Origin: Bacteroidales bacterium
GTDB taxonomy: Bacteria > Bacteroidota > Bacteroidia > Bacteroidales > UBA932
DNA: 46,950 bases
Direction: 5' to 3'
Assembly (NCBI GenBank): GCA_017560825.1
Contig: JAFZED010000037.1
Location: forward strand, 1-46,950
Positions 1-46,950 of this stretch are shown piece after piece. The notes under the pieces were generated by a model that made no database searches, had not been told where the DNA came from, and saw only the letters and a list, made by a program, of their open reading frames with translations. Each line of letters begins with the position of its first letter. The stretch's first letter is position 1. The translations under genes were made by a program, and so were the position numbers.

Positions 1-219
1 CTGCACGGGAGTTGCAAATTTTGCAAGTGTCGTATCACGCTCCAGTTCTCCGATATCATAAATATTGGAAATATGCCTTGACACTCCGGATAAATCTATC
101 CCAAACAACTCCGCCATCGCCTTCTGCGTAGCCCAGATAGTTTCATTGGAAGCATCAACAATCGCCTCCATCTTGACAAGTCCGTCAGCAGACTGATAAA
201 TCACGACATCGTTATTCAT
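1..219 (-). CDS. RhuM-family protein, N-terminal part (cut by window edge)
   Basis: The 73 visible residues begin at an ATG (217-219) and run off the left edge. They show the RhuM (PF13310-type) N-terminus: a short beta-like start (VIYQSADGLVKMEAIVD), then ETIWATQKAMAELFGIDLSG, a helix-turn-helix-like stretch, then a VSRHISNIYDIGEL segment and a FATPVQ end. RhuM proteins were named from a Salmonella pathogenicity island. They are widespread on genomic islands and near restriction or toxin loci, but their biochemical role is not established. The gene lies 12 bases behind the 492-aa gene on the same strand and is probably co-transcribed with it. The RhuM family is clear from the motif; completeness cannot be judged. 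Confidence 0.85.
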   Translation of the reverse strand, partial: MNNDVVIYQSADGLVKMEAIVDASNETIWATQKAMAELFGIDLSGVSRHISNIYDIGELERDTTLAKFATPVQ

Positions 220-231
220 AAAGCAATCATT

Positions 232-1710
232 TTATATATCATTCTTCCTCCTTTCTATCAGTTCCAACAATCCTGCAGTCACTGCTTCTGACCAGGTCTT
301 GTACACCTTCTGTATATTCGCCCCGTTTAGATATGGCCTATATCCGGTCTTTGCGAACTCCGAGTAATGGTAAGTACCGACATAACCGTCATAGTCCTTC
401 CATATCTTCATACGTATATCATACAGGAACATTGGTTCAGTCACCTTATCACGCATCAGATCATACAGTGGTGACTCGAGTGGAACCTTATGCTGAATCT
501 TAAGTTTTTGCTCTGACATCCACTCCGAATAATCGATTATTTCTTGCAGCTGCTCACGAGTAACTCCATTCTCCTCATAATCACACTCATACTCCCATGG
601 TAGTGAGTATACGCTGGTTTCATCCTGCCAGTTCAGGTAATTGTGGAAAGTATGACTAGTGAGACGCACATAATCATCCTCCTGCACTGCTGCCAATAGC
701 CTCTCTGCATCGTCCACCTTCAATGGTGCTCCTGTCTCATATAAAGCAAGCGCCACCTTCAGACCACCCCAGATCTGCGCCGAATAGTTTACAGACACCC
801 GGATAACCCACTTTCCTGGAACGGTATAATCATCAGCCAATATATTTGTTCTAGAGAAGCCTAGCTCACCATAATGGTCATGGTCAAACTTCTGAAAGTC
901 ATCTTCTGAGTCCAGATCCAACTCGTTTGGAATCTGATGAAAATGTCGCTTCCTATAGAACTCAACATCATCTATTGGGTCATTAGGCACTTCTTCAGCA
1001 TTCAGTTCACGGAATGCTTCATATGCAACTCTGTAATACTTGCAGAAAGTCCTGATTGTCATCTTATCCAAAGGCTCTCCACAGTAGGTCTTGCAATCCT
1101 GGAGCATCTTGACAATCTTTTCTTTGTCCTCCAACTCCGGACGTCGCCAAGGAAGTATCCTATACAATTCCTTTCTTGGAATCCTTCCCTCGCGAATCTG
1201 CTTCGGTAGATTTTCATCCACATAGGCATTGTACGCGTCTACATCCTTTAGTACCTTTTTCACAAGAAGACGCACTTCATTGAGAAGGGACTCGAAATAC
1301 TCGAAGAATACTGGATGAAGATAATGGCCTTGCTTATCTCCTCTATAATTTGCATAACCCATTTCTCCATCATACAAGTGCAAAAACACATTGTTTTCAT
1401 ACACTGCAGTAGTAAGCCTGACCCACTGAGTCTCGCAAGGATAACACTCCTTCCAAGCCAACTCATACTCCTCCCTGGTAGTGACATCTTCATATTCCTG
1501 AACCTCTTCATAGGTCATCCAGTCAGTAATCTCTCCCCTTGGAACCTCCAACCATATTGACCTATTGTCGTCATCGCCACAAGGCTCAAAAGCGCTCAGC
1601 ACCCTGTGCAACTCCCAAGCAATCTCCTCCGCCCGGTCAGTCAGTCTATACTCATCCCAACTACCATTACGTAGTAGTCTATACATATTTGGTTGTACGA
1701 ATCTCTTCAT
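232..1710 (-). CDS. Hypothetical protein, 492 aa, accessory
   Basis: I do not recognise this protein. It is acidic, rich in Tyr, Trp and Glu, has no signal peptide or membrane segment, and looks cytoplasmic. I choose the ATG at 1708-1710 (MKRFVQPNMYRLL). The reading frame stays open to a TTG at 1803, but the extra 31 residues look like translated leader: they are AT-rich, and a TAnnTTTG promoter box at 1808-1815 would put the transcript start at about 1801, inside that extension. With the ATG start the leader is about 90 bases, similar to the leader of the other transcription unit in this patch. The rhuM-like gene follows 12 bases downstream, so the two probably form an operon. Base composition is more AT-rich than the housekeeping genes to the right, which fits horizontal acquisition. 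Function unknown. Confidence 0.75.
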   Translation of the reverse strand: MKRFVQPNMYRLLRNGSWDEYRLTDRAEEIAWELHRVLSAFEPCGDDDNRSIWLEVPRGEITDWMTYEEVQEYEDVTTREEYELAWKECYPCETQWVRLTTAVYENNVFLHLYDGEMGYANYRGDKQGHYLHPVFFEYFESLLNEVRLLVKKVLKDVDAYNAYVDENLPKQIREGRIPRKELYRILPWRRPELEDKEKIVKMLQDCKTYCGEPLDKMTIRTFCKYYRVAYEAFRELNAEEVPNDPIDDVEFYRKRHFHQIPNELDLDSEDDFQKFDHDHYGELGFSRTNILADDYTVPGKWVIRVSVNYSAQIWGGLKVALALYETGAPLKVDDAERLLAAVQEDDYVRLTSHTFHNYLNWQDETSVYSLPWEYECDYEENGVTREQLQEIIDYSEWMSEQKLKIQHKVPLESPLYDLMRDKVTEPMFLYDIRMKIWKDYDGYVGTYHYSEFAKTGYRPYLNGANIQKVYKTWSEAVTAGLLELIERRKNDI

Positions 1711-1807
1711 AATCTTATAAATTATTTTTCGCCTGAACCTGTTCCTTTTTGGAACAAGTTCGCCTATTAAAACATCGTCCTCAAAGGCAAATCCATAAAA
1801 CAAAAAT

Positions 1808-1841
1808 CAAATATAAACATTGATTTTCAACGACTTTCTCG
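1808..1841 (-). promoter_or_regulatory. Promoter of the 492-aa/rhuM unit with shared upstream segment
   Basis: Read on the minus strand, a TATATTTG box (1808-1815) matches the Bacteroidota -7 consensus TAnnTTTG. Just upstream is TTGAAAATCAATGTT, with a small palindrome TTGA-N3-TCAA. The same arrangement, with few changes, occurs at 3044-3080 before the two-paralogue unit. A clear TTTG at the -33 position is lacking, so promoter strength is uncertain. Confidence 0.55.
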
Positions 1842-2136
1842 GTTGCGAAGCCGCTTTCGCTTGAAGACTCCTGGGTTAATATTAAATGGATAATAAAGGG
1901 CACAAAAAAAGAGGTGCCACGAAATCGTTTATATCTGATATAAAAAATATATGACTGGTTATTTCCATTTTGGAAACTGTCAGTAATAAAAAACTGAAAT
2001 TACTGCTTCCCTTCCAAAATCTCCACAAGACCCTTATATCACCACGACATCCACCTCCTCCCACACAAATTTCGACGTTCAATCGGCTAAATTCAACAAA
2101 AATTCTGACGAATGCGAATATGTTTATACAGTCAGC
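1842..2136. other. Intergenic, no gene recognised
   Basis: This stretch between the promoter of the 492-aa gene and the end of the 133-aa gene is AT-rich. I see no convincing coding region. A 5-bp inverted repeat (GGCAC/GTGCC, about 1898-1919) is too short to call a terminator. A pyrimidine-rich run lies near 2030-2070. Confidence 0.5.
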
Positions 2137-2538
2137 TCACTCATCTATTAATTCCCTCACATAAGCGATCATTTCCATTGGTGAGGTAAATGGCTTATCA
2201 GCACAGATTTCACGTATCGCATCCGCAATCTCAAGAAGGCCCTCTTTTGAATCTTCCGTGACACAGCACAGTTTTTTCTTTTCCTCAACAGTTCTTTTGA
2301 ATTTCTCTTCCAAGAATTCCAGGATTTCTCTTACAAGCCATTCTTCTGTAACCTCAGGCAACACGATGTAATGTTTCTTCATTCCTACTATTGTATTGAA
2401 CATTGCATAATAGATATCTTGAGAAAATTCGACAAAATTCTTTTTTACAGGCAAAAAAGAATTTGTCTGCATATAATCCAGGCACTCGCTAACTTGAGGA
2501 ATACTCTTTAATTTCATAATCAGTTCTTGTGTACTCAT
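2137..2538 (-). CDS. Hypothetical protein, 133 aa, paralogue of its upstream neighbour
   Basis: This small soluble protein is of no family I recognise. It has a short N-terminal helix, a central block with FLPVKKNFVEFSQDIYYAMF followed by IVGM, and a long charged helical part (LVREILEFLEEKFKRTVEEKKK) with a C-terminal Glu-rich end. It begins 1 base after the stop codon of the 130-aa gene, so the two are surely one transcript. The central block lines up with FPKNVNFFEFSDELYERYYKVIGM of that neighbour. The pair therefore looks like an ancient tandem duplication. There is no signal peptide or membrane segment. No function can be assigned; a small two-component accessory module (regulatory, immunity or toxin/antitoxin-like) is possible but untested. 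Confidence 0.7.
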   Translation of the reverse strand: MSTQELIMKLKSIPQVSECLDYMQTNSFLPVKKNFVEFSQDIYYAMFNTIVGMKKHYIVLPEVTEEWLVREILEFLEEKFKRTVEEKKKLCCVTEDSKEGLLEIADAIREICADKPFTSPMEMIAYVRELIDE

Positions 2539-2539
2539 A

Positions 2540-2932
2540 TTATTCGAACATTGGATAAAGGTTCAAGAATCTGGTAATTCGCTCCTGATCCGAAGCATTG
2601 TGGGGCAAACTCTCAGTCATCTTCAAAACGAATTCAACAGCCTTCAGCATTTCCCGCTTCTCAATTTCCGTAACTGTTGGCAGTTCTTTGTAATTTTCAA
2701 TTATATACTGATCTTTGACAGTCTCAATCTCTGCTTCCGTCTTTCCTGTAAAATCGACTGGAACAAACAAGAACAATTTACACGAAGGCATACCAATGAC
2801 CTTATAATACCGCTCATACAATTCATCAGAGAATTCAAAAAAATTCACATTCTTAGGAAACATACCGTATTCTTTAAAGATACGAAAGGACTGACCTAAT
2901 GGGCCTACCAATAGTGATAAAGTTGGATCCAT
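2540..2932 (-). CDS. Hypothetical protein, 130 aa, paralogue of the 133-aa gene
   Basis: The gene is complete, with an ATG at 2930-2932 and a stop directly before the next gene. The protein is small and soluble: a short N-terminal part (MDPTLSLLVGPLGQSF), a central NFFEFSDELYERYY-KVIGM block, a beta-like KLFLFVPVDF segment, and a charged helical C-terminus. The central block is shared with the 133-aa protein encoded behind it. The promoter segment at 3044-3080 leaves a leader of about 105 bases. The low GC content and lack of recognisable homology fit the accessory character of the whole left end. Function unknown. Confidence 0.7.
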   Translation of the reverse strand: MDPTLSLLVGPLGQSFRIFKEYGMFPKNVNFFEFSDELYERYYKVIGMPSCKLFLFVPVDFTGKTEAEIETVKDQYIIENYKELPTVTEIEKREMLKAVEFVLKMTESLPHNASDQERITRFLNLYPMFE

Positions 2933-3043
2933 AATTTTTGTTTTAATTAAATTTACTTTCTGTTCATATAGTCTTCCTGTGTTCAGAAACCATCAAGGGA
3001 TCCAGAACCAATCGGAAGCAGCGCAAATCTAACCAACAAAACC

Positions 3044-3080
3044 CAAACATAAAACATTGACTTTCAAGAACTTTTTCGCG
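3044..3080 (-). promoter_or_regulatory. Promoter of the two-paralogue unit, similar to 1808-1841
   Basis: On the minus strand there is a TATGTTTG box (TAnnTTTG) at 3044-3051, preceded by TTGAAAGTCAATGTTT. The TTGA-N3-TCAA palindrome, its distance to the box and the CG.GAAA sequence further upstream are shared with the segment at 1808-1841. This suggests the two units respond to the same control. Confidence 0.55.
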
Positions 3081-3265
3081 ATATAAACTAACATTCAGAG
3101 CTACTACATTACACTATAATATTACTATATATATTATAATATATACTGGTATAACATCATCTTCTCCCCGCACCCCGGTCAGCAAAAAGTTTTAACAAAC
3201 TCCCGCCTTCATCGTCTATATAACGGGCACCTCCGAAGGATGTCCTTCAAAAACATAAGACTTAT
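3081..3265. other. AT-rich divergent intergenic region
   Basis: Together with the promoter at 3044-3080 this forms a 333-base gap between two divergent units. It holds an almost pure AT stretch (about 3112-3146) and a 6-bp inverted repeat GAAGGA-TG-TCCTTC (3235-3248) shortly before the DUF4252 start. An ECF-type promoter for the sigma operon is expected here, but I cannot define it. No gene is seen. Confidence 0.5.
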
Positions 3266-3826
3266 ATGAAAAAGATTATCTTTGTAATACTTGTTTGGGC
3301 GGCAGCGATTCTGCCCGGTTCAGCCGGGAACAGCAATGGCTCAGTCAGGAACAGCGAAAGCTCAGCCGGAAGCAGCGAAAGGACCACAGTAAACACCAGA
3401 AGAGTCATCAGCGCGATACGCGACTACAGGTACGAGCCTGGCTTTGAGGTGGTCTCGGTCGGAAAATTCTGGATGGGACTGACCAGGATTGCAGCCGGTC
3501 TGGCAGTGGAGACGGAGGAAGAAAGAAGGGCCTTATCTATCCTCAACAGCATCGACAAGATTGTGGTAGTCGATTACGAAGACGCCTCAGAAGCCAAACG
3601 CAGGGCATTCGACTCCCGACTATCCAGGCTTCTTGACAGGGCAGAAAAGATCATAGAGGTCAAGGACGAAGAAGACATCGTCAATATATATGGTACATCC
3701 GTCAACGACGCAGAATCGATCGACGACCTGATAATTTATATACCGGAAGACTGTACATTGATATGCATTCTCGGCAGCATAAGTGCGGAGAAGATCGCGG
3801 ATCTGATAAAAATGGCTAATGAATAA
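3266..3826 (+). CDS. DUF4252-type secreted protein, first gene of ECF sigma operon
   Basis: The protein has 186 residues with a signal peptide (MKKIIFVILVWAAAILPGSAG). A Ser/Asn-rich linker encoded by three 21-bp tandem repeats follows (3320-3382). The rest is a DUF4252-like domain: SVGKFWMGLTRIA, a central KIVVVDYEDA strand, a helix with RLSRLLDRAEKIIEV, and a C-terminal IPEDCTLICILGSISAEKIADLI, which matches the end of the second DUF4252 protein at 4662-5147. The family is common in Bacteroidota and typically sits beside ECF sigma/anti-sigma pairs; its function is unknown. The last 8 bases overlap the sigma gene, so translation is probably coupled. The protein likely acts in the periplasm or at the outer membrane, perhaps as an input or target of the sigma system (inference). 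Confidence 0.75.
   Translation: MKKIIFVILVWAAAILPGSAGNSNGSVRNSESSAGSSERTTVNTRRVISAIRDYRYEPGFEVVSVGKFWMGLTRIAAGLAVETEEERRALSILNSIDKIVVVDYEDASEAKRRAFDSRLSRLLDRAEKIIEVKDEEDIVNIYGTSVNDAESIDDLIIYIPEDCTLICILGSISAEKIADLIKMANE
3320..3382 (+). repeat. Three 21-bp tandem repeats within the DUF4252 gene
   Basis: The units at 3320-3340, 3341-3361 and 3362-3382 all follow the pattern tcag-c-gga-cagc-a-gg and encode SAGNSNG, SVRNSES and SAGSSER. The period is a multiple of three, so copy-number change would keep the frame and only alter the length of the linker after the signal peptide. Confidence 0.75.
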
Positions 3827-4301
3827 TATAAAGGAAATATGGCTGCCGCTGGCTGACCGTTTCTATCGAGTTGCATTCCATCTGCTTGGTTCTCAAGAAG
3901 ATGCCGAAGATGCAGTGCAGGATCTCTATCTGAAACTGGTCAAAGCCCCGGACATATTCGCCAAAGCCCAGGATCCCGCTGCCTTCGGAATAACCATCCT
4001 CAGAAACATCTGCATCGATATGCTGCGGCGAAGAGAGCGCCGACGAACGGAAGAGCTGCAGGAATATATGGCCCCGCAGGTACCTGGCCCCGACAAGACG
4101 GCCAACGAGAGGGACCGCCTCAGGAACCTGATACGGGCAATCGACAACCTCCCTCAGAAGCAGGCGGAAGTCCTGAAGATGAGGACTTTGGAGGGTCTGG
4201 AATATGAAGAAATATCTCAACGCACAGGACTGTCTCAAATAAACATCAGGGTCTTGATCAGCAAAGCAAGAAAAACACTCAAAAAGAACATAGGGATATG
4301 A
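3819..4301 (+). CDS. ECF-family RNA polymerase sigma factor
   Basis: The protein has 160 residues with the standard ECF layout. Region 2 is at about 10-75 (FYRVAFHLLGSQEDAEDAVQ, then the region 2.3/2.4 helix with RNICIDMLRRRERRR). A short acidic linker follows. Region 4 is at about 105-158 (LPQKQAEVLKMRTLEGLEYE, then EISQRTGLSQINIRVLISKARKTL, the DNA-binding helix-turn-helix). The start overlaps the end of the upstream DUF4252 gene, and the stop overlaps the downstream ATG (ATGA). The three genes are thus tightly coupled. Such sigma factors are normally held by the membrane protein encoded next and released by an envelope signal. Targets probably include this operon itself (family knowledge, not shown here). 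Confidence 0.93.
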   Translation: MNNIKEIWLPLADRFYRVAFHLLGSQEDAEDAVQDLYLKLVKAPDIFAKAQDPAAFGITILRNICIDMLRRRERRRTEELQEYMAPQVPGPDKTANERDRLRNLIRAIDNLPQKQAEVLKMRTLEGLEYEEISQRTGLSQINIRVLISKARKTLKKNIGI

Positions 4302-4660
4302 AATCACCGAAAGATATAGAAAAGCTGACGCTTCAGGAGCTGGAAGCCATCTCCCTGGACGAATCGATCGCAGTCCCGCCAGACCTTTCCGAAAGGATAG
4401 GCGCAAGAATCAGCAAGGTGAAGAATAAGGGATATACCATCGTCGGCGCAGCCTCCGCAGTCGCAGCCATAGCTGCGGGCCTGGCCTTATATATGCCTTA
4501 TGCCGAACCCAAGGACACATTCGACAACCCTTATCAGGCCTACGCCGAACTTGAAAAGGCCCTCACAAAGGTGTCAGAGGGCATTCAGAAAGGAACCGCT
4601 ATGATAGAAGCATCCGAATCAATAATAGAAAAATCAACAGAAATCTTTAATGCAAAATAA
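4298..4660 (+). CDS. Putative membrane anti-sigma factor, 120 aa
   Basis: The gene begins inside the stop codon of the sigma gene. The first 48 residues are charged and helical (DIEKLTLQELEAISLDES, PPDLSERIGARISKV) and would lie in the cytoplasm. One membrane segment follows (about 48-66, IVGAASAVAAIAAGLALYM), then a short extracytoplasmic helix rich in Ala, Glu and Lys. This is the size and topology expected of a small anti-sigma regulator, and its position directly after an ECF sigma gene supports that role. No zinc-binding (ZAS) motif is visible, so the call rests on context and topology. Confidence 0.65.
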   Translation: MKSPKDIEKLTLQELEAISLDESIAVPPDLSERIGARISKVKNKGYTIVGAASAVAAIAAGLALYMPYAEPKDTFDNPYQAYAELEKALTKVSEGIQKGTAMIEASESIIEKSTEIFNAK

Positions 4661-4661
4661 T

Positions 4662-5147
4662 ATGAAACGTCTGATCATACTGGCTGTCATCCTCCTGTCT
4701 GCAACAATCGCATCAGCTCAGGAAGGTAGAAACATATATAACAAATATTCCGGAGGAGAAGGCGTGACAGCCGTCTACATCTCACCGTCGATGTTCAAGC
4801 TCATCGGAAAGCTCCCGGATCTGGAGATCGAGACTGACGGAGGACCGATGGACATCGCCCCACTTATAAGCTCGTTCAAGGGTTTCTATATGCTTGACAT
4901 CAGCAATCCTTCCGTCATATCCGAGATCAACAAGGAAGTGACCACTATGATAAGCAAAGGCAGATACGACCTGCTGATGGAAGTCAAGGACGAAGGAGAC
5001 AACGTCCAGATCTACACTTCCGGTGACGAAAAGACCATCGAAAGTTTCGTCTTCATCGCATCAGACGGCCACGAAGTCCAGTTCATATGCATTGACGGAA
5101 AGATCAACCGTACCGACCTTGAGGCACTCATCGCCAGCGCTATGTAA
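4662..5147 (+). CDS. DUF4252-type secreted protein
   Basis: The protein is 161 residues from the ATG at 4662, which directly follows the stop of the anti-sigma gene. An upstream in-frame ATG at 4650 would add MQNN before an otherwise perfect signal peptide (MKRLIILAVILLSATIASAQ), so I prefer the later start. The mature part contains TAVYISPSMFKLIGKL, GFYMLDISNPSVI, a helix with MISKGRYDLLMEVKD, and a C-terminal VQFICIDGKINRTDLEALI; this is the DUF4252 pattern and is paralogous to the protein at 3266-3826. Location is periplasm or outer membrane; function is unknown. It is probably controlled with the sigma factor. Confidence 0.8.
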   Translation: MKRLIILAVILLSATIASAQEGRNIYNKYSGGEGVTAVYISPSMFKLIGKLPDLEIETDGGPMDIAPLISSFKGFYMLDISNPSVISEINKEVTTMISKGRYDLLMEVKDEGDNVQIYTSGDEKTIESFVFIASDGHEVQFICIDGKINRTDLEALIASAM

Positions 5148-5262
5148 CCCAGACACTCGCAGAAAATTTCATTTTCATATAAGGTATATGGTTAAATTTG
5201 GTTAACTTAGCAATCGCTACAGTTATACTGAAAATACGACATAGAAACCAATAACCTACATT

Positions 5263-5898
5263 ATGAAAAAGTACATCATCATTTCTCTGCTTATGGCATT
5301 TTGCCTCGGAGCAGGAGCTCAGGAACAGCGCTATGCTGTCAAATCAGGAATCATCACTATGGAGATGGATATGATGGGCCAGACCATTGTCCAGGAAACC
5401 TATTTCGACGACTATGGCGCAAAACAAGCCACAGTTATGGATATGAGAGGCCAGAAGGTCAGGACTATCGTAGTTGACGGCAAGACAGTTATGATAAGCG
5501 ATGAGGAAAAGACAGCCACTACAATGCCATCAATGGGTCCGGGAGGTGCCGGAGCCGGTATGGGAGGAAACAACATCAACTTCCTCAGCCTCGACGAAAA
5601 GACCATCAAGAAGAACAGGATCAAGGAGTTAGGCGAAGAAGAAATCATTGGCAAGCCTTGCACAAAGTACTCTTACAAGGTGTTGATGATGGGCAGCGCG
5701 ATAACCGTTTACGCGTGGGTGTACAAGGGCATCACTCTCAAGACAACTATGAAGACCGACTTCGGTGAAATGGGAATGGCAGCCACTAAGATACAGGAAG
5801 ACGTACAGATCGATCCGGCAATGTTCGTCGTCCCTGAGGGCGTGACAATCCAGGAGATGCGCAGACCTGCAGGCCCTCCACAGGGATTCGATTTCTAA
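5263..5898 (+). CDS. Secreted DUF4412/LolA-like protein
   Basis: The protein has 211 residues with a signal peptide (MKKYIIISLLMAFCLGAGAQ). The mature part begins with a beta-rich AVKSGIITMEMDMMGQTIVQ block, has a Gly/Met-rich linker (GPGGAGAGMGG) near residue 100, then a second beta-rich half with GKPCTKYSYKV and a C-terminal VPEGVTIQEM followed by a Pro/Gly tail. This fold pattern resembles periplasmic lipoprotein-carrier-like domains (DUF4412) common in Bacteroidota. A gap of 115 bases separates it from the sigma operon. A TAAATTTG box at 5193-5200 probably gives it its own promoter. Substrate and role are unknown. Confidence 0.6.
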   Translation: MKKYIIISLLMAFCLGAGAQEQRYAVKSGIITMEMDMMGQTIVQETYFDDYGAKQATVMDMRGQKVRTIVVDGKTVMISDEEKTATTMPSMGPGGAGAGMGGNNINFLSLDEKTIKKNRIKELGEEEIIGKPCTKYSYKVLMMGSAITVYAWVYKGITLKTTMKTDFGEMGMAATKIQEDVQIDPAMFVVPEGVTIQEMRRPAGPPQGFDF

Positions 5899-5905
5899 AA
5901 AATAT

Positions 5906-5936
5906 TTTCATATATCTGCAGAGCTCGCTAACTTTG
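5906..5936 (+). promoter_or_regulatory. Promoter of rpiB-truB-MATE
   Basis: TTTC (5906-5909), 19 bases, then TAACTTTG (5929-5936) fits the Bacteroidota consensus TTTG-N19-TAnnTTTG with one mismatch in the -33 box. Transcription would start at about 5942, leaving a short leader of about 20 bases before the rpiB ATG. Confidence 0.7.
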
Positions 5937-5961
5937 CAGCCGCACACATAGATATACAGAT

Positions 5962-6396
5962 ATGAAAATAGGAATATGCAACGACCACGCAGGCGTGGAG
6001 TACAAGAACAGACTGGTGGAGTACCTTACCGCCAAGGGATATGAAATCGTGAACTTCGGTACCGACACCACAGACAGCATGGACTATCCGGATGTAGCTC
6101 ATCCGCTTGCTGAAGCTGTCGAGAAGGGTGAGGTAGACCTCGGAATCGCATTCTGCGGCACCGGAAACGGTATGCAGATGTCGCTGAACAAGCACCAGGG
6201 CATACGCGCAGGCCTCTGCTGGTCAGTTGAGATCGGCAAGCTCATCAAGCAGCACAACAATGCAAACGTGCTCGTGATGCCTGCACGCTTCATTCCTTTC
6301 GAGACTGTAGTGGAGATCACTGACGCTTGGCTCGGCGAAGAGTTCGAGGGAGGTCGTCATCAGACACGTATCAACAAGATTCCCAGCTGCAGATAA
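5962..6396 (+). CDS. rpiB: Ribose-5-phosphate isomerase B
   Basis: The enzyme interconverts ribose 5-phosphate and ribulose 5-phosphate in the pentose phosphate pathway (cytoplasm). At 144 residues it is of normal length. The catalytic signature is intact: D8-H9 in ICNDHAG, the GIAFCGTGNGM loop with C65 and T67, and H98 in QHNNANVL. The C-terminus has the usual E.GRHQTRINKI end. The stop codon overlaps the start of truB (TAATG), so the two are translated together. Functional linkage between them is not obvious; the arrangement is simply a compact operon. Confidence 0.95.
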   Translation: MKIGICNDHAGVEYKNRLVEYLTAKGYEIVNFGTDTTDSMDYPDVAHPLAEAVEKGEVDLGIAFCGTGNGMQMSLNKHQGIRAGLCWSVEIGKLIKQHNNANVLVMPARFIPFETVVEITDAWLGEEFEGGRHQTRINKIPSCR

Positions 6397-7253
6397 TGGA
6401 GATAAATGCTAAGATTCTTACTCCGGAGGATGTGGAGCTGTCACACAGCATCGACGACTATCCGGAGGGAATCATCATCCCGATAGACAAACCGTACAGA
6501 TGGACATCGGCGGACGTGATCAGAAAGGTCAAGTTCGCCGCTATCCGTCATTTCGGCAAGAAGAACCTCAAGGTAGGACACGCAGGCACTCTGGACCCGT
6601 TGGCGACAGGAGTGCTTCTTGTCTGCATAGGCAAGGCGACCAAACTGGCTGAGTGGCTCCAGTCACACCACAAGGAGTATGTAGCCGGCATTACTTTCGG
6701 CGCGACTACCCCGTCTTATGACCTTGAGAAAGAGATCGACAGGTTCTTCCCGCACGAGCACATCACAGCGGAGGCTGTGGCTGAGGCGCTGCCGCCGTTC
6801 ATCGGCGAGCAGGATCAGGTGGCACCGCTCTTTTCCGCAAAATCTGTGGATGGTGTACGTGCATACGAGCTTGCCCGCAAGCTTCACAAGGAGGGCAAGA
6901 CTCTGGATGAGGCCGCTCAGGAGCTCATCCGAACATCAAGAATCAACATAACAGAGCTGGAACTTCTGGAGTTTTCAAAGGAAGGACTTCAGGCAGCGCA
7001 GAATGAGTCTGCAGACACTCCGGGTTCAAAGGCTTCGAGCAGGATAAACGTGACAGACAACTCAGCGCTGGGTCTTCCGCACGCTTCTGTCAGGATGGCC
7101 TGCAGCAAGGGAACGTATGTGAGAGCCTTTGCGCGCGACCTTGGCGAGGCACTCGGCAGCGGAGCGCATCTTGACTCGCTGCAGCGCAGCCGCAGCGGCA
7201 TATTCTGTGTCGAGAACGCCCTCACAGTAGAGCAGGTCATCACCTTGTTATGA
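6396..7253 (+). CDS. truB: tRNA pseudouridine-55 synthase
   Basis: TruB makes pseudouridine 55 in the T-loop of tRNAs. I choose the ATG at 6396, overlapping the rpiB stop, because the open frame further upstream lies inside rpiB. The protein then has 285 residues. It shows the catalytic loop GHAGTLDPLATGVLLV with Asp67, the KEYVAGITFGATTPSYD strand, and the conserved VRMACSKGTYVRAFARDLG block. It is longer than usual: an N-terminal extension of about 20 residues, and an Asn/Ser-rich insertion of roughly 30 residues (NESADTPGSKASSRIN) before that last block. The stop overlaps the next gene by 4 bases. Confidence 0.93.
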   Translation: MEINAKILTPEDVELSHSIDDYPEGIIIPIDKPYRWTSADVIRKVKFAAIRHFGKKNLKVGHAGTLDPLATGVLLVCIGKATKLAEWLQSHHKEYVAGITFGATTPSYDLEKEIDRFFPHEHITAEAVAEALPPFIGEQDQVAPLFSAKSVDGVRAYELARKLHKEGKTLDEAAQELIRTSRINITELELLEFSKEGLQAAQNESADTPGSKASSRINVTDNSALGLPHASVRMACSKGTYVRAFARDLGEALGSGAHLDSLQRSRSGIFCVENALTVEQVITLL

Positions 7254-8590
7254 CGAAATCCACCGGTACATATTCATACAGAAACATCTGGAGAGTAGCC
7301 TACCCTATTCTCATCAGTCTGGTGATGGAGCAGATGATCGGTCTGACCGACACCGCCTTCCTTGGAAGGGTCGGTGAGGTCGAACTTGGTGCGTCTGCCA
7401 TTGCCATCGTGTACTATATGGTACTGTTCATGATAGGTTTTGGTTTCAGTATCGGAGCGCAGATCATCATCGGAAGGCGCAACGGAGAGGGCAACTTCAA
7501 GGAGACCGGAAAGGTCTTCTGGAACGGATTGTATTTCGTGCTGGGACTCTCCGGAGCCATCATCCTGCTGTCCGAACTGTTCACGCCGTGGATGATGAAA
7601 TTTATGGTGTCATCACCGGCAATATATGACGCAGCACTAAGCTATGTCCGATGGAGGCTGCCGGGTATGGTGTTCGCCTTCTGCACGGCGATGTTCAGGG
7701 CCTTCTATGTCGGAACGACCCAGACCAAGACGCTGACTCTCAACTCAGTAGTGATGGTCGCATCCAATATCATATTCAATTATATACTCATATTCGGAAG
7801 GTGCGGACTTCCCGCGCTGGGCATCACCGGAGCGGCCATAGGCTCAAGCCTGGCCGAGCTTGTATCCCTTATATTCTTTATCGTATATACACGCCTAGGT
7901 TGCGACCGTCCTAAATATGGCCTCGACAAACCGGCGCGTTTCGAGAAGGAGGAGCTCAAATCTATGATGCCGGTGTGCGCGTGGACCATGATCCAGCACA
8001 CTGTGTCGGTGTTTACCTGGTTCATATTCTTCCTGTTCATCGAGCATCTGGGAGAGCGTCCGCTCGCGGTTTCGAACATCGTGCGCGGCGTGTCCGGACT
8101 GATCTGGGTAGTGCTTCAGGCCTTTTCTTCGACTTGCAGCACGCTGGTCAGCAACTTGATCGGAGAGGGCCGCCAGGACAAGGTGATGTCACTGGTCAAG
8201 CGCATCCTGAAGCTGTCCTACGGCATTGTGGGCGTGATTATGCTGGTGATATGTATGTATCCCGAAGCGATTGCGCGCATATATACGGACATCCCTGATC
8301 TGATCACAGCCTCGATTCCGGCTATGCTCGTGATGACGAGCTCCTACCTGGTCAATGTCGGAGGTCAGGTCTTCTTCCTCGCCGTATCGGGAACCGGAAG
8401 CACAAAGACGGCGTTCCGCCTCGAGCTCGTGGCTTTATTTGTATATATGGTATATTGCGCCGTGATCATCGGCTGGCTGAAGCTGGATGTGGCGATATGC
8501 TGGACCGCCGAGCACGTATATGCCGGTATGCTGCTGATCTGCAGCTGGATATATATGAAAAGCGGTCGCTGGAAGAACCTTAAGGTCTAA
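7250..8590 (+). CDS. MATE-family efflux transporter
   Basis: An inner-membrane protein of 446 residues with twelve predicted membrane segments in two repeats. Near the start is the typical MATE pattern IWRVAYPILISLVMEQMIGLTDTAFLGRVG. Later come the QIIIGRRNGEGNF loop, the RAFYVGTTQTKTLT loop and ALGITGAAIGSSLAE. MATE proteins export organic cations or other hydrophobic compounds using a sodium or proton gradient. The substrate cannot be read from the sequence. It overlaps truB by 4 bases (ATGA), so it is part of the rpiB-truB operon. Its stop codon overlaps by 2 bases the stop of the convergent metalloprotease gene. Confidence 0.9.
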   Translation: MTKSTGTYSYRNIWRVAYPILISLVMEQMIGLTDTAFLGRVGEVELGASAIAIVYYMVLFMIGFGFSIGAQIIIGRRNGEGNFKETGKVFWNGLYFVLGLSGAIILLSELFTPWMMKFMVSSPAIYDAALSYVRWRLPGMVFAFCTAMFRAFYVGTTQTKTLTLNSVVMVASNIIFNYILIFGRCGLPALGITGAAIGSSLAELVSLIFFIVYTRLGCDRPKYGLDKPARFEKEELKSMMPVCAWTMIQHTVSVFTWFIFFLFIEHLGERPLAVSNIVRGVSGLIWVVLQAFSSTCSTLVSNLIGEGRQDKVMSLVKRILKLSYGIVGVIMLVICMYPEAIARIYTDIPDLITASIPAMLVMTSSYLVNVGGQVFFLAVSGTGSTKTAFRLELVALFVYMVYCAVIIGWLKLDVAICWTAEHVYAGMLLICSWIYMKSGRWKNLKV

Positions 8591-9243
8591 ACGAGAGAGT
8601 ACTGTTTTATCGCTCGCGTAAGTACATAATCTACAGGGTATTTAGCCTTGCTTGCAGCTATCTTGCGGGCAAGTTGGAGAGCCAGCTGGTCACCTGATTC
8701 CACACACTTTATGATATTGTCAGTCAACACGTGCTCCAGGAGCAGGTGGAAGGCGTGTCCGTGGTCCTGGTGACGCAGATGACATAGTTCGTGCAGGAGG
8801 ACATAGTCCTGGAGGATCTTCGGAAGGCGGACTACGTTCAGGTTCAGATTTATATTTCCAAGCGTTGAGCAGCTGCCCCAGTTGGATGCGCTATGCTTGA
8901 TCGTAACTCTTTTATATACAAAGCCATACCTCTGTGCGAGTTCTGCAAGCCGCGGCGGAAGCACTGCCTTCGCCTGACGGCGCAGCGCTTCGACCTCCTG
9001 CGGACTCACCTGAGGAACATCCTTGTACTTTTCCTTCTGGCGGGCCATAGTTTCCAGAATCCACTGCCTGCGGGTGTGGAAGAAGGCTTGGGCTACCGAA
9101 TAGGGTACGATATATGGCACAGACACGCTCACGCCCTTTACCGGATGGACGCGGATGCTTATGCTGCGGCTGCGCGTGCTCTTGCGGAACACTACGTCAC
9201 CGATCTGCGGATCTCTGTATATTTTTTCCGTCTTTGTCGCCAT
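8587..9243 (-). CDS. YgjP/WbmB-type (DUF45) zinc metalloprotease
   Basis: The protein has 218 residues from the ATG at 9241-9243; an in-frame ATG further upstream at 9303 is unlikely because a consensus promoter lies between the two. The N-terminal part has the RSISIRVHPVKGVSVSVPY strand pattern. The C-terminal half has the zinc site: HELCH (H151, E152, H155) followed by LRHQDHGHAFH, and the NWGSCS loop before it. This is the DUF45/YgjP family, related to SprT-like and M48 peptidases; targets are not known. It has no signal peptide, so it is cytoplasmic. It is transcribed alone and converges on the MATE gene. Confidence 0.88.
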   Translation of the reverse strand: MATKTEKIYRDPQIGDVVFRKSTRSRSISIRVHPVKGVSVSVPYIVPYSVAQAFFHTRRQWILETMARQKEKYKDVPQVSPQEVEALRRQAKAVLPPRLAELAQRYGFVYKRVTIKHSASNWGSCSTLGNINLNLNVVRLPKILQDYVLLHELCHLRHQDHGHAFHLLLEHVLTDNIIKCVESGDQLALQLARKIAASKAKYPVDYVLTRAIKQYSLV

Positions 9244-9261
9244 AGATATGCCTCTATAGGA

Positions 9262-9292
9262 CAAAGGTAAAATAATTGAAGAAATAGTCAAA
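9262..9292 (-). promoter_or_regulatory. Promoter of the YgjP-type gene, perfect consensus
   Basis: On the minus strand: TTTG (9289-9292), exactly 19 bases, TACCTTTG (9262-9269). This is a full match to the Bacteroidota vegetative promoter. Transcription would start at about 9256, giving a leader of only about 13 bases before the ATG at 9243. Confidence 0.8.
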
Positions 9293-9310
9293 TATATTTT
9301 CACTCAGATA

Positions 9311-9341
9311 CTTGCAATCTCAGATTTTATGCCTATCTTTG
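9311..9341 (+). promoter_or_regulatory. Promoter of rpsO
   Basis: CTTG (9311-9314), 19 bases, TATCTTTG (9334-9341). One mismatch to TTTG in the -33 box, perfect -7 box. Transcription would start near 9347, directly at the base of the hairpin at 9348-9378. Confidence 0.75.
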
Positions 9342-9347
9342 CGCCCG

Positions 9348-9378
9348 CTTTGAGCTTACTTGACAGTGGCTCGTAAAG
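9348..9378 (+). promoter_or_regulatory. 5' leader hairpin of rpsO
   Basis: CTTTGAGC (9348-9355) pairs with GCTC-gt-AAAG (9369-9378), with a 2-base bulge. The hairpin lies at the very 5' end of the predicted transcript, followed by GTTTTGATTT. The exbB leader has the same order of elements. In other bacteria S15 binds its own mRNA leader; whether this hairpin is the S15 target is unknown. Confidence 0.45.
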
Positions 9379-9412
9379 TTTTGATTTATTAACCCTTAAT
9401 CTTTTTAAAGCT

Positions 9413-9688
9413 ATGGCAGAATACCTTATGCCTGAGAAGAAACAGGAGCTTTTCGCGAAGTACGGAAAGTCTAATACTGACACTGGTTCACCAGAGAGCC
9501 AGGTGGCATTATTTTCCTACCGTATCGCTCACCTCACCGCACATCTTAAGAACAACAAGAAGGACTACGCAACACGTCGTTCACTTCTTAAGCTTGTAGG
9601 TAAGCGTCGTCGTGTACTTGATTATCTCAAGTCAGTAGACATCGAGAGATACAGAGCTATCGTTAAGGAGCTTGGTCTCCGTCGATAA
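9413..9688 (+). CDS. rpsO: 30S ribosomal protein S15
   Basis: A 91-residue, basic, all-helical protein that binds 16S rRNA early in assembly of the small subunit. The S15 hallmark TDTGSPESQVALFSYRI is present at about 22-38, followed by LTAHLKNNKKDYATRRSLL and KRRRVLDYLKSVDIERY. The length is slightly above the 89 of many species. It is transcribed from its own promoter with a structured leader and is closed by a strong terminator. pnp follows on the same strand, the same order as in many bacteria. Confidence 0.98.
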   Translation: MAEYLMPEKKQELFAKYGKSNTDTGSPESQVALFSYRIAHLTAHLKNNKKDYATRRSLLKLVGKRRRVLDYLKSVDIERYRAIVKELGLRR

Positions 9689-9714
9689 GCTACGTCATAG
9701 TAGGAACCGACGAA

Positions 9715-9747
9715 GGGGGACACCCACAATTGGGCATCCCCCTTTTT
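9715..9747 (+). terminator. Intrinsic terminator after rpsO
   Basis: GGGGGACACCC (9715-9725) and GGGCATCCCCC (9732-9742) form a stem with two internal mismatches and a 6-base loop, followed by TTTTTT. It lies 27 bases after the rpsO stop. Confidence 0.85.
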
Positions 9748-9893
9748 TACGCAAATAAGTCTGAGGACGCAGACAACAACCTGCGGCGTCCGAGGAATGA
9801 AAAAATATATATCTGGGCCGGGTACAATGGCCAACTGATGAAACTGAATATTAATCCACTCCCATAGGGGGAGGCAGGTTGAAAACAAAGCAA

Positions 9894-12224
9894 ATGAATA
9901 TTGTAAAGAAAACAATCGAATTATCCGACGGTAGGGTAATCGAAATCGAAACCGGTAAGCTCGCAAAGCAGGCTGACGGTTCTGTAGTCGTTAAGATGGG
10001 TGGCACAATGCTCCTGGCGACTGTTACTTGCGCTAAAGACGCAAAGGAGGATGTGGACTTTATGCCACTTCAGGTAGACTACAAGGAGAAATATGCATCT
10101 GCAGGCCGTTTCCCAGGCGGATTTATGAAGCGTGAGGGAAAGGCTTCAGATTACGAAATTCTTATTGCACGTCTTGTTGACCGCGCCCTCAGGCCACTTT
10201 TCCCTGAGGATTTCCACGCTGAGGTTTTCGTAAACGTAAACCTTATCTCAGCTGAGAAGGACATCCAGCCGGATGCACTCGCAGGTCTCGCTGCATCATC
10301 TGCACTCGCAGTCAGCGACATTCCTTTCGAGGGCCCTATCTCTGAGGTACGTGTAGCGCGTATTGGCGGCGAGTTCAAGATCAACCCTAACTTCAGCGAG
10401 ATGGCTGATGCTGACCTCGACATTATGGTTGCCGCAACTTACGACAACATTATGATGGTTGAGGGTGAGATGAACGAGGTAAGCGAGCACGATATGCTCG
10501 AGGCTATCAAGTTCGCTCACGAGGAGATCAAGAAGCACTGCAAGGTGCAGATGGAGCTTATGGAGGCTGTAGGCAAGACTGAGAAGAGAGCTTACTGCCA
10601 CGAGGAGAACGACGAGGCTCTCCGTCAGGCTATCCAGGAGTTCTGCTACGACAGATGCTACGCCATCGCTAAGTCAGGTTCTGCTAAGCACGAGCGTTCA
10701 GACGCATTCGAGGCACTCAAGGAGGAGTTCTACGCAACACTTCCAGAGGAGGAGCAAGAGGAGAAGAGAATGATGATCGAGAGATATTATCACGCTGTCG
10801 AGAAGGCTGCGATGAGAAATATGATCCTCGACGAGGGTGTTCGTCTTGACGGACGTGACACAACAACAGTACGCCCTATCTGGTGCGAGACTGACTATCT
10901 CCCTTGCGCACACGGTTCAGCAATCTTCACACGTGGTGAGACTCAGTCACTCTCGACTGTTACCCTCGGTACAAAGCTCGATATGAAGGAGCGTGACGAG
11001 GTGCTCATCCAGGACACTGACCAGTTCGTTCTTCACTACAACTTCCCTCCATTCTCAACAGGTGAGGCTCGTCCACAGCGCGGTGTTGGCCGTCGTGAGA
11101 TCGGACACGGTAACCTCGCTTACAGAGCACTCAAGCCGATGATCCCTATGGCTCCGGAGAATCCATACGCAGTACGCGTGGTTTCAGACATCCTCGAGTC
11201 TAACGGTTCTTCATCAATGGCTACAGTGTGTGCAGGCTGCCTCGCACTTATGGATGCAGGTGTGAAGATCAAGAAGCCTGTAGCAGGTGTTGCAATGGGT
11301 CTTATCACTGACAAGGACAATCCTAACGAAAGATACGCAATCCTCACTGACATTCTCGGTGACGAGGACCACCTCGGAGATATGGACTTCAAGGTTACAG
11401 GTACCAAGGACGGTATCACTGCAACCCAGATGGACATCAAGGTTGACGGACTTTCATACGACGTTCTCGAGAAGGCTCTCGAGCAGGCACGTCAGGGTCG
11501 TATGCACATTATGGGCGAGATGATGAAGACTATCAGCGAGCCACGTGCTGAGTACAAGGAGTTCGTTCCTCGTATGGTTCAGCTCATCGTTGACGGCGAG
11601 TTCATCGGTGCTATCATCGGAAAGGGTGGCGAGACTATCCAGAAGATCCAGAGAGAGACCGGCACAACTATCACTATCACAGAGCAGCAGATCGACGGCG
11701 CTCAGAAGGGAGTTGTTGACATCTTCGGTCTTGACAAGGAGTCTATGGACAAGGCTATCTCTTGGATCAACGGCATCACTGCAGTTCCAGAAGTTGACGC
11801 AGTATACCACGGTAAGATCGTTTCTATCCTCGAGTTCGGTGCATTCGTAGAGATTCTCCCTGGTAAGGAAGGCCTCCTCCACGTTTCTGAGATCGACTGG
11901 AAGAAGACTGAGAAGGTAGAGGACGTTCTCGCAATCGGTGACGAGGTAGACGTCAAGCTCCTCGAGATCGACGCGAAGACAGGCAAGATGAGACTTTCAC
12001 GCAAGGCTCTCATCGAGAAGCCAGAGGGCTACGTTGAGCCAGAGCGCAAGCCACGCGGAGGCGACAGAGGCCCACGCCGTGACGAGCGCCGTGACAACGG
12101 CCGCGGTCCACGTCGTGACGACAGAGGCCCACGCCGCGATGACAGAGGCCCAAGAGGTCCACGTCGCGACCGTCGTGAAGAGCCAGCTCAGAACGAAACC
12201 AACAACGAGCCAGAGATGTTCTAA
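9894..12224 (+). CDS. pnp: Polyribonucleotide nucleotidyltransferase (PNPase)
   Basis: PNPase degrades RNA 3' to 5' with phosphate and can add nucleotides; it is a trimer in the cytoplasm. I prefer the ATG at 9894 ([14 protein letters not shown]), giving 776 residues, over a TTG five codons earlier. Order of domains: first RNase PH-like domain (about 5-140), a helical linker, second RNase PH-like domain (about 310-545) with [35 protein letters not shown] and [16 protein letters not shown], a KH domain (about 557-620, [12 protein letters not shown]), and an S1 domain (about 634-700, [20 protein letters not shown]). The last 70 residues are a low-complexity tail of repeated RR-D-RGP units ending in an acidic stretch. 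Such a basic tail probably adds RNA contacts. Confidence 0.97.
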
Positions 12225-12246
12225 TATCTCCGACCGACAAATATCC

Positions 12247-12286
12247 AGCGGGACATAAGCCAATTGACCAGGGCCTATGTCCCGCT
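12247..12286 (+). terminator. Probable terminator of pnp
   Basis: AGCGGGACATA (12247-12257) and TATGTCCCGCT (12276-12286) form a perfect 11-bp stem with an 18-base loop. Only a weak T-run follows (gctcttta), so termination may be partial. It begins 22 bases after the pnp stop. Confidence 0.6.
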
Positions 12287-12312
12287 GCTCTTTATCACAC
12301 TGTCAGTCAGCA

Positions 12313-12362
12313 ACTTACGCTGAATCACCTGCTCCATCTGCCGCAGGTGATTCAGCGTAAGT
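12313..12362. repeat. Left palindrome of the Y1-transposase unit
   Basis: A perfect 20-bp inverted repeat (arms 12313-12332 and 12343-12362) around a 10-base loop TCCATCTGCC. The core TGAATCACCTGC/GCAGGTGATTCA and the loop recur in the right palindrome (13363-13412) in the same orientation; 45 of 50 positions agree. It lies 17 bases from the 3' end of the transposase gene. Confidence 0.9.
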
Positions 12363-12379
12363 CATTGGCATTCAAAGCT

Positions 12380-13342
12380 CTATGCGTCACTCTTTTTTAT
12401 ATCCATACGCAGATACTTGATAATTGCTTTGCTGAAACAGGCATATTTCTGACTTAACATATTGAAAAGACGGAGTTTCACGTCCACATCTGCTACTGTC
12501 ACCTTGCTAAGAGTCTTTATTCCCTCAACACTTCGAAGTATGTCTGCTATACGGACATATTCCGTATCAGAAAATCTATACCTTTCTTCCTTGATGTCAT
12601 ACTCACTTCCTGTATTGGAATTAACTGCTATAAGCATATCGTTATAATCTCCATAACATCCGACAAGCTCATCGTAGGCAATACATCTATAGGTAGAAAT
12701 AATATAGTCTATCAGCTGTGACTTCTCACGTTCATCCAATCTGCTGATCATTCTTCTAAGTTGCCCATATCTCAAATGATGTTCTTCTGATTTTGCTAAA
12801 CTGACCTCTTTCAATGCACGTCTTAAATGATGAGATGCTCTATTGTGCACTATAGGATCAGAAAACGGATGAGATGAAACAGCATATGCCAGGAAATTCC
12901 AACGATAGTCTTCTGCACGGCGGCACAAGCCCTTCTCCACGGGATTATTTAGCAGATATGCTATTGCGGTCCTTAAAAGTTTCATTCCTCTCTTTATCGC
13001 ACTTCCAAACCGAGGTTGGAATAAGGCTCCGCTTCGGCCTATATGATTATTTTGCTCTCTTGCAAACATCGATGTCACCATTCGCACAAATTCACTCATT
13101 TCTTCCTTCACATCAGCTTTCAGCAACATATGGATGTGATCATACATAAGACATAATCCTAATGCTACGACATTGCACTTAGACACAGCTATTGAAAATA
13201 TCGTATAGTATACCAGATAATCCTCCAAATCGTAGAAAATATTATAACGATTGATGGTTCTTTGATAAATGTGATGCGCTTCACCACCTTTAAAACTTCT
13301 TCTTCGAAATCTCTTTTTTAACTTTTTACTTACCGTTTCCAT
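12380..13342 (-). CDS. Y1 (IS200-like/RAYT) transposase
   Basis: The protein has 320 residues. The Y1 HUH nuclease domain occupies about 20-150: it starts with GGEAHHIYQRTINRYNIFYD, has the metal-binding His-hydrophobic-His motif at H69-I70-H71 (MYDHIHMLL), and the catalytic tyrosine is probably Y129 in AIAYLLNNPVEKGLC, the usual Y..NPV..GL context of REP-associated transposases. The C-terminal 170 residues are an extra helical part with no family I recognise; it is likely a DNA-binding or partner region. The domain is intact with no frameshift. These enzymes cut and join single-stranded DNA at hairpin-marked sites, and the flanking palindromes are the natural candidates. Confidence 0.88.
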   Translation of the reverse strand: METVSKKLKKRFRRRSFKGGEAHHIYQRTINRYNIFYDLEDYLVYYTIFSIAVSKCNVVALGLCLMYDHIHMLLKADVKEEMSEFVRMVTSMFAREQNNHIGRSGALFQPRFGSAIKRGMKLLRTAIAYLLNNPVEKGLCRRAEDYRWNFLAYAVSSHPFSDPIVHNRASHHLRRALKEVSLAKSEEHHLRYGQLRRMISRLDEREKSQLIDYIISTYRCIAYDELVGCYGDYNDMLIAVNSNTGSEYDIKEERYRFSDTEYVRIADILRSVEGIKTLSKVTVADVDVKLRLFNMLSQKYACFSKAIIKYLRMDIKKSDA

Positions 13343-13362
13343 AACATACTGATTTAAAACAA

Positions 13363-13412
13363 CTTACATTGAATCACCTGCTCCATCTGCCGCAGGTGAT
13401 TCAGCGGATATT
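13363..13412. repeat. Right palindrome of the Y1-transposase unit
   Basis: Near copy of 12313-12362. TGAATCACCTGC (13370-13381) pairs with GCAGGTGATTCA (13392-13403), a perfect 12-bp stem with the same 10-base loop. The outer arm is no longer paired (acttacat against cggata). It starts about 20 bases upstream of the transposase start codon, so transcription of the gene passes through or begins in it. Confidence 0.85.
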
Positions 13413-13631
13413 GCTGATATTCAAGCTATTAGGGCTCACTTACGTTGATGGTCATATCAACAGAGGCTACCAGCACGGATCAGAACTGAGCGACACGAGT
13501 CGGCAGGTGATTCTGCTGGAGCCAAAATTAAGTTGGCTGATGGAAACGATGTTTAAGAAAAAGAAAAAGGTTGTATAAAAAAGAGAAATAATTATAAAAA
13601 AAGGAAAAAGTTATAAAAAAGAGAAAAATCA
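13409..13631. other. Intergenic with decayed palindrome half-sites and purine-rich repeats
   Basis: No gene is seen. ACTTACGTTGA (13438-13448) and GCAGGTGATTC (13503-13513) look like separated, decayed halves of the flanking palindrome. AGCCAA-N7-TTGGCT follows near 13520. Then come three 20-base units of the form T.TATAAAAAAG-GAAA (13571-13590, 13591-13610, 13611-13630), a purine-rich low-complexity tract. Confidence 0.55.
13571..13630. repeat. Three imperfect 20-bp purine-rich repeats
   Basis: Each unit has TATAAAAAA followed by a GA-rich end. On the minus strand, which is the lacZ transcript direction, this becomes a T/C-rich stretch directly after the terminator hairpin at 13632-13673. 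Confidence 0.6.
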
Positions 13632-13673
13632 ATCCCCGATCCACCTGAAAGACTTCAAAGGAGGACCGGGGAT
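13632..13673 (-). terminator. Terminator of lacZ and the bat operon
   Basis: ATCCCCGATCC (13632-13642) and GGACCGGGGAT (13663-13673) pair with one mismatch around a 20-base loop. On the minus strand the stem is followed by TGATTTTTCTCTTTTTTA. It lies 26 bases past the lacZ stop codon. Confidence 0.75.
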
Positions 13674-13699
13674 ATAAATCCGAAGTGATATTAGAACTA

Positions 13700-16600
13700 T
13701 CAGTTATTCACAGGCTTCAGCACAAAGTGGAAGAAGTATGGCTGAGGGTGGATGCGGTGCTCATTCTTTGGCCAGGCGCCCCAGGAGTTGACGCAGCCGA
13801 GGCCCTGCTGGACAAGGTCAACATTGACCCAAGTCTTGCCGAGGGCGCGGTCGTTCTCGTGAGCGAGAGACTTAAGTTCGAGTGAGTGTGCCTGGTTGTT
13901 TCCAAGTTTGCGGACATCCATCTGTTCCCAGCTGAACGGAAGTGCTGATGCGGAGAACTTGACTTCTGAACGGATCTCGAAACCGGTTCCATTGTCATCA
14001 AGGACCTTCATCCACTTGACAGAAGTCTTTGTGCCAGACTCCTGAGGACGGACATAACCATAGTGGTACTGATCCTCAACCCTCTGGACATAGTGTCCCA
14101 TCAGAGCAGAGCTGTTTCTGTCCATATAGTTCTCGTGAGGACCGAATCCGAAATACTCAAAATTAGAAAAGAGGCCAGGCATTGCGAAATGCATTCCGAA
14201 ACGCGGAAGAATCGGAGTCTGGGCAAGTTTGCCGGCATCTTCCATATTCTCAAAGACATCGATAGTACCGTCAGCGTGTATATCATAATACACCTCAAGA
14301 TTTGCAGCCTCCCCTATCGGAGCGTACTCCACCCCGACTGTATAACTGTCTTCATCACAGATCACCCCAAACGCAGTCACATCAAATGAAGCCGAACGCC
14401 AAAGATCCTGAACCTTGTCAAAACGTGCTCCAAGGTCATTTTCAGTAGCAGCTCGTGCAAAGCAAGGTTCGAGAGGTTCATCCAGAAGCTGGCGGCCGTC
14501 AATGGTATAGCTCACAAGCGAACCAGTCTTCGGATCAAAGGCCGCCTCCCACCTGTTATGACGAAGATTCGAAGCACCTTCATATGCCATCGTACCAGAG
14601 AACACATAAAGTCCATTATCATTTGTCATCGTCGGGAGACCGGATTTATTCTCAGTAAAGCCCATAGCAGCCTCATTGATAAGAATCTGATCATAAGCCA
14701 CTTCCGAACCCGCAGAAAGCAGTCCGTCAGCCTTCTTGAGTGAGTAAGACACATTGAGGTAGACATCGTGAGAAGCAAGATCAGCAACTCCGGCAGCCTC
14801 CAGAATGTCCGCCTCCTTGAATCCAAGGTCGCACAAAACAGTCTGCTGAGGTGCAACATTCAACGAAGGAACAACACCCGAAAGCACAGGGAAGCCGTCC
14901 ACCTCGACTGTCCAATTCATCATATACCTTGAAAGGTCGATGAAGAAATTTTCATTATATATATTGACACATCCTCGCAGAGCCTCTTCCGCAGCAGCGG
15001 AAGTAAGGATGGAACGGTACTGGTAGGCCACCTCATACGCGTGCGGATGCAGGGTGCGGTCAGCAGCGATGATACCGTTGCAGCAGAACGAATTGTCCGA
15101 CGGATCATAATCGTTGAAGTCACCACCAAATACGAATATATGGTCAGTGCCATACTTTGCCGGGTCAACAGGCCACCAGAGTGCCTGGTCTACAAAGTCC
15201 CAGATGAATCCACCCTGATACGATGGATACTTGCGGACAAGGTCCCAGTACTCCTTCAAGCCTCCGAGGGAGTTACCCATAGCGTGTGCATACTCACACT
15301 GGATGAGAGGTCTTTCCGGATTTGAAGATGCATATCTTTCACAGTTGTCATAATCCATATACATCGGGCAGAAGATGTCAGTGTTGTAGTCCAACTCTGC
15401 ACGCTCGTACTGAACCGGACGTGTAGGGTCAAGAGCCTTCACCAGGTCATAGCCCTTATGGAAGTTAGGACCGTTTCCAGCCTCGTTTCCAAGACTCCAT
15501 ATGATTACAGAAGGATGGTTGCGGTCCCTCTGCACAGCCCTTCTGATACGCTCAAGATGTGCAAGCTCATATGCAGGATCCTTTGCAAGGGTTGCGTCAC
15601 CATAGCCCATTCCGTGAGACTCGATGTTGGCCTCAGCCACCACATAGAGTCCGTAACGGTCACAGAGTGAGTACCAGAGAGGGTCATCAGGATAGTGACA
15701 AGTACGCACAGCATTGATATTCAGCTGCTTCATTATCTGTATATCCTGGATCATATCAGCCTCTGAGACGATATATCCCTTATACGGATTCATCTCGTGG
15801 CGGTTTGCTCCCTTGATGAGCACCGGCTGGCCGTTCACAAGAAGCTGGCCGCCTTTGATGCACACATCTCTGAATCCGATCTGGATAGCAGTGGTCTCTG
15901 TGACACCTTTCTTGTTTGAAACCGAAACCTCAAGATTATACAGTTCCGGAGTCTCCGCAGTCCACAGGCGCGGCTGCTCTACTATAAGGGAGTTCTCGAC
16001 AAAATAGCCTCCATCCTCATTACGGAACGCAGCTGTCTTGGTGACAGGATGAGTAATCTCAACAGCAAAGGCAGGGTTCTTAGGATCGGTCAGTCTGATA
16101 TCTACAGCCGCAACACCCTTGCTCACGTCCACTCTCACCTTTGCAGTACCGTCAGCAGATGCTGACACCTTGAGATCCTGGATACGGTCCTTCTCACGCG
16201 AATACACATACACATCGCGAGAGATTCCCGAGAATCTCCAGAAGTCCTGATCCTCAAGGTAAGTACCGTCACACCAGCGGAAGATCTCAAGGGCGATGAG
16301 GTTCTCGCCTGTCTTCACATATCTGGTTATATCAAAACGTGCCTCAAGCTTGCTGTCCTCGCTGTAACCTACCTCTTTTCCATTCACCCACACACGCACG
16401 TTTGATGTCGCCGAACCTATATGAAGGAATATATCCTTACCTTTCCAAGACTCGTCAAGTTCAAAGGTGCGTCTGTACTGGCCCACATAGTTGTGCCAGT
16501 CAGCCGGGAACGGAGGGGTGTTCTGTCTCTGGCCCTTCCAGGCATAGCCGATGTTGAGATAGACAGGATCGCCATAGCCGTGAAGCTCCCAAAGGCCAGG

Positions 16601-16876
16601 TACAGGGATCTCATCCCACGAACTGTCGTCATAGGCCGCAGTGTAGAAATCCATAGGACGGGCATTCATATCCTCGTTCCACTTGAAATTCCATAATCCA
16701 TTGAGCATCAACTTCATTCCATCTGTCTCAAAATTAGAAGACATCGGGATACGGTTCCGCTGCACTACCTGCGGGTTCTGCCAGTCTGGCAATGTTTCTT
16801 TTGGTGTTGCTGCATTTACAGCAACAGCTGCCCACGACGCAAGAGCGAAGATGGCAGCTGAGATGATTTTCTTCAT
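13700..16876 (-). CDS. lacZ: Secreted family-2 glycoside hydrolase, beta-galactosidase type
   Basis: The protein has 1058 residues with a signal peptide (MKKIISAAIFALASWAAVAVNA), so it acts in the periplasm or outside. The full LacZ layout is present: sugar-binding jelly-roll domain (about 50-220), immunoglobulin-like domain, TIM barrel (about 330-620), second Ig-like domain and the large C-terminal beta-sandwich domain (about 760-1055). The acid/base glutamate is in IIWSLGNEAGNGPNF (near residue 465) and the nucleophile in LIQCEYAHAMGNSLGG (near residue 527). It should release terminal beta-galactose; other GH2 activities cannot be excluded. The start lies only 12 bases behind batD-batE with no promoter or terminator between, so it is probably the last gene of the bat transcript. 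Confidence 0.92.
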   Translation of the reverse strand: MKKIISAAIFALASWAAVAVNAATPKETLPDWQNPQVVQRNRIPMSSNFETDGMKLMLNGLWNFKWNEDMNARPMDFYTAAYDDSSWDEIPVPGLWELHGYGDPVYLNIGYAWKGQRQNTPPFPADWHNYVGQYRRTFELDESWKGKDIFLHIGSATSNVRVWVNGKEVGYSEDSKLEARFDITRYVKTGENLIALEIFRWCDGTYLEDQDFWRFSGISRDVYVYSREKDRIQDLKVSASADGTAKVRVDVSKGVAAVDIRLTDPKNPAFAVEITHPVTKTAAFRNEDGGYFVENSLIVEQPRLWTAETPELYNLEVSVSNKKGVTETTAIQIGFRDVCIKGGQLLVNGQPVLIKGANRHEMNPYKGYIVSEADMIQDIQIMKQLNINAVRTCHYPDDPLWYSLCDRYGLYVVAEANIESHGMGYGDATLAKDPAYELAHLERIRRAVQRDRNHPSVIIWSLGNEAGNGPNFHKGYDLVKALDPTRPVQYERAELDYNTDIFCPMYMDYDNCERYASSNPERPLIQCEYAHAMGNSLGGLKEYWDLVRKYPSYQGGFIWDFVDQALWWPVDPAKYGTDHIFVFGGDFNDYDPSDNSFCCNGIIAADRTLHPHAYEVAYQYRSILTSAAAEEALRGCVNIYNENFFIDLSRYMMNWTVEVDGFPVLSGVVPSLNVAPQQTVLCDLGFKEADILEAAGVADLASHDVYLNVSYSLKKADGLLSAGSEVAYDQILINEAAMGFTENKSGLPTMTNDNGLYVFSGTMAYEGASNLRHNRWEAAFDPKTGSLVSYTIDGRQLLDEPLEPCFARAATENDLGARFDKVQDLWRSASFDVTAFGVICDEDSYTVGVEYAPIGEAANLEVYYDIHADGTIDVFENMEDAGKLAQTPILPRFGMHFAMPGLFSNFEYFGFGPHENYMDRNSSALMGHYVQRVEDQYHYGYVRPQESGTKTSVKWMKVLDDNGTGFEIRSEVKFSASALPFSWEQMDVRKLGNNQAHSLELKSLAHENDRALGKTWVNVDLVQQGLGCVNSWGAWPKNEHRIHPQPYFFHFVLKPVNN

Positions 16877-16888
16877 ATTAATGTGTGG

Positions 16889-19504
16889 TTAGATTACTTC
16901 TATGTCTTCTGCCGGGAGCCAGCCCTGACGGCCGTCCGCAAGCTCGATGTTCTTCCATCTTCCGACCTCATCGATGATCTTCACCTTTGTTCCTTCGTGG
17001 AGGATGAAGAGGTCTTTTGAGACTTCCGACGAAGGAGAGCTCTTGACTGATGTCACCGGACGCATCACGATGGCGTCGTCCGCTGTCATATATTCCTTCT
17101 TCTGCCAGAGCGAGAAGGACAGACACGCAATCGCAATGATAAGAGTCACGATACCTGTGAAGAATCCTGTCCTGCGGCCTGCTACCGATGGTGAAAGCAC
17201 AAACAGAAGGGCAAGACCAAGCGTGAGTGCCAGGAACACGAGGAAGAGGACAGCAAGGGCATCTGAATCCATCATATAGCAGAGTTTCCTTGCCCAAGCC
17301 TTGAGCACGAACTCAGGCACTGCAACGATCCTGTCCTGTATGGTGTTTGACAGGAGCTCAAGGTTGTACTTCGCATCATCATAGGAAGGGTCGATCTTAA
17401 GGGCCCTTTCATAGTAGAGAATAGCCTTTGGAAGATTTCCGTCCTTGAAATATGCATCACCTGTGTTGCAGTAGAGTGGAGCTGACTCCAGACCGGTCGA
17501 AGCTATGAGCTCATAGTCTGCCACGGCATCCATCCAACGTCCGTCAGCATAAGCGGCATTGGCTGCATTCCAGAGGGAATCCTGGTACTGAGTCTGGGCA
17601 GATGCAGCAAATGGGAGAGCCAGGAGCAGCAGAATTGCCATATATGCTCCCTTAGGAGCTGATTTCTTTGCCTTCATACTTGAATCAATTGAAGAGATCA
17701 CATCAAGCGCAGCCTCATAGTGAGCCGCCATTGCCTCGTTACCTGCTGATGGTGAGTATCTTGCAAATTCGCAGGCATCGAGAAGACCGATGAATGTGCT
17801 GATGTGCTCTTCACTCACATTACCCTCCTTCAGAGCCTCGGAGATACGGTCACGGGACAGGTCTGCAAGCGAGATGTTGAGCTTGTCGGAGATAAAGCCC
17901 AGAAGTGCCTTGTGGAGTTCCTCGTAGAATGCTGTGTAGAGGTTCTGCTTGAGGAAGGTCTCAGCAAGCTTGAGACGACTGAGGGCCATCTTTGTTGCCT
18001 TGCGGTTCTTTGTACCTACAACGTCGGCCTTTCTTGCAGCTATCTTTCTGAACGCGAGCCAGCATACAACGGCAATCACGAAAAGAAGAATCACAAGTAC
18101 CCAGAAGATTGCAGATCCTACAAAGAACGCTCCCTTCACCTTGAGCTCAGGAGACTTGACATTGATGAATCTGATGTCGCTTCCAAGATTCTTCACATCC
18201 TTCTGCACCGGCGTGCTGACAACGACTCCGGCGTTGTCCACTTCCTTTCCACGGGCCACGTTCAGTTCTATCGGAGCTGTCTCAAGAGTGACGTACTCTT
18301 TCTTGTTGATGTCATAATAAGAGTACTTTATAGGTTCTATAACAAAGTCACCGTGGCTGCGAGGAATGAACGGGAACTCGTAGTACTTGCTGCCCGACAC
18401 ACCACCCTTGTCGACCTTTTCAGACACCTTGGTGTCATATACCTCCATATCAGGTGGGAAATTCACCTTCGGAGCCTCAAGAAGGGAAACGTTGCCGTTA
18501 CCTGTAACTGTCACAAGAAGAGAAGCCGCCTCGTGAGTCTTGAGCGAGTCCTTGCTTACCGCAGCAGAGATCTTGAACTCTCCCACTCCACCTGCAAATG
18601 AGGCTGGAGCACCTGCCGGCAGCGGAGACACATTTACGGTCACCGGTCTTGAAACGACCTTCTTCCTCACAGTCCTGTAGTCATCGAAGAAACCGTCGAA
18701 TATGCTTGATCCGCCTGATGACACCCTTATATTTACAAGACACACGATCTCTGACGGATCGATGGTCACTGCACCCTGCTGCTGCGGAATGAGGATGAAC
18801 TTTCTGAGCAATGCAGAATTGTAGATCTGTCCGTTATAGGTCTCGCGAGTGAACTCGATGTTGGTCGGAGCCTGGAGTTCCTGGCTCCAGAAGCCGTTGA
18901 ATGAAGGGAATGTCACACCTTCAAAACCTACGATATTAACCCTCTGGTAAAGTTTGATGGTAGCGGTAATCGGTTCACCCACAACGACATTACTCCTGCT
19001 GAGGCTTACAGTCAAGAAAACATCTTCGTCAGACACGACACCAGTGGTCGAGCGTGTCGGCTGCTGGGCCTGACCTGCAGACGAAGAGCCGGAAGACTGG
19101 CTTCGTGAAGAAGATGAAGACTTGGACGCCACCACTTCGATGGAAGCTGACTTGGAATATATGGTCTGTCCCTTCACATTCGCGCTTGCACGAGGAAGCG
19201 TGAACTTACCCTGGGCGGTCGGACGGAGCACATAGGAATATGTGGTCTGCACCGACTTTGTGGTCTTGCCGTTTATTATCTGCATACTTGTGGAACGGCC
19301 CTGCTGAGGTCCCCAGAGCAGCTGGAAATCAGACCCCGGCTGCCACTGAAAGTCACTGATCTTGCCCTCCCCCTCTATGATGAATGTGACATTGAACTGT
19401 TCGTCTGCCGCAACCACATTGTGCACCTGTACCTTGATGTCGGTCTGGGCAAAGGCCACGAATGCAGCCAATGTCATAAGTAGCGTCAATAATAATTTTT
19501 TCAT
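16889..19504 (-). CDS. batD-batE: BatD-BatE fusion protein
   Basis: The protein has 871 residues. The first part (1 to about 615) is BatD: signal peptide (MKKLLLTLLMTLAAFVAFAQ), repeated beta-domains with VVVGEPITATIKLYQ, a Ser-rich linker near 130, one membrane segment (about 465-487), and a cytoplasmic helical end. At residue 622 (ATG at 17639-17641) starts MAILLLLALPFAASAQ, which is a complete signal peptide, followed by TPR repeats (DRWMDAVADYELI-like; NLPKAILYYERALKIDPSYDDAKYNLELL), two membrane segments and a C-terminal SH3-like domain (KVKIIDEVGRWKNIELADGRQGWLP). That second part is BatE. The frame is unbroken. In the Bacteroides aerotolerance operon these are usually separate proteins acting at the inner membrane/periplasm with the BatA/BatB VWA proteins. 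Confidence 0.88.
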   Translation of the reverse strand: MKKLLLTLLMTLAAFVAFAQTDIKVQVHNVVAADEQFNVTFIIEGEGKISDFQWQPGSDFQLLWGPQQGRSTSMQIINGKTTKSVQTTYSYVLRPTAQGKFTLPRASANVKGQTIYSKSASIEVVASKSSSSSRSQSSGSSSAGQAQQPTRSTTGVVSDEDVFLTVSLSRSNVVVGEPITATIKLYQRVNIVGFEGVTFPSFNGFWSQELQAPTNIEFTRETYNGQIYNSALLRKFILIPQQQGAVTIDPSEIVCLVNIRVSSGGSSIFDGFFDDYRTVRKKVVSRPVTVNVSPLPAGAPASFAGGVGEFKISAAVSKDSLKTHEAASLLVTVTGNGNVSLLEAPKVNFPPDMEVYDTKVSEKVDKGGVSGSKYYEFPFIPRSHGDFVIEPIKYSYYDINKKEYVTLETAPIELNVARGKEVDNAGVVVSTPVQKDVKNLGSDIRFINVKSPELKVKGAFFVGSAIFWVLVILLFVIAVVCWLAFRKIAARKADVVGTKNRKATKMALSRLKLAETFLKQNLYTAFYEELHKALLGFISDKLNISLADLSRDRISEALKEGNVSEEHISTFIGLLDACEFARYSPSAGNEAMAAHYEAALDVISSIDSSMKAKKSAPKGAYMAILLLLALPFAASAQTQYQDSLWNAANAAYADGRWMDAVADYELIASTGLESAPLYCNTGDAYFKDGNLPKAILYYERALKIDPSYDDAKYNLELLSNTIQDRIVAVPEFVLKAWARKLCYMMDSDALAVLFLVFLALTLGLALLFVLSPSVAGRRTGFFTGIVTLIIAIACLSFSLWQKKEYMTADDAIVMRPVTSVKSSPSSEVSKDLFILHEGTKVKIIDEVGRWKNIELADGRQGWLPAEDIEVI

Positions 19505-19520
19505 ATATCCTTTCTGTCTT

Positions 19521-20306
19521 TTACCAATTCTTTTCCTTCTGTCTTGCCTTCAGGGCTTCTGCCTTCTCCTTGTTGACCTTGTCCTGAGTCTCCTTTTCCT
19601 TAGCCTGGATGGCCTGAAGCATCTGCTGCGCTGCCTGAGGTGTTATCTTAGGCTGCTCGCCCTGCTTTGGTTCCTGCTTTGGCTTATCCTGCTGATCATC
19701 CTGATTCTGATCCTGGTTCTGGTCTTGATTCTGGTCCTTTTCCTGATCGTCCTTCTTATCATCCTTCTTGTCCTGGTCATTCTTCTGATCCTGGTTCTGA
19801 TCGTTCTGACCTTCATTGTTCTGGTCGTCGTTCTGATCCTGCTGATCGTTCTGCTGCTGGTTCTGCTGATCCTGGAGCTTCTTCTTCGCATAGATGAAGT
19901 TCTCCTTTGCCTGCAGGTCATCAGGTCTTCTCAGCAGCGACTGCGCGAACGCATCCACAGCTGTCTTATAGTCCTGTCTTGCCAGGGCTACATCTCCCAT
20001 ATTGAAGAAATAGTCAGCAGCTGCCGGAGTCATAGGAGCTATGTCCTTGAGCCTTTCCAAGGCCTTGTGCGCTTCCTCGTAATTGCCGTCACGATACAGG
20101 GCAGAGGCAAGGTTGTAGTTACCTGCCAATGACAGGGAATCCTTCACCAGGGCCTTCCTGTAATCGATTTCAGCCTCTCTCCAGTTGCCGTCGCGATAGT
20201 CCCTGTTGCCGCTGCGCACCTCGCGCTTGTCGACCTGTGCATACAGGTCGCCTGCCATAAACGACGTCACGAAAAGAACACCTAATATATATATGAACTT
20301 TTTCAT
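19521..20306 (-). CDS. batC: BatC, TPR protein with low-complexity Gln/Asp/Asn tail
   Basis: The start is the ATG at 20304-20306, giving a signal peptide (MKKFIYILGVLFVTSFMAGDLYA); an upstream in-frame ATG inside batB is not preferred. The protein has 261 residues. TPR repeats cover about 25-135 (GNRDYRDGNWREAEIDYRKAL, LAGNYNLASALYRDGNYEEA, DYFFNMGDVALARQDYKTAVDAFAQSL). A run of about 75 residues follows made almost only of Gln, Asp, Asn and Lys, then a charged helical end. It is periplasmic. The family is the Bat operon TPR protein, thought to scaffold BatA/BatB complexes. The tail is compositionally extreme, and tracts of this kind change length easily. Confidence 0.9.
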   Translation of the reverse strand: MKKFIYILGVLFVTSFMAGDLYAQVDKREVRSGNRDYRDGNWREAEIDYRKALVKDSLSLAGNYNLASALYRDGNYEEAHKALERLKDIAPMTPAAADYFFNMGDVALARQDYKTAVDAFAQSLLRRPDDLQAKENFIYAKKKLQDQQNQQQNDQQDQNDDQNNEGQNDQNQDQKNDQDKKDDKKDDQEKDQNQDQNQDQNQDDQQDKPKQEPKQGEQPKITPQAAQQMLQAIQAKEKETQDKVNKEKAEALKARQKEKNW

Positions 20307-20325
20307 AATAACTTCAAGAATATAC

Positions 20326-21330
20326 CTACCTTCTGAATAAATGTCTCTTTGACTTCCTGTCACCTATCAGCATCTCGATCACAAAGAAGAGGAGGGCTAT
20401 TGCGAGGAAATACATAAACTGCTCGTCATACTCCTCAAAGACCACTGAGCTGTACTTCTCATCTTCCATCTTCCTGATGTCCTCGATGATCGGATTGAGA
20501 CCGAATTCGTTGTTTCCTGCCCTTACATATGCTCCGTTTCCTGCCGCAGCCACTTCCTGGAGCACTCCCTCATCAAGTCTTGTCACCACGATGTTTCCAT
20601 CCTTGTCCTTGAGAAGTTCTCCATCCATAGGGATAGGCTTACCCTCAGGCGATCCTACACCGATAGTGAACACCCTTGCACCAGACTCAGCTGCCACGCG
20701 CGCTGCCTCCACCGGGTCATCCTCGTGATTCTCACCGTCGGTGATCACGATGATGGCGCGGCTCTTCTCGCTCTGCGCGCTGAAGCTGCGCATAGCTGTG
20801 CTTATGGCATCTCCGATGGCAGTTCCCTGTACAGGAACCGAGCCTGTGGAAATCGAATTCAGGAACATCTTGGCAGACACGTAGTCAGTGGTGATCGGGA
20901 GCTGCACAAAGGCATCTCCGGCAAAGACTATCAGACCGATACGGTCTTCCTGCAGTTTGTCCACAATGCGTGAAATAGCCAGTTTGGCACGCTCCAGTCT
21001 GTTAGGAGAATAGTCTTCCGCAAGCATAGAGTTGGAAACGTCGAGCACTATCATAATCTCGGCTCCCCTTGTCTGATGCTCCTTCAACTTTGCTCCGATC
21101 TGAGGTCTTGAAAGACCTACCACAAAAAAGAGAAATCCTATAGAGAAGAGTGTAAGACGCACCCACACCCTGGCTTTTGCATAAGAAGGCATAAGGGCCT
21201 CAACAAGAGCCTCATCACCAAATTTCCTGATCCTGCGACGCCTCATCTTCAGCACCAGTGTCTGGATGATGAAGAAGAACGGAATCAGAAGGAGCAGGAG
21301 AAGATATTGAGCCTGTGCAAAATGTATCAC
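20326..21330 (-). CDS. batB: BatB, membrane VWA-domain protein
   Basis: The protein has 334 residues. Two membrane segments (about 8-27 and 57-75) are followed by a von Willebrand A domain with an intact MIDAS: D97-V-S99-N-S101, a conserved Thr region (TGSVPVQGTAIGDAIS) and the ITDGENHEDD motif. A third membrane segment is at the C-terminus (YFLAIALLFFVIEMLIG). The VWA domain would face the periplasm. The stop lies just beyond the batC start region, and the ATG overlaps the batA stop. VWA domains bind partner proteins through a metal ion; within this operon the partners are expected to be BatA, C, D, E and the MoxR ATPase. Confidence 0.93.
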   Translation of the reverse strand: MIHFAQAQYLLLLLLIPFFFIIQTLVLKMRRRRIRKFGDEALVEALMPSYAKARVWVRLTLFSIGFLFFVVGLSRPQIGAKLKEHQTRGAEIMIVLDVSNSMLAEDYSPNRLERAKLAISRIVDKLQEDRIGLIVFAGDAFVQLPITTDYVSAKMFLNSISTGSVPVQGTAIGDAISTAMRSFSAQSEKSRAIIVITDGENHEDDPVEAARVAAESGARVFTIGVGSPEGKPIPMDGELLKDKDGNIVVTRLDEGVLQEVAAAGNGAYVRAGNNEFGLNPIIEDIRKMEDEKYSSVVFEEYDEQFMYFLAIALLFFVIEMLIGDRKSKRHLFRR

Positions 21331-22316
21331 GGTAACCTCCTTATTACAAACCAGTTAAACATAAGTCCAAGAAGAATGGCAAGCAAGGCCGCCAGGGCAT
21401 ACCTGCCGAAAAGTTCCTTGTACACCGGGAAGCTGTCCACTGTAGTGCGAGCCTTTTCCATCTTGTTGATCTCGCTGTAGATCTCAGCAAGCTTCGTGTT
21501 GTCAGTCGCCCTGAAGTAGCGGCCGCCTGTAGACTCGGCGATCTCTGCAAGCAGTGCCTCATCGATCTCCACCTTCACATTCTGGATCTCCACACCCCAC
21601 GGTGTCATCACCGGATACGGAGCTGTCTCGTCATCTGTACCTACACCGATAGTGTACACGCGGATTCCATAAGTCTTTGCTATCTCCGCTGCCATCTGAG
21701 GAGAGATCTCTCCCCTGTTGTTCACACCATCAGTCAGCAGGATCACCACACGGCTCTTCGCATCGGAATCCTTCATCCTCGCCACAGCCGTGGCGAGTCC
21801 GTTTCCGATGGCCGTGCCGTCCTCTATGAGGTCGGTCTGAACTTCCTTCATCAGGTTGATGAGTGTAGCGCGGTCAGTAGTAAGAGGACACTGCGTGAAA
21901 CTCTCACCTGCAAAGACTACGATACCCATACGGTCAGTCGGACGCTGAGCAATGAATTCGATGGCTATGTCCTTGGACGCATTCAGACGGTCCGGAACAA
22001 GGTCACGGGCAAGCATAGATGTCGAAACGTCCATCGCAAGAACGATATCAATACCCTCGGTGTCAATCCTTTCCATCTCCTCCGAAGACCTCGGACGGGC
22101 GATGGCGACGATAATCATCGACACAGCGAACACCTTGAGAATAAAAGGAATATGTCTGATCACAGACATAAGCGACCTTCCCTTGATGGTCCACGGCGTG
22201 ATGGTAGACACTCTCAGGTGAGGGCGCTTTCCTGACAGCTCAATATAGATGTAATGCAACACCAACAGGACCGGTATTGCAAGAAGCCATAACAGTTTCG
22301 GATACTCAAAAAACAT
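21327..22316 (-). CDS. batA: BatA, membrane VWA-domain protein
   Basis: The protein has 329 residues, paralogous to BatB. Membrane segments are at about 8-26 and 57-73, then a VWA domain with MIDAS D96-V-S98-T-S100, EDGTAIGNGLATAVARM and LLTDGVNNRGEIS, and a C-terminal membrane segment (YALAALLAILLGLMFNWFVI). It overlaps batB by 4 bases and the gene upstream by 1 base, so it is translationally coupled. In Bacteroides fragilis the bat genes were linked to aerotolerance; the molecular action of the MoxR/VWA complex is still open. Confidence 0.93.
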   Translation of the reverse strand: MFFEYPKLLWLLAIPVLLVLHYIYIELSGKRPHLRVSTITPWTIKGRSLMSVIRHIPFILKVFAVSMIIVAIARPRSSEEMERIDTEGIDIVLAMDVSTSMLARDLVPDRLNASKDIAIEFIAQRPTDRMGIVVFAGESFTQCPLTTDRATLINLMKEVQTDLIEDGTAIGNGLATAVARMKDSDAKSRVVILLTDGVNNRGEISPQMAAEIAKTYGIRVYTIGVGTDDETAPYPVMTPWGVEIQNVKVEIDEALLAEIAESTGGRYFRATDNTKLAEIYSEINKMEKARTTVDSFPVYKELFGRYALAALLAILLGLMFNWFVIRRLP

Positions 22317-23311
22317 TACTCAGCCCCTCCTTCTTCTTTTTCCTCTTCAGCCACAATCTCCGCCTGGTAAGTCTCTGTCACGAACCTTACAGCCAGCGGC
22401 AGTGTCGCTGCATTCTCATCTTCGGACGCAACATATTTTGCAAACTTTACAAAGTCCGCCCTGTCGAAAAGTTCCTTTGTGTCCTTCTGGAGTTTCTCCG
22501 GAACATCAGTGCCCTTCATCTGGTCGAATATCTCTGCAGTAGTCATCTCCATAGCACCTATTCCGTATCTTTCTGAGATATACTCACGAAGCGCGTCGGT
22601 GACTCCCGAATAGAAGTCCTTCTGCTTTTCCGGAGCCCACATCTGGCTTCCGCGGAACTTGTCAAGTTCCCTCAATGCCACAATGTGCGCAGGATCCTTC
22701 CTTACATACTCCGGATCGTTCTTTCTCTTGCGCATCATCAGCAGGCAGACAGTCAGGATGATGATCACGGCCACCAGCCAGAACAGACCGAGCCAAGGGA
22801 TTACCTCGTCAACAGTCACAGGGTAGCGGATCTGGCCCTTGATGTCGTGCGGCTGGAATGTCGCTGTGTCAACAGGCATAGTCTTGACCTCAAGACGTAC
22901 CGGATCAAAAACAAGAGTGTCCAGGACTCCGTCCGAACTCATCCTCTGAACGGCGATCTGAGGCAGGTCGTAGAGGCCTTCCTCAAATGATGTGATCAGC
23001 ACACTTCCCGTCACATCAAGCAGGGCAGGCTGACCGTCCTTTGACTTGGTCACCTCAAGTGTGTCCATAACCCACGGGGTAAGGAACATCATCCTCATAT
23101 CCTGCTTCTCCGGAAGCTCCGGAAGCATAAGTTGGGTTCCTTCCGCAACGCCGTCGAGCCTGAATCCGTACAGCAGCTGGTCAGCCACCAGCACGGAATC
23201 CCTCTCCTGCAGCTGCTTCAGGAAAGCACCCTTCACAGGGATGACGGTCCCCTGAGCAGAAAGGGTCACAGAGGCAACAATCAATAATATATAAATCAAT
23301 GCTTTACGCAT
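22316..23311 (-). CDS. Bat-operon membrane protein of unknown function (DUF4381-like end)
   Basis: The protein has 331 residues with a signal peptide (MRKALIYILLIVASVTLSAQ), an extracytoplasmic beta-rich part (about 20-165), one membrane segment (about 168-190, PWLGLFWLVAVIIILTVCLL), and a cytoplasmic helical part with ALREYISERYGIGAMEMTTAEI and a DRADFVKFAKYVA pattern. That C-terminal pattern resembles DUF4381-type proteins found in MoxR/VWA operons of many phyla. Its place between the DUF58 and batA genes is the standard one. The role is probably assembly or signalling within the complex (inference). Confidence 0.75.
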   Translation of the reverse strand: MRKALIYILLIVASVTLSAQGTVIPVKGAFLKQLQERDSVLVADQLLYGFRLDGVAEGTQLMLPELPEKQDMRMMFLTPWVMDTLEVTKSKDGQPALLDVTGSVLITSFEEGLYDLPQIAVQRMSSDGVLDTLVFDPVRLEVKTMPVDTATFQPHDIKGQIRYPVTVDEVIPWLGLFWLVAVIIILTVCLLMMRKRKNDPEYVRKDPAHIVALRELDKFRGSQMWAPEKQKDFYSGVTDALREYISERYGIGAMEMTTAEIFDQMKGTDVPEKLQKDTKELFDRADFVKFAKYVASEDENAATLPLAVRFVTETYQAEIVAEEEKEEGGAE

Positions 23312-23314
23312 ATT

Positions 23315-24205
23315 CTATCTATTTTTGAACAAGGTCATCAGACCCTTGACATAGTCTTCGTCAACGGCAATGCTCACCTTGTCCACATTGTATTTCATAA
23401 AGAGTCTCGACGATGTCTGTCCCACATTTCTGAACCATTCCTCGTAAGCAAGCCTCATCTTTTTGTCGGAAGTGTTCACCCACGCTGTACGACCGGTCTC
23501 AGAATCCTTTATATTAACCAGTCCCACATCCGGTATGCACCTCTCGCGAGGGTCGTACACTTCTATCACCGAGAGATCGTGACGGTTCACAGCGACCTTG
23601 AGAGCTTCCTCGTAGCGAGGAGTTCCGTCCTGGTTCACATCCAGCATATCCGATAAGAGGAAGGCGTTGCATTTCTTCTTGATGGCATTGGTCAGATAAC
23701 GCAAAGCCTCCGAAATGTCCGTTCCGTCAGTAGTCGGCTGGAATTCAATGATTTCCCTGATGATATGAAGAAGATGGCTGCGACCTTTCTTTGGCGGAAT
23801 GAACTTCTCCACCTTGTCGCTGAAGAACAATGCGCCGACCTTGTCGTTGTTGATGATCGCGGAGAACGACAGGACTGCAGCGATCTCTGCAAGGATGTCC
23901 TTCCTGTTGGAGCCCGACGTTCCGAAAAGTCTCGAACGGCTGACATCCACCAGCAGGACAACGGTCATCTCCCTCTCCTCCTCGAACACCTTGACATACG
24001 GCGAACGAAGACGTGCGGTGACATTCCAGTCCATATTGCGCACATCGTCTCCGTACTGGTACTCACGCACCTCACTGAAGGCCATTCCTCGTCCCTTGAA
24101 GGCCGAGTGGTACTCTCCGGCGAAGATCTGGTGCGAGAGCGCACGGGTCTTGATCTCTATCTTCCTGACCTTCTTAAGAAGATCGTTTGCACTCATACTA
24201 TCCAT
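23315..24205 (-). CDS. DUF58-domain protein
   Basis: The protein has 296 residues. It has the DUF58 core GRGMAFSEVREYQYGDDVRN followed by MDWNVTARLRSPYVKVFEEERE, then a VWA-like half with LLVDVSRSRLFG and DKVEKFIPPKKGRSHLLHII. The start could be the ATG at 24205 or the one three codons later; the first overlaps the moxR stop as TAATG, suggesting coupled translation. DUF58 proteins form the standard partner set with MoxR ATPases. It has no membrane segment, so it is cytoplasmic. Function at molecular level is unknown. Confidence 0.92.
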   Translation of the reverse strand: MDSMSANDLLKKVRKIEIKTRALSHQIFAGEYHSAFKGRGMAFSEVREYQYGDDVRNMDWNVTARLRSPYVKVFEEEREMTVVLLVDVSRSRLFGTSGSNRKDILAEIAAVLSFSAIINNDKVGALFFSDKVEKFIPPKKGRSHLLHIIREIIEFQPTTDGTDISEALRYLTNAIKKKCNAFLLSDMLDVNQDGTPRYEEALKVAVNRHDLSVIEVYDPRERCIPDVGLVNIKDSETGRTAWVNTSDKKMRLAYEEWFRNVGQTSSRLFMKYNVDKVSIAVDEDYVKGLMTLFKNR

Positions 24206-25197
24206 TAAGGAACTTCTACTGCATTGATGATTTCTGAAATGATCTGGTCGGTAGTCATATTCTCAGCCTCAGCCTCGTAGGTAAGGCCGATACGGTGACG
24301 GAGCACCTCGTAGCACACGGCACGCACGTCCTCAGGGATGACATATCCCCTTCTCTTGATGAAGGCATAGGCCTTTGCCGCCATTGCGAGCGAGATGCTG
24401 GCACGTGGCGATGCTCCGTAAGAGATGAGGTTCGCGAGCTTGCCGAGGTTATATTCCTGCGGCGTACGGGTCGCATATACGATGTCAACGATATATCTTT
24501 CGATCTTTTCGTCCATATATACATCCTTCACGACCTCGCGTGCCCTTACGATGTCCTCCGGCTTGAGAACCGGCTGGGCCTTAGGGAACTCGCCCGTGTT
24601 GTTCATTCGGATGATCTGGCGCTCTTCCTCCTTCTTAGGGTAGCTAACTACCACCTTCAGCATAAAACGGTCGAGCTGAGCCTCCGGAAGCGGATAGGTA
24701 CCCTCCTGCTCGATAGGGTTCTGGGTCGCCATCACAAGGAAAGGCTGCGGAAGCGGGAAGGTCTCGTCTCCGATGGTCACCTGACGCTCCTGCATCGCCT
24801 CGAGAAGGGCCGACTGCACCTTTGCAGGGGAACGGTTTATCTCATCGGCAAGCACGAAATTAGCGAAGATCGGACCTTTCTTGATCTGGAACTGCTCTGT
24901 CTTCTGAGAATATATCAGAGTTCCGAGCACGTCGGCAGGAAGAAGGTCCGGAGTAAACTGGATTCGGCTGAACTTTGAGTCCACTGCCTGAGACAGTGTG
25001 TTGATAGCCAAGGTCTTTGCAAGACCAGGCATACCCTCAAGCAATATATGGCCGTTGGCAAGTAGACCGATAAGAAGGTTCTCAACGAGATGCTTCTGGC
25101 CCACGATGACCTTGTTCATCTCCATTGTAAGGATGTCTACAAAAGAGCTCTCCTTCTGGATACGGTCGTTCAATTCTTTGATGTTTATGCTCTCCAT
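24205..25197 (-). CDS. MoxR-family AAA+ ATPase
   Basis: The start is the ATG at 25195-25197 (MESINIKELNDRIQ); the frame upstream reads into the promoter. The protein has 330 residues. Walker A is G55-MPGLAKT-62; Walker B is in FVLADEINRSPAKVQSALLEAM; sensor-1 is in FLVMATQNPIEQEGTYPLPEAQLDRFM; the C-terminal lid has ASPRASISLAMAAKAYA. MoxR ATPases act as chaperones that mature protein complexes bearing VWA domains, here BatA and BatB. It is the first gene of the bat transcript and sits divergent from truA. Confidence 0.95.
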   Translation of the reverse strand: MESINIKELNDRIQKESSFVDILTMEMNKVIVGQKHLVENLLIGLLANGHILLEGMPGLAKTLAINTLSQAVDSKFSRIQFTPDLLPADVLGTLIYSQKTEQFQIKKGPIFANFVLADEINRSPAKVQSALLEAMQERQVTIGDETFPLPQPFLVMATQNPIEQEGTYPLPEAQLDRFMLKVVVSYPKKEEERQIIRMNNTGEFPKAQPVLKPEDIVRAREVVKDVYMDEKIERYIVDIVYATRTPQEYNLGKLANLISYGASPRASISLAMAAKAYAFIKRRGYVIPEDVRAVCYEVLRHRIGLTYEAEAENMTTDQIISEIINAVEVP

Positions 25198-25212
25198 AAA
25201 TATGTTTTTTAA

Positions 25213-25241
25213 TATTTTTGCAAAATAAAGGGACAAATTTA
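25213..25241. promoter_or_regulatory. Divergent promoters of the bat operon and truA
   Basis: Plus strand: TATTTTTG (25213-25220) for truA, with a leader of about 32 bases. Minus strand: TAAATTTG (25234-25241) for moxR, with a leader of about 30 bases. Both match TAnnTTTG. The -33 boxes are poor on both sides. The two start sites would face each other within 30 bases, so the promoters probably interfere. Confidence 0.55.
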
Positions 25242-25257
25242 CTCATTTTTTCACAAT

Positions 25258-26031
25258 ATGCGACATAAAATCAGGCTATTATACGACGGAAGCGCCTTCT
25301 GCGGCTGGCAGATCCAGAACAACGCCAGGACCGTACAGGGAGAACTTGAAAAAGCTCTGAGCCTCCTGCTTGGATCTCCGATCCAGGTGGTGGGAGCCGG
25401 ACGCACAGACAGCGAAGTAAATGCGATCGATTACATCGCACACTTCGACGTCCCTGACAATGTCAGCATAAATGCAGAGCAGCTCTGCTACAAATTAAAT
25501 GCCATCCTCCCGAGAGAGATGGCGGTAGAGGAAGTTTCAAGCACAGAAGAGGAGTTCCACGCAAGGTTCGGAGCCACCTCCAGAGAGTACCATTACTTCA
25601 TCCATTTCAGGAAGGATCCGTTCTGCGAAAAGTATTCATACAGAATGAGATACCCTCTTGACATAGAGAAGATGAACAAGGCCGCCCAGCTGCTTTTGGG
25701 AGAGCACGATTTCAGCTGTTTCGAGAAGGTCGGAGGCAACAATGCGACATCTATATGCACAATCACAGAAGCGGGCTGGAGCACCTATCGGCCGACCCAC
25801 GTCGAGCTTATGGGAGCACCTTGCAGGGAGGGCGACTACATAGTCTTCAGGATCAAGGCGAACAGGTTCCTCAGGAATATGGTCCGGGCCATTGTCGGCT
25901 CCCTGGTTGAGGTTGGCAGAGGCAAGAAGGAGCCGGAATGGATAGCGGAACTCATCGACAAAGGCTCCCGTTCCGAAGCCGGAAGTTCTGTACCGGGCAA
26001 GGCCCTGTTCTTCACCGGGGCCAAATACTGA
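25258..26031 (+). CDS. truA: tRNA pseudouridine synthase A (positions 38-40)
   Basis: The protein has 257 residues. The catalytic aspartate is Asp51 in VGAGRTDSEVNAIDYIAHF. Other TruA features are present: IRLLYDGSAFCGWQIQNNARTVQGELEKAL, NAILPREMAVEE, HARFGATSREYHYFI, and VFRIKANRFLRNMVRAIVGSLVEVGRGK. The residues after the catalytic Asp read SEVNA instead of the usual AGVHA, an unusual change so near the active site. TruA modifies the anticodon stem-loop of many tRNAs. It is transcribed alone. Confidence 0.94.
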   Translation: MRHKIRLLYDGSAFCGWQIQNNARTVQGELEKALSLLLGSPIQVVGAGRTDSEVNAIDYIAHFDVPDNVSINAEQLCYKLNAILPREMAVEEVSSTEEEFHARFGATSREYHYFIHFRKDPFCEKYSYRMRYPLDIEKMNKAAQLLLGEHDFSCFEKVGGNNATSICTITEAGWSTYRPTHVELMGAPCREGDYIVFRIKANRFLRNMVRAIVGSLVEVGRGKKEPEWIAELIDKGSRSEAGSSVPGKALFFTGAKY

Positions 26032-26067
26032 CAGGCCAGGAACTGAAAAGTCACTAATAAAATAAAT

Positions 26068-26098
26068 TTTATTATTACCGAAATAATGACTACTTTTG
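26068..26098 (+). promoter_or_regulatory. Promoter of exbB-exbD-tonB
   Basis: TTTA (26068-26071), 19 bases, TACTTTTG (26091-26098). The -33 box has one mismatch, the -7 box is perfect. An AT-only palindrome AATAAAAT-AA-ATTTTATT (26057-26074) overlaps the -33 box and may be a regulator site or simply the truA terminator. Confidence 0.65.
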
Positions 26099-26128
26099 CA
26101 CGATTATGCGCCAATACGCATAGTCGTG
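26099..26128 (+). promoter_or_regulatory. 5' leader hairpin of exbB
   Basis: CACGATTATGCG (26099-26110) and CGCATAGTCGTG (26117-26128) form a 12-bp stem with one G-T pair and a 6-base loop, at the extreme 5' end of the predicted transcript. TTTTGATTTG follows. It resembles the arrangement before rpsO. Possible roles are mRNA stabilisation or attenuation; the T-run is short. Confidence 0.55.
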
Positions 26129-26160
26129 TTTTGATTTGATAATTAAAAAGACTTTATATT

Positions 26161-26856
26161 ATGCTTTTCAACCTTTTACAGGCAGCCGTAGACACTACGG
26201 CAATCACTGAAGTCGCGACAGCGACAGTGGACAAACTCTCGCTCATCGAGCTTGCAGGCAAGGGAGGCTGGCTTATGATCGTCCTCCTCATCCTTTCTAT
26301 TCTGGCGATCTACATCTTCGGAAACAAATGGTGGATGATCCGTCAGGCAGGAAAGATCGACAAGAACTTCACCAAGGACATCCGCGACCTGATCCACGAC
26401 GGAAAGATCCAGTCTGCGATCGCGCTCTGTCAGAAGTACGACTCACCTATCGCAAGACTCGTAGAGAAGGGTATCGAAAGAATCGGAAGACCTCTCAATG
26501 ACATCCAGGCGGCTGTAGAGAACACAGGCAACGTGGAGGTGGCAAGACTTGAGAAGAACCTTCCTATGCTCGCTACCATTTCCGGAGGTGCCCCTATGAT
26601 CGGATTCCTCGGAACAGTGTCAGGTATGATCCAGGCATTCTTCAGAATGTCGACAGCCGGAAACAACATCGACATCACTCTCCTCTCAGGAGGTATCTAC
26701 GAGGCAATGGTGACCACAGTCGGAGGTCTCTTCGTCGGCATCATCGCTTACTTCGGCTACAACTTCCTTACATCACAGATCTCGAACCTCGTGTTCAAGA
26801 TGGAGAGAACAACCATCGAGTTCATCGATATGCTTCAGGAGCCTGCTGACAACTAA
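26161..26856 (+). CDS. exbB: ExbB/TolQ-type proton channel protein
   Basis: The protein has 231 residues with three membrane segments (about 33-53, 135-155 with GAPMIGFLGTVSGMIQAF, and 180-205 with TTVGGLFVGIIAYFGYNFL). The GFLGTVSGMI and AMVTTVGGL signatures are those of the MotA/TolQ/ExbB family. It forms a pentameric ring around ExbD and uses the proton gradient to drive TonB at the inner membrane. exbD follows after 15 bases and tonB after it, so ExbB rather than TolQ is the better name. Confidence 0.92.
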   Translation: MLFNLLQAAVDTTAITEVATATVDKLSLIELAGKGGWLMIVLLILSILAIYIFGNKWWMIRQAGKIDKNFTKDIRDLIHDGKIQSAIALCQKYDSPIARLVEKGIERIGRPLNDIQAAVENTGNVEVARLEKNLPMLATISGGAPMIGFLGTVSGMIQAFFRMSTAGNNIDITLLSGGIYEAMVTTVGGLFVGIIAYFGYNFLTSQISNLVFKMERTTIEFIDMLQEPADN

Positions 26857-26871
26857 TAAAGACACGGAAAA

Positions 26872-27285
26872 ATGGCAATCAAGAGGACAACCAAGATCGA
26901 TTCCAGCTTCTCGATGTCGTCAATGACCGACATCGTGTTCCTGCTGCTGATCTTCTTCCTGGTGACTTCGACGCTCATCAACCCTAATGCGCTGAAGCTT
27001 CTCCTTCCGAAGAGTACCGGCCAGGTGTCAGCAAAGGCAACAGTCAGCGTGTCGATCAAGCATTGGAAAGACACTGACACATTCTCTTACCATATCAACG
27101 GCGACGAGACTCCAGTAAGGTTCGACCTGATTGAGGACGAGCTCATAGACCTCCTCCAGGCAGAAGAGGATCCTACATTCTCGATTTACGCAGATGAGAC
27201 CGTTCCGATCAAGGAGGTGGTACAGGTTATGAACATAGCCAAGAGAAATCATTACAAGGTAATTATGGCGACTTCGCCAGAATAG
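26872..27285 (+). CDS. exbD: ExbD/TolR-type biopolymer transport protein
   Basis: The protein has 137 residues. A short basic cytoplasmic start is followed by SMSSMTDIVFLLLIFFLVTSTL, the ExbD membrane helix with its essential aspartate (MTDIVF). The periplasmic domain begins with LKLLLPKST and ends with VVQVMNIAKRNHYKVIMATSPE. It partners with the ExbB encoded directly upstream. Confidence 0.92.
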   Translation: MAIKRTTKIDSSFSMSSMTDIVFLLLIFFLVTSTLINPNALKLLLPKSTGQVSAKATVSVSIKHWKDTDTFSYHINGDETPVRFDLIEDELIDLLQAEEDPTFSIYADETVPIKEVVQVMNIAKRNHYKVIMATSPE

Positions 27286-27293
27286 GACAGAAT

Positions 27294-28079
27294 ATGAAAC
27301 AGTATCTTGAAGAACGTGAAAGACGCGAGAAGATTGCAAGGGTGACAGGAGTCGCCCTTACGGTGCTTCTGCACTGCGCACTGTTCGGATGCTGTTTCCT
27401 TATGGGCTTCAGCTATCTGAATCCCCCTCCGCCTGAAAAGGAGCAGATCCTCATAGACTTCAGCGAGATGGAGGTACAGAAGCCGAAGCAGACCCTTCAC
27501 GGATCAAGACCAGCGGCTGTGAATCCCAAGCCGACAGAGGATATAAACCTCGTCCAGAAGTCCGAAGCCCAGAACATCGGCACCCAGACCAACGAGGCGC
27601 CGGAGGCGACAGTCGACGACTTCGGCGATGTGGAGACACCGCAGCCGGAGCGCAAGAAGGAGATTGACCGCAGGGCACTCTTCTCTGCAGCCAACAACAA
27701 GACTCAGAAGGACACTCTTGCGATGCAGACTGCAGACCGCGTAAGCGAAGCACTGACAGAAGGTCACGCCCTCGGCAACACGATTACCGGAGAGACATCC
27801 GGAGAGCCTAACGCCAAAGTAGCGGGAAGAAAGGTGGTCGGATCACTCCCTAAGCCTTCTTATGGGATCCAGGCTTCAGGAAAGGTGGTAGTGAAAGTGT
27901 GGGTCGACAACTACGGAAACGTGCAGAAGGCCGTTCCGGGAGCAGAAGGAACAACAGTAAACGACAACACCCTCTGGCAGGCGGCAAGAAAGGCCGCGCT
28001 CGGAGCGCACTTCAATATGGACAGCGACGCACCGGCAATGCAGGAAGGTACGATTACGTATATATTCAAATTAAACTAA
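27294..28079 (+). CDS. tonB: TonB-family energy transducer
   Basis: The protein has 261 residues. A charged cytoplasmic start is followed by a membrane segment (about 18-40, VTGVALTVLLHCALFGCCFLM), then a Pro/Glu-rich periplasmic spacer, and a C-terminal TonB-like domain (about 175-261: GIQASGKVVVKVWVDNYGNV, TLWQAARKAALGAHFNMD, GTITYIFKLN). It links ExbB/ExbD to outer-membrane TonB-dependent transporters, including SusC-type glycan porins. Spacing to exbD is 8 bases, so the three form one operon; genes down to aroK may be read through. Confidence 0.9.
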   Translation: MKQYLEERERREKIARVTGVALTVLLHCALFGCCFLMGFSYLNPPPPEKEQILIDFSEMEVQKPKQTLHGSRPAAVNPKPTEDINLVQKSEAQNIGTQTNEAPEATVDDFGDVETPQPERKKEIDRRALFSAANNKTQKDTLAMQTADRVSEALTEGHALGNTITGETSGEPNAKVAGRKVVGSLPKPSYGIQASGKVVVKVWVDNYGNVQKAVPGAEGTTVNDNTLWQAARKAALGAHFNMDSDAPAMQEGTITYIFKLN

Positions 28080-28146
28080 CAGAATATTGGCGTGAGCCAA
28101 ATAATATTTATTAACAAAAAACAGGTCGGGAAGACCACAGAAAAAA

Positions 28147-29535
28147 ATGGAAGACAACAGAAGAGGCGGCGGAAATGGCCGCAGAACAGAAGGCCGTAGA
28201 GAGTACGGTGACAGAAGAAACGGATCAGCTAACGGCGACAGAAGATCATTCGGCGGCGACAGACCGCGCAGATCAGCCGGCAGCAGCGACAGAAGATCAT
28301 TCGGATCAGGTGAAAGAAGAAGCTTCGGCGACAGAAAGCCGTTCGACGGCGAGAAAAGAGGCTTCAGATCAGCTGAGAACAACGGCGAAAGAAGATCATT
28401 CGGAGACAGAAAGCCGTTTGACGGAGAGAGAAGATCATTCGGCGGTGAGAGAAAGTCATTCGGCGACAGACCACGCAGATCATTCGGTGAAGGCGGCGAA
28501 AGAAGATCTTTCGGCGACAGAAAGCCATTTGACGGAGAGAGAAGATCTTTCGGCGGCGAGAGAAAGTCATTCGGCGACAGACCACGCAGATCATTCGGTG
28601 AAGGTGGCGAAAGAAGATCATTCGGTTCAGGTGAGAGAAGATCATTCGGCGACAGAAGAAACGACAACAGAGGTGGCAGAAAGCCATTCGGCAGAGGTGG
28701 AGACTTCAACCACTTCCGTAATGAGGAGGAGAGCGGAATCAACAAGATGATCAGCAGAAAGCCAGTGCTTGATGTGAACGCATTCTCTGACAACGATATG
28801 GTAGAAACTCCTATCAAGGATGAAGTTCGCCTCAACAAGTTCATCGCAAACTCAGGTGTATGCTCAAGAAGAGAGGCTGACAACTTCATCCTCGCAGGTG
28901 TAGTTACAGTAAACGGAGAGGTAGTGACTGAGCTCGGAACAAAGGTGAACATCTACACTGACGATGTAAGATTCAACGGCGAGAGACTCAAGGGCGAGGA
29001 GAAGGTCTACATCATTATGAACAAGCCTAAGGGATATGTGACAACTGCAAGCGACCCTCACGCTGACAAGACAGTGATGGATCTGCTCAAGGGCTGCCAC
29101 ACAAGAGTGTTCCCTGTAGGACGACTTGACAAGAACACCACAGGAGTGCTTATGTTCACAAATGACGGTGAGATTGCAGAGAAACTTACACACCCATCAT
29201 ACGACAAGAAGAAGATCTACCAGGTGTCACTTGACAACAAGCTCAAGCAGGAGGACTACGAGAAGATCCTCAGCGGTATCGAGCTTTCTGACGGCTTCAT
29301 CAAGGCAGACGAACTCGAGTACATCGAGGAGGACGACCACCGCAAGCTCGGCATCGAGATCCACTCAGGAAAGAACCGTATCGTAAGAAGAATCTTCGAG
29401 TCACTCGGCTACGAGGTCAAGGCTCTCGACAGAGTGTATTTCGCAGGTCTTACAAAGAAGGGCCTCAAGAGAGGTGAGTGGAGATTCCTTTCAGAGGGCG
29501 AAACCAACCTCCTGAAAATGGGTGCATACCTTTAA
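28147..29535 (+). CDS. RsuA/RluB-family rRNA pseudouridine synthase with repetitive basic N-terminus
   Basis: The protein has 462 residues. The catalytic part is C-terminal: an S4 RNA-binding domain (about 226-285, VRLNKFIANSGVCSRREADN), then the synthase domain with catalytic Asp328 in PVGRLDKNTTGVLMFTNDG and IHSGKNRIVRRIFESLGYEVKAL. It probably modifies 16S or 23S rRNA. The first 190 residues are low complexity: RSFGDR/KPFDGER/RSFGGER units rich in Arg, Gly, Ser, Phe, partly encoded by two 111-bp tandem repeats (28384-28605). Similar Arg/Gly tails bind RNA. A 67-base gap with small hairpins separates it from tonB; era follows after 8 bases. Confidence 0.92.
   Translation: MEDNRRGGGNGRRTEGRREYGDRRNGSANGDRRSFGGDRPRRSAGSSDRRSFGSGERRSFGDRKPFDGEKRGFRSAENNGERRSFGDRKPFDGERRSFGGERKSFGDRPRRSFGEGGERRSFGDRKPFDGERRSFGGERKSFGDRPRRSFGEGGERRSFGSGERRSFGDRRNDNRGGRKPFGRGGDFNHFRNEEESGINKMISRKPVLDVNAFSDNDMVETPIKDEVRLNKFIANSGVCSRREADNFILAGVVTVNGEVVTELGTKVNIYTDDVRFNGERLKGEEKVYIIMNKPKGYVTTASDPHADKTVMDLLKGCHTRVFPVGRLDKNTTGVLMFTNDGEIAEKLTHPSYDKKKIYQVSLDNKLKQEDYEKILSGIELSDGFIKADELEYIEEDDHRKLGIEIHSGKNRIVRRIFESLGYEVKALDRVYFAGLTKKGLKRGEWRFLSEGETNLLKMGAYL
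28384..28605 (+). repeat. Two 111-bp tandem repeats in the pseudouridine synthase gene
   Basis: Units 28384-28494 and 28495-28605 both begin GGCGAAAGAAGATC and encode the same 37-residue block with only silent or near-silent differences. A partial third copy starts at 28606. The shorter unit inside is RSFG plus a basic/acidic spacer. The period is in frame. Confidence 0.9.
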
Positions 29536-29543
29536 TATATAAT

Positions 29544-30440
29544 ATGAGCGGTATTAACACTAAGCATCGCGCTGGATTTGTCAACATCATCGGTAACCCG
29601 AATGTGGGCAAATCCACGCTTATGAATGCCCTCGTGGGCGAGAAGCTGTCCATCGTGACCGCCAAGGCGCAGACCACAAGGCACAGAATTATGGGAATCG
29701 TGAACGGAGAAGACTATCAGATCGTCTATTCCGACACTCCAGGCATCCTGAAGCCTAACTACAGGCTGCAGCAGAGCATGATGAACTTTGTAGACACCGC
29801 CATCGGTGATGCCGACATCATCCTCTATGTGACCGACACAATCGAGAAAGGCGACAAGAACGAGGAGTACATCGCGAAGCTCAAGAACATCCAGTGCCCT
29901 GTGATCCTGGTGATCAACAAGATCGACATCAGCAGCCAGGAGCAGGTGATGGAGCTTATGAAATGGTGGAAGGAACAGATTCCTAACGCCATCATCTTCC
30001 CTGCATCAGCCCAGGAGAAGTTCAACCTTGACAACATCTTCGACACCATCGTGAGCAACCTCCCTACAGCTCCGGCCTGGTACGACAAGGATGTGTTCAC
30101 CGACAAGAACCTCAGGTTCTTCGCATCGGAGATCGTAAGAGAGAAGATTTTCCTCAACTACAAGGAGGAGATTCCTTACAGCTGCGAAGTCGTTGTGGAG
30201 GAGTTCAAGGAAGGTGCTGAAAGATACGACATCAGCGCTGTCATCTATGTGATGCGCGAGACCCAGAAGGGCATCATCATAGGCAAGGGAGGACAGTCTC
30301 TCAAGAAAGTCGGCACACAGGCACGTATCGAGATGGAGGATTTCTTCCAGAAGAAGGTGTTCCTCCGCCTTTTCGTGAAGGTAGATGAAGACTGGAGAGA
30401 GAACAAGAAGGAATTGAGAAGATTCGGTTACGAATATTAA
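29544..30440 (+). CDS. era: GTPase Era
   Basis: Start is the ATG at 29544, 8 bases after the preceding stop; the open frame upstream lies in the synthase gene. 298 residues. G1 motif GNPNVGKST (17-25), switch region TTRHRIMGIV, G3 DTPGI, G4 NKID, and a C-terminal KH domain with IIIGKGGQSLKKVGTQAR. Era binds the 3' end of 16S rRNA and supports maturation of the 30S subunit. Its position after an rRNA modification gene fits a ribosome-assembly context. Confidence 0.97.
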   Translation: MSGINTKHRAGFVNIIGNPNVGKSTLMNALVGEKLSIVTAKAQTTRHRIMGIVNGEDYQIVYSDTPGILKPNYRLQQSMMNFVDTAIGDADIILYVTDTIEKGDKNEEYIAKLKNIQCPVILVINKIDISSQEQVMELMKWWKEQIPNAIIFPASAQEKFNLDNIFDTIVSNLPTAPAWYDKDVFTDKNLRFFASEIVREKIFLNYKEEIPYSCEVVVEEFKEGAERYDISAVIYVMRETQKGIIIGKGGQSLKKVGTQARIEMEDFFQKKVFLRLFVKVDEDWRENKKELRRFGYEY

Positions 30441-30457
30441 AAACAAGTGAGATAGAA

Positions 30458-33163
30458 ATGAGTTTTGACGACATCGACATCCCGGAAGAGGATCTTGGCA
30501 TCGAGCAGGAATCTGACGATGAAAACCCGATAGAAAGCACTCCGGGCAAGTTTGACAAACTTTTCGGCGAGAACAGCAGGAAGCACAAGCTCTCCCGTAT
30601 GTTCAAAGACTGGTACATAGACTATGCGTCCTACACCGTCCTTTACAGAGCCGTGCCACATCTGGTGGACGGACTCAAGCCGGTGCAGAGACGTGTGCTC
30701 CACGCTATGTGGCGCATAGACGACGGCAGCTACACAAAGGTAGCGAACATCGTCGGACAGGCTATGCAGTTCCACCCGCACGGAGACCAGTCCATCCTCG
30801 GAGCCCTCGTGTGGATCGGCCAGAGAAACTATCTGGTTGACTGCCAGGGTAACTGGGGTAACATACTCACAGGTGACTCAAACGCAGCTCCGCGTTACAT
30901 CGAGGCTAGATTGAGCAAGCTCGCGAAAGAGATTATGTTCAATCCTAAGATCACCAACTGGATGACCTCTTACGACGGACGTAACCAGGAGCCCGTAGAG
31001 CTTCCGGTGAAGTTCCCTATCCTGCTTGCACAGGGTACTGAGGGTATCGGTACTGGTTTCGCCTCGAAGATCCTGCCTCACAACTTCAACGAGCTTATCG
31101 ACGCTTCGATCTGCGTTCTCGAAGGCAAGGACTTCGAGATCTATCCTGACTTCCTGACAGGAGGTTCGGCAGACTGCTCGAAGTACAGCAGCAAGAAGAA
31201 GGGCGGCAAGATCAAGGTACGTGCAAAGATCGAGAAGATAGACAAGAACACCTTGTCAATCACCGAAATACCATTCAGCAAGACTACCGATGCAGTCAAG
31301 GAATCGATTGTGGAGGCTAAGGAAAGCGGTAAGATCAAGATCAAGAAGATCGATGACCTCACCAGTGCTACAGCCAACATCCTGATCCACCTTCCTAACG
31401 ACGTGTCTCCGGACAAGACCATCGACGCCCTCTATGCATTCACTGCCTGCGAGGTGTCGGTGACTCCGAACACCTGCGTGATCCACGAGAACAAGCCTCA
31501 GGTACTCAGCGTGAACGACATTCTCCGTCACAGTACCTATCACACCAAGGACCTGCTCGGTCAGGAACTTGAGATCAGACTCGGAGAGCTTGAGAACGAG
31601 TGGCACTACAACTCACTTGAAAAGATCTTCTTCGAGAACAAGGTCTACAAGATCCTTGAGGGAGACGCAAAGACTTGGGAAGACCAGCTTCAGGAAGTCT
31701 TCGACACAATGATGACCTACCAGAACCTGCTCAAGAGACCTATCCTTATGGAAGACATCAACAGACTGGTGGAGAAACCTGTGAGAAAGATCTCCAAGTT
31801 CGACACCAAGGCCGTGGATGAGAAGCTCAAGGGCATCGAGGCAGAGATGGAGGAGGTAAAGAACCACCTCGCACATCTTACCGAGTACACCATCAGATAC
31901 TTCAAGAACCTCAAGAAGAAGTATGGCAAGGCATATCCGAGACTTACAGAGATCGTGGAGTTCGAGTCAATCGAGAGCACACGAGTAGTAAGCAACAACG
32001 CCAAGCTCTATGCAAACAAGGCAGAGGGATTCGTCGGCACAAACCTCAAGAAGGAGGACAATGCAGAGTTCATCTGCGACTGTTCTGACCTTTCTGAGAT
32101 CATCGTCATCCACAAGGATGGTAAATATATGGTCACCAAGGTGAGCGAGAAGGCCTTCCTTGGAAAGGACATCCTCTACGTCGGCATCTTCAACAGAAAC
32201 GACCAGAGAACCATCTACAATGTGATCTACCGCGAAGGCAAGACATCTCTCAGCTATGCAAAGAGGTTCGCAGTAACCGGAATCACAAGAGACAAGGAGT
32301 ACGACATCACCCAGGGCACACCTGGCTCGACCATCCTCTGGTTCACAGTCAACGGAAATGCCGAGGCAGAAACAGTGAAGATCTACCTCCGTCCGCGTCC
32401 GAAGCTCAAGAAGCTCATCGACGAGTACGACTTCTCGGAACTCGGTATCAAGGGAAGAGCTTCAAGAGGTAACCTCGTGTCAAAGAACCCTATCCAGAAG
32501 ATCACCCTCAAGTCAAAGGGTATCTCTACTATCGGAGGAAAGGACATCTGGTTCGATGAGGACATCCAGAGACTGAACGAAGACGGAAGAGGTCTGCACC
32601 TTGGTCAGTTCAACACAGGTGACCACATCCTGGCCATCTTCAAGGACGGAACCTACTACACCACTACATTCGACCTCAGCAACAGGTACCAGGGCAACCT
32701 TCTCAAGATCGAGAAGCTCGACCTGAACAAGGTATACACCGCACTGTACTATGACAAGGCTGTAGGAGCGTTCTACATCAAGAGATTCTCATTTGATGTG
32801 AGCGACAACACTCCGGTATGCTTCATCGCAGACTCAAAGGGTTCATACCTTGTGGCTCTCTCTGACGACAAGCACCCTCAGGCAGAGGTGACATTCGGAG
32901 GCAAGAACGAGAACAGGCTTCCTGAGCTCATCGATGCAGAAGAGTTCATCGCCAAGAAGGGAATCCAGGCAAAGGGCAAGAAGGTAAGCCAGTACGACGT
33001 GAAGACGGTTGAGTTCACCGAGCCTCTCCACAAGCCGGAGGACGACATCAAGCCAGAAGAGTCTGAGGCAGAGAACCAGGCGGGAGAGATCGACAATTCG
33101 GAGGTAGAGGATCCTATCGACCTCGATCAGCCGGAGGACGACATCCAGCTGAGCCTATTCTAA
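30458..33163 (+). CDS. parC: DNA topoisomerase IV subunit A (GyrA/ParC family)
   Basis: The protein has 901 residues. An acidic N-terminal extension (about 1-40) precedes the breakage-reunion domain, with catalytic Tyr147 in SNAAPRYIEARLSKLA and the QFHPHGDQS helix. The coiled tower follows (about 430-520), then a degenerate C-terminal beta-pinwheel lacking a clear gyrase GyrA box, and an acidic C-terminus (about 850-901). These features, and Bacteroidota usage, favour topoisomerase IV over gyrase. The ParE partner is not in the window. At the two classic quinolone-resistance positions after HGD the residues are Gln111 and Gly115 rather than Ser and Asp/Glu. It is 17 bases behind era and 12 before aroK. 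Confidence 0.9.
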   Translation: MSFDDIDIPEEDLGIEQESDDENPIESTPGKFDKLFGENSRKHKLSRMFKDWYIDYASYTVLYRAVPHLVDGLKPVQRRVLHAMWRIDDGSYTKVANIVGQAMQFHPHGDQSILGALVWIGQRNYLVDCQGNWGNILTGDSNAAPRYIEARLSKLAKEIMFNPKITNWMTSYDGRNQEPVELPVKFPILLAQGTEGIGTGFASKILPHNFNELIDASICVLEGKDFEIYPDFLTGGSADCSKYSSKKKGGKIKVRAKIEKIDKNTLSITEIPFSKTTDAVKESIVEAKESGKIKIKKIDDLTSATANILIHLPNDVSPDKTIDALYAFTACEVSVTPNTCVIHENKPQVLSVNDILRHSTYHTKDLLGQELEIRLGELENEWHYNSLEKIFFENKVYKILEGDAKTWEDQLQEVFDTMMTYQNLLKRPILMEDINRLVEKPVRKISKFDTKAVDEKLKGIEAEMEEVKNHLAHLTEYTIRYFKNLKKKYGKAYPRLTEIVEFESIESTRVVSNNAKLYANKAEGFVGTNLKKEDNAEFICDCSDLSEIIVIHKDGKYMVTKVSEKAFLGKDILYVGIFNRNDQRTIYNVIYREGKTSLSYAKRFAVTGITRDKEYDITQGTPGSTILWFTVNGNAEAETVKIYLRPRPKLKKLIDEYDFSELGIKGRASRGNLVSKNPIQKITLKSKGISTIGGKDIWFDEDIQRLNEDGRGLHLGQFNTGDHILAIFKDGTYYTTTFDLSNRYQGNLLKIEKLDLNKVYTALYYDKAVGAFYIKRFSFDVSDNTPVCFIADSKGSYLVALSDDKHPQAEVTFGGKNENRLPELIDAEEFIAKKGIQAKGKKVSQYDVKTVEFTEPLHKPEDDIKPEESEAENQAGEIDNSEVEDPIDLDQPEDDIQLSLF

Positions 33164-33175
33164 GAACATACTGTT

Positions 33176-33697
33176 ATGACAATATCACTGACAGGACTTA
33201 TGGGATGCGGAAAAAGCAGCGTCGGGAGGGAACTCTCGAGGCTGCTTTCCTGCCATTTTATGGACCTGGATGAAGTGATAGTGCAGCGCGAGGGCAGGAG
33301 CATTCCGGAAATATTCGCTCAAGACGGGGAGAAGGCTTTCCGAAGAATGGAACTGGAGGCCTTCAAGGCCGTGACCGAGGGTGCGGAGGGACAAGGCACC
33401 GTTCTGGCGCTCGGCGGCGGCACGGTGACTACAGCAGAGTGCGCTGACATAGCGCACAACAGGACTTTATGTATATATATGAAAGCGTCTGTACAGACGC
33501 TTAAGGCCCATCTCGAAGGGCAGACCGAAGGTCGTCCTCTTCTTTGCGGGCAGGACATCGAGGAGCGCCTTGCGCGACTGATGTACGAGCGTGGCCATAT
33601 ATATGAAAAAACCGCCCATATCATCATAGATACAGACGGTAAATCTATTTCTGAAATCGCTCAGGAGATCCTTAGATCATCTCATCACGTTCGTTGA
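33176..33697 (+). CDS. aroK: Shikimate kinase
   Basis: The protein has 173 residues. P-loop GLMGCGKSSVG (7-17), shikimate-binding DLDE followed by IPEIFAQDGEKAFRRMELEA, LALGGGTVT, and the lid with GRPLL. It phosphorylates shikimate in the common aromatic amino acid pathway. It is the last gene of the plus-strand run from exbB. Its final 26 bases overlap the end of the convergent recJ gene; no terminator is visible between them. aroE of the same pathway is 6 kb to the right in another operon. Confidence 0.95.
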   Translation: MTISLTGLMGCGKSSVGRELSRLLSCHFMDLDEVIVQREGRSIPEIFAQDGEKAFRRMELEAFKAVTEGAEGQGTVLALGGGTVTTAECADIAHNRTLCIYMKASVQTLKAHLEGQTEGRPLLCGQDIEERLARLMYERGHIYEKTAHIIIDTDGKSISEIAQEILRSSHHVR

Positions 33698-35408
33698 TGT
33701 CCTTGACGCGGAGCTGGATGTTGGCTGTACCGCGATAGTAGTTCTCCACAATCGAATAACATACGTCTATCGGATTGCCTGCCTTGATGTGGTCGAAGAA
33801 CTCCGCCATATTGAAGGCTATTGCTGATATGTGGTGGTACGGGTGTGACTCCTGGATCAGCTCAAGCTTCAAGTGACCACCTTCTGCACCGACTTTGCGA
33901 CCGTTTCCGTTGTCGTAGACGTTCTCTGTCAGGAAGATTGGCGCGCTGTTGCCCGGGCCGAAAGGCTGGAACTGCTTGAGGATACGCAGGAACTTAGGGG
34001 TCATCTGCGAGAAGTTCAGTCTGGCGTCGATGTCCACTACAGGGGTCTGCATTGCAGGTATGATGGCATTTGAGATAAACTTCTCTATCCTTTCGCAGAA
34101 GGTGGAGAGATTCTCCTCCTTGAGCGTAAGACCTGCAGCATAGAGGTGACCTCCGAAATTTTCAAGAAGGTCCGAACAACTCTCGATGGCGTCATACAGG
34201 TCGAAGCCGTGTACGCTTCGTGCAGATCCTGTCACAAGTCCCTCCTGAGACTTTGTAAACACGATTGTCGGCTTGTAGAATGCCTCGACAAGACGCGAAG
34301 CCACGATTCCCACGACACCTTTGTGCCACTCCGGATTGTATACTATTGTCGCATTGCCGCAAGAGAGGCAGTTGCCCGAACGCACCATATCGAGTGCTTC
34401 CTGGGTAATGCGTCTGTCAATGTTCTTTCTTTCGTTGTTGTGCTCGTTGATCTCGGTACCGATACGGATGGCCTCTTCGGCATTTGTCGCCGTAAGAAGC
34501 TCCACCGCTATTCTTCCAGACTCCATTCGTCCTGCCGCATTGATACGAGGGCCGATCTTGAATACGATGTCGTCGATGGAGATGTGATTAGGCTCTATGC
34601 CTGAAAGCTGGATCATCGCCATAAGTCCCACGCGAGGTCTTTCGTTCAGCTGCTTAAGTCCGAAATGTGCAAGGATACGGTTCTCGTCAGTAACCGAGAC
34701 GAGGTCTGACGCTATGCTGACCACAAGCAGGTCAAGAAGCGGAATCAGAGTCTCGAACGGGATGTTATACCTCTGAGAATAGGCCTGAACCAGCTTGAAA
34801 CCCACGCCGCAGCCTGAAAGGTCATCGAACGGATAGTGACAGTCTTCCCTCTTCGGGTCAAGGACAGCCACTGCCTTTGGCAGTTCGTTTTCAGGAAGAT
34901 GATGGTCGCAGATGATCACATCTATGCCTTTTTCACGGGCATACTCCACCTTTTCGTTGGCCTTGATGCCGCAGTCCAGGGTGATGATAAGGCTGAATCC
35001 GTTTTCCGCAGCCCAGTCTATACCCTTGTACGAAACACCGTAACCTTCATCATATCTTTCCGGAATGTAGAAGTCGATCCTTGATGTCAGACGTCTGAGG
35101 AATGAGTAGACCAGCGACACAGCTGTGGTTCCGTCCACATCGTAGTCTCCGTAGACCAGGATCTTCTCCGAACCGGTCACAGCCTGACGGACTCTCTCCA
35201 CTGCCTTGTCCATATCCGTCATAAGGAACGGATCATAAAGGTTGTCAAGGCTTGGTCGGAAGAATGAGCGTGCCTGTGCGAATGTGTTTACGCCTCTCAG
35301 GACGAGGAGTTCCGCAAGTACCGGGTCAACTCCAAGTTCTGAGGAAAGCTGCCCTACAGTCTCAGGGTCAGCGCTTTCACGTAAAATCCATTTCTTTTCC
35401 ACAAGCAT
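33672..35408 (-). CDS. recJ: Single-stranded-DNA-specific exonuclease RecJ
   Basis: The protein has 578 residues from the ATG at 35406-35408 (MLVEKKWILRE). DHH-family motifs: D88-Y-D90-V-D92-G, then TLDCG, DHH at 168-170, and DLSGCGVGFKLVQA; the second half has GPRINAAGRMESGR and the DHHA1-type GHLYAAGLTLKEENL segment. RecJ degrades single-stranded DNA 5' to 3' in recombination and mismatch repair. The TATCTTTG box at 35415-35422 lies so close that the transcript would start almost at the ATG. The 3' end overlaps aroK by 26 bases. Confidence 0.95.
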   Translation of the reverse strand: MLVEKKWILRESADPETVGQLSSELGVDPVLAELLVLRGVNTFAQARSFFRPSLDNLYDPFLMTDMDKAVERVRQAVTGSEKILVYGDYDVDGTTAVSLVYSFLRRLTSRIDFYIPERYDEGYGVSYKGIDWAAENGFSLIITLDCGIKANEKVEYAREKGIDVIICDHHLPENELPKAVAVLDPKREDCHYPFDDLSGCGVGFKLVQAYSQRYNIPFETLIPLLDLLVVSIASDLVSVTDENRILAHFGLKQLNERPRVGLMAMIQLSGIEPNHISIDDIVFKIGPRINAAGRMESGRIAVELLTATNAEEAIRIGTEINEHNNERKNIDRRITQEALDMVRSGNCLSCGNATIVYNPEWHKGVVGIVASRLVEAFYKPTIVFTKSQEGLVTGSARSVHGFDLYDAIESCSDLLENFGGHLYAAGLTLKEENLSTFCERIEKFISNAIIPAMQTPVVDIDARLNFSQMTPKFLRILKQFQPFGPGNSAPIFLTENVYDNGNGRKVGAEGGHLKLELIQESHPYHHISAIAFNMAEFFDHIKAGNPIDVCYSIVENYYRGTANIQLRVKDINERDEMI

Positions 35409-35414
35409 AGCATA

Positions 35415-35463
35415 CAAAGATATGGATTTTGTTTCAAATTCAGAATTATTTATGCTATTTTTG
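35415..35463. promoter_or_regulatory. Divergent promoters of recJ and lysS
   Basis: Minus strand: TATCTTTG (35415-35422) for recJ, only 6 bases before its ATG. Plus strand: TATTTTTG (35456-35463) for lysS, with a leader of about 45 bases. Both match TAnnTTTG; the -33 elements are weak (TTTC near 35432 for lysS). Confidence 0.6.
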
Positions 35464-35513
35464 TGCTTTATTTTCAATAGAGTAGGATAATAATATATAT
35501 AAACCAGAAGAAT

Positions 35514-37028
35514 ATGAGCAATATGGACCTCAACGAGCAGGAGCTGTTCAGAAGAGAATCGCTCTCAAAGCTCAGAGAACTTGGCATTGAGCCTTATCCG
35601 GCAGCACTCTACCCCGTAAACACATCCGCAAAGGAGATCAAGGAGGGCTATGACGAGGCTGCAGGCAACTTCCAGGAAGTAGTCATCGCAGGACGTATTA
35701 TGTCACGCAGAATTATGGGCGCGGCATCATTCGGAGAGATCCAGGATGAGACAGGCCGTATCCAGGTCTACATCAACCGCGATGAGATCTGCCCTGGCGA
35801 GGACAAGACAATGTACAACACAGTGTGGAAGAAGCTCCTCGACATCGGAGACATCGTAGGAATCAAGGGCTTCGCTTTCATCACAAAGACAGGACAGCTC
35901 TCAGTGCACTGTAAGGAACTTACTCTCCTGAGCAAGTCACTCCGCGTGCTTCCTATCGTGAAGGAGAAGGACGGAGAGGTGTTCGATGCATTCTCAGATC
36001 CGGAGCTCAAGTACAGACAGCGTTACGTAGACCTTATCGTAAATCCACAGGTTCGCGACACATTCATCAAGAGAAGCCAGATCGTGGCTACAATGCGTGA
36101 GTACTTCAACGCAGCAGGCTGCCTCGAGGTGGAGACTCCTATCCTCCAGAGCATCCCAGGCGGTGCGACAGCACGTCCGTTCATCACTCACCACAACGCC
36201 CTTGACATTCCTCTCTACCTCCGTATCGCAAACGAGCTCTATCTCAAGAGACTCATCGTCGGCGGTTACCACGGAGTCTATGAGTTCGCAAAGGACTTCC
36301 GCAACGAGGGTATGGACAAGACTCACAACCCTGAGTTCACTTGTATGGAGATCTATGTAGCCTACAAGGACTACATCTGGATGATGGAGTTCGTGGAGAA
36401 CCTCCTCGAGAAGATCGCCCTCAAGCTTCACAACCAGACATCAGTGACTATCGGAGAGCACCAGGTAGACTTCAAGCCGCCTTTCCGCAGACTCCCTATC
36501 CTTGAGGCAATCAAGGAGTACGCAGGAGTTGACGTTGCGGGAATGGATGAGGACCAGCTCCGCGAGACCTGCAAGAAGCTTCACGTGGAGATCGACCCTT
36601 CATTCGGCAAGGGCAAGCTCATCGACGCAATCTTCGGCGAGTACTGCGAGAAGCACCTTGTACAGCCTACATTCATCACTGACTACCCTGTGGAGATGTC
36701 GCCTCTTACTAAGCGTCACCGCACAAACCCAGAGCTTACTGAGCGTTTCGAGCTCTTCGTATGCGGTAAGGAGCTTGCAAATGCCTACAGCGAGCTTAAC
36801 GACCCTATCGACCAGTACGAGCGTTTCCAGGATCAGCTCAAGCTCAAGGACAAGGGAGACGACGAGGCTATGTTCATCGATATGGACTTCGTACGCGCAC
36901 TCGAGTACGGTATGCCTCCTACATCAGGACTCGGTATGGGAATCGACCGTCTTACAATGTTTATGACCAACTCCCCTACCATCCAGGATGTACTCTTCTT
37001 CCCTCAGATGAGACCAAAGAGCAACTAA
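35514..37028 (+). CDS. lysS: Lysyl-tRNA synthetase (class II)
   Basis: The protein has 504 residues. The N-terminal anticodon-binding OB fold (about 55-170) has [18 protein letters not shown]. The catalytic core has motif 1 ([18 protein letters not shown]), motif 2 ([19 protein letters not shown]) and motif 3 ([18 protein letters not shown]). It charges tRNA-Lys. The start may be Met1 or Met4. It is transcribed alone and ends in a strong terminator. Confidence 0.97.
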
Positions 37029-37036
37029 AACACTAT

Positions 37037-37071
37037 AAAAAAGGCGCCCACTTAAAGTGAGCGCTTTTTTT
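37037..37071. terminator. Bidirectional terminator between lysS and the lipoprotein gene
   Basis: A-rich run, GGCGCCCACT (37043-37052), short loop, AGTGAGCGCTTTTTT (37056-37070). The stem has one mismatch. T-runs exist in both reading directions, so it serves lysS and the convergent gene ending at 37083. Confidence 0.85.
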
Positions 37072-37082
37072 ATAGATTCATA

Positions 37083-37970
37083 TTATATTCCTACTCCCGA
37101 ATCAGGATCTTCCAGTTCCGGCTCTTCGCCTGGAGCGAGGGTTGTGAAGCCGTCAAGGTAGACTGCCGATGTGCGGCTGCCCAAGGCATTCAGGCCGTAG
37201 AGGTAGACCACGTACTCGGTCGAAGGCTCAAGGCCTTCGATGGTATATTCCTTATTCTTTCCCCTCTGGGGACTCTTCTTGATGTTGTAGATTCCGTCAA
37301 GATACTCTTCTATGGTCTTTCCTTCCGCATCAGCTGCTTCCTGATAGCGTGCGAGGTCGTGCTGGTATATGTCCTCATCGCTCCATCCGTCACCAAATGC
37401 GCTCTTTGGAATCAGACCGCAGGACCAGGTATAGTTCTTGTCGTTTGTCGCTACTGTGAGAACCACCTTGTCATTGTAGACGATCTTGTCTGAGATGTAC
37501 ACCGGCGCAACCCAAAAGGTCTGGGAAACTCTGATGTCAATGGAAGGAAGGGTTGCGTAAGACAGGGTTACGGTTGCCTCGCGTCCCATAGTGTCTGTCT
37601 GGTTCTTTGAAGCAATGAAAGCCACCGCTGCTTCCTCTTCAAGGACCTCTATCTTAAGCCAATCCTTGTTTGTATTTGCAAAGATTGTGTCGATGACCAC
37701 GATTACCGAATCGAACTCATCGCGCATTGTGTCGATCTGGATCTCATAACGCTCCGGATGGTTGATGCGATACTTTACCTCTTCACCGTCATACGGGTTC
37801 ACAAGCCTGTATGAAACCAGGGCGGTGTCTCCTTTCGAGGAGATCTGAACAACTTTCCTGGACACTCTGAAAGAGGTAATCTTAGCAGCATACTCGTCCT
37901 CACAGGAAAGCACTGCAGCTGCAGCCAGAAAGACAACACACAACAGATTCAAATATTTCTTGATGCTCAT
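37083..37970 (-). CDS. Lipoprotein with BACON-like and Ig/FN3-like domains
   Basis: The protein has 295 residues from the ATG at 37970. A lipoprotein signal peptide (MSIKKYLNLLCVVFLAAAAVLSC) has the acylated Cys at 23, followed by EDE; acidic residues after the Cys are typical of surface export in Bacteroidota. The middle (about 40-165) has WLKIEV, ATVTLSYATLPSIDIRVSQTF, the layout of BACON carbohydrate-associated domains. The end (about 225-290) is FN3-like (YTIEGLEPSTEYVVYLYGLNALGSR). No catalytic motif is seen. It is probably a surface-exposed binding or accessory protein. Its promoter (37996-38027) is divergent from the carbonic anhydrase operon. Confidence 0.7.
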   Translation of the reverse strand: MSIKKYLNLLCVVFLAAAAVLSCEDEYAAKITSFRVSRKVVQISSKGDTALVSYRLVNPYDGEEVKYRINHPERYEIQIDTMRDEFDSVIVVIDTIFANTNKDWLKIEVLEEEAAVAFIASKNQTDTMGREATVTLSYATLPSIDIRVSQTFWVAPVYISDKIVYNDKVVLTVATNDKNYTWSCGLIPKSAFGDGWSDEDIYQHDLARYQEAADAEGKTIEEYLDGIYNIKKSPQRGKNKEYTIEGLEPSTEYVVYLYGLNALGSRTSAVYLDGFTTLAPGEEPELEDPDSGVGI

Positions 37971-37995
37971 AAAGCTAGATTTTTCAACTTTGCTG

Positions 37996-38027
37996 CGAAG
38001 ATAATCCATTCCGCCGAGTTTCGCAAA
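37996..38027 (-). promoter_or_regulatory. Promoter of the lipoprotein gene
   Basis: Minus strand: TTTG (38024-38027), 20 bases, TATCTTCG (37996-38003), one mismatch to TAnnTTTG. The start would be near 37990, about 20 bases before the ATG. Confidence 0.55.
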
Positions 38028-38039
38028 TCTGAAAAATGC

Positions 38040-38096
38040 TATCTTTGCATATTATTGATACTTAACTTTCGCAAATGCGAAAGTACCTTATTTTTG
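38040..38096 (+). promoter_or_regulatory. Promoter region of the gamma-carbonic-anhydrase operon with 20-bp palindrome
   Basis: Two -7-like boxes on the plus strand: TATCTTTG (38040-38047) and TATTTTTG (38089-38096). Between them lies a palindrome ACTTTCGCA-AA-TGCGAAAGT (38065-38084), with 9-bp arms, placed where the -33 box and spacer of the second promoter would be. This is a good position for a repressor or activator site. The regulator is unknown. Confidence 0.55.
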
Positions 38097-38118
38097 AGAC
38101 CGTCAGGTCGATTGTAAG

Positions 38119-38139
38119 TCCTCCTCCTGAGGAGGAGGA
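38119..38139. repeat. Palindrome TCCTCCTCC-TGA-GGAGGAGGA
   Basis: Perfect 9-bp arms (38119-38127, 38131-38139), followed by another GGAGGAGG at 38144-38151. Similar CCTCC/GGAGG hairpins occur as scattered intergenic repeats in Bacteroidota genomes (general knowledge, not verified here). It is absent from the otherwise related region before ssb. Confidence 0.6.
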
Positions 38140-38158
38140 TTTAGGAGGAGGGTAACGT

Positions 38159-38245
38159 AAATATAGGAGGTGCGGTGGGTAAAAGTTTCGCAAGTCTCAC
38201 CAAACTTCAATATATCAATAATCTATCACTTGCGAAACTTGAGCG
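38159..38245 (+). promoter_or_regulatory. Conserved 87-base leader, copy A (gamma-carbonic anhydrase)
   Basis: This segment and 40362-40448 align without gaps over 87 bases with about 75 identities, and both end directly at the ATG. AAGTTTCGCAAGT (38183-38195) and ACTTGCGAAACTT (38228-38240) form a perfect 13-bp stem around a 32-base loop. The stem ends 5 bases before the start codon. GGTGG upstream of the stem can pair with TCACC in the loop, so a pseudoknot is possible. All differences lie outside the stem. Confidence 0.75.
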
Positions 38246-38752
38246 ATGGCTATTATCAAGGAATTGAAGGGATGTACTCCCGTTATCGGAGAAGGAACTT
38301 ATCTCGCTGAAACTGCGGTTCTTATCGGAACCGTCCAGACAGGAAGGGACTGCAGCATATGGTATGGAGCGGTGCTCAGAGGCGACGTTGGCGCCATCCG
38401 TATCGGCGACCGCGTGAACATCCAGGACAACGCCGTACTCCACGCCACCAACCACGTATCTGAGTGCATAATCGGCAACGACGTGTCCATAGGTCACGGG
38501 GCAAATGTGCACGGTGCCGTCATAGGCAATGACGTGATCATAGGTATGGGAGCTATAGTGATGGACAACACAGTGGTTCCGGACGGGACAATCATTGCAG
38601 CGGGAGCGGTCGTGACAGCAAACCAGAAGCTGGAAAGCGGAATCTGGGCAGGCATCCCTGCAAAGAAGATAAAGGACGGATCCCCTGAGATTCTTGAAAA
38701 GGCGCACGCCAACGCCGAACACTACCTTGAATACAAGAAATGGTACGAGTAA
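38246..38752 (+). CDS. Gamma-carbonic anhydrase family protein
   Basis: The protein has 168 residues. It is a left-handed beta-helix built of hexapeptide repeats (GTYLAETAVLIGTVQTG, CSIWYGAVLRGDVGAIRIG, IIGNDVSIGHGANVHGAVIG) and a C-terminal helix. The zinc ligands of the family are in place: H66 (VLHATN), H84 and H89 (GHGANVHG). The trimer would bind zinc between subunits. Many such proteins lack proven carbonic anhydrase activity, so the family name is safer than the activity. It heads an operon with a TrmH-like gene and aroE and carries the unusual leader shared with ssb. Confidence 0.9.
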   Translation: MAIIKELKGCTPVIGEGTYLAETAVLIGTVQTGRDCSIWYGAVLRGDVGAIRIGDRVNIQDNAVLHATNHVSECIIGNDVSIGHGANVHGAVIGNDVIIGMGAIVMDNTVVPDGTIIAAGAVVTANQKLESGIWAGIPAKKIKDGSPEILEKAHANAEHYLEYKKWYE

Positions 38753-38753
38753 T

Positions 38754-39572
38754 ATGAGAAAAGAGACCATAACATCCGCACAGAACCCTAAGATCAAAAT
38801 GCTGCTTGCCCTTCAGGAAAAGTCGAAGACAAGACGAAAGGAGGGGCTCTTCATAGTCGAAGGCAGACGCGAACTCGAGCACTGTATCAACGCAGGTTTC
38901 CGCGTCAGAACCTTGTTCGTATGTCCGGAAATAATAAATCCTCAGGATTGGGAATATATATATGAAAAGACCGGCTCACCCGTAGGGTGCGAGCCGTCTG
39001 TGGTGGAGGTCCCTGCAGTTCTGTACGACAAGATCGCCTACAGGGGCGGTACAGAGGGCATCATCGCCGAGATTGAATATATGGAAAGGAACCTCGCCAC
39101 CCTGAAGATGAAGGAGAATCCTCTTGTCGTGGTTCTGGAATCCGTCGAGAAGCCCGGCAACCTCGGAGCGGTACTGCGCAGTGCAGACGCTTCCGGAGCT
39201 GATGCAGTGATCATATGCGACCCGCAGACAGACCTGTACAACCCCAACCTCATCCGCTCGAGCATCGGCGCAATCTTCACCGTACCGGTCGCCGCCGCTT
39301 CATCGGAAGACACAATCAAGTGGCTGAAAGACAACAACATAAAGATATACACTGCTCAGCTTCAGGACTCCGAGTGGTATTATGACACTGATATGACAGG
39401 AGGTACAGCAGTGATTATGGGCACAGAGGCCACAGGCCTGACTGACGTATGGAGGAAGGCAGCCGACGCCCATATAAAGATCCCTATGCTTGGCAGACTG
39501 GACTCGCTCAATGTGTCAGTCTCTGCAGCAATCCTGCTCTACGAAGCCGTCCGCCAGAGAAACAGCAGATAG
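38754..39572 (+). CDS. TrmH/SpoU-family RNA 2'-O-methyltransferase
   Basis: The start is the ATG at 38754, 1 base after the preceding stop. 272 residues. An N-terminal substrate-binding part (QNPKIKMLLALQEKSKTRRK, EGLFIVEGRRELEHCINAG) precedes the SPOUT knot: motif 1 GNLGAVLRSADASGADAVI, motif 2 VIMGTEATGLTD, motif 3 IPMLGRLDSLNVSVSAAILLY. It methylates ribose in tRNA or 23S rRNA; which RNA cannot be told. It ends 4 bases before aroE. Confidence 0.93.
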   Translation: MRKETITSAQNPKIKMLLALQEKSKTRRKEGLFIVEGRRELEHCINAGFRVRTLFVCPEIINPQDWEYIYEKTGSPVGCEPSVVEVPAVLYDKIAYRGGTEGIIAEIEYMERNLATLKMKENPLVVVLESVEKPGNLGAVLRSADASGADAVIICDPQTDLYNPNLIRSSIGAIFTVPVAAASSEDTIKWLKDNNIKIYTAQLQDSEWYYDTDMTGGTAVIMGTEATGLTDVWRKAADAHIKIPMLGRLDSLNVSVSAAILLYEAVRQRNSR

Positions 39573-39576
39573 CCTT

Positions 39577-40317
39577 ATGAAAAAGTTCGGTCTCATAGGG
39601 CATCCTATAGCTCATTCGCTCTCCCCTGCCTTGTTCAAGGCGGGATATGACGGCAGATACACCTATGACCTCATTGAGGAAGAGAGCTTCGAAGCGGCAT
39701 ATTCCCGTTTTATTAATGAATATGACGGCATCAACGTCACTGCCCCGTTCAAGGAGCAGGCCTTCGCCAAGGCAGACATCCTGTCGGAGGAATGCAGGGC
39801 TATCGGGGCAGCAAACATCCTTATCAAGACCCCACAGGGCATCAAGGCCCACAACTCCGACTATCTCGGAGTAAGGATGTGGATCCAGGAAGTCAGCGGG
39901 AACGACGCCTCGCAGAGCGTGCTCGTCGTCGGGGCGGGCGGAGCCGGAAAGGCAGCGGCCGCTGCGGCTGCATCGCTTGGAATGCAGACCACGATCATCA
40001 ACAGGACAATGAGCAAAGCCGCACAATGGGCTGAAAATCAGGGGATATATAAATATATCATCAAACCTGTCAAGGCTTTTGCCGAAGAGTTCAGACGCAG
40101 CGACATCGTCATATATACACTCCCTGTGGCACTTCCGCAGATCTCGGAGCTTGACAGGAGCGAGATCGAAGGAAAGAAGGCCTTGCTGGAGGCCAACTAC
40201 AAGGATCCCGTACTGCGCGGAAACGGAAAGCTGTGGCTTTTGTACCAGGCCGTGACCGGATACGGACTTTTCACTGGAGAAAAACCGAATTTAGAGCGAA
40301 TGTCCGATGTTATATGA
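39577..40317 (+). CDS. aroE: Shikimate dehydrogenase
   Basis: Start at the ATG at 39577; the longer frame lies within the methyltransferase gene. 246 residues. Substrate domain: LIGHPIAHSLSPALFKAGYD, GINVTAPFKEQAF with the catalytic Lys, and HNSDYLG with the catalytic Asp. NADP domain: SVLVVGAGGAGKAAAAAAASLG and NRTMSKA. It reduces 3-dehydroshikimate to shikimate, the step before AroK, whose gene is also in this window. It is the last gene of the operon. Confidence 0.95.
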   Translation: MKKFGLIGHPIAHSLSPALFKAGYDGRYTYDLIEEESFEAAYSRFINEYDGINVTAPFKEQAFAKADILSEECRAIGAANILIKTPQGIKAHNSDYLGVRMWIQEVSGNDASQSVLVVGAGGAGKAAAAAAASLGMQTTIINRTMSKAAQWAENQGIYKYIIKPVKAFAEEFRRSDIVIYTLPVALPQISELDRSEIEGKKALLEANYKDPVLRGNGKLWLLYQAVTGYGLFTGEKPNLERMSDVI

Positions 40318-40361
40318 GAAATATTGATTAACTTGCAAAGTTTTTGGGACGTTCCGAAAAC

Positions 40362-40448
40362 AAATATAGAAGGTGCGGTGGATAAAAGTTTCGCAAGTAT
40401 CACCGACCTTCAGTATATAAACAACTTATCACTTGCGAAACTTGAGTT
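40362..40448 (+). promoter_or_regulatory. Conserved 87-base leader, copy B (ssb)
   Basis: Second copy of the element at 38159-38245. The stem arms are 40386-40398 and 40431-40443, identical in sequence to copy A, with the same 32-base loop length and the same 5-base distance to the ATG. Further upstream, TTAACTTGCAAAGT and TTTTTGGGACGT (40328-40352) match, with gaps, the promoter region of copy A (38062-38103). Both the promoter and leader are therefore related by descent or strong shared selection. Confidence 0.75.
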
Positions 40449-40955
40449 ATGTCATTAAACAAAGCAATGCTGATCGGTAACGTTGGTAGAGACCCTGAAG
40501 TACGTTACCTTGATGGAAATTCGGGAAATGCAAAAGTGGCGACCTTCACATTGGCCACAACCGAGAGGTACAGGGACCGCAACGGTGAAACACGTGAAAA
40601 CACAGAATGGCACAACATCGTGGCGTGGAGAAACACTGCAGATGTCGTGGAAAAATTTGTAAAGAAGGGCACTCAGCTGTACATCGAGGGCCGCATCCGC
40701 ACAAGATCGTGGGATGACCAGACAGGCAACAAGAGGTACACTACTGAGATCATCGCTGACACACTCCAGCTCCTGGGAAAGAAGTCTGACAACCCTGCAG
40801 CTGCACAGCCATCTGGCTATCAGCCTCAGCAGCCTCAGCAGCCAAGCTATCAGGCACAGCCTCAGGCACCTGCATACGCTCCACAGCCTGCAGCAAGACC
40901 TGCAGCCCAGCCTGCACCGGAGGCAGACCTTCCAGATGATGACCTTCCGTTCTAA
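40449..40955 (+). CDS. ssb: Single-stranded DNA-binding protein
   Basis: The protein has 168 residues. The OB fold covers about 1-108 (LNKAMLIGNVGRDPEVRYLD, KVATFTLATTERYRDRNGE, EWHNIVAWRNTADVVEKFVK, KGTQLYIEGRIRTRSWDDQ). A linker rich in Gln, Pro, Ala and Tyr follows, and the acidic tip ends DLPDDDLPF, the docking tail for replication and repair partners. The gene lies 33 bases before purA and carries the special leader, which ends at its ATG. Confidence 0.97.
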   Translation: MSLNKAMLIGNVGRDPEVRYLDGNSGNAKVATFTLATTERYRDRNGETRENTEWHNIVAWRNTADVVEKFVKKGTQLYIEGRIRTRSWDDQTGNKRYTTEIIADTLQLLGKKSDNPAAAQPSGYQPQQPQQPSYQAQPQAPAYAPQPAARPAAQPAPEADLPDDDLPF

Positions 40956-40988
40956 AGATATTAACCAACATCAATACATTCAATAAAA

Positions 40989-42251
40989 ATGAAACTTGAC
41001 GTAGTACTCGGTCTCCAGTGGGGAGACGAAGGAAAAGGAAAAATCGTCGACGTACTTGCAGAGAAGTATCCTGTAGTCGCTCGTTTCCAGGGTGGTCCTA
41101 ACGCCGGTCACTCGCTTCATTTCGATGGCAAGAGCTTCGTTCTCAGATCTGTTCCATCAGGAATCTTCAGAGAGGATGCAATGAACATCGTAGGTAACGG
41201 AGTAGTCCTCGACCCTATCACATTCAAGGGAGAGTGCGACAACATCGCCCAGAAGACAGGAATCCCTGTAAACAAGCGTATCGTGATCGCAAAGAAGGCT
41301 CACCTCATCCTTCCTACTCACAGACTTCTCGATGCAGCCAATGAGGCAGCTATGGGTAAGGGCAAGATCGGATCGACCCTCAAAGGCATCGGTCCTACTT
41401 ACACAGACAAGATCAGCCGTCACGGTCTCCGCGTAGGTGACATCCTCGCTGCAGACTTCGCTGACAGATATGCAAAACTCCAGAACCGTCACATCACTCT
41501 TCTTAACCAGATGGGTTACGAGTGCGACCCTCACGCTGAGGATGCGGAATTTATGGAGGCTGTGGAGTTCCTCAAGACTTTTGAGCTCGTAGACTGCGAG
41601 TACCACGTGAACAAGCTTCTCGAGACCAAGGAGATCCTCGCAGAAGGTGCCCAGGGTTCTATGCTTGACATTGACTATGGTTCATATCCTTTCGTGACAT
41701 CGTCTACAACATCTTGCTCAGGTGCTTGTGTAGGACTTGGCGTAAGCCCTCAGAAGATCGGTCACGTGTACGGAATCTTCAAGGCGTACTGCACACGCGT
41801 GGGCAGCGGTCCTTTCCCTACAGAGCTCTTTGACGAGACAGGTGAGAAGATCCGCGCTATCGGACACGAGTTCGGAGCCGTTACAGGCCGCCCTCGCCGC
41901 TGCGGATGGCTCGACCTTGTAGCCCTCAAGTATGCTGTGATGATCAGCGGCGTCACCGACCTGATTATGATGAAGTCAGACTGCCTCGACACATTCGAGA
42001 CCATCAAGGTCTGCACATCGTACATCGTGGACGGACAGCCTTCAGACCAGTGGCCATTCGACACATTCGCTAACATCGAGCCAGTGTACACAGAGTTCAA
42101 GGGATGGAACACAGACCTCACTCACTGCCGCACAGAGGAAGAGCTTCCAACAGAGTTCCGCGACTACATCGCCTTTATGGAGAGCTACCTCGGAGTTCCG
42201 ATCAAGATCATCTCAGTAGGTCCTGACCGCGAAGCGACAATTATGAGATAA
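40989..42251 (+). CDS. purA: Adenylosuccinate synthetase
   Basis: The protein has 420 residues. GTP/IMP-binding signature LGLQWGDEGKGKIVDVLAE at the start, then GGPNAGHSLHFDGK, GIGPTYTDKISRHGLR, EGAQGSMLDIDYGSYPFVTSS, and GRPRRCGWLDLVALKYA. It joins IMP and aspartate on the way to AMP. The spacing suggests co-transcription with ssb, linking nucleotide supply with replication. The unit is closed by a terminator. Confidence 0.97.
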   Translation: MKLDVVLGLQWGDEGKGKIVDVLAEKYPVVARFQGGPNAGHSLHFDGKSFVLRSVPSGIFREDAMNIVGNGVVLDPITFKGECDNIAQKTGIPVNKRIVIAKKAHLILPTHRLLDAANEAAMGKGKIGSTLKGIGPTYTDKISRHGLRVGDILAADFADRYAKLQNRHITLLNQMGYECDPHAEDAEFMEAVEFLKTFELVDCEYHVNKLLETKEILAEGAQGSMLDIDYGSYPFVTSSTTSCSGACVGLGVSPQKIGHVYGIFKAYCTRVGSGPFPTELFDETGEKIRAIGHEFGAVTGRPRRCGWLDLVALKYAVMISGVTDLIMMKSDCLDTFETIKVCTSYIVDGQPSDQWPFDTFANIEPVYTEFKGWNTDLTHCRTEEELPTEFRDYIAFMESYLGVPIKIISVGPDREATIMR

Positions 42252-42258
42252 GACAATA

Positions 42259-42285
42259 AAAACCGACTCACACAGAGCCGGTTTT
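42259..42285. terminator. Bidirectional terminator between purA and the esterase gene
   Basis: AAAACCGACTC (42259-42269) and GAGCCGGTTTT (42275-42285) pair with one mismatch around a 5-base loop, followed by TATTTTTAT. The A-run on the other side makes it work for the minus-strand esterase gene too. Confidence 0.85.
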
Positions 42286-42298
42286 TATTTTTATATCG

Positions 42299-44275
42299 TT
42301 ATTTGAAAAGCAGCTGAGCGAACTGGTGGAGGCTGCGGCGCCAAGACTGCCATTCGTGGGCTGTCTCTGGAGAGATGTAGAAGTGGGCATTCATTCCAGA
42401 TGCCTTGAGGGCTGCAGTTGTCACCTCCTGGTTGTGTCCCCAACGAGGATCCTTGAGCTCGTGGCTTCCGTAGCTGATGAAAACCAGGTCATACGCGTCT
42501 CTGAAGCCCTCTGTCTGATCTGCTTCCTCAACGCTGATGACACCACCACTGAACATTCCAAGGGCTGAGAAGACATCAGGATTCTTCATTGTGATGATCT
42601 TTGTCTGCATTCCTCCCATTGAGAGTCCTGCCATAGCGCGGTGCTTCCTGTCGGCTTTAGTACGGTATCTTGCGTCCACCATCGGGATTATATCATTGAT
42701 AAGTCTGGTCATAAATGCGTCAGCCCAGTCTGAAGGGAAGCCCATCACTCCTGGCTTAGGTGTCCACGAGCCGTTATCCATAACGATGATGAACTCTTCT
42801 GCCTTGCCCTCTGCAATGAGGTTATCCATAATCAGGCCTGCCCTACCCTGCTCTGACCATCCGTGCTCGCTCTCACCGTAGCCGTGCTGGAGGTAAAGCA
42901 CAGGATAACGCCTCTTCTTGTTCTGGTCGTATCCCGGTGGAGTGTAGATGAAGCAGTGGCATATCCTGTCTTCTGTCTGAGAATAATAGTAAACCTCTCT
43001 CACATCGCCGTGAGGCACATTCTTCAGAGCGTAGAAGTCCTGATCGTGAGCAGGCACTTCTATGCCGCTTCCCCAACGGCTTGCACCATAATAGTAGAGC
43101 GAACCCGGATCTGGAACCGAAGCTCCATCCACCTCAAACTGATAATAGTGGAAACCTTCATCCTGAGGAGCTGACTCACCGGTCCACACACCGTTCTCAT
43201 CCCTTCTCATAGGGTACTTCACCGCACCTATGTCGAGCTTTACAGAAGTTGCATCCGGTGCAACGAGCTGCGCCCTTACCATACGCTGTGAGTTCACCAT
43301 AGGATACTCTCTTCCTGGCTGGTTGGATGCTGACGGCACAAAGTCCTCCTTAAGAGTCTTTGTAATACGCTGCTTCTCAACGAAGGTCACCATAGCCTCA
43401 AGAGTTTCAGGGGCATACATTCCCATTCCGTGACCGCCTCCTTCCACCGAGTGAAATTCAGTAACGACTCCCGCCTCAGAAAGAAGCTGATGGAAATGAG
43501 TTCCCTGGCAATAAGGAACCACATTGTCCGCAGTTCCGTGGAACACAATAACCGGAGGATCAGATGGGTCAATGTATGTCGTCGCATTCAGAGCCTTGAA
43601 AGCCTCTTCATTGCCTTTGAACGAAAAACCCATTACAGTCTCTTCCGGAGTGTGGTTCCAGGTATCCTCATTGCCGCAGCACATATAATGAAGGTCTGTA
43701 GGACCTGACCAGCAGCAAGCTGCGTCAACAAGACTACTGAACTTAGTGTATTCTCCAAGAGCACCTTCCAGCTCCGCCACGCCGTTGCTTGTAGCGGCGA
43801 GGGATGCCAGATGAGCGCCTGATGAAAATCCGGAAGTCACCACGAAATCAGGATCGAAACCATACTTCTGCGCATTTCCACGCACATAGCGCACAACAGC
43901 CTTGATGTCGTGAATCTGCGCAGGGAACTTTGCATCTATCGAAGAACGGTGGTTAGGGGTCACAACTGCATAACCTGCATCAAGAAAGGCATTCACAATG
44001 GTGCCCAGGTCTGCCATACCCTTTGAATTATTCGAGTACCAGGCGCTTCCATAGATGTGGATAGCGACAGGATACACTTCCCTCTCAACCTTCGGGATGT
44101 AGATGTCCAGTGTATGATAGACCTGACCGTCACCGACATAATCAAGATCTGCAAACTGCTCAGAACAATGAACATCAATCTTCGGCATCTGCCAGCCTCC
44201 GAACCCTCCGGCAGGCTGGGCATATGCAGAAAGCGCGCAAACCGCACACAATACTACAATGCTGATCCTTTTCAT
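42299..44275 (-). CDS. Secreted bimodular esterase (alpha/beta hydrolase plus CE1-like domain)
   Basis: The protein has 658 residues with a signal peptide (MKRISIVVLCAVCALSAYAQ). Domain 1 (about 40-305) is an alpha/beta hydrolase of the BD-FAE/lipase-like group: nucleophile Ser151 in SGFSSGAH, Asp in FHGTADNVVPY, His in GGGHGMG. A middle beta-sandwich (about 320-410) looks like an early-set/CBM48 domain. Domain 2 (about 425-658) is a CE1/esterase-D type: YPVLYLQHGYGESEHGW, nucleophile Ser552 in AGLSMGGMQ, and a C-terminal AHEWQSWR histidine. Two active sites in one chain suggest de-acetylation and de-feruloylation of plant glycans; the substrate is inferred only. It lies 29 bases behind the second transporter gene. 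Confidence 0.85.
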   Translation of the reverse strand: MKRISIVVLCAVCALSAYAQPAGGFGGWQMPKIDVHCSEQFADLDYVGDGQVYHTLDIYIPKVEREVYPVAIHIYGSAWYSNNSKGMADLGTIVNAFLDAGYAVVTPNHRSSIDAKFPAQIHDIKAVVRYVRGNAQKYGFDPDFVVTSGFSSGAHLASLAATSNGVAELEGALGEYTKFSSLVDAACCWSGPTDLHYMCCGNEDTWNHTPEETVMGFSFKGNEEAFKALNATTYIDPSDPPVIVFHGTADNVVPYCQGTHFHQLLSEAGVVTEFHSVEGGGHGMGMYAPETLEAMVTFVEKQRITKTLKEDFVPSASNQPGREYPMVNSQRMVRAQLVAPDATSVKLDIGAVKYPMRRDENGVWTGESAPQDEGFHYYQFEVDGASVPDPGSLYYYGASRWGSGIEVPAHDQDFYALKNVPHGDVREVYYYSQTEDRICHCFIYTPPGYDQNKKRRYPVLYLQHGYGESEHGWSEQGRAGLIMDNLIAEGKAEEFIIVMDNGSWTPKPGVMGFPSDWADAFMTRLINDIIPMVDARYRTKADRKHRAMAGLSMGGMQTKIITMKNPDVFSALGMFSGGVISVEEADQTEGFRDAYDLVFISYGSHELKDPRWGHNQEVTTAALKASGMNAHFYISPETAHEWQSWRRSLHQFAQLLFK

Positions 44276-44304
44276 ATAACTTTATTCTTTTAAAAGTACT
44301 TTAT

Positions 44305-45681
44305 CTATTTCCTCGCAGGCTCATCCAGACCGAGCGAAGGATGCTTCTTCGACGAGAAGAAAAGCACAAGCGCAACTGCAATAGCCACTACGCCGAGGAG
44401 GATGAACACATACTCAGCGTGGAGGGCGGCTGACACTTCCTGTGCGTGGTTTCCCGCCTGGGTGATCTCCCTTGTGAAGATCCTGCCCACATAGATAGGC
44501 ACAGCCCACATTCCAAGGTTCTGCACCCAATAAATGAGCGAGTACGCGGTACCGAGGTTCTTTTCAGGGATGATCTTCGGCACAGACGGCCACATCGCCG
44601 AAGGAACGAGCGAATAGCCGATTCCGAGAAGGGCTATGGACATATAGGCATATGCCGGTACGCCCTGAGGGGCGAAGGTTATGATAAGGTGCGACACAAG
44701 CACAAGTGCCGAACCCACTATCATCCAGGTTGTCGCCTTTCCCACCCTGTCAACAAGCGCTCCGAAAAGCGGAGTGAAAAGGATGGTGAAGAACGGAATC
44801 ATAGCCAGAAGGACAGTGGCAATGTCCAGATTCACGCCAAAGAGAGGCAGGAGAATGGACACGCCGAACTTCTTGAATCGTATCACGCAGCAGTAGAAGG
44901 TCACACAAAGGATCGCGATCATCAGGAAGCGTGGATTGCTGAGCACCTTCCATATGTCGGAGAAACGGAACTTGTCCTCTTCCGCAGTCTCCACCTTGTC
45001 AGTCTCTCCTGTCTGACGGTCAAACTTAGCGTCCATAGCCACGAATATAGCCCAGAGGATGGCACCGACCGCAAGGACGGCAAGGCCGATCAGGGCCGGC
45101 CTGTTGGTTTCCGCCAATGTATATATCTCCCCAAGGGCCTTCTGCTTCACGATCATAGGCGCCACAAGGATGGCTGTGGCCGTACCGAAGCGGGCGATAG
45201 CCAGCTGCAGGCCCATTGCCAGGGCCATATTCCTGCCCTTGAACCATTTGGCGATGGAACGAGTTACCGAAACGCCGGCGATTTCGCTTCCGAGGCCAAA
45301 GAGCATACAACCCACGTATGCTACAGTGAGCGAGGTCTCAGGCTTGAAACCGGCGGAAATTGCGAAAGTCACAAGGCCGGCACCCAGCACCATCATCGCA
45401 ACGAAGATGGAGCCCACAAGACGGACACCGAACCTGTCGAGCAGCGCACCGCAGACGATCAGACCTCCCCAGATGCAGAGGAAGGAATATCCGCTCGCAT
45501 AGAAGCCGTAATCCTGCATATCCCAGCCAAGCTCAAGAAACTCAGGATTCTTGAACAGCTCGGAAAGCGAAGAGAACATATCATCAAAGAAGTACGAGGC
45601 GAACATAGGAACAACAAGGCACGCCAGCGCAAGCCAGCATGCCCATCTGTTGTCCTTAAGAGTATTTTTAAGGGTTGACAT
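44305..45681 (-). CDS. MFS transporter, paralogue of the upstream gene
   Basis: The protein has 458 residues with twelve predicted membrane segments. Key motifs are GALLDRFGVRLVGS (the MFS loop 2-3 signature), SIAKWFKGRNMALAMGLQLAIARFG after segment 5, and GALVDRVGKATTWM in the second half. The KWFxGxxMALAMGL block resembles MFSD1-type dipeptide carriers and their bacterial relatives, which is only a hint at the substrate. Its ATG overlaps the stop of the upstream transporter (TAATG), so the two are made together. The esterase gene follows. Confidence 0.85.
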   Translation of the reverse strand: MSTLKNTLKDNRWACWLALACLVVPMFASYFFDDMFSSLSELFKNPEFLELGWDMQDYGFYASGYSFLCIWGGLIVCGALLDRFGVRLVGSIFVAMMVLGAGLVTFAISAGFKPETSLTVAYVGCMLFGLGSEIAGVSVTRSIAKWFKGRNMALAMGLQLAIARFGTATAILVAPMIVKQKALGEIYTLAETNRPALIGLAVLAVGAILWAIFVAMDAKFDRQTGETDKVETAEEDKFRFSDIWKVLSNPRFLMIAILCVTFYCCVIRFKKFGVSILLPLFGVNLDIATVLLAMIPFFTILFTPLFGALVDRVGKATTWMIVGSALVLVSHLIITFAPQGVPAYAYMSIALLGIGYSLVPSAMWPSVPKIIPEKNLGTAYSLIYWVQNLGMWAVPIYVGRIFTREITQAGNHAQEVSAALHAEYVFILLGVVAIAVALVLFFSSKKHPSLGLDEPARK

Positions 45682-46950
45682 TATTTCTTGATGTTTGGAA
45701 GTTCAAGTCCATAGCCTTTCTTGCGGTCCTCGACCTTGAGGAGGAATGACATCACGAAGGCAACGACACCGAACGATGCGAAGATTATCATAGGAACAAG
45801 GTAACCACCTGTAGCCTTGAGGGCGTTTCCGATGATGAGCGGAACGAAGCAGAGACCTACGTTCTGGATCCAGAAGATGAGTGAGTATGCACTTCCGAGG
45901 ATCACAGGATCGATAATCTTAGGAACTGATGGCCAGAGAGCCGCAGGAACCAGTGAGAACGAAACTCCGAGAACCACGATGAGAAGGAGTGCGAACCACT
46001 TCACAGGATAGAGCGGAAGGAGGAACGCGAAGCTGAGGTGGCACGCGATCATAATGATTGCACCGATCATAAGCATTGTAGCACCCTTACCCTTGTTGTC
46101 AAGGAAGGCTCCAAGGAACGGAGTAAGCACCATTGCGAGAATAGGGAACCATCTGAAGAGGTCAGCAGCCTCAGATGCAGGGATCTGGAGGGTAACCTCA
46201 AGGAAGTTGGTCGCATATCTCTGGAATGGGAAGATTGCCGAGTAATAAAGTACGCAGAGAAGAGCTACAAACCAGAACATCTTGCTTCCGAAGATCTTTC
46301 CGAGGTCGCTTACCTTGAAATCTTCACTTGATTCGCCACCTGCAACGATGCCTTTCTGTCTGTCAAGCTTCGCATCCATTACTGAGAATACGATGAAGTT
46401 GATGAGACCGATCAGAAGGAGAACCACGCAGAAGAGGATAGGAGCCTCTACATTACCGAACTTGTCAGCAAGACGTGGGGATGCTGAAAGAACTGCGAAT
46501 ACTCCAAGACGTGCGATTGCCATCTCCAGACCCATTGCCAGAGCCATTTCCTTACCCTCAAACCACTTTGCAATAGCCTTTGAAACGGTGATACCTGCCA
46601 TTTCGCATCCGCAACCGAAGATCATGAATCCAAGTGATGCGAGTTTTGCTCTGCCTGGCATTGCTGTCCACCATGAGTTGAGCCACTGGCAGAACTCTGT
46701 CGCCTGGAACCACTCTGTGATGGCTACATATTTGATTGCTGCTCCTACGACCATGAGTGATGTCGAAAGGATACCGGTGAAGCGTACTCCCATCTTGTCA
46801 AGGATGATACCTGCAAGGATAAGAAATCCGAACACGTTGAGCATATACTCAGATGCGGCGTATGTTCCGAAGACCGAACTGTCCCATCCTCTTGAAGACT
46901 CGATGAGAGACTGAAGAGGTGACATCACGTCCACGAACATATACGCGAAG
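45681..46950 (-). CDS. MFS transporter, N-terminus beyond the window
   Basis: The frame stays open to the right edge; the first visible residues FAYMFVDVMSPLQSLIE line up with the first membrane helix of the paralogue, so perhaps 20-30 residues are missing. The visible 422 residues hold GIILDKMGVRFTGI, AIAKWFEGKEMALAMGLEMAIARLG and GAFLDNKGKGATMLM at matching places. The central loop (about residue 195-225) is charged. The two transporters differ throughout and share the fold and motifs, so the duplication is old. Substrate unknown; peptides or sugars released by neighbouring enzymes are possible. Confidence 0.85.
   Translation of the reverse strand, partial: FAYMFVDVMSPLQSLIESSRGWDSSVFGTYAASEYMLNVFGFLILAGIILDKMGVRFTGILSTSLMVVGAAIKYVAITEWFQATEFCQWLNSWWTAMPGRAKLASLGFMIFGCGCEMAGITVSKAIAKWFEGKEMALAMGLEMAIARLGVFAVLSASPRLADKFGNVEAPILFCVVLLLIGLINFIVFSVMDAKLDRQKGIVAGGESSEDFKVSDLGKIFGSKMFWFVALLCVLYYSAIFPFQRYATNFLEVTLQIPASEAADLFRWFPILAMVLTPFLGAFLDNKGKGATMLMIGAIIMIACHLSFAFLLPLYPVKWFALLLIVVLGVSFSLVPAALWPSVPKIIDPVILGSAYSLIFWIQNVGLCFVPLIIGNALKATGGYLVPMIIFASFGVVAFVMSFLLKVEDRKKGYGLELPNIKK

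Follow-up and report, generated by a model that had tools for sequence, protein, structure and literature searches.

The window analyzed here is the whole 46,950-nucleotide stretch of contig JAFZED010000037.1, from a Bacteroidales bacterium (GenBank assembly GCA_017560825.1). Within it, a gene for a gamma-carbonic anhydrase-like (gamma-CA) hexapeptide protein and an ssb gene are each preceded by a structured sequence that reaches the start codon (Table 1). A preliminary description of this DNA had presented these sequences as two copies of one leader, and the observations behind that proposal were reproduced. Positions 38159-38245 and 40362-40448 align without gaps and are identical at 75 of 87 bases, both segments terminate at an ATG, and both carry a 13-bp stem (P2 below) that encloses a 32-nt loop and ends 5 nt before the ATG. 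All 12 differences (38167, 38179, 38196, 38202, 38204, 38210, 38216, 38219, 38222, 38223, 38244, and 38245 in the first copy) fall outside the stem. When the gamma-CA copy was used as the query in a genome search, the ssb copy was recovered with an E value of 3e-25 and 88% identity. The genes behind the two leaders are, as had also been stated, unrelated (Pfam Hexapep versus SSB), which rules out gene duplication as the source of the pair.

The idea that did not survive was that of a riboswitch-like leader specific to these two operons. The 87-base segment forms the 3' portion of a 183-bp element that is dispersed in gut Bacteroidales. That this element is mobile is shown by its inverted ends, by its target duplications, by sites that are empty in relatives, and by a matching IS4-family insertion sequence (IS). 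The left half is missing from the ssb copy. The bases to the left of that copy are native ssb upstream sequence and also precede ssb in a relative, G183, so that a decayed left half could be ruled out.

Table 1. Element copies, their predicted RNA helices, and the genes that follow them in the window
Feature	Position	Strand	Basis
Copy 1 of the MITE, full length (183 bp), in front of the gamma-carbonic anhydrase-like gene	38061..38243	+	Alignment with other full copies; syntenic sites of G183 and G039 without the element
Left terminal inverted repeat, including a hairpin of its own (CTTAACTTTCGCAAATGCGAAAGT)	38061..38084	+	Imperfect inverted repeat of the right end
Middle module CCTCCTCC..GGAGGAGG..GGAGGAGG, covarying hairpin	38115..38155	+	Compensatory changes, columns 64-68 with 74-78
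P1 helix, copy 1: 38167-38171/38204-38208 and 38174-38179/38196-38201, interleaved with P2	38167..38208	+	Native-versus-cross pairing test; pair counts; minimum-energy fold of a 125-nt stretch
P2 hairpin, copy 1: 38183-38195/38228-38240, 32-nt loop; 3' arm within the right terminal inverted repeat	38183..38240	+	Sequence; fold
Right terminal inverted repeat ACTTGCGAAACTTGAG, 2 nt upstream of the ATG	38228..38243	+	Same right end behind transposase stop codons in other genomes; pattern search
Gamma-carbonic anhydrase-like hexapeptide protein gene	38246..38752	+	Pfam Hexapep; start codon backed by G183 and G039 orthologues
Copy 2 of the MITE, consisting of the right half, in front of ssb	40362..40446	+	88% identity to copy 1
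P1 helix, copy 2: 40369-40374/40406-40411 and 40377-40380/40401-40404	40369..40411	+	Sequence; centroid fold; minimum-energy fold
P2 hairpin, copy 2: 40386-40398/40431-40443	40386..40443	+	Sequence; fold
ssb	40449..40955	+	Pfam SSB

In the window's own genome (G000, an assembly that is 77% complete), the gamma-CA copy matched 10 places as a query and the full-length element matched 13, the 3 extra ones being partial. Alignment of these copies showed that about 183 bp, and not 87, is common to most of them, in the order left hairpin (CTTAACTTTCGC..GCGAAAG), GACC..GGTC palindrome, C-rich/G-rich hairpin, and finally the 87-base part. The outermost pair of the left-end hairpin (columns 6 and 24) is C-G in 11 of 17 sequences and G-C in the other 6, and a module related to the middle one also stands alone elsewhere, as seen from matches in other genomes. 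Among 61 same-genus genomes (own included), 15 were matched by the full-length query, mostly through the middle module alone; long matches were found in the own genome, G059, and G039. The right end ACTTGCGAAACTTGAG, with at most one mismatch, was present in 53 of 250 same-genus genomes, with up to 39 occurrences in one, versus 0 or 1 per strand for a reversed control pattern. Scanning a species-level genome collection, which may omit the window's own genome, for the P2 hairpin returned 90 stretches. Every one of their titles points to Bacteroidales, to Bacteroidia, or to a genus or family that we take to be a member of these groups; the carriers include Bacteroides fluxus, Candidatus Alistipes equi, a Prevotella, and a Rikenellaceae MAG.

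Terminal inverted repeats bound the element (left, CTTAAC/CTCAAGTTTCGC; right, GCGAAACTTGAG). Of the 65 copies in which the left end could be located, 37 are flanked by direct repeats measuring at least 6 bp (8 bp or more in 18 of these), and when flanks of different copies were paired by shuffling, repeats of at least 6 bp appeared in a mean of 2.4% and a maximum of 9.2%. The target duplications are about 8 bp long and AT-rich. No clean target duplication was found at either window copy; in copy 1, the left-flank sequence ATTATTGAT may have arisen by mutation from a duplicate of the original start, ATTATGGC. At the gamma-CA site, positions 37708-38055 and 38246-38760 of the window match contiguous DNA in G183 and G039, where the empty site reads TATCTTTGCATATT directly followed by ATGGC, and the element was not found at this site in G007, G210, G237, or G242 either. 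For ssb, matches were obtained in 228 of 250 genomes (own included) and the best 30 loci were compared; among the 29 loci from relatives, 28 have no P2-type hairpin in front of ssb, and in one the start could not be placed. Since these relatives lack the element at the window sites, both insertions postdate the split from them. This pattern indicates two insertions in one lineage, one at gamma-CA and one at ssb, and on these sequence features we class the element as a MITE.

The right end of the element is shared with a transposase-bearing partner, in that it follows a transposase stop codon in several genomes. Loci L189, L190, and L197, each about 1.6 kb long, and L192, of about 1.26 kb, are ISs with the inverted ends TTTAAGTTTCGC..GCGAAACTTAAA. 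Two outer bases distinguish their ends from those of the MITE (CTTAAA instead of CTTGAG); in other IS copies, the end is exactly CTTGAG. The transposases of L189 and L190 scored 390 and 374 bits on NCBIfam NF049925 (IS4_4, IS4 family), for which the cut-off is 250. A transposase fragment was matched at 1e-10 by 9 of 250 genus genomes, the own genome not being among them, and NF049925 gave no match above the cut-off in 12 copy-carrying genomes, the own one included, with weak partial matches in 3. The absence of the IS from the own genome and from MAGs is weak evidence because the assembly is incomplete and the ends of some contigs coincide with IS copies, and MITE status does not need an IS partner in the same genome. 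No transposase gene lies within the 183-bp element. Judged by its ends, the element is a MITE of an IS4-family insertion sequence.

Next, we examined where the copies lie relative to genes. Pooling loci and removing duplicates (recognized by 25 downstream bases, with matches that contained N or lay near a contig end skipped) left 117 elements, of which 86 have the P1 region described below, 25 are short (about 60 bp), and 6 are ambiguous and were left out of the placement counts. The short palindromic elements were counted once, which reduced 25 to 17 loci. L004 and L256, two full copies that the pattern had missed, were manually transferred from the class lacking P1 to the full class once the pooled element list had been seen. 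Left ends were testable in 63 of the 86 full copies; 21 others had no located left end, and 2 had a short flank. As the mark of a start we used an ATG opening at least 80 codons, which random positions pass in 12% of cases (2632/22333), in-gene ATGs being counted.

The right ends of 56 of the 86 P1-bearing copies lie within 20 nt before such an ATG, versus 0 of the 63 testable left ends (Fisher p = 3e-19), with the caveat, here and below, that copies are related to each other and p-values overstate their independence. Within 60 nt, the counts were 66/86 for right ends and 9/63 for left ends, and a cruder count of right ends gave 51/81. The commonest distance from right end to start is 2 nt. 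Both halves of the data behaved alike (30/46 and 26/40 right ends, 0/35 and 0/28 left ends). The preliminary description had taken random positions and orientations relative to genes as the sign of a mere dispersed repeat; the copies instead keep a fixed strand and position relative to genes, with exceptions in the 30 of 86 full copies for which no ATG was detected within 20 nt. The short derivatives lie within 20 nt of an ATG with the right end in 3/17, the left end in 2/17, and either end in 4/17 (right ends versus those of full copies, p = 4e-4). For IS-type right ends the count was 2/14 (p = 7e-4), or 1/10 (Fisher p = 0.001) without four ends judged to be non-IS (L258, L274 twice, and L140). 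P1-bearing copies are therefore mostly sense and just before starts, and their P1-less relatives mostly are not.

Could an ordinary MITE without RNA function, inserting into AT-rich DNA that is richest just before starts and carrying hairpins as by-products of transposition, produce this placement? Its mobility is well supported and its duplicated bases are AT-rich, and 4 of the 17 short derivatives share a position next to an ATG. An ATG stands within the first 8 flanking bases in 27 of the 56 near-start copies and in 6 of the 30 others; because these bases are the duplicated ones, insertion at a start codon rebuilds the start. Strongly folded MITE transcripts are also described as common in the cited part of PMC2229807. 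The duplicated bases, however, read by eye as approximately T-W-A-N-T-W-A and are roughly symmetric in near-start and other copies alike, yet only right ends are found within 20 nt of starts. Asymmetry of the target site was rejected as the sole cause of the orientation on this ground, and it may be a contributing cause. The ordinary-MITE explanation is further weakened by the IS-type ends and short derivatives, which share the placement bias far less, and by P1, which co-evolves and does so more on the sense strand. We therefore consider it unlikely, while giving it some weight.

The helix P1 is formed by the segment preceding the 5' arm of P2 and the beginning of the P2 loop. A pseudoknot between GGTGG and TCACC had been suggested from the two window copies. 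This pairing stands as part of the larger P1, which co-evolves between species (GAAGGT/ACCTTC here, GAAAGT/ACTTTC and GTGCGGC/GCCGCAC in two relatives), although its support on a fixed alignment is weaker; the P1 sequence of copy 2 itself differs from that of copy 1 with the pairing still kept. In an alignment-free test with 33 representatives (<90% identity), the 5' segment paired with its own loop at a mean of -15.2 kcal/mol and with other sequences' loops at -10.8 (z = -9.4), the own loop being the best partner in 9/33. With 11 representatives (<80% identity), z was -5.8 and the own loop was best in 6/11, and with 6 representatives (<75% identity), these values were -3.7 and 6/6. On a fixed alignment of 17 sequences, P1 is paired in 87.6% of cells, its covariation score was reached by 2 of 500 shuffles, and 2 of its 12 pairs show double changes; three fixed-register measures were reached by 1 to 5 of 500 shuffles and two by 311 and 315 of 500. 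This support is modest because the register shifts between species, and the alignment-free test is stronger than fixed-register counting. P1 is stronger in the sense than in the antisense strand in 40 of 52 sequences (p = 1.5e-5; G-U pairs, 83 versus 64), as expected for a transcribed RNA, and it comes to -15.5 in copies near an ATG versus -13.8 in others (p = 0.007).

The 13-bp stem P2 had been offered as evidence of RNA function, and in that role it was not upheld. It consists of the right terminal repeat and an internal copy of it, and no compensatory or double change was found in it among the 17 aligned sequences. Because the stem is made of terminal-repeat sequence, its invariance proves little about RNA. 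In 102-nt folds, P2 is the minimum-energy structure of both window copies (z = -2.35 and -1.65 versus shuffles), and the centroid fold of the ssb copy is P1; when more coding sequence is included, P1 is the minimum-energy structure of both. Folds with P2 only were better than folds with P1 only by a mean of 2.7 kcal/mol (standard deviation, 3.7; range, -6.7 to 10.2; 52 sequences). The predicted fold is thus balanced between P1 and P2.

Two interleaved helices beside a start codon, with alternative predicted folds and co-variation in P1, are also what a signal-sensing riboswitch or a protein-bound operator that became mobile might show. No Rfam covariance model matched at the gathering threshold in the whole window, and the one hit in 37950-40600 was a hammerhead of 16.9 bits (E = 2) outside the element; this is compatible with such a putative sensor. 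Each of eight genes downstream of own-genome copies nevertheless falls into a Pfam family of its own (hexapeptide protein, SSB, GH43, PmbA/TldD, FGGY kinase, cytidylyltransferase-like, alpha/beta hydrolase, and PIF1-like helicase), and the eight are not functionally related. Because these genes are unrelated, they speak against a metabolite riboswitch, and we regard a sensor or operator origin as highly improbable.

Alternatively, an outward promoter at the right end of the element could drive the next gene, so that the element is kept. The constant orientation at starts would fit this explanation, but a TATCTTTG box upstream of the gamma-CA copy is present also at the empty G183 and G039 sites, and the right end of copy 1 contains, by eye, no TAnnTTTG box, the motif that we take to be the promoter consensus. 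MITEs can carry promoters, as the cited part of PMC4596501 describes for BrickBuilt of Porphyromonas gingivalis. A promoter would leave the co-variation of P1 unexplained, and we find this alternative improbable.

We favor, with a probability of roughly 60%, an IS4-family MITE in which selection has acted on the leader RNA of the sense strand, enabling the element to persist at start codons. An IS4-type transposase would move the element, and insertion duplicates about 8 AT-rich bases, in many copies including the start codon, so that an intact start is kept a few nucleotides downstream. The sense strand of the element would then be transcribed as a 5' leader. The last 80 nt or so of the element hold P1, which co-variation has preserved and which is interleaved with P2, the hairpin that the terminal repeats form beside the ATG. 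A bare 13-bp hairpin 5 nt before the ATG should hinder ribosomes. P1, which would be made first in transcription, could limit P2 or form a pseudoknot with it and so keep the start codon usable or adjustable; insertions would hence be tolerated or favored only where they lie immediately upstream of a gene and in sense. We infer that the sense RNA has been selected for keeping or controlling translation of the gene on which it landed. The translational control element at the ATG that the preliminary description had proposed thus retains a plausible role at translation start, as cargo of a MITE and not as an operon-specific leader. Translation start in Bacteroidales is said not to depend on Shine-Dalgarno pairing.

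A more far-reaching version, which we put forward tentatively and consider less likely than not, is that of a mobile translation leader. Here, a conserved sense pseudoknot or two-state P1/P2 switch would be selected for start-codon insertion, with the start rebuilt by target duplication, and would serve as a functioning and perhaps regulated 5' leader for genes that have nothing in common, ssb included, so that one RNA control device is spread genome-wide. Should the leader prove functional, transposition would offer a way for copies of a single translational control RNA to reach many genes together. MITEs of bacteria are mostly presented as intergenic elements that are tolerated there; the transposon-derived element examined here, in its intact form, lies mainly at start codons in one orientation, and in the favored explanation its RNA structure is kept by selection. 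For annotation, two matching structured leaders in one genome call for a repeat check before they are labeled a riboswitch.

Among the open-access papers listed by our searches, no title or abstract beginning described start-codon-placed MITEs or this element, and the term "start codon" is absent from the main text of a MITE review (PMC10969869). Sense-only insertion at start codons is likewise not described for BOX, BrickBuilt, ERIC, or Correia elements in the cited parts of the papers named here. With IS4-derived MITEs, the element shares IS4-type inverted ends (NF049925), target duplications of about 8 bp, and a length of 183 bp without a transposase gene, and it differs in its sense-only start-codon placement and in a co-evolving helix interleaved with the terminal-repeat hairpin. 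The BrickBuilt MITE is, according to the cited part of PMC4596501, likewise a folded, multicopy element of Bacteroidales with ends like those of resident ISs, but it lies at a distance of 49 to 591 nt from coding sequences and includes 23-nt repeats in tandem. ERIC and Correia/NEMIS are transcribed MITEs whose RNA fold alters mRNA fate, in an orientation-dependent manner for ERIC, whereas the effects reported in the cited parts of PMC2229807 and PMC3049150 are cleavage by RNase E or RNase III. The BOX elements of Streptococcus pneumoniae are, in the cited part of PMC3049150, modular, structured, mobile, and transcribable in 5' regions, and they affect nearby genes. The pneumococcal repeats are argued there to favor regions downstream of coding sequences, in contrast to the right ends placed 0 to 20 nt before an ATG, in one orientation, that we observed here. 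Some BOX copies carry an extra hairpin block, as do 10 of the 65 measured copies of the present element, which are correspondingly longer (219 to 247 bp).

In certain copies of the dispersed 183-bp element, the loop of the covarying hairpin at the element's center holds an additional hairpin block (AGTCCAGTGGACTTTTGCAGCGAGCAGC and similar), and several genomes have such copies. Several genomes of this genus also have the middle module (GTCCCCTTTCCGAGAAAGGGGATTTAGGGGAAAGGTAACGT) by itself, as a dispersed repeat in its own right. Short derivatives consist only of P2, the hairpin at the element's right end, and their new left end is the internal copy of the terminal repeat.

Locations of element variants and of two further sequences
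Feature	Locus	Positions	Length
Copies with extra hairpin block	L002, L048, L091, L098, L099, L102, L111, L117		219-247 bp
Stand-alone middle module	L058	1042-1091	
Stand-alone middle module	L059	1068-1124	
Stand-alone middle module	further loci		
Short derivatives	L028, L101, L103, L239, L258, L262, L273		~60 bp
Element-end-like sequence	window	38019-38028	
Type I hammerhead match	window	38809-38864	

At L007, a locus with a cytidylyltransferase-like gene, an ATG in the left flank lies directly 5' of the element's left end and starts a short upstream reading frame that runs into the element (ATGAACTTAACTGTCGCA...TGA). This ATG may be the start codon's left-hand duplicate.

Upstream of gamma-CA in the window lies the sequence TTTCGCAAAT, which is similar to the element's ends. 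It is native sequence, because the empty gamma-CA sites of two relatives (G183 and G039) have it too. Within the rRNA methylase gene there is a match to the type I hammerhead, which is weak (16.9 bits against a gathering threshold of 34; E = 2) and most likely due to chance.
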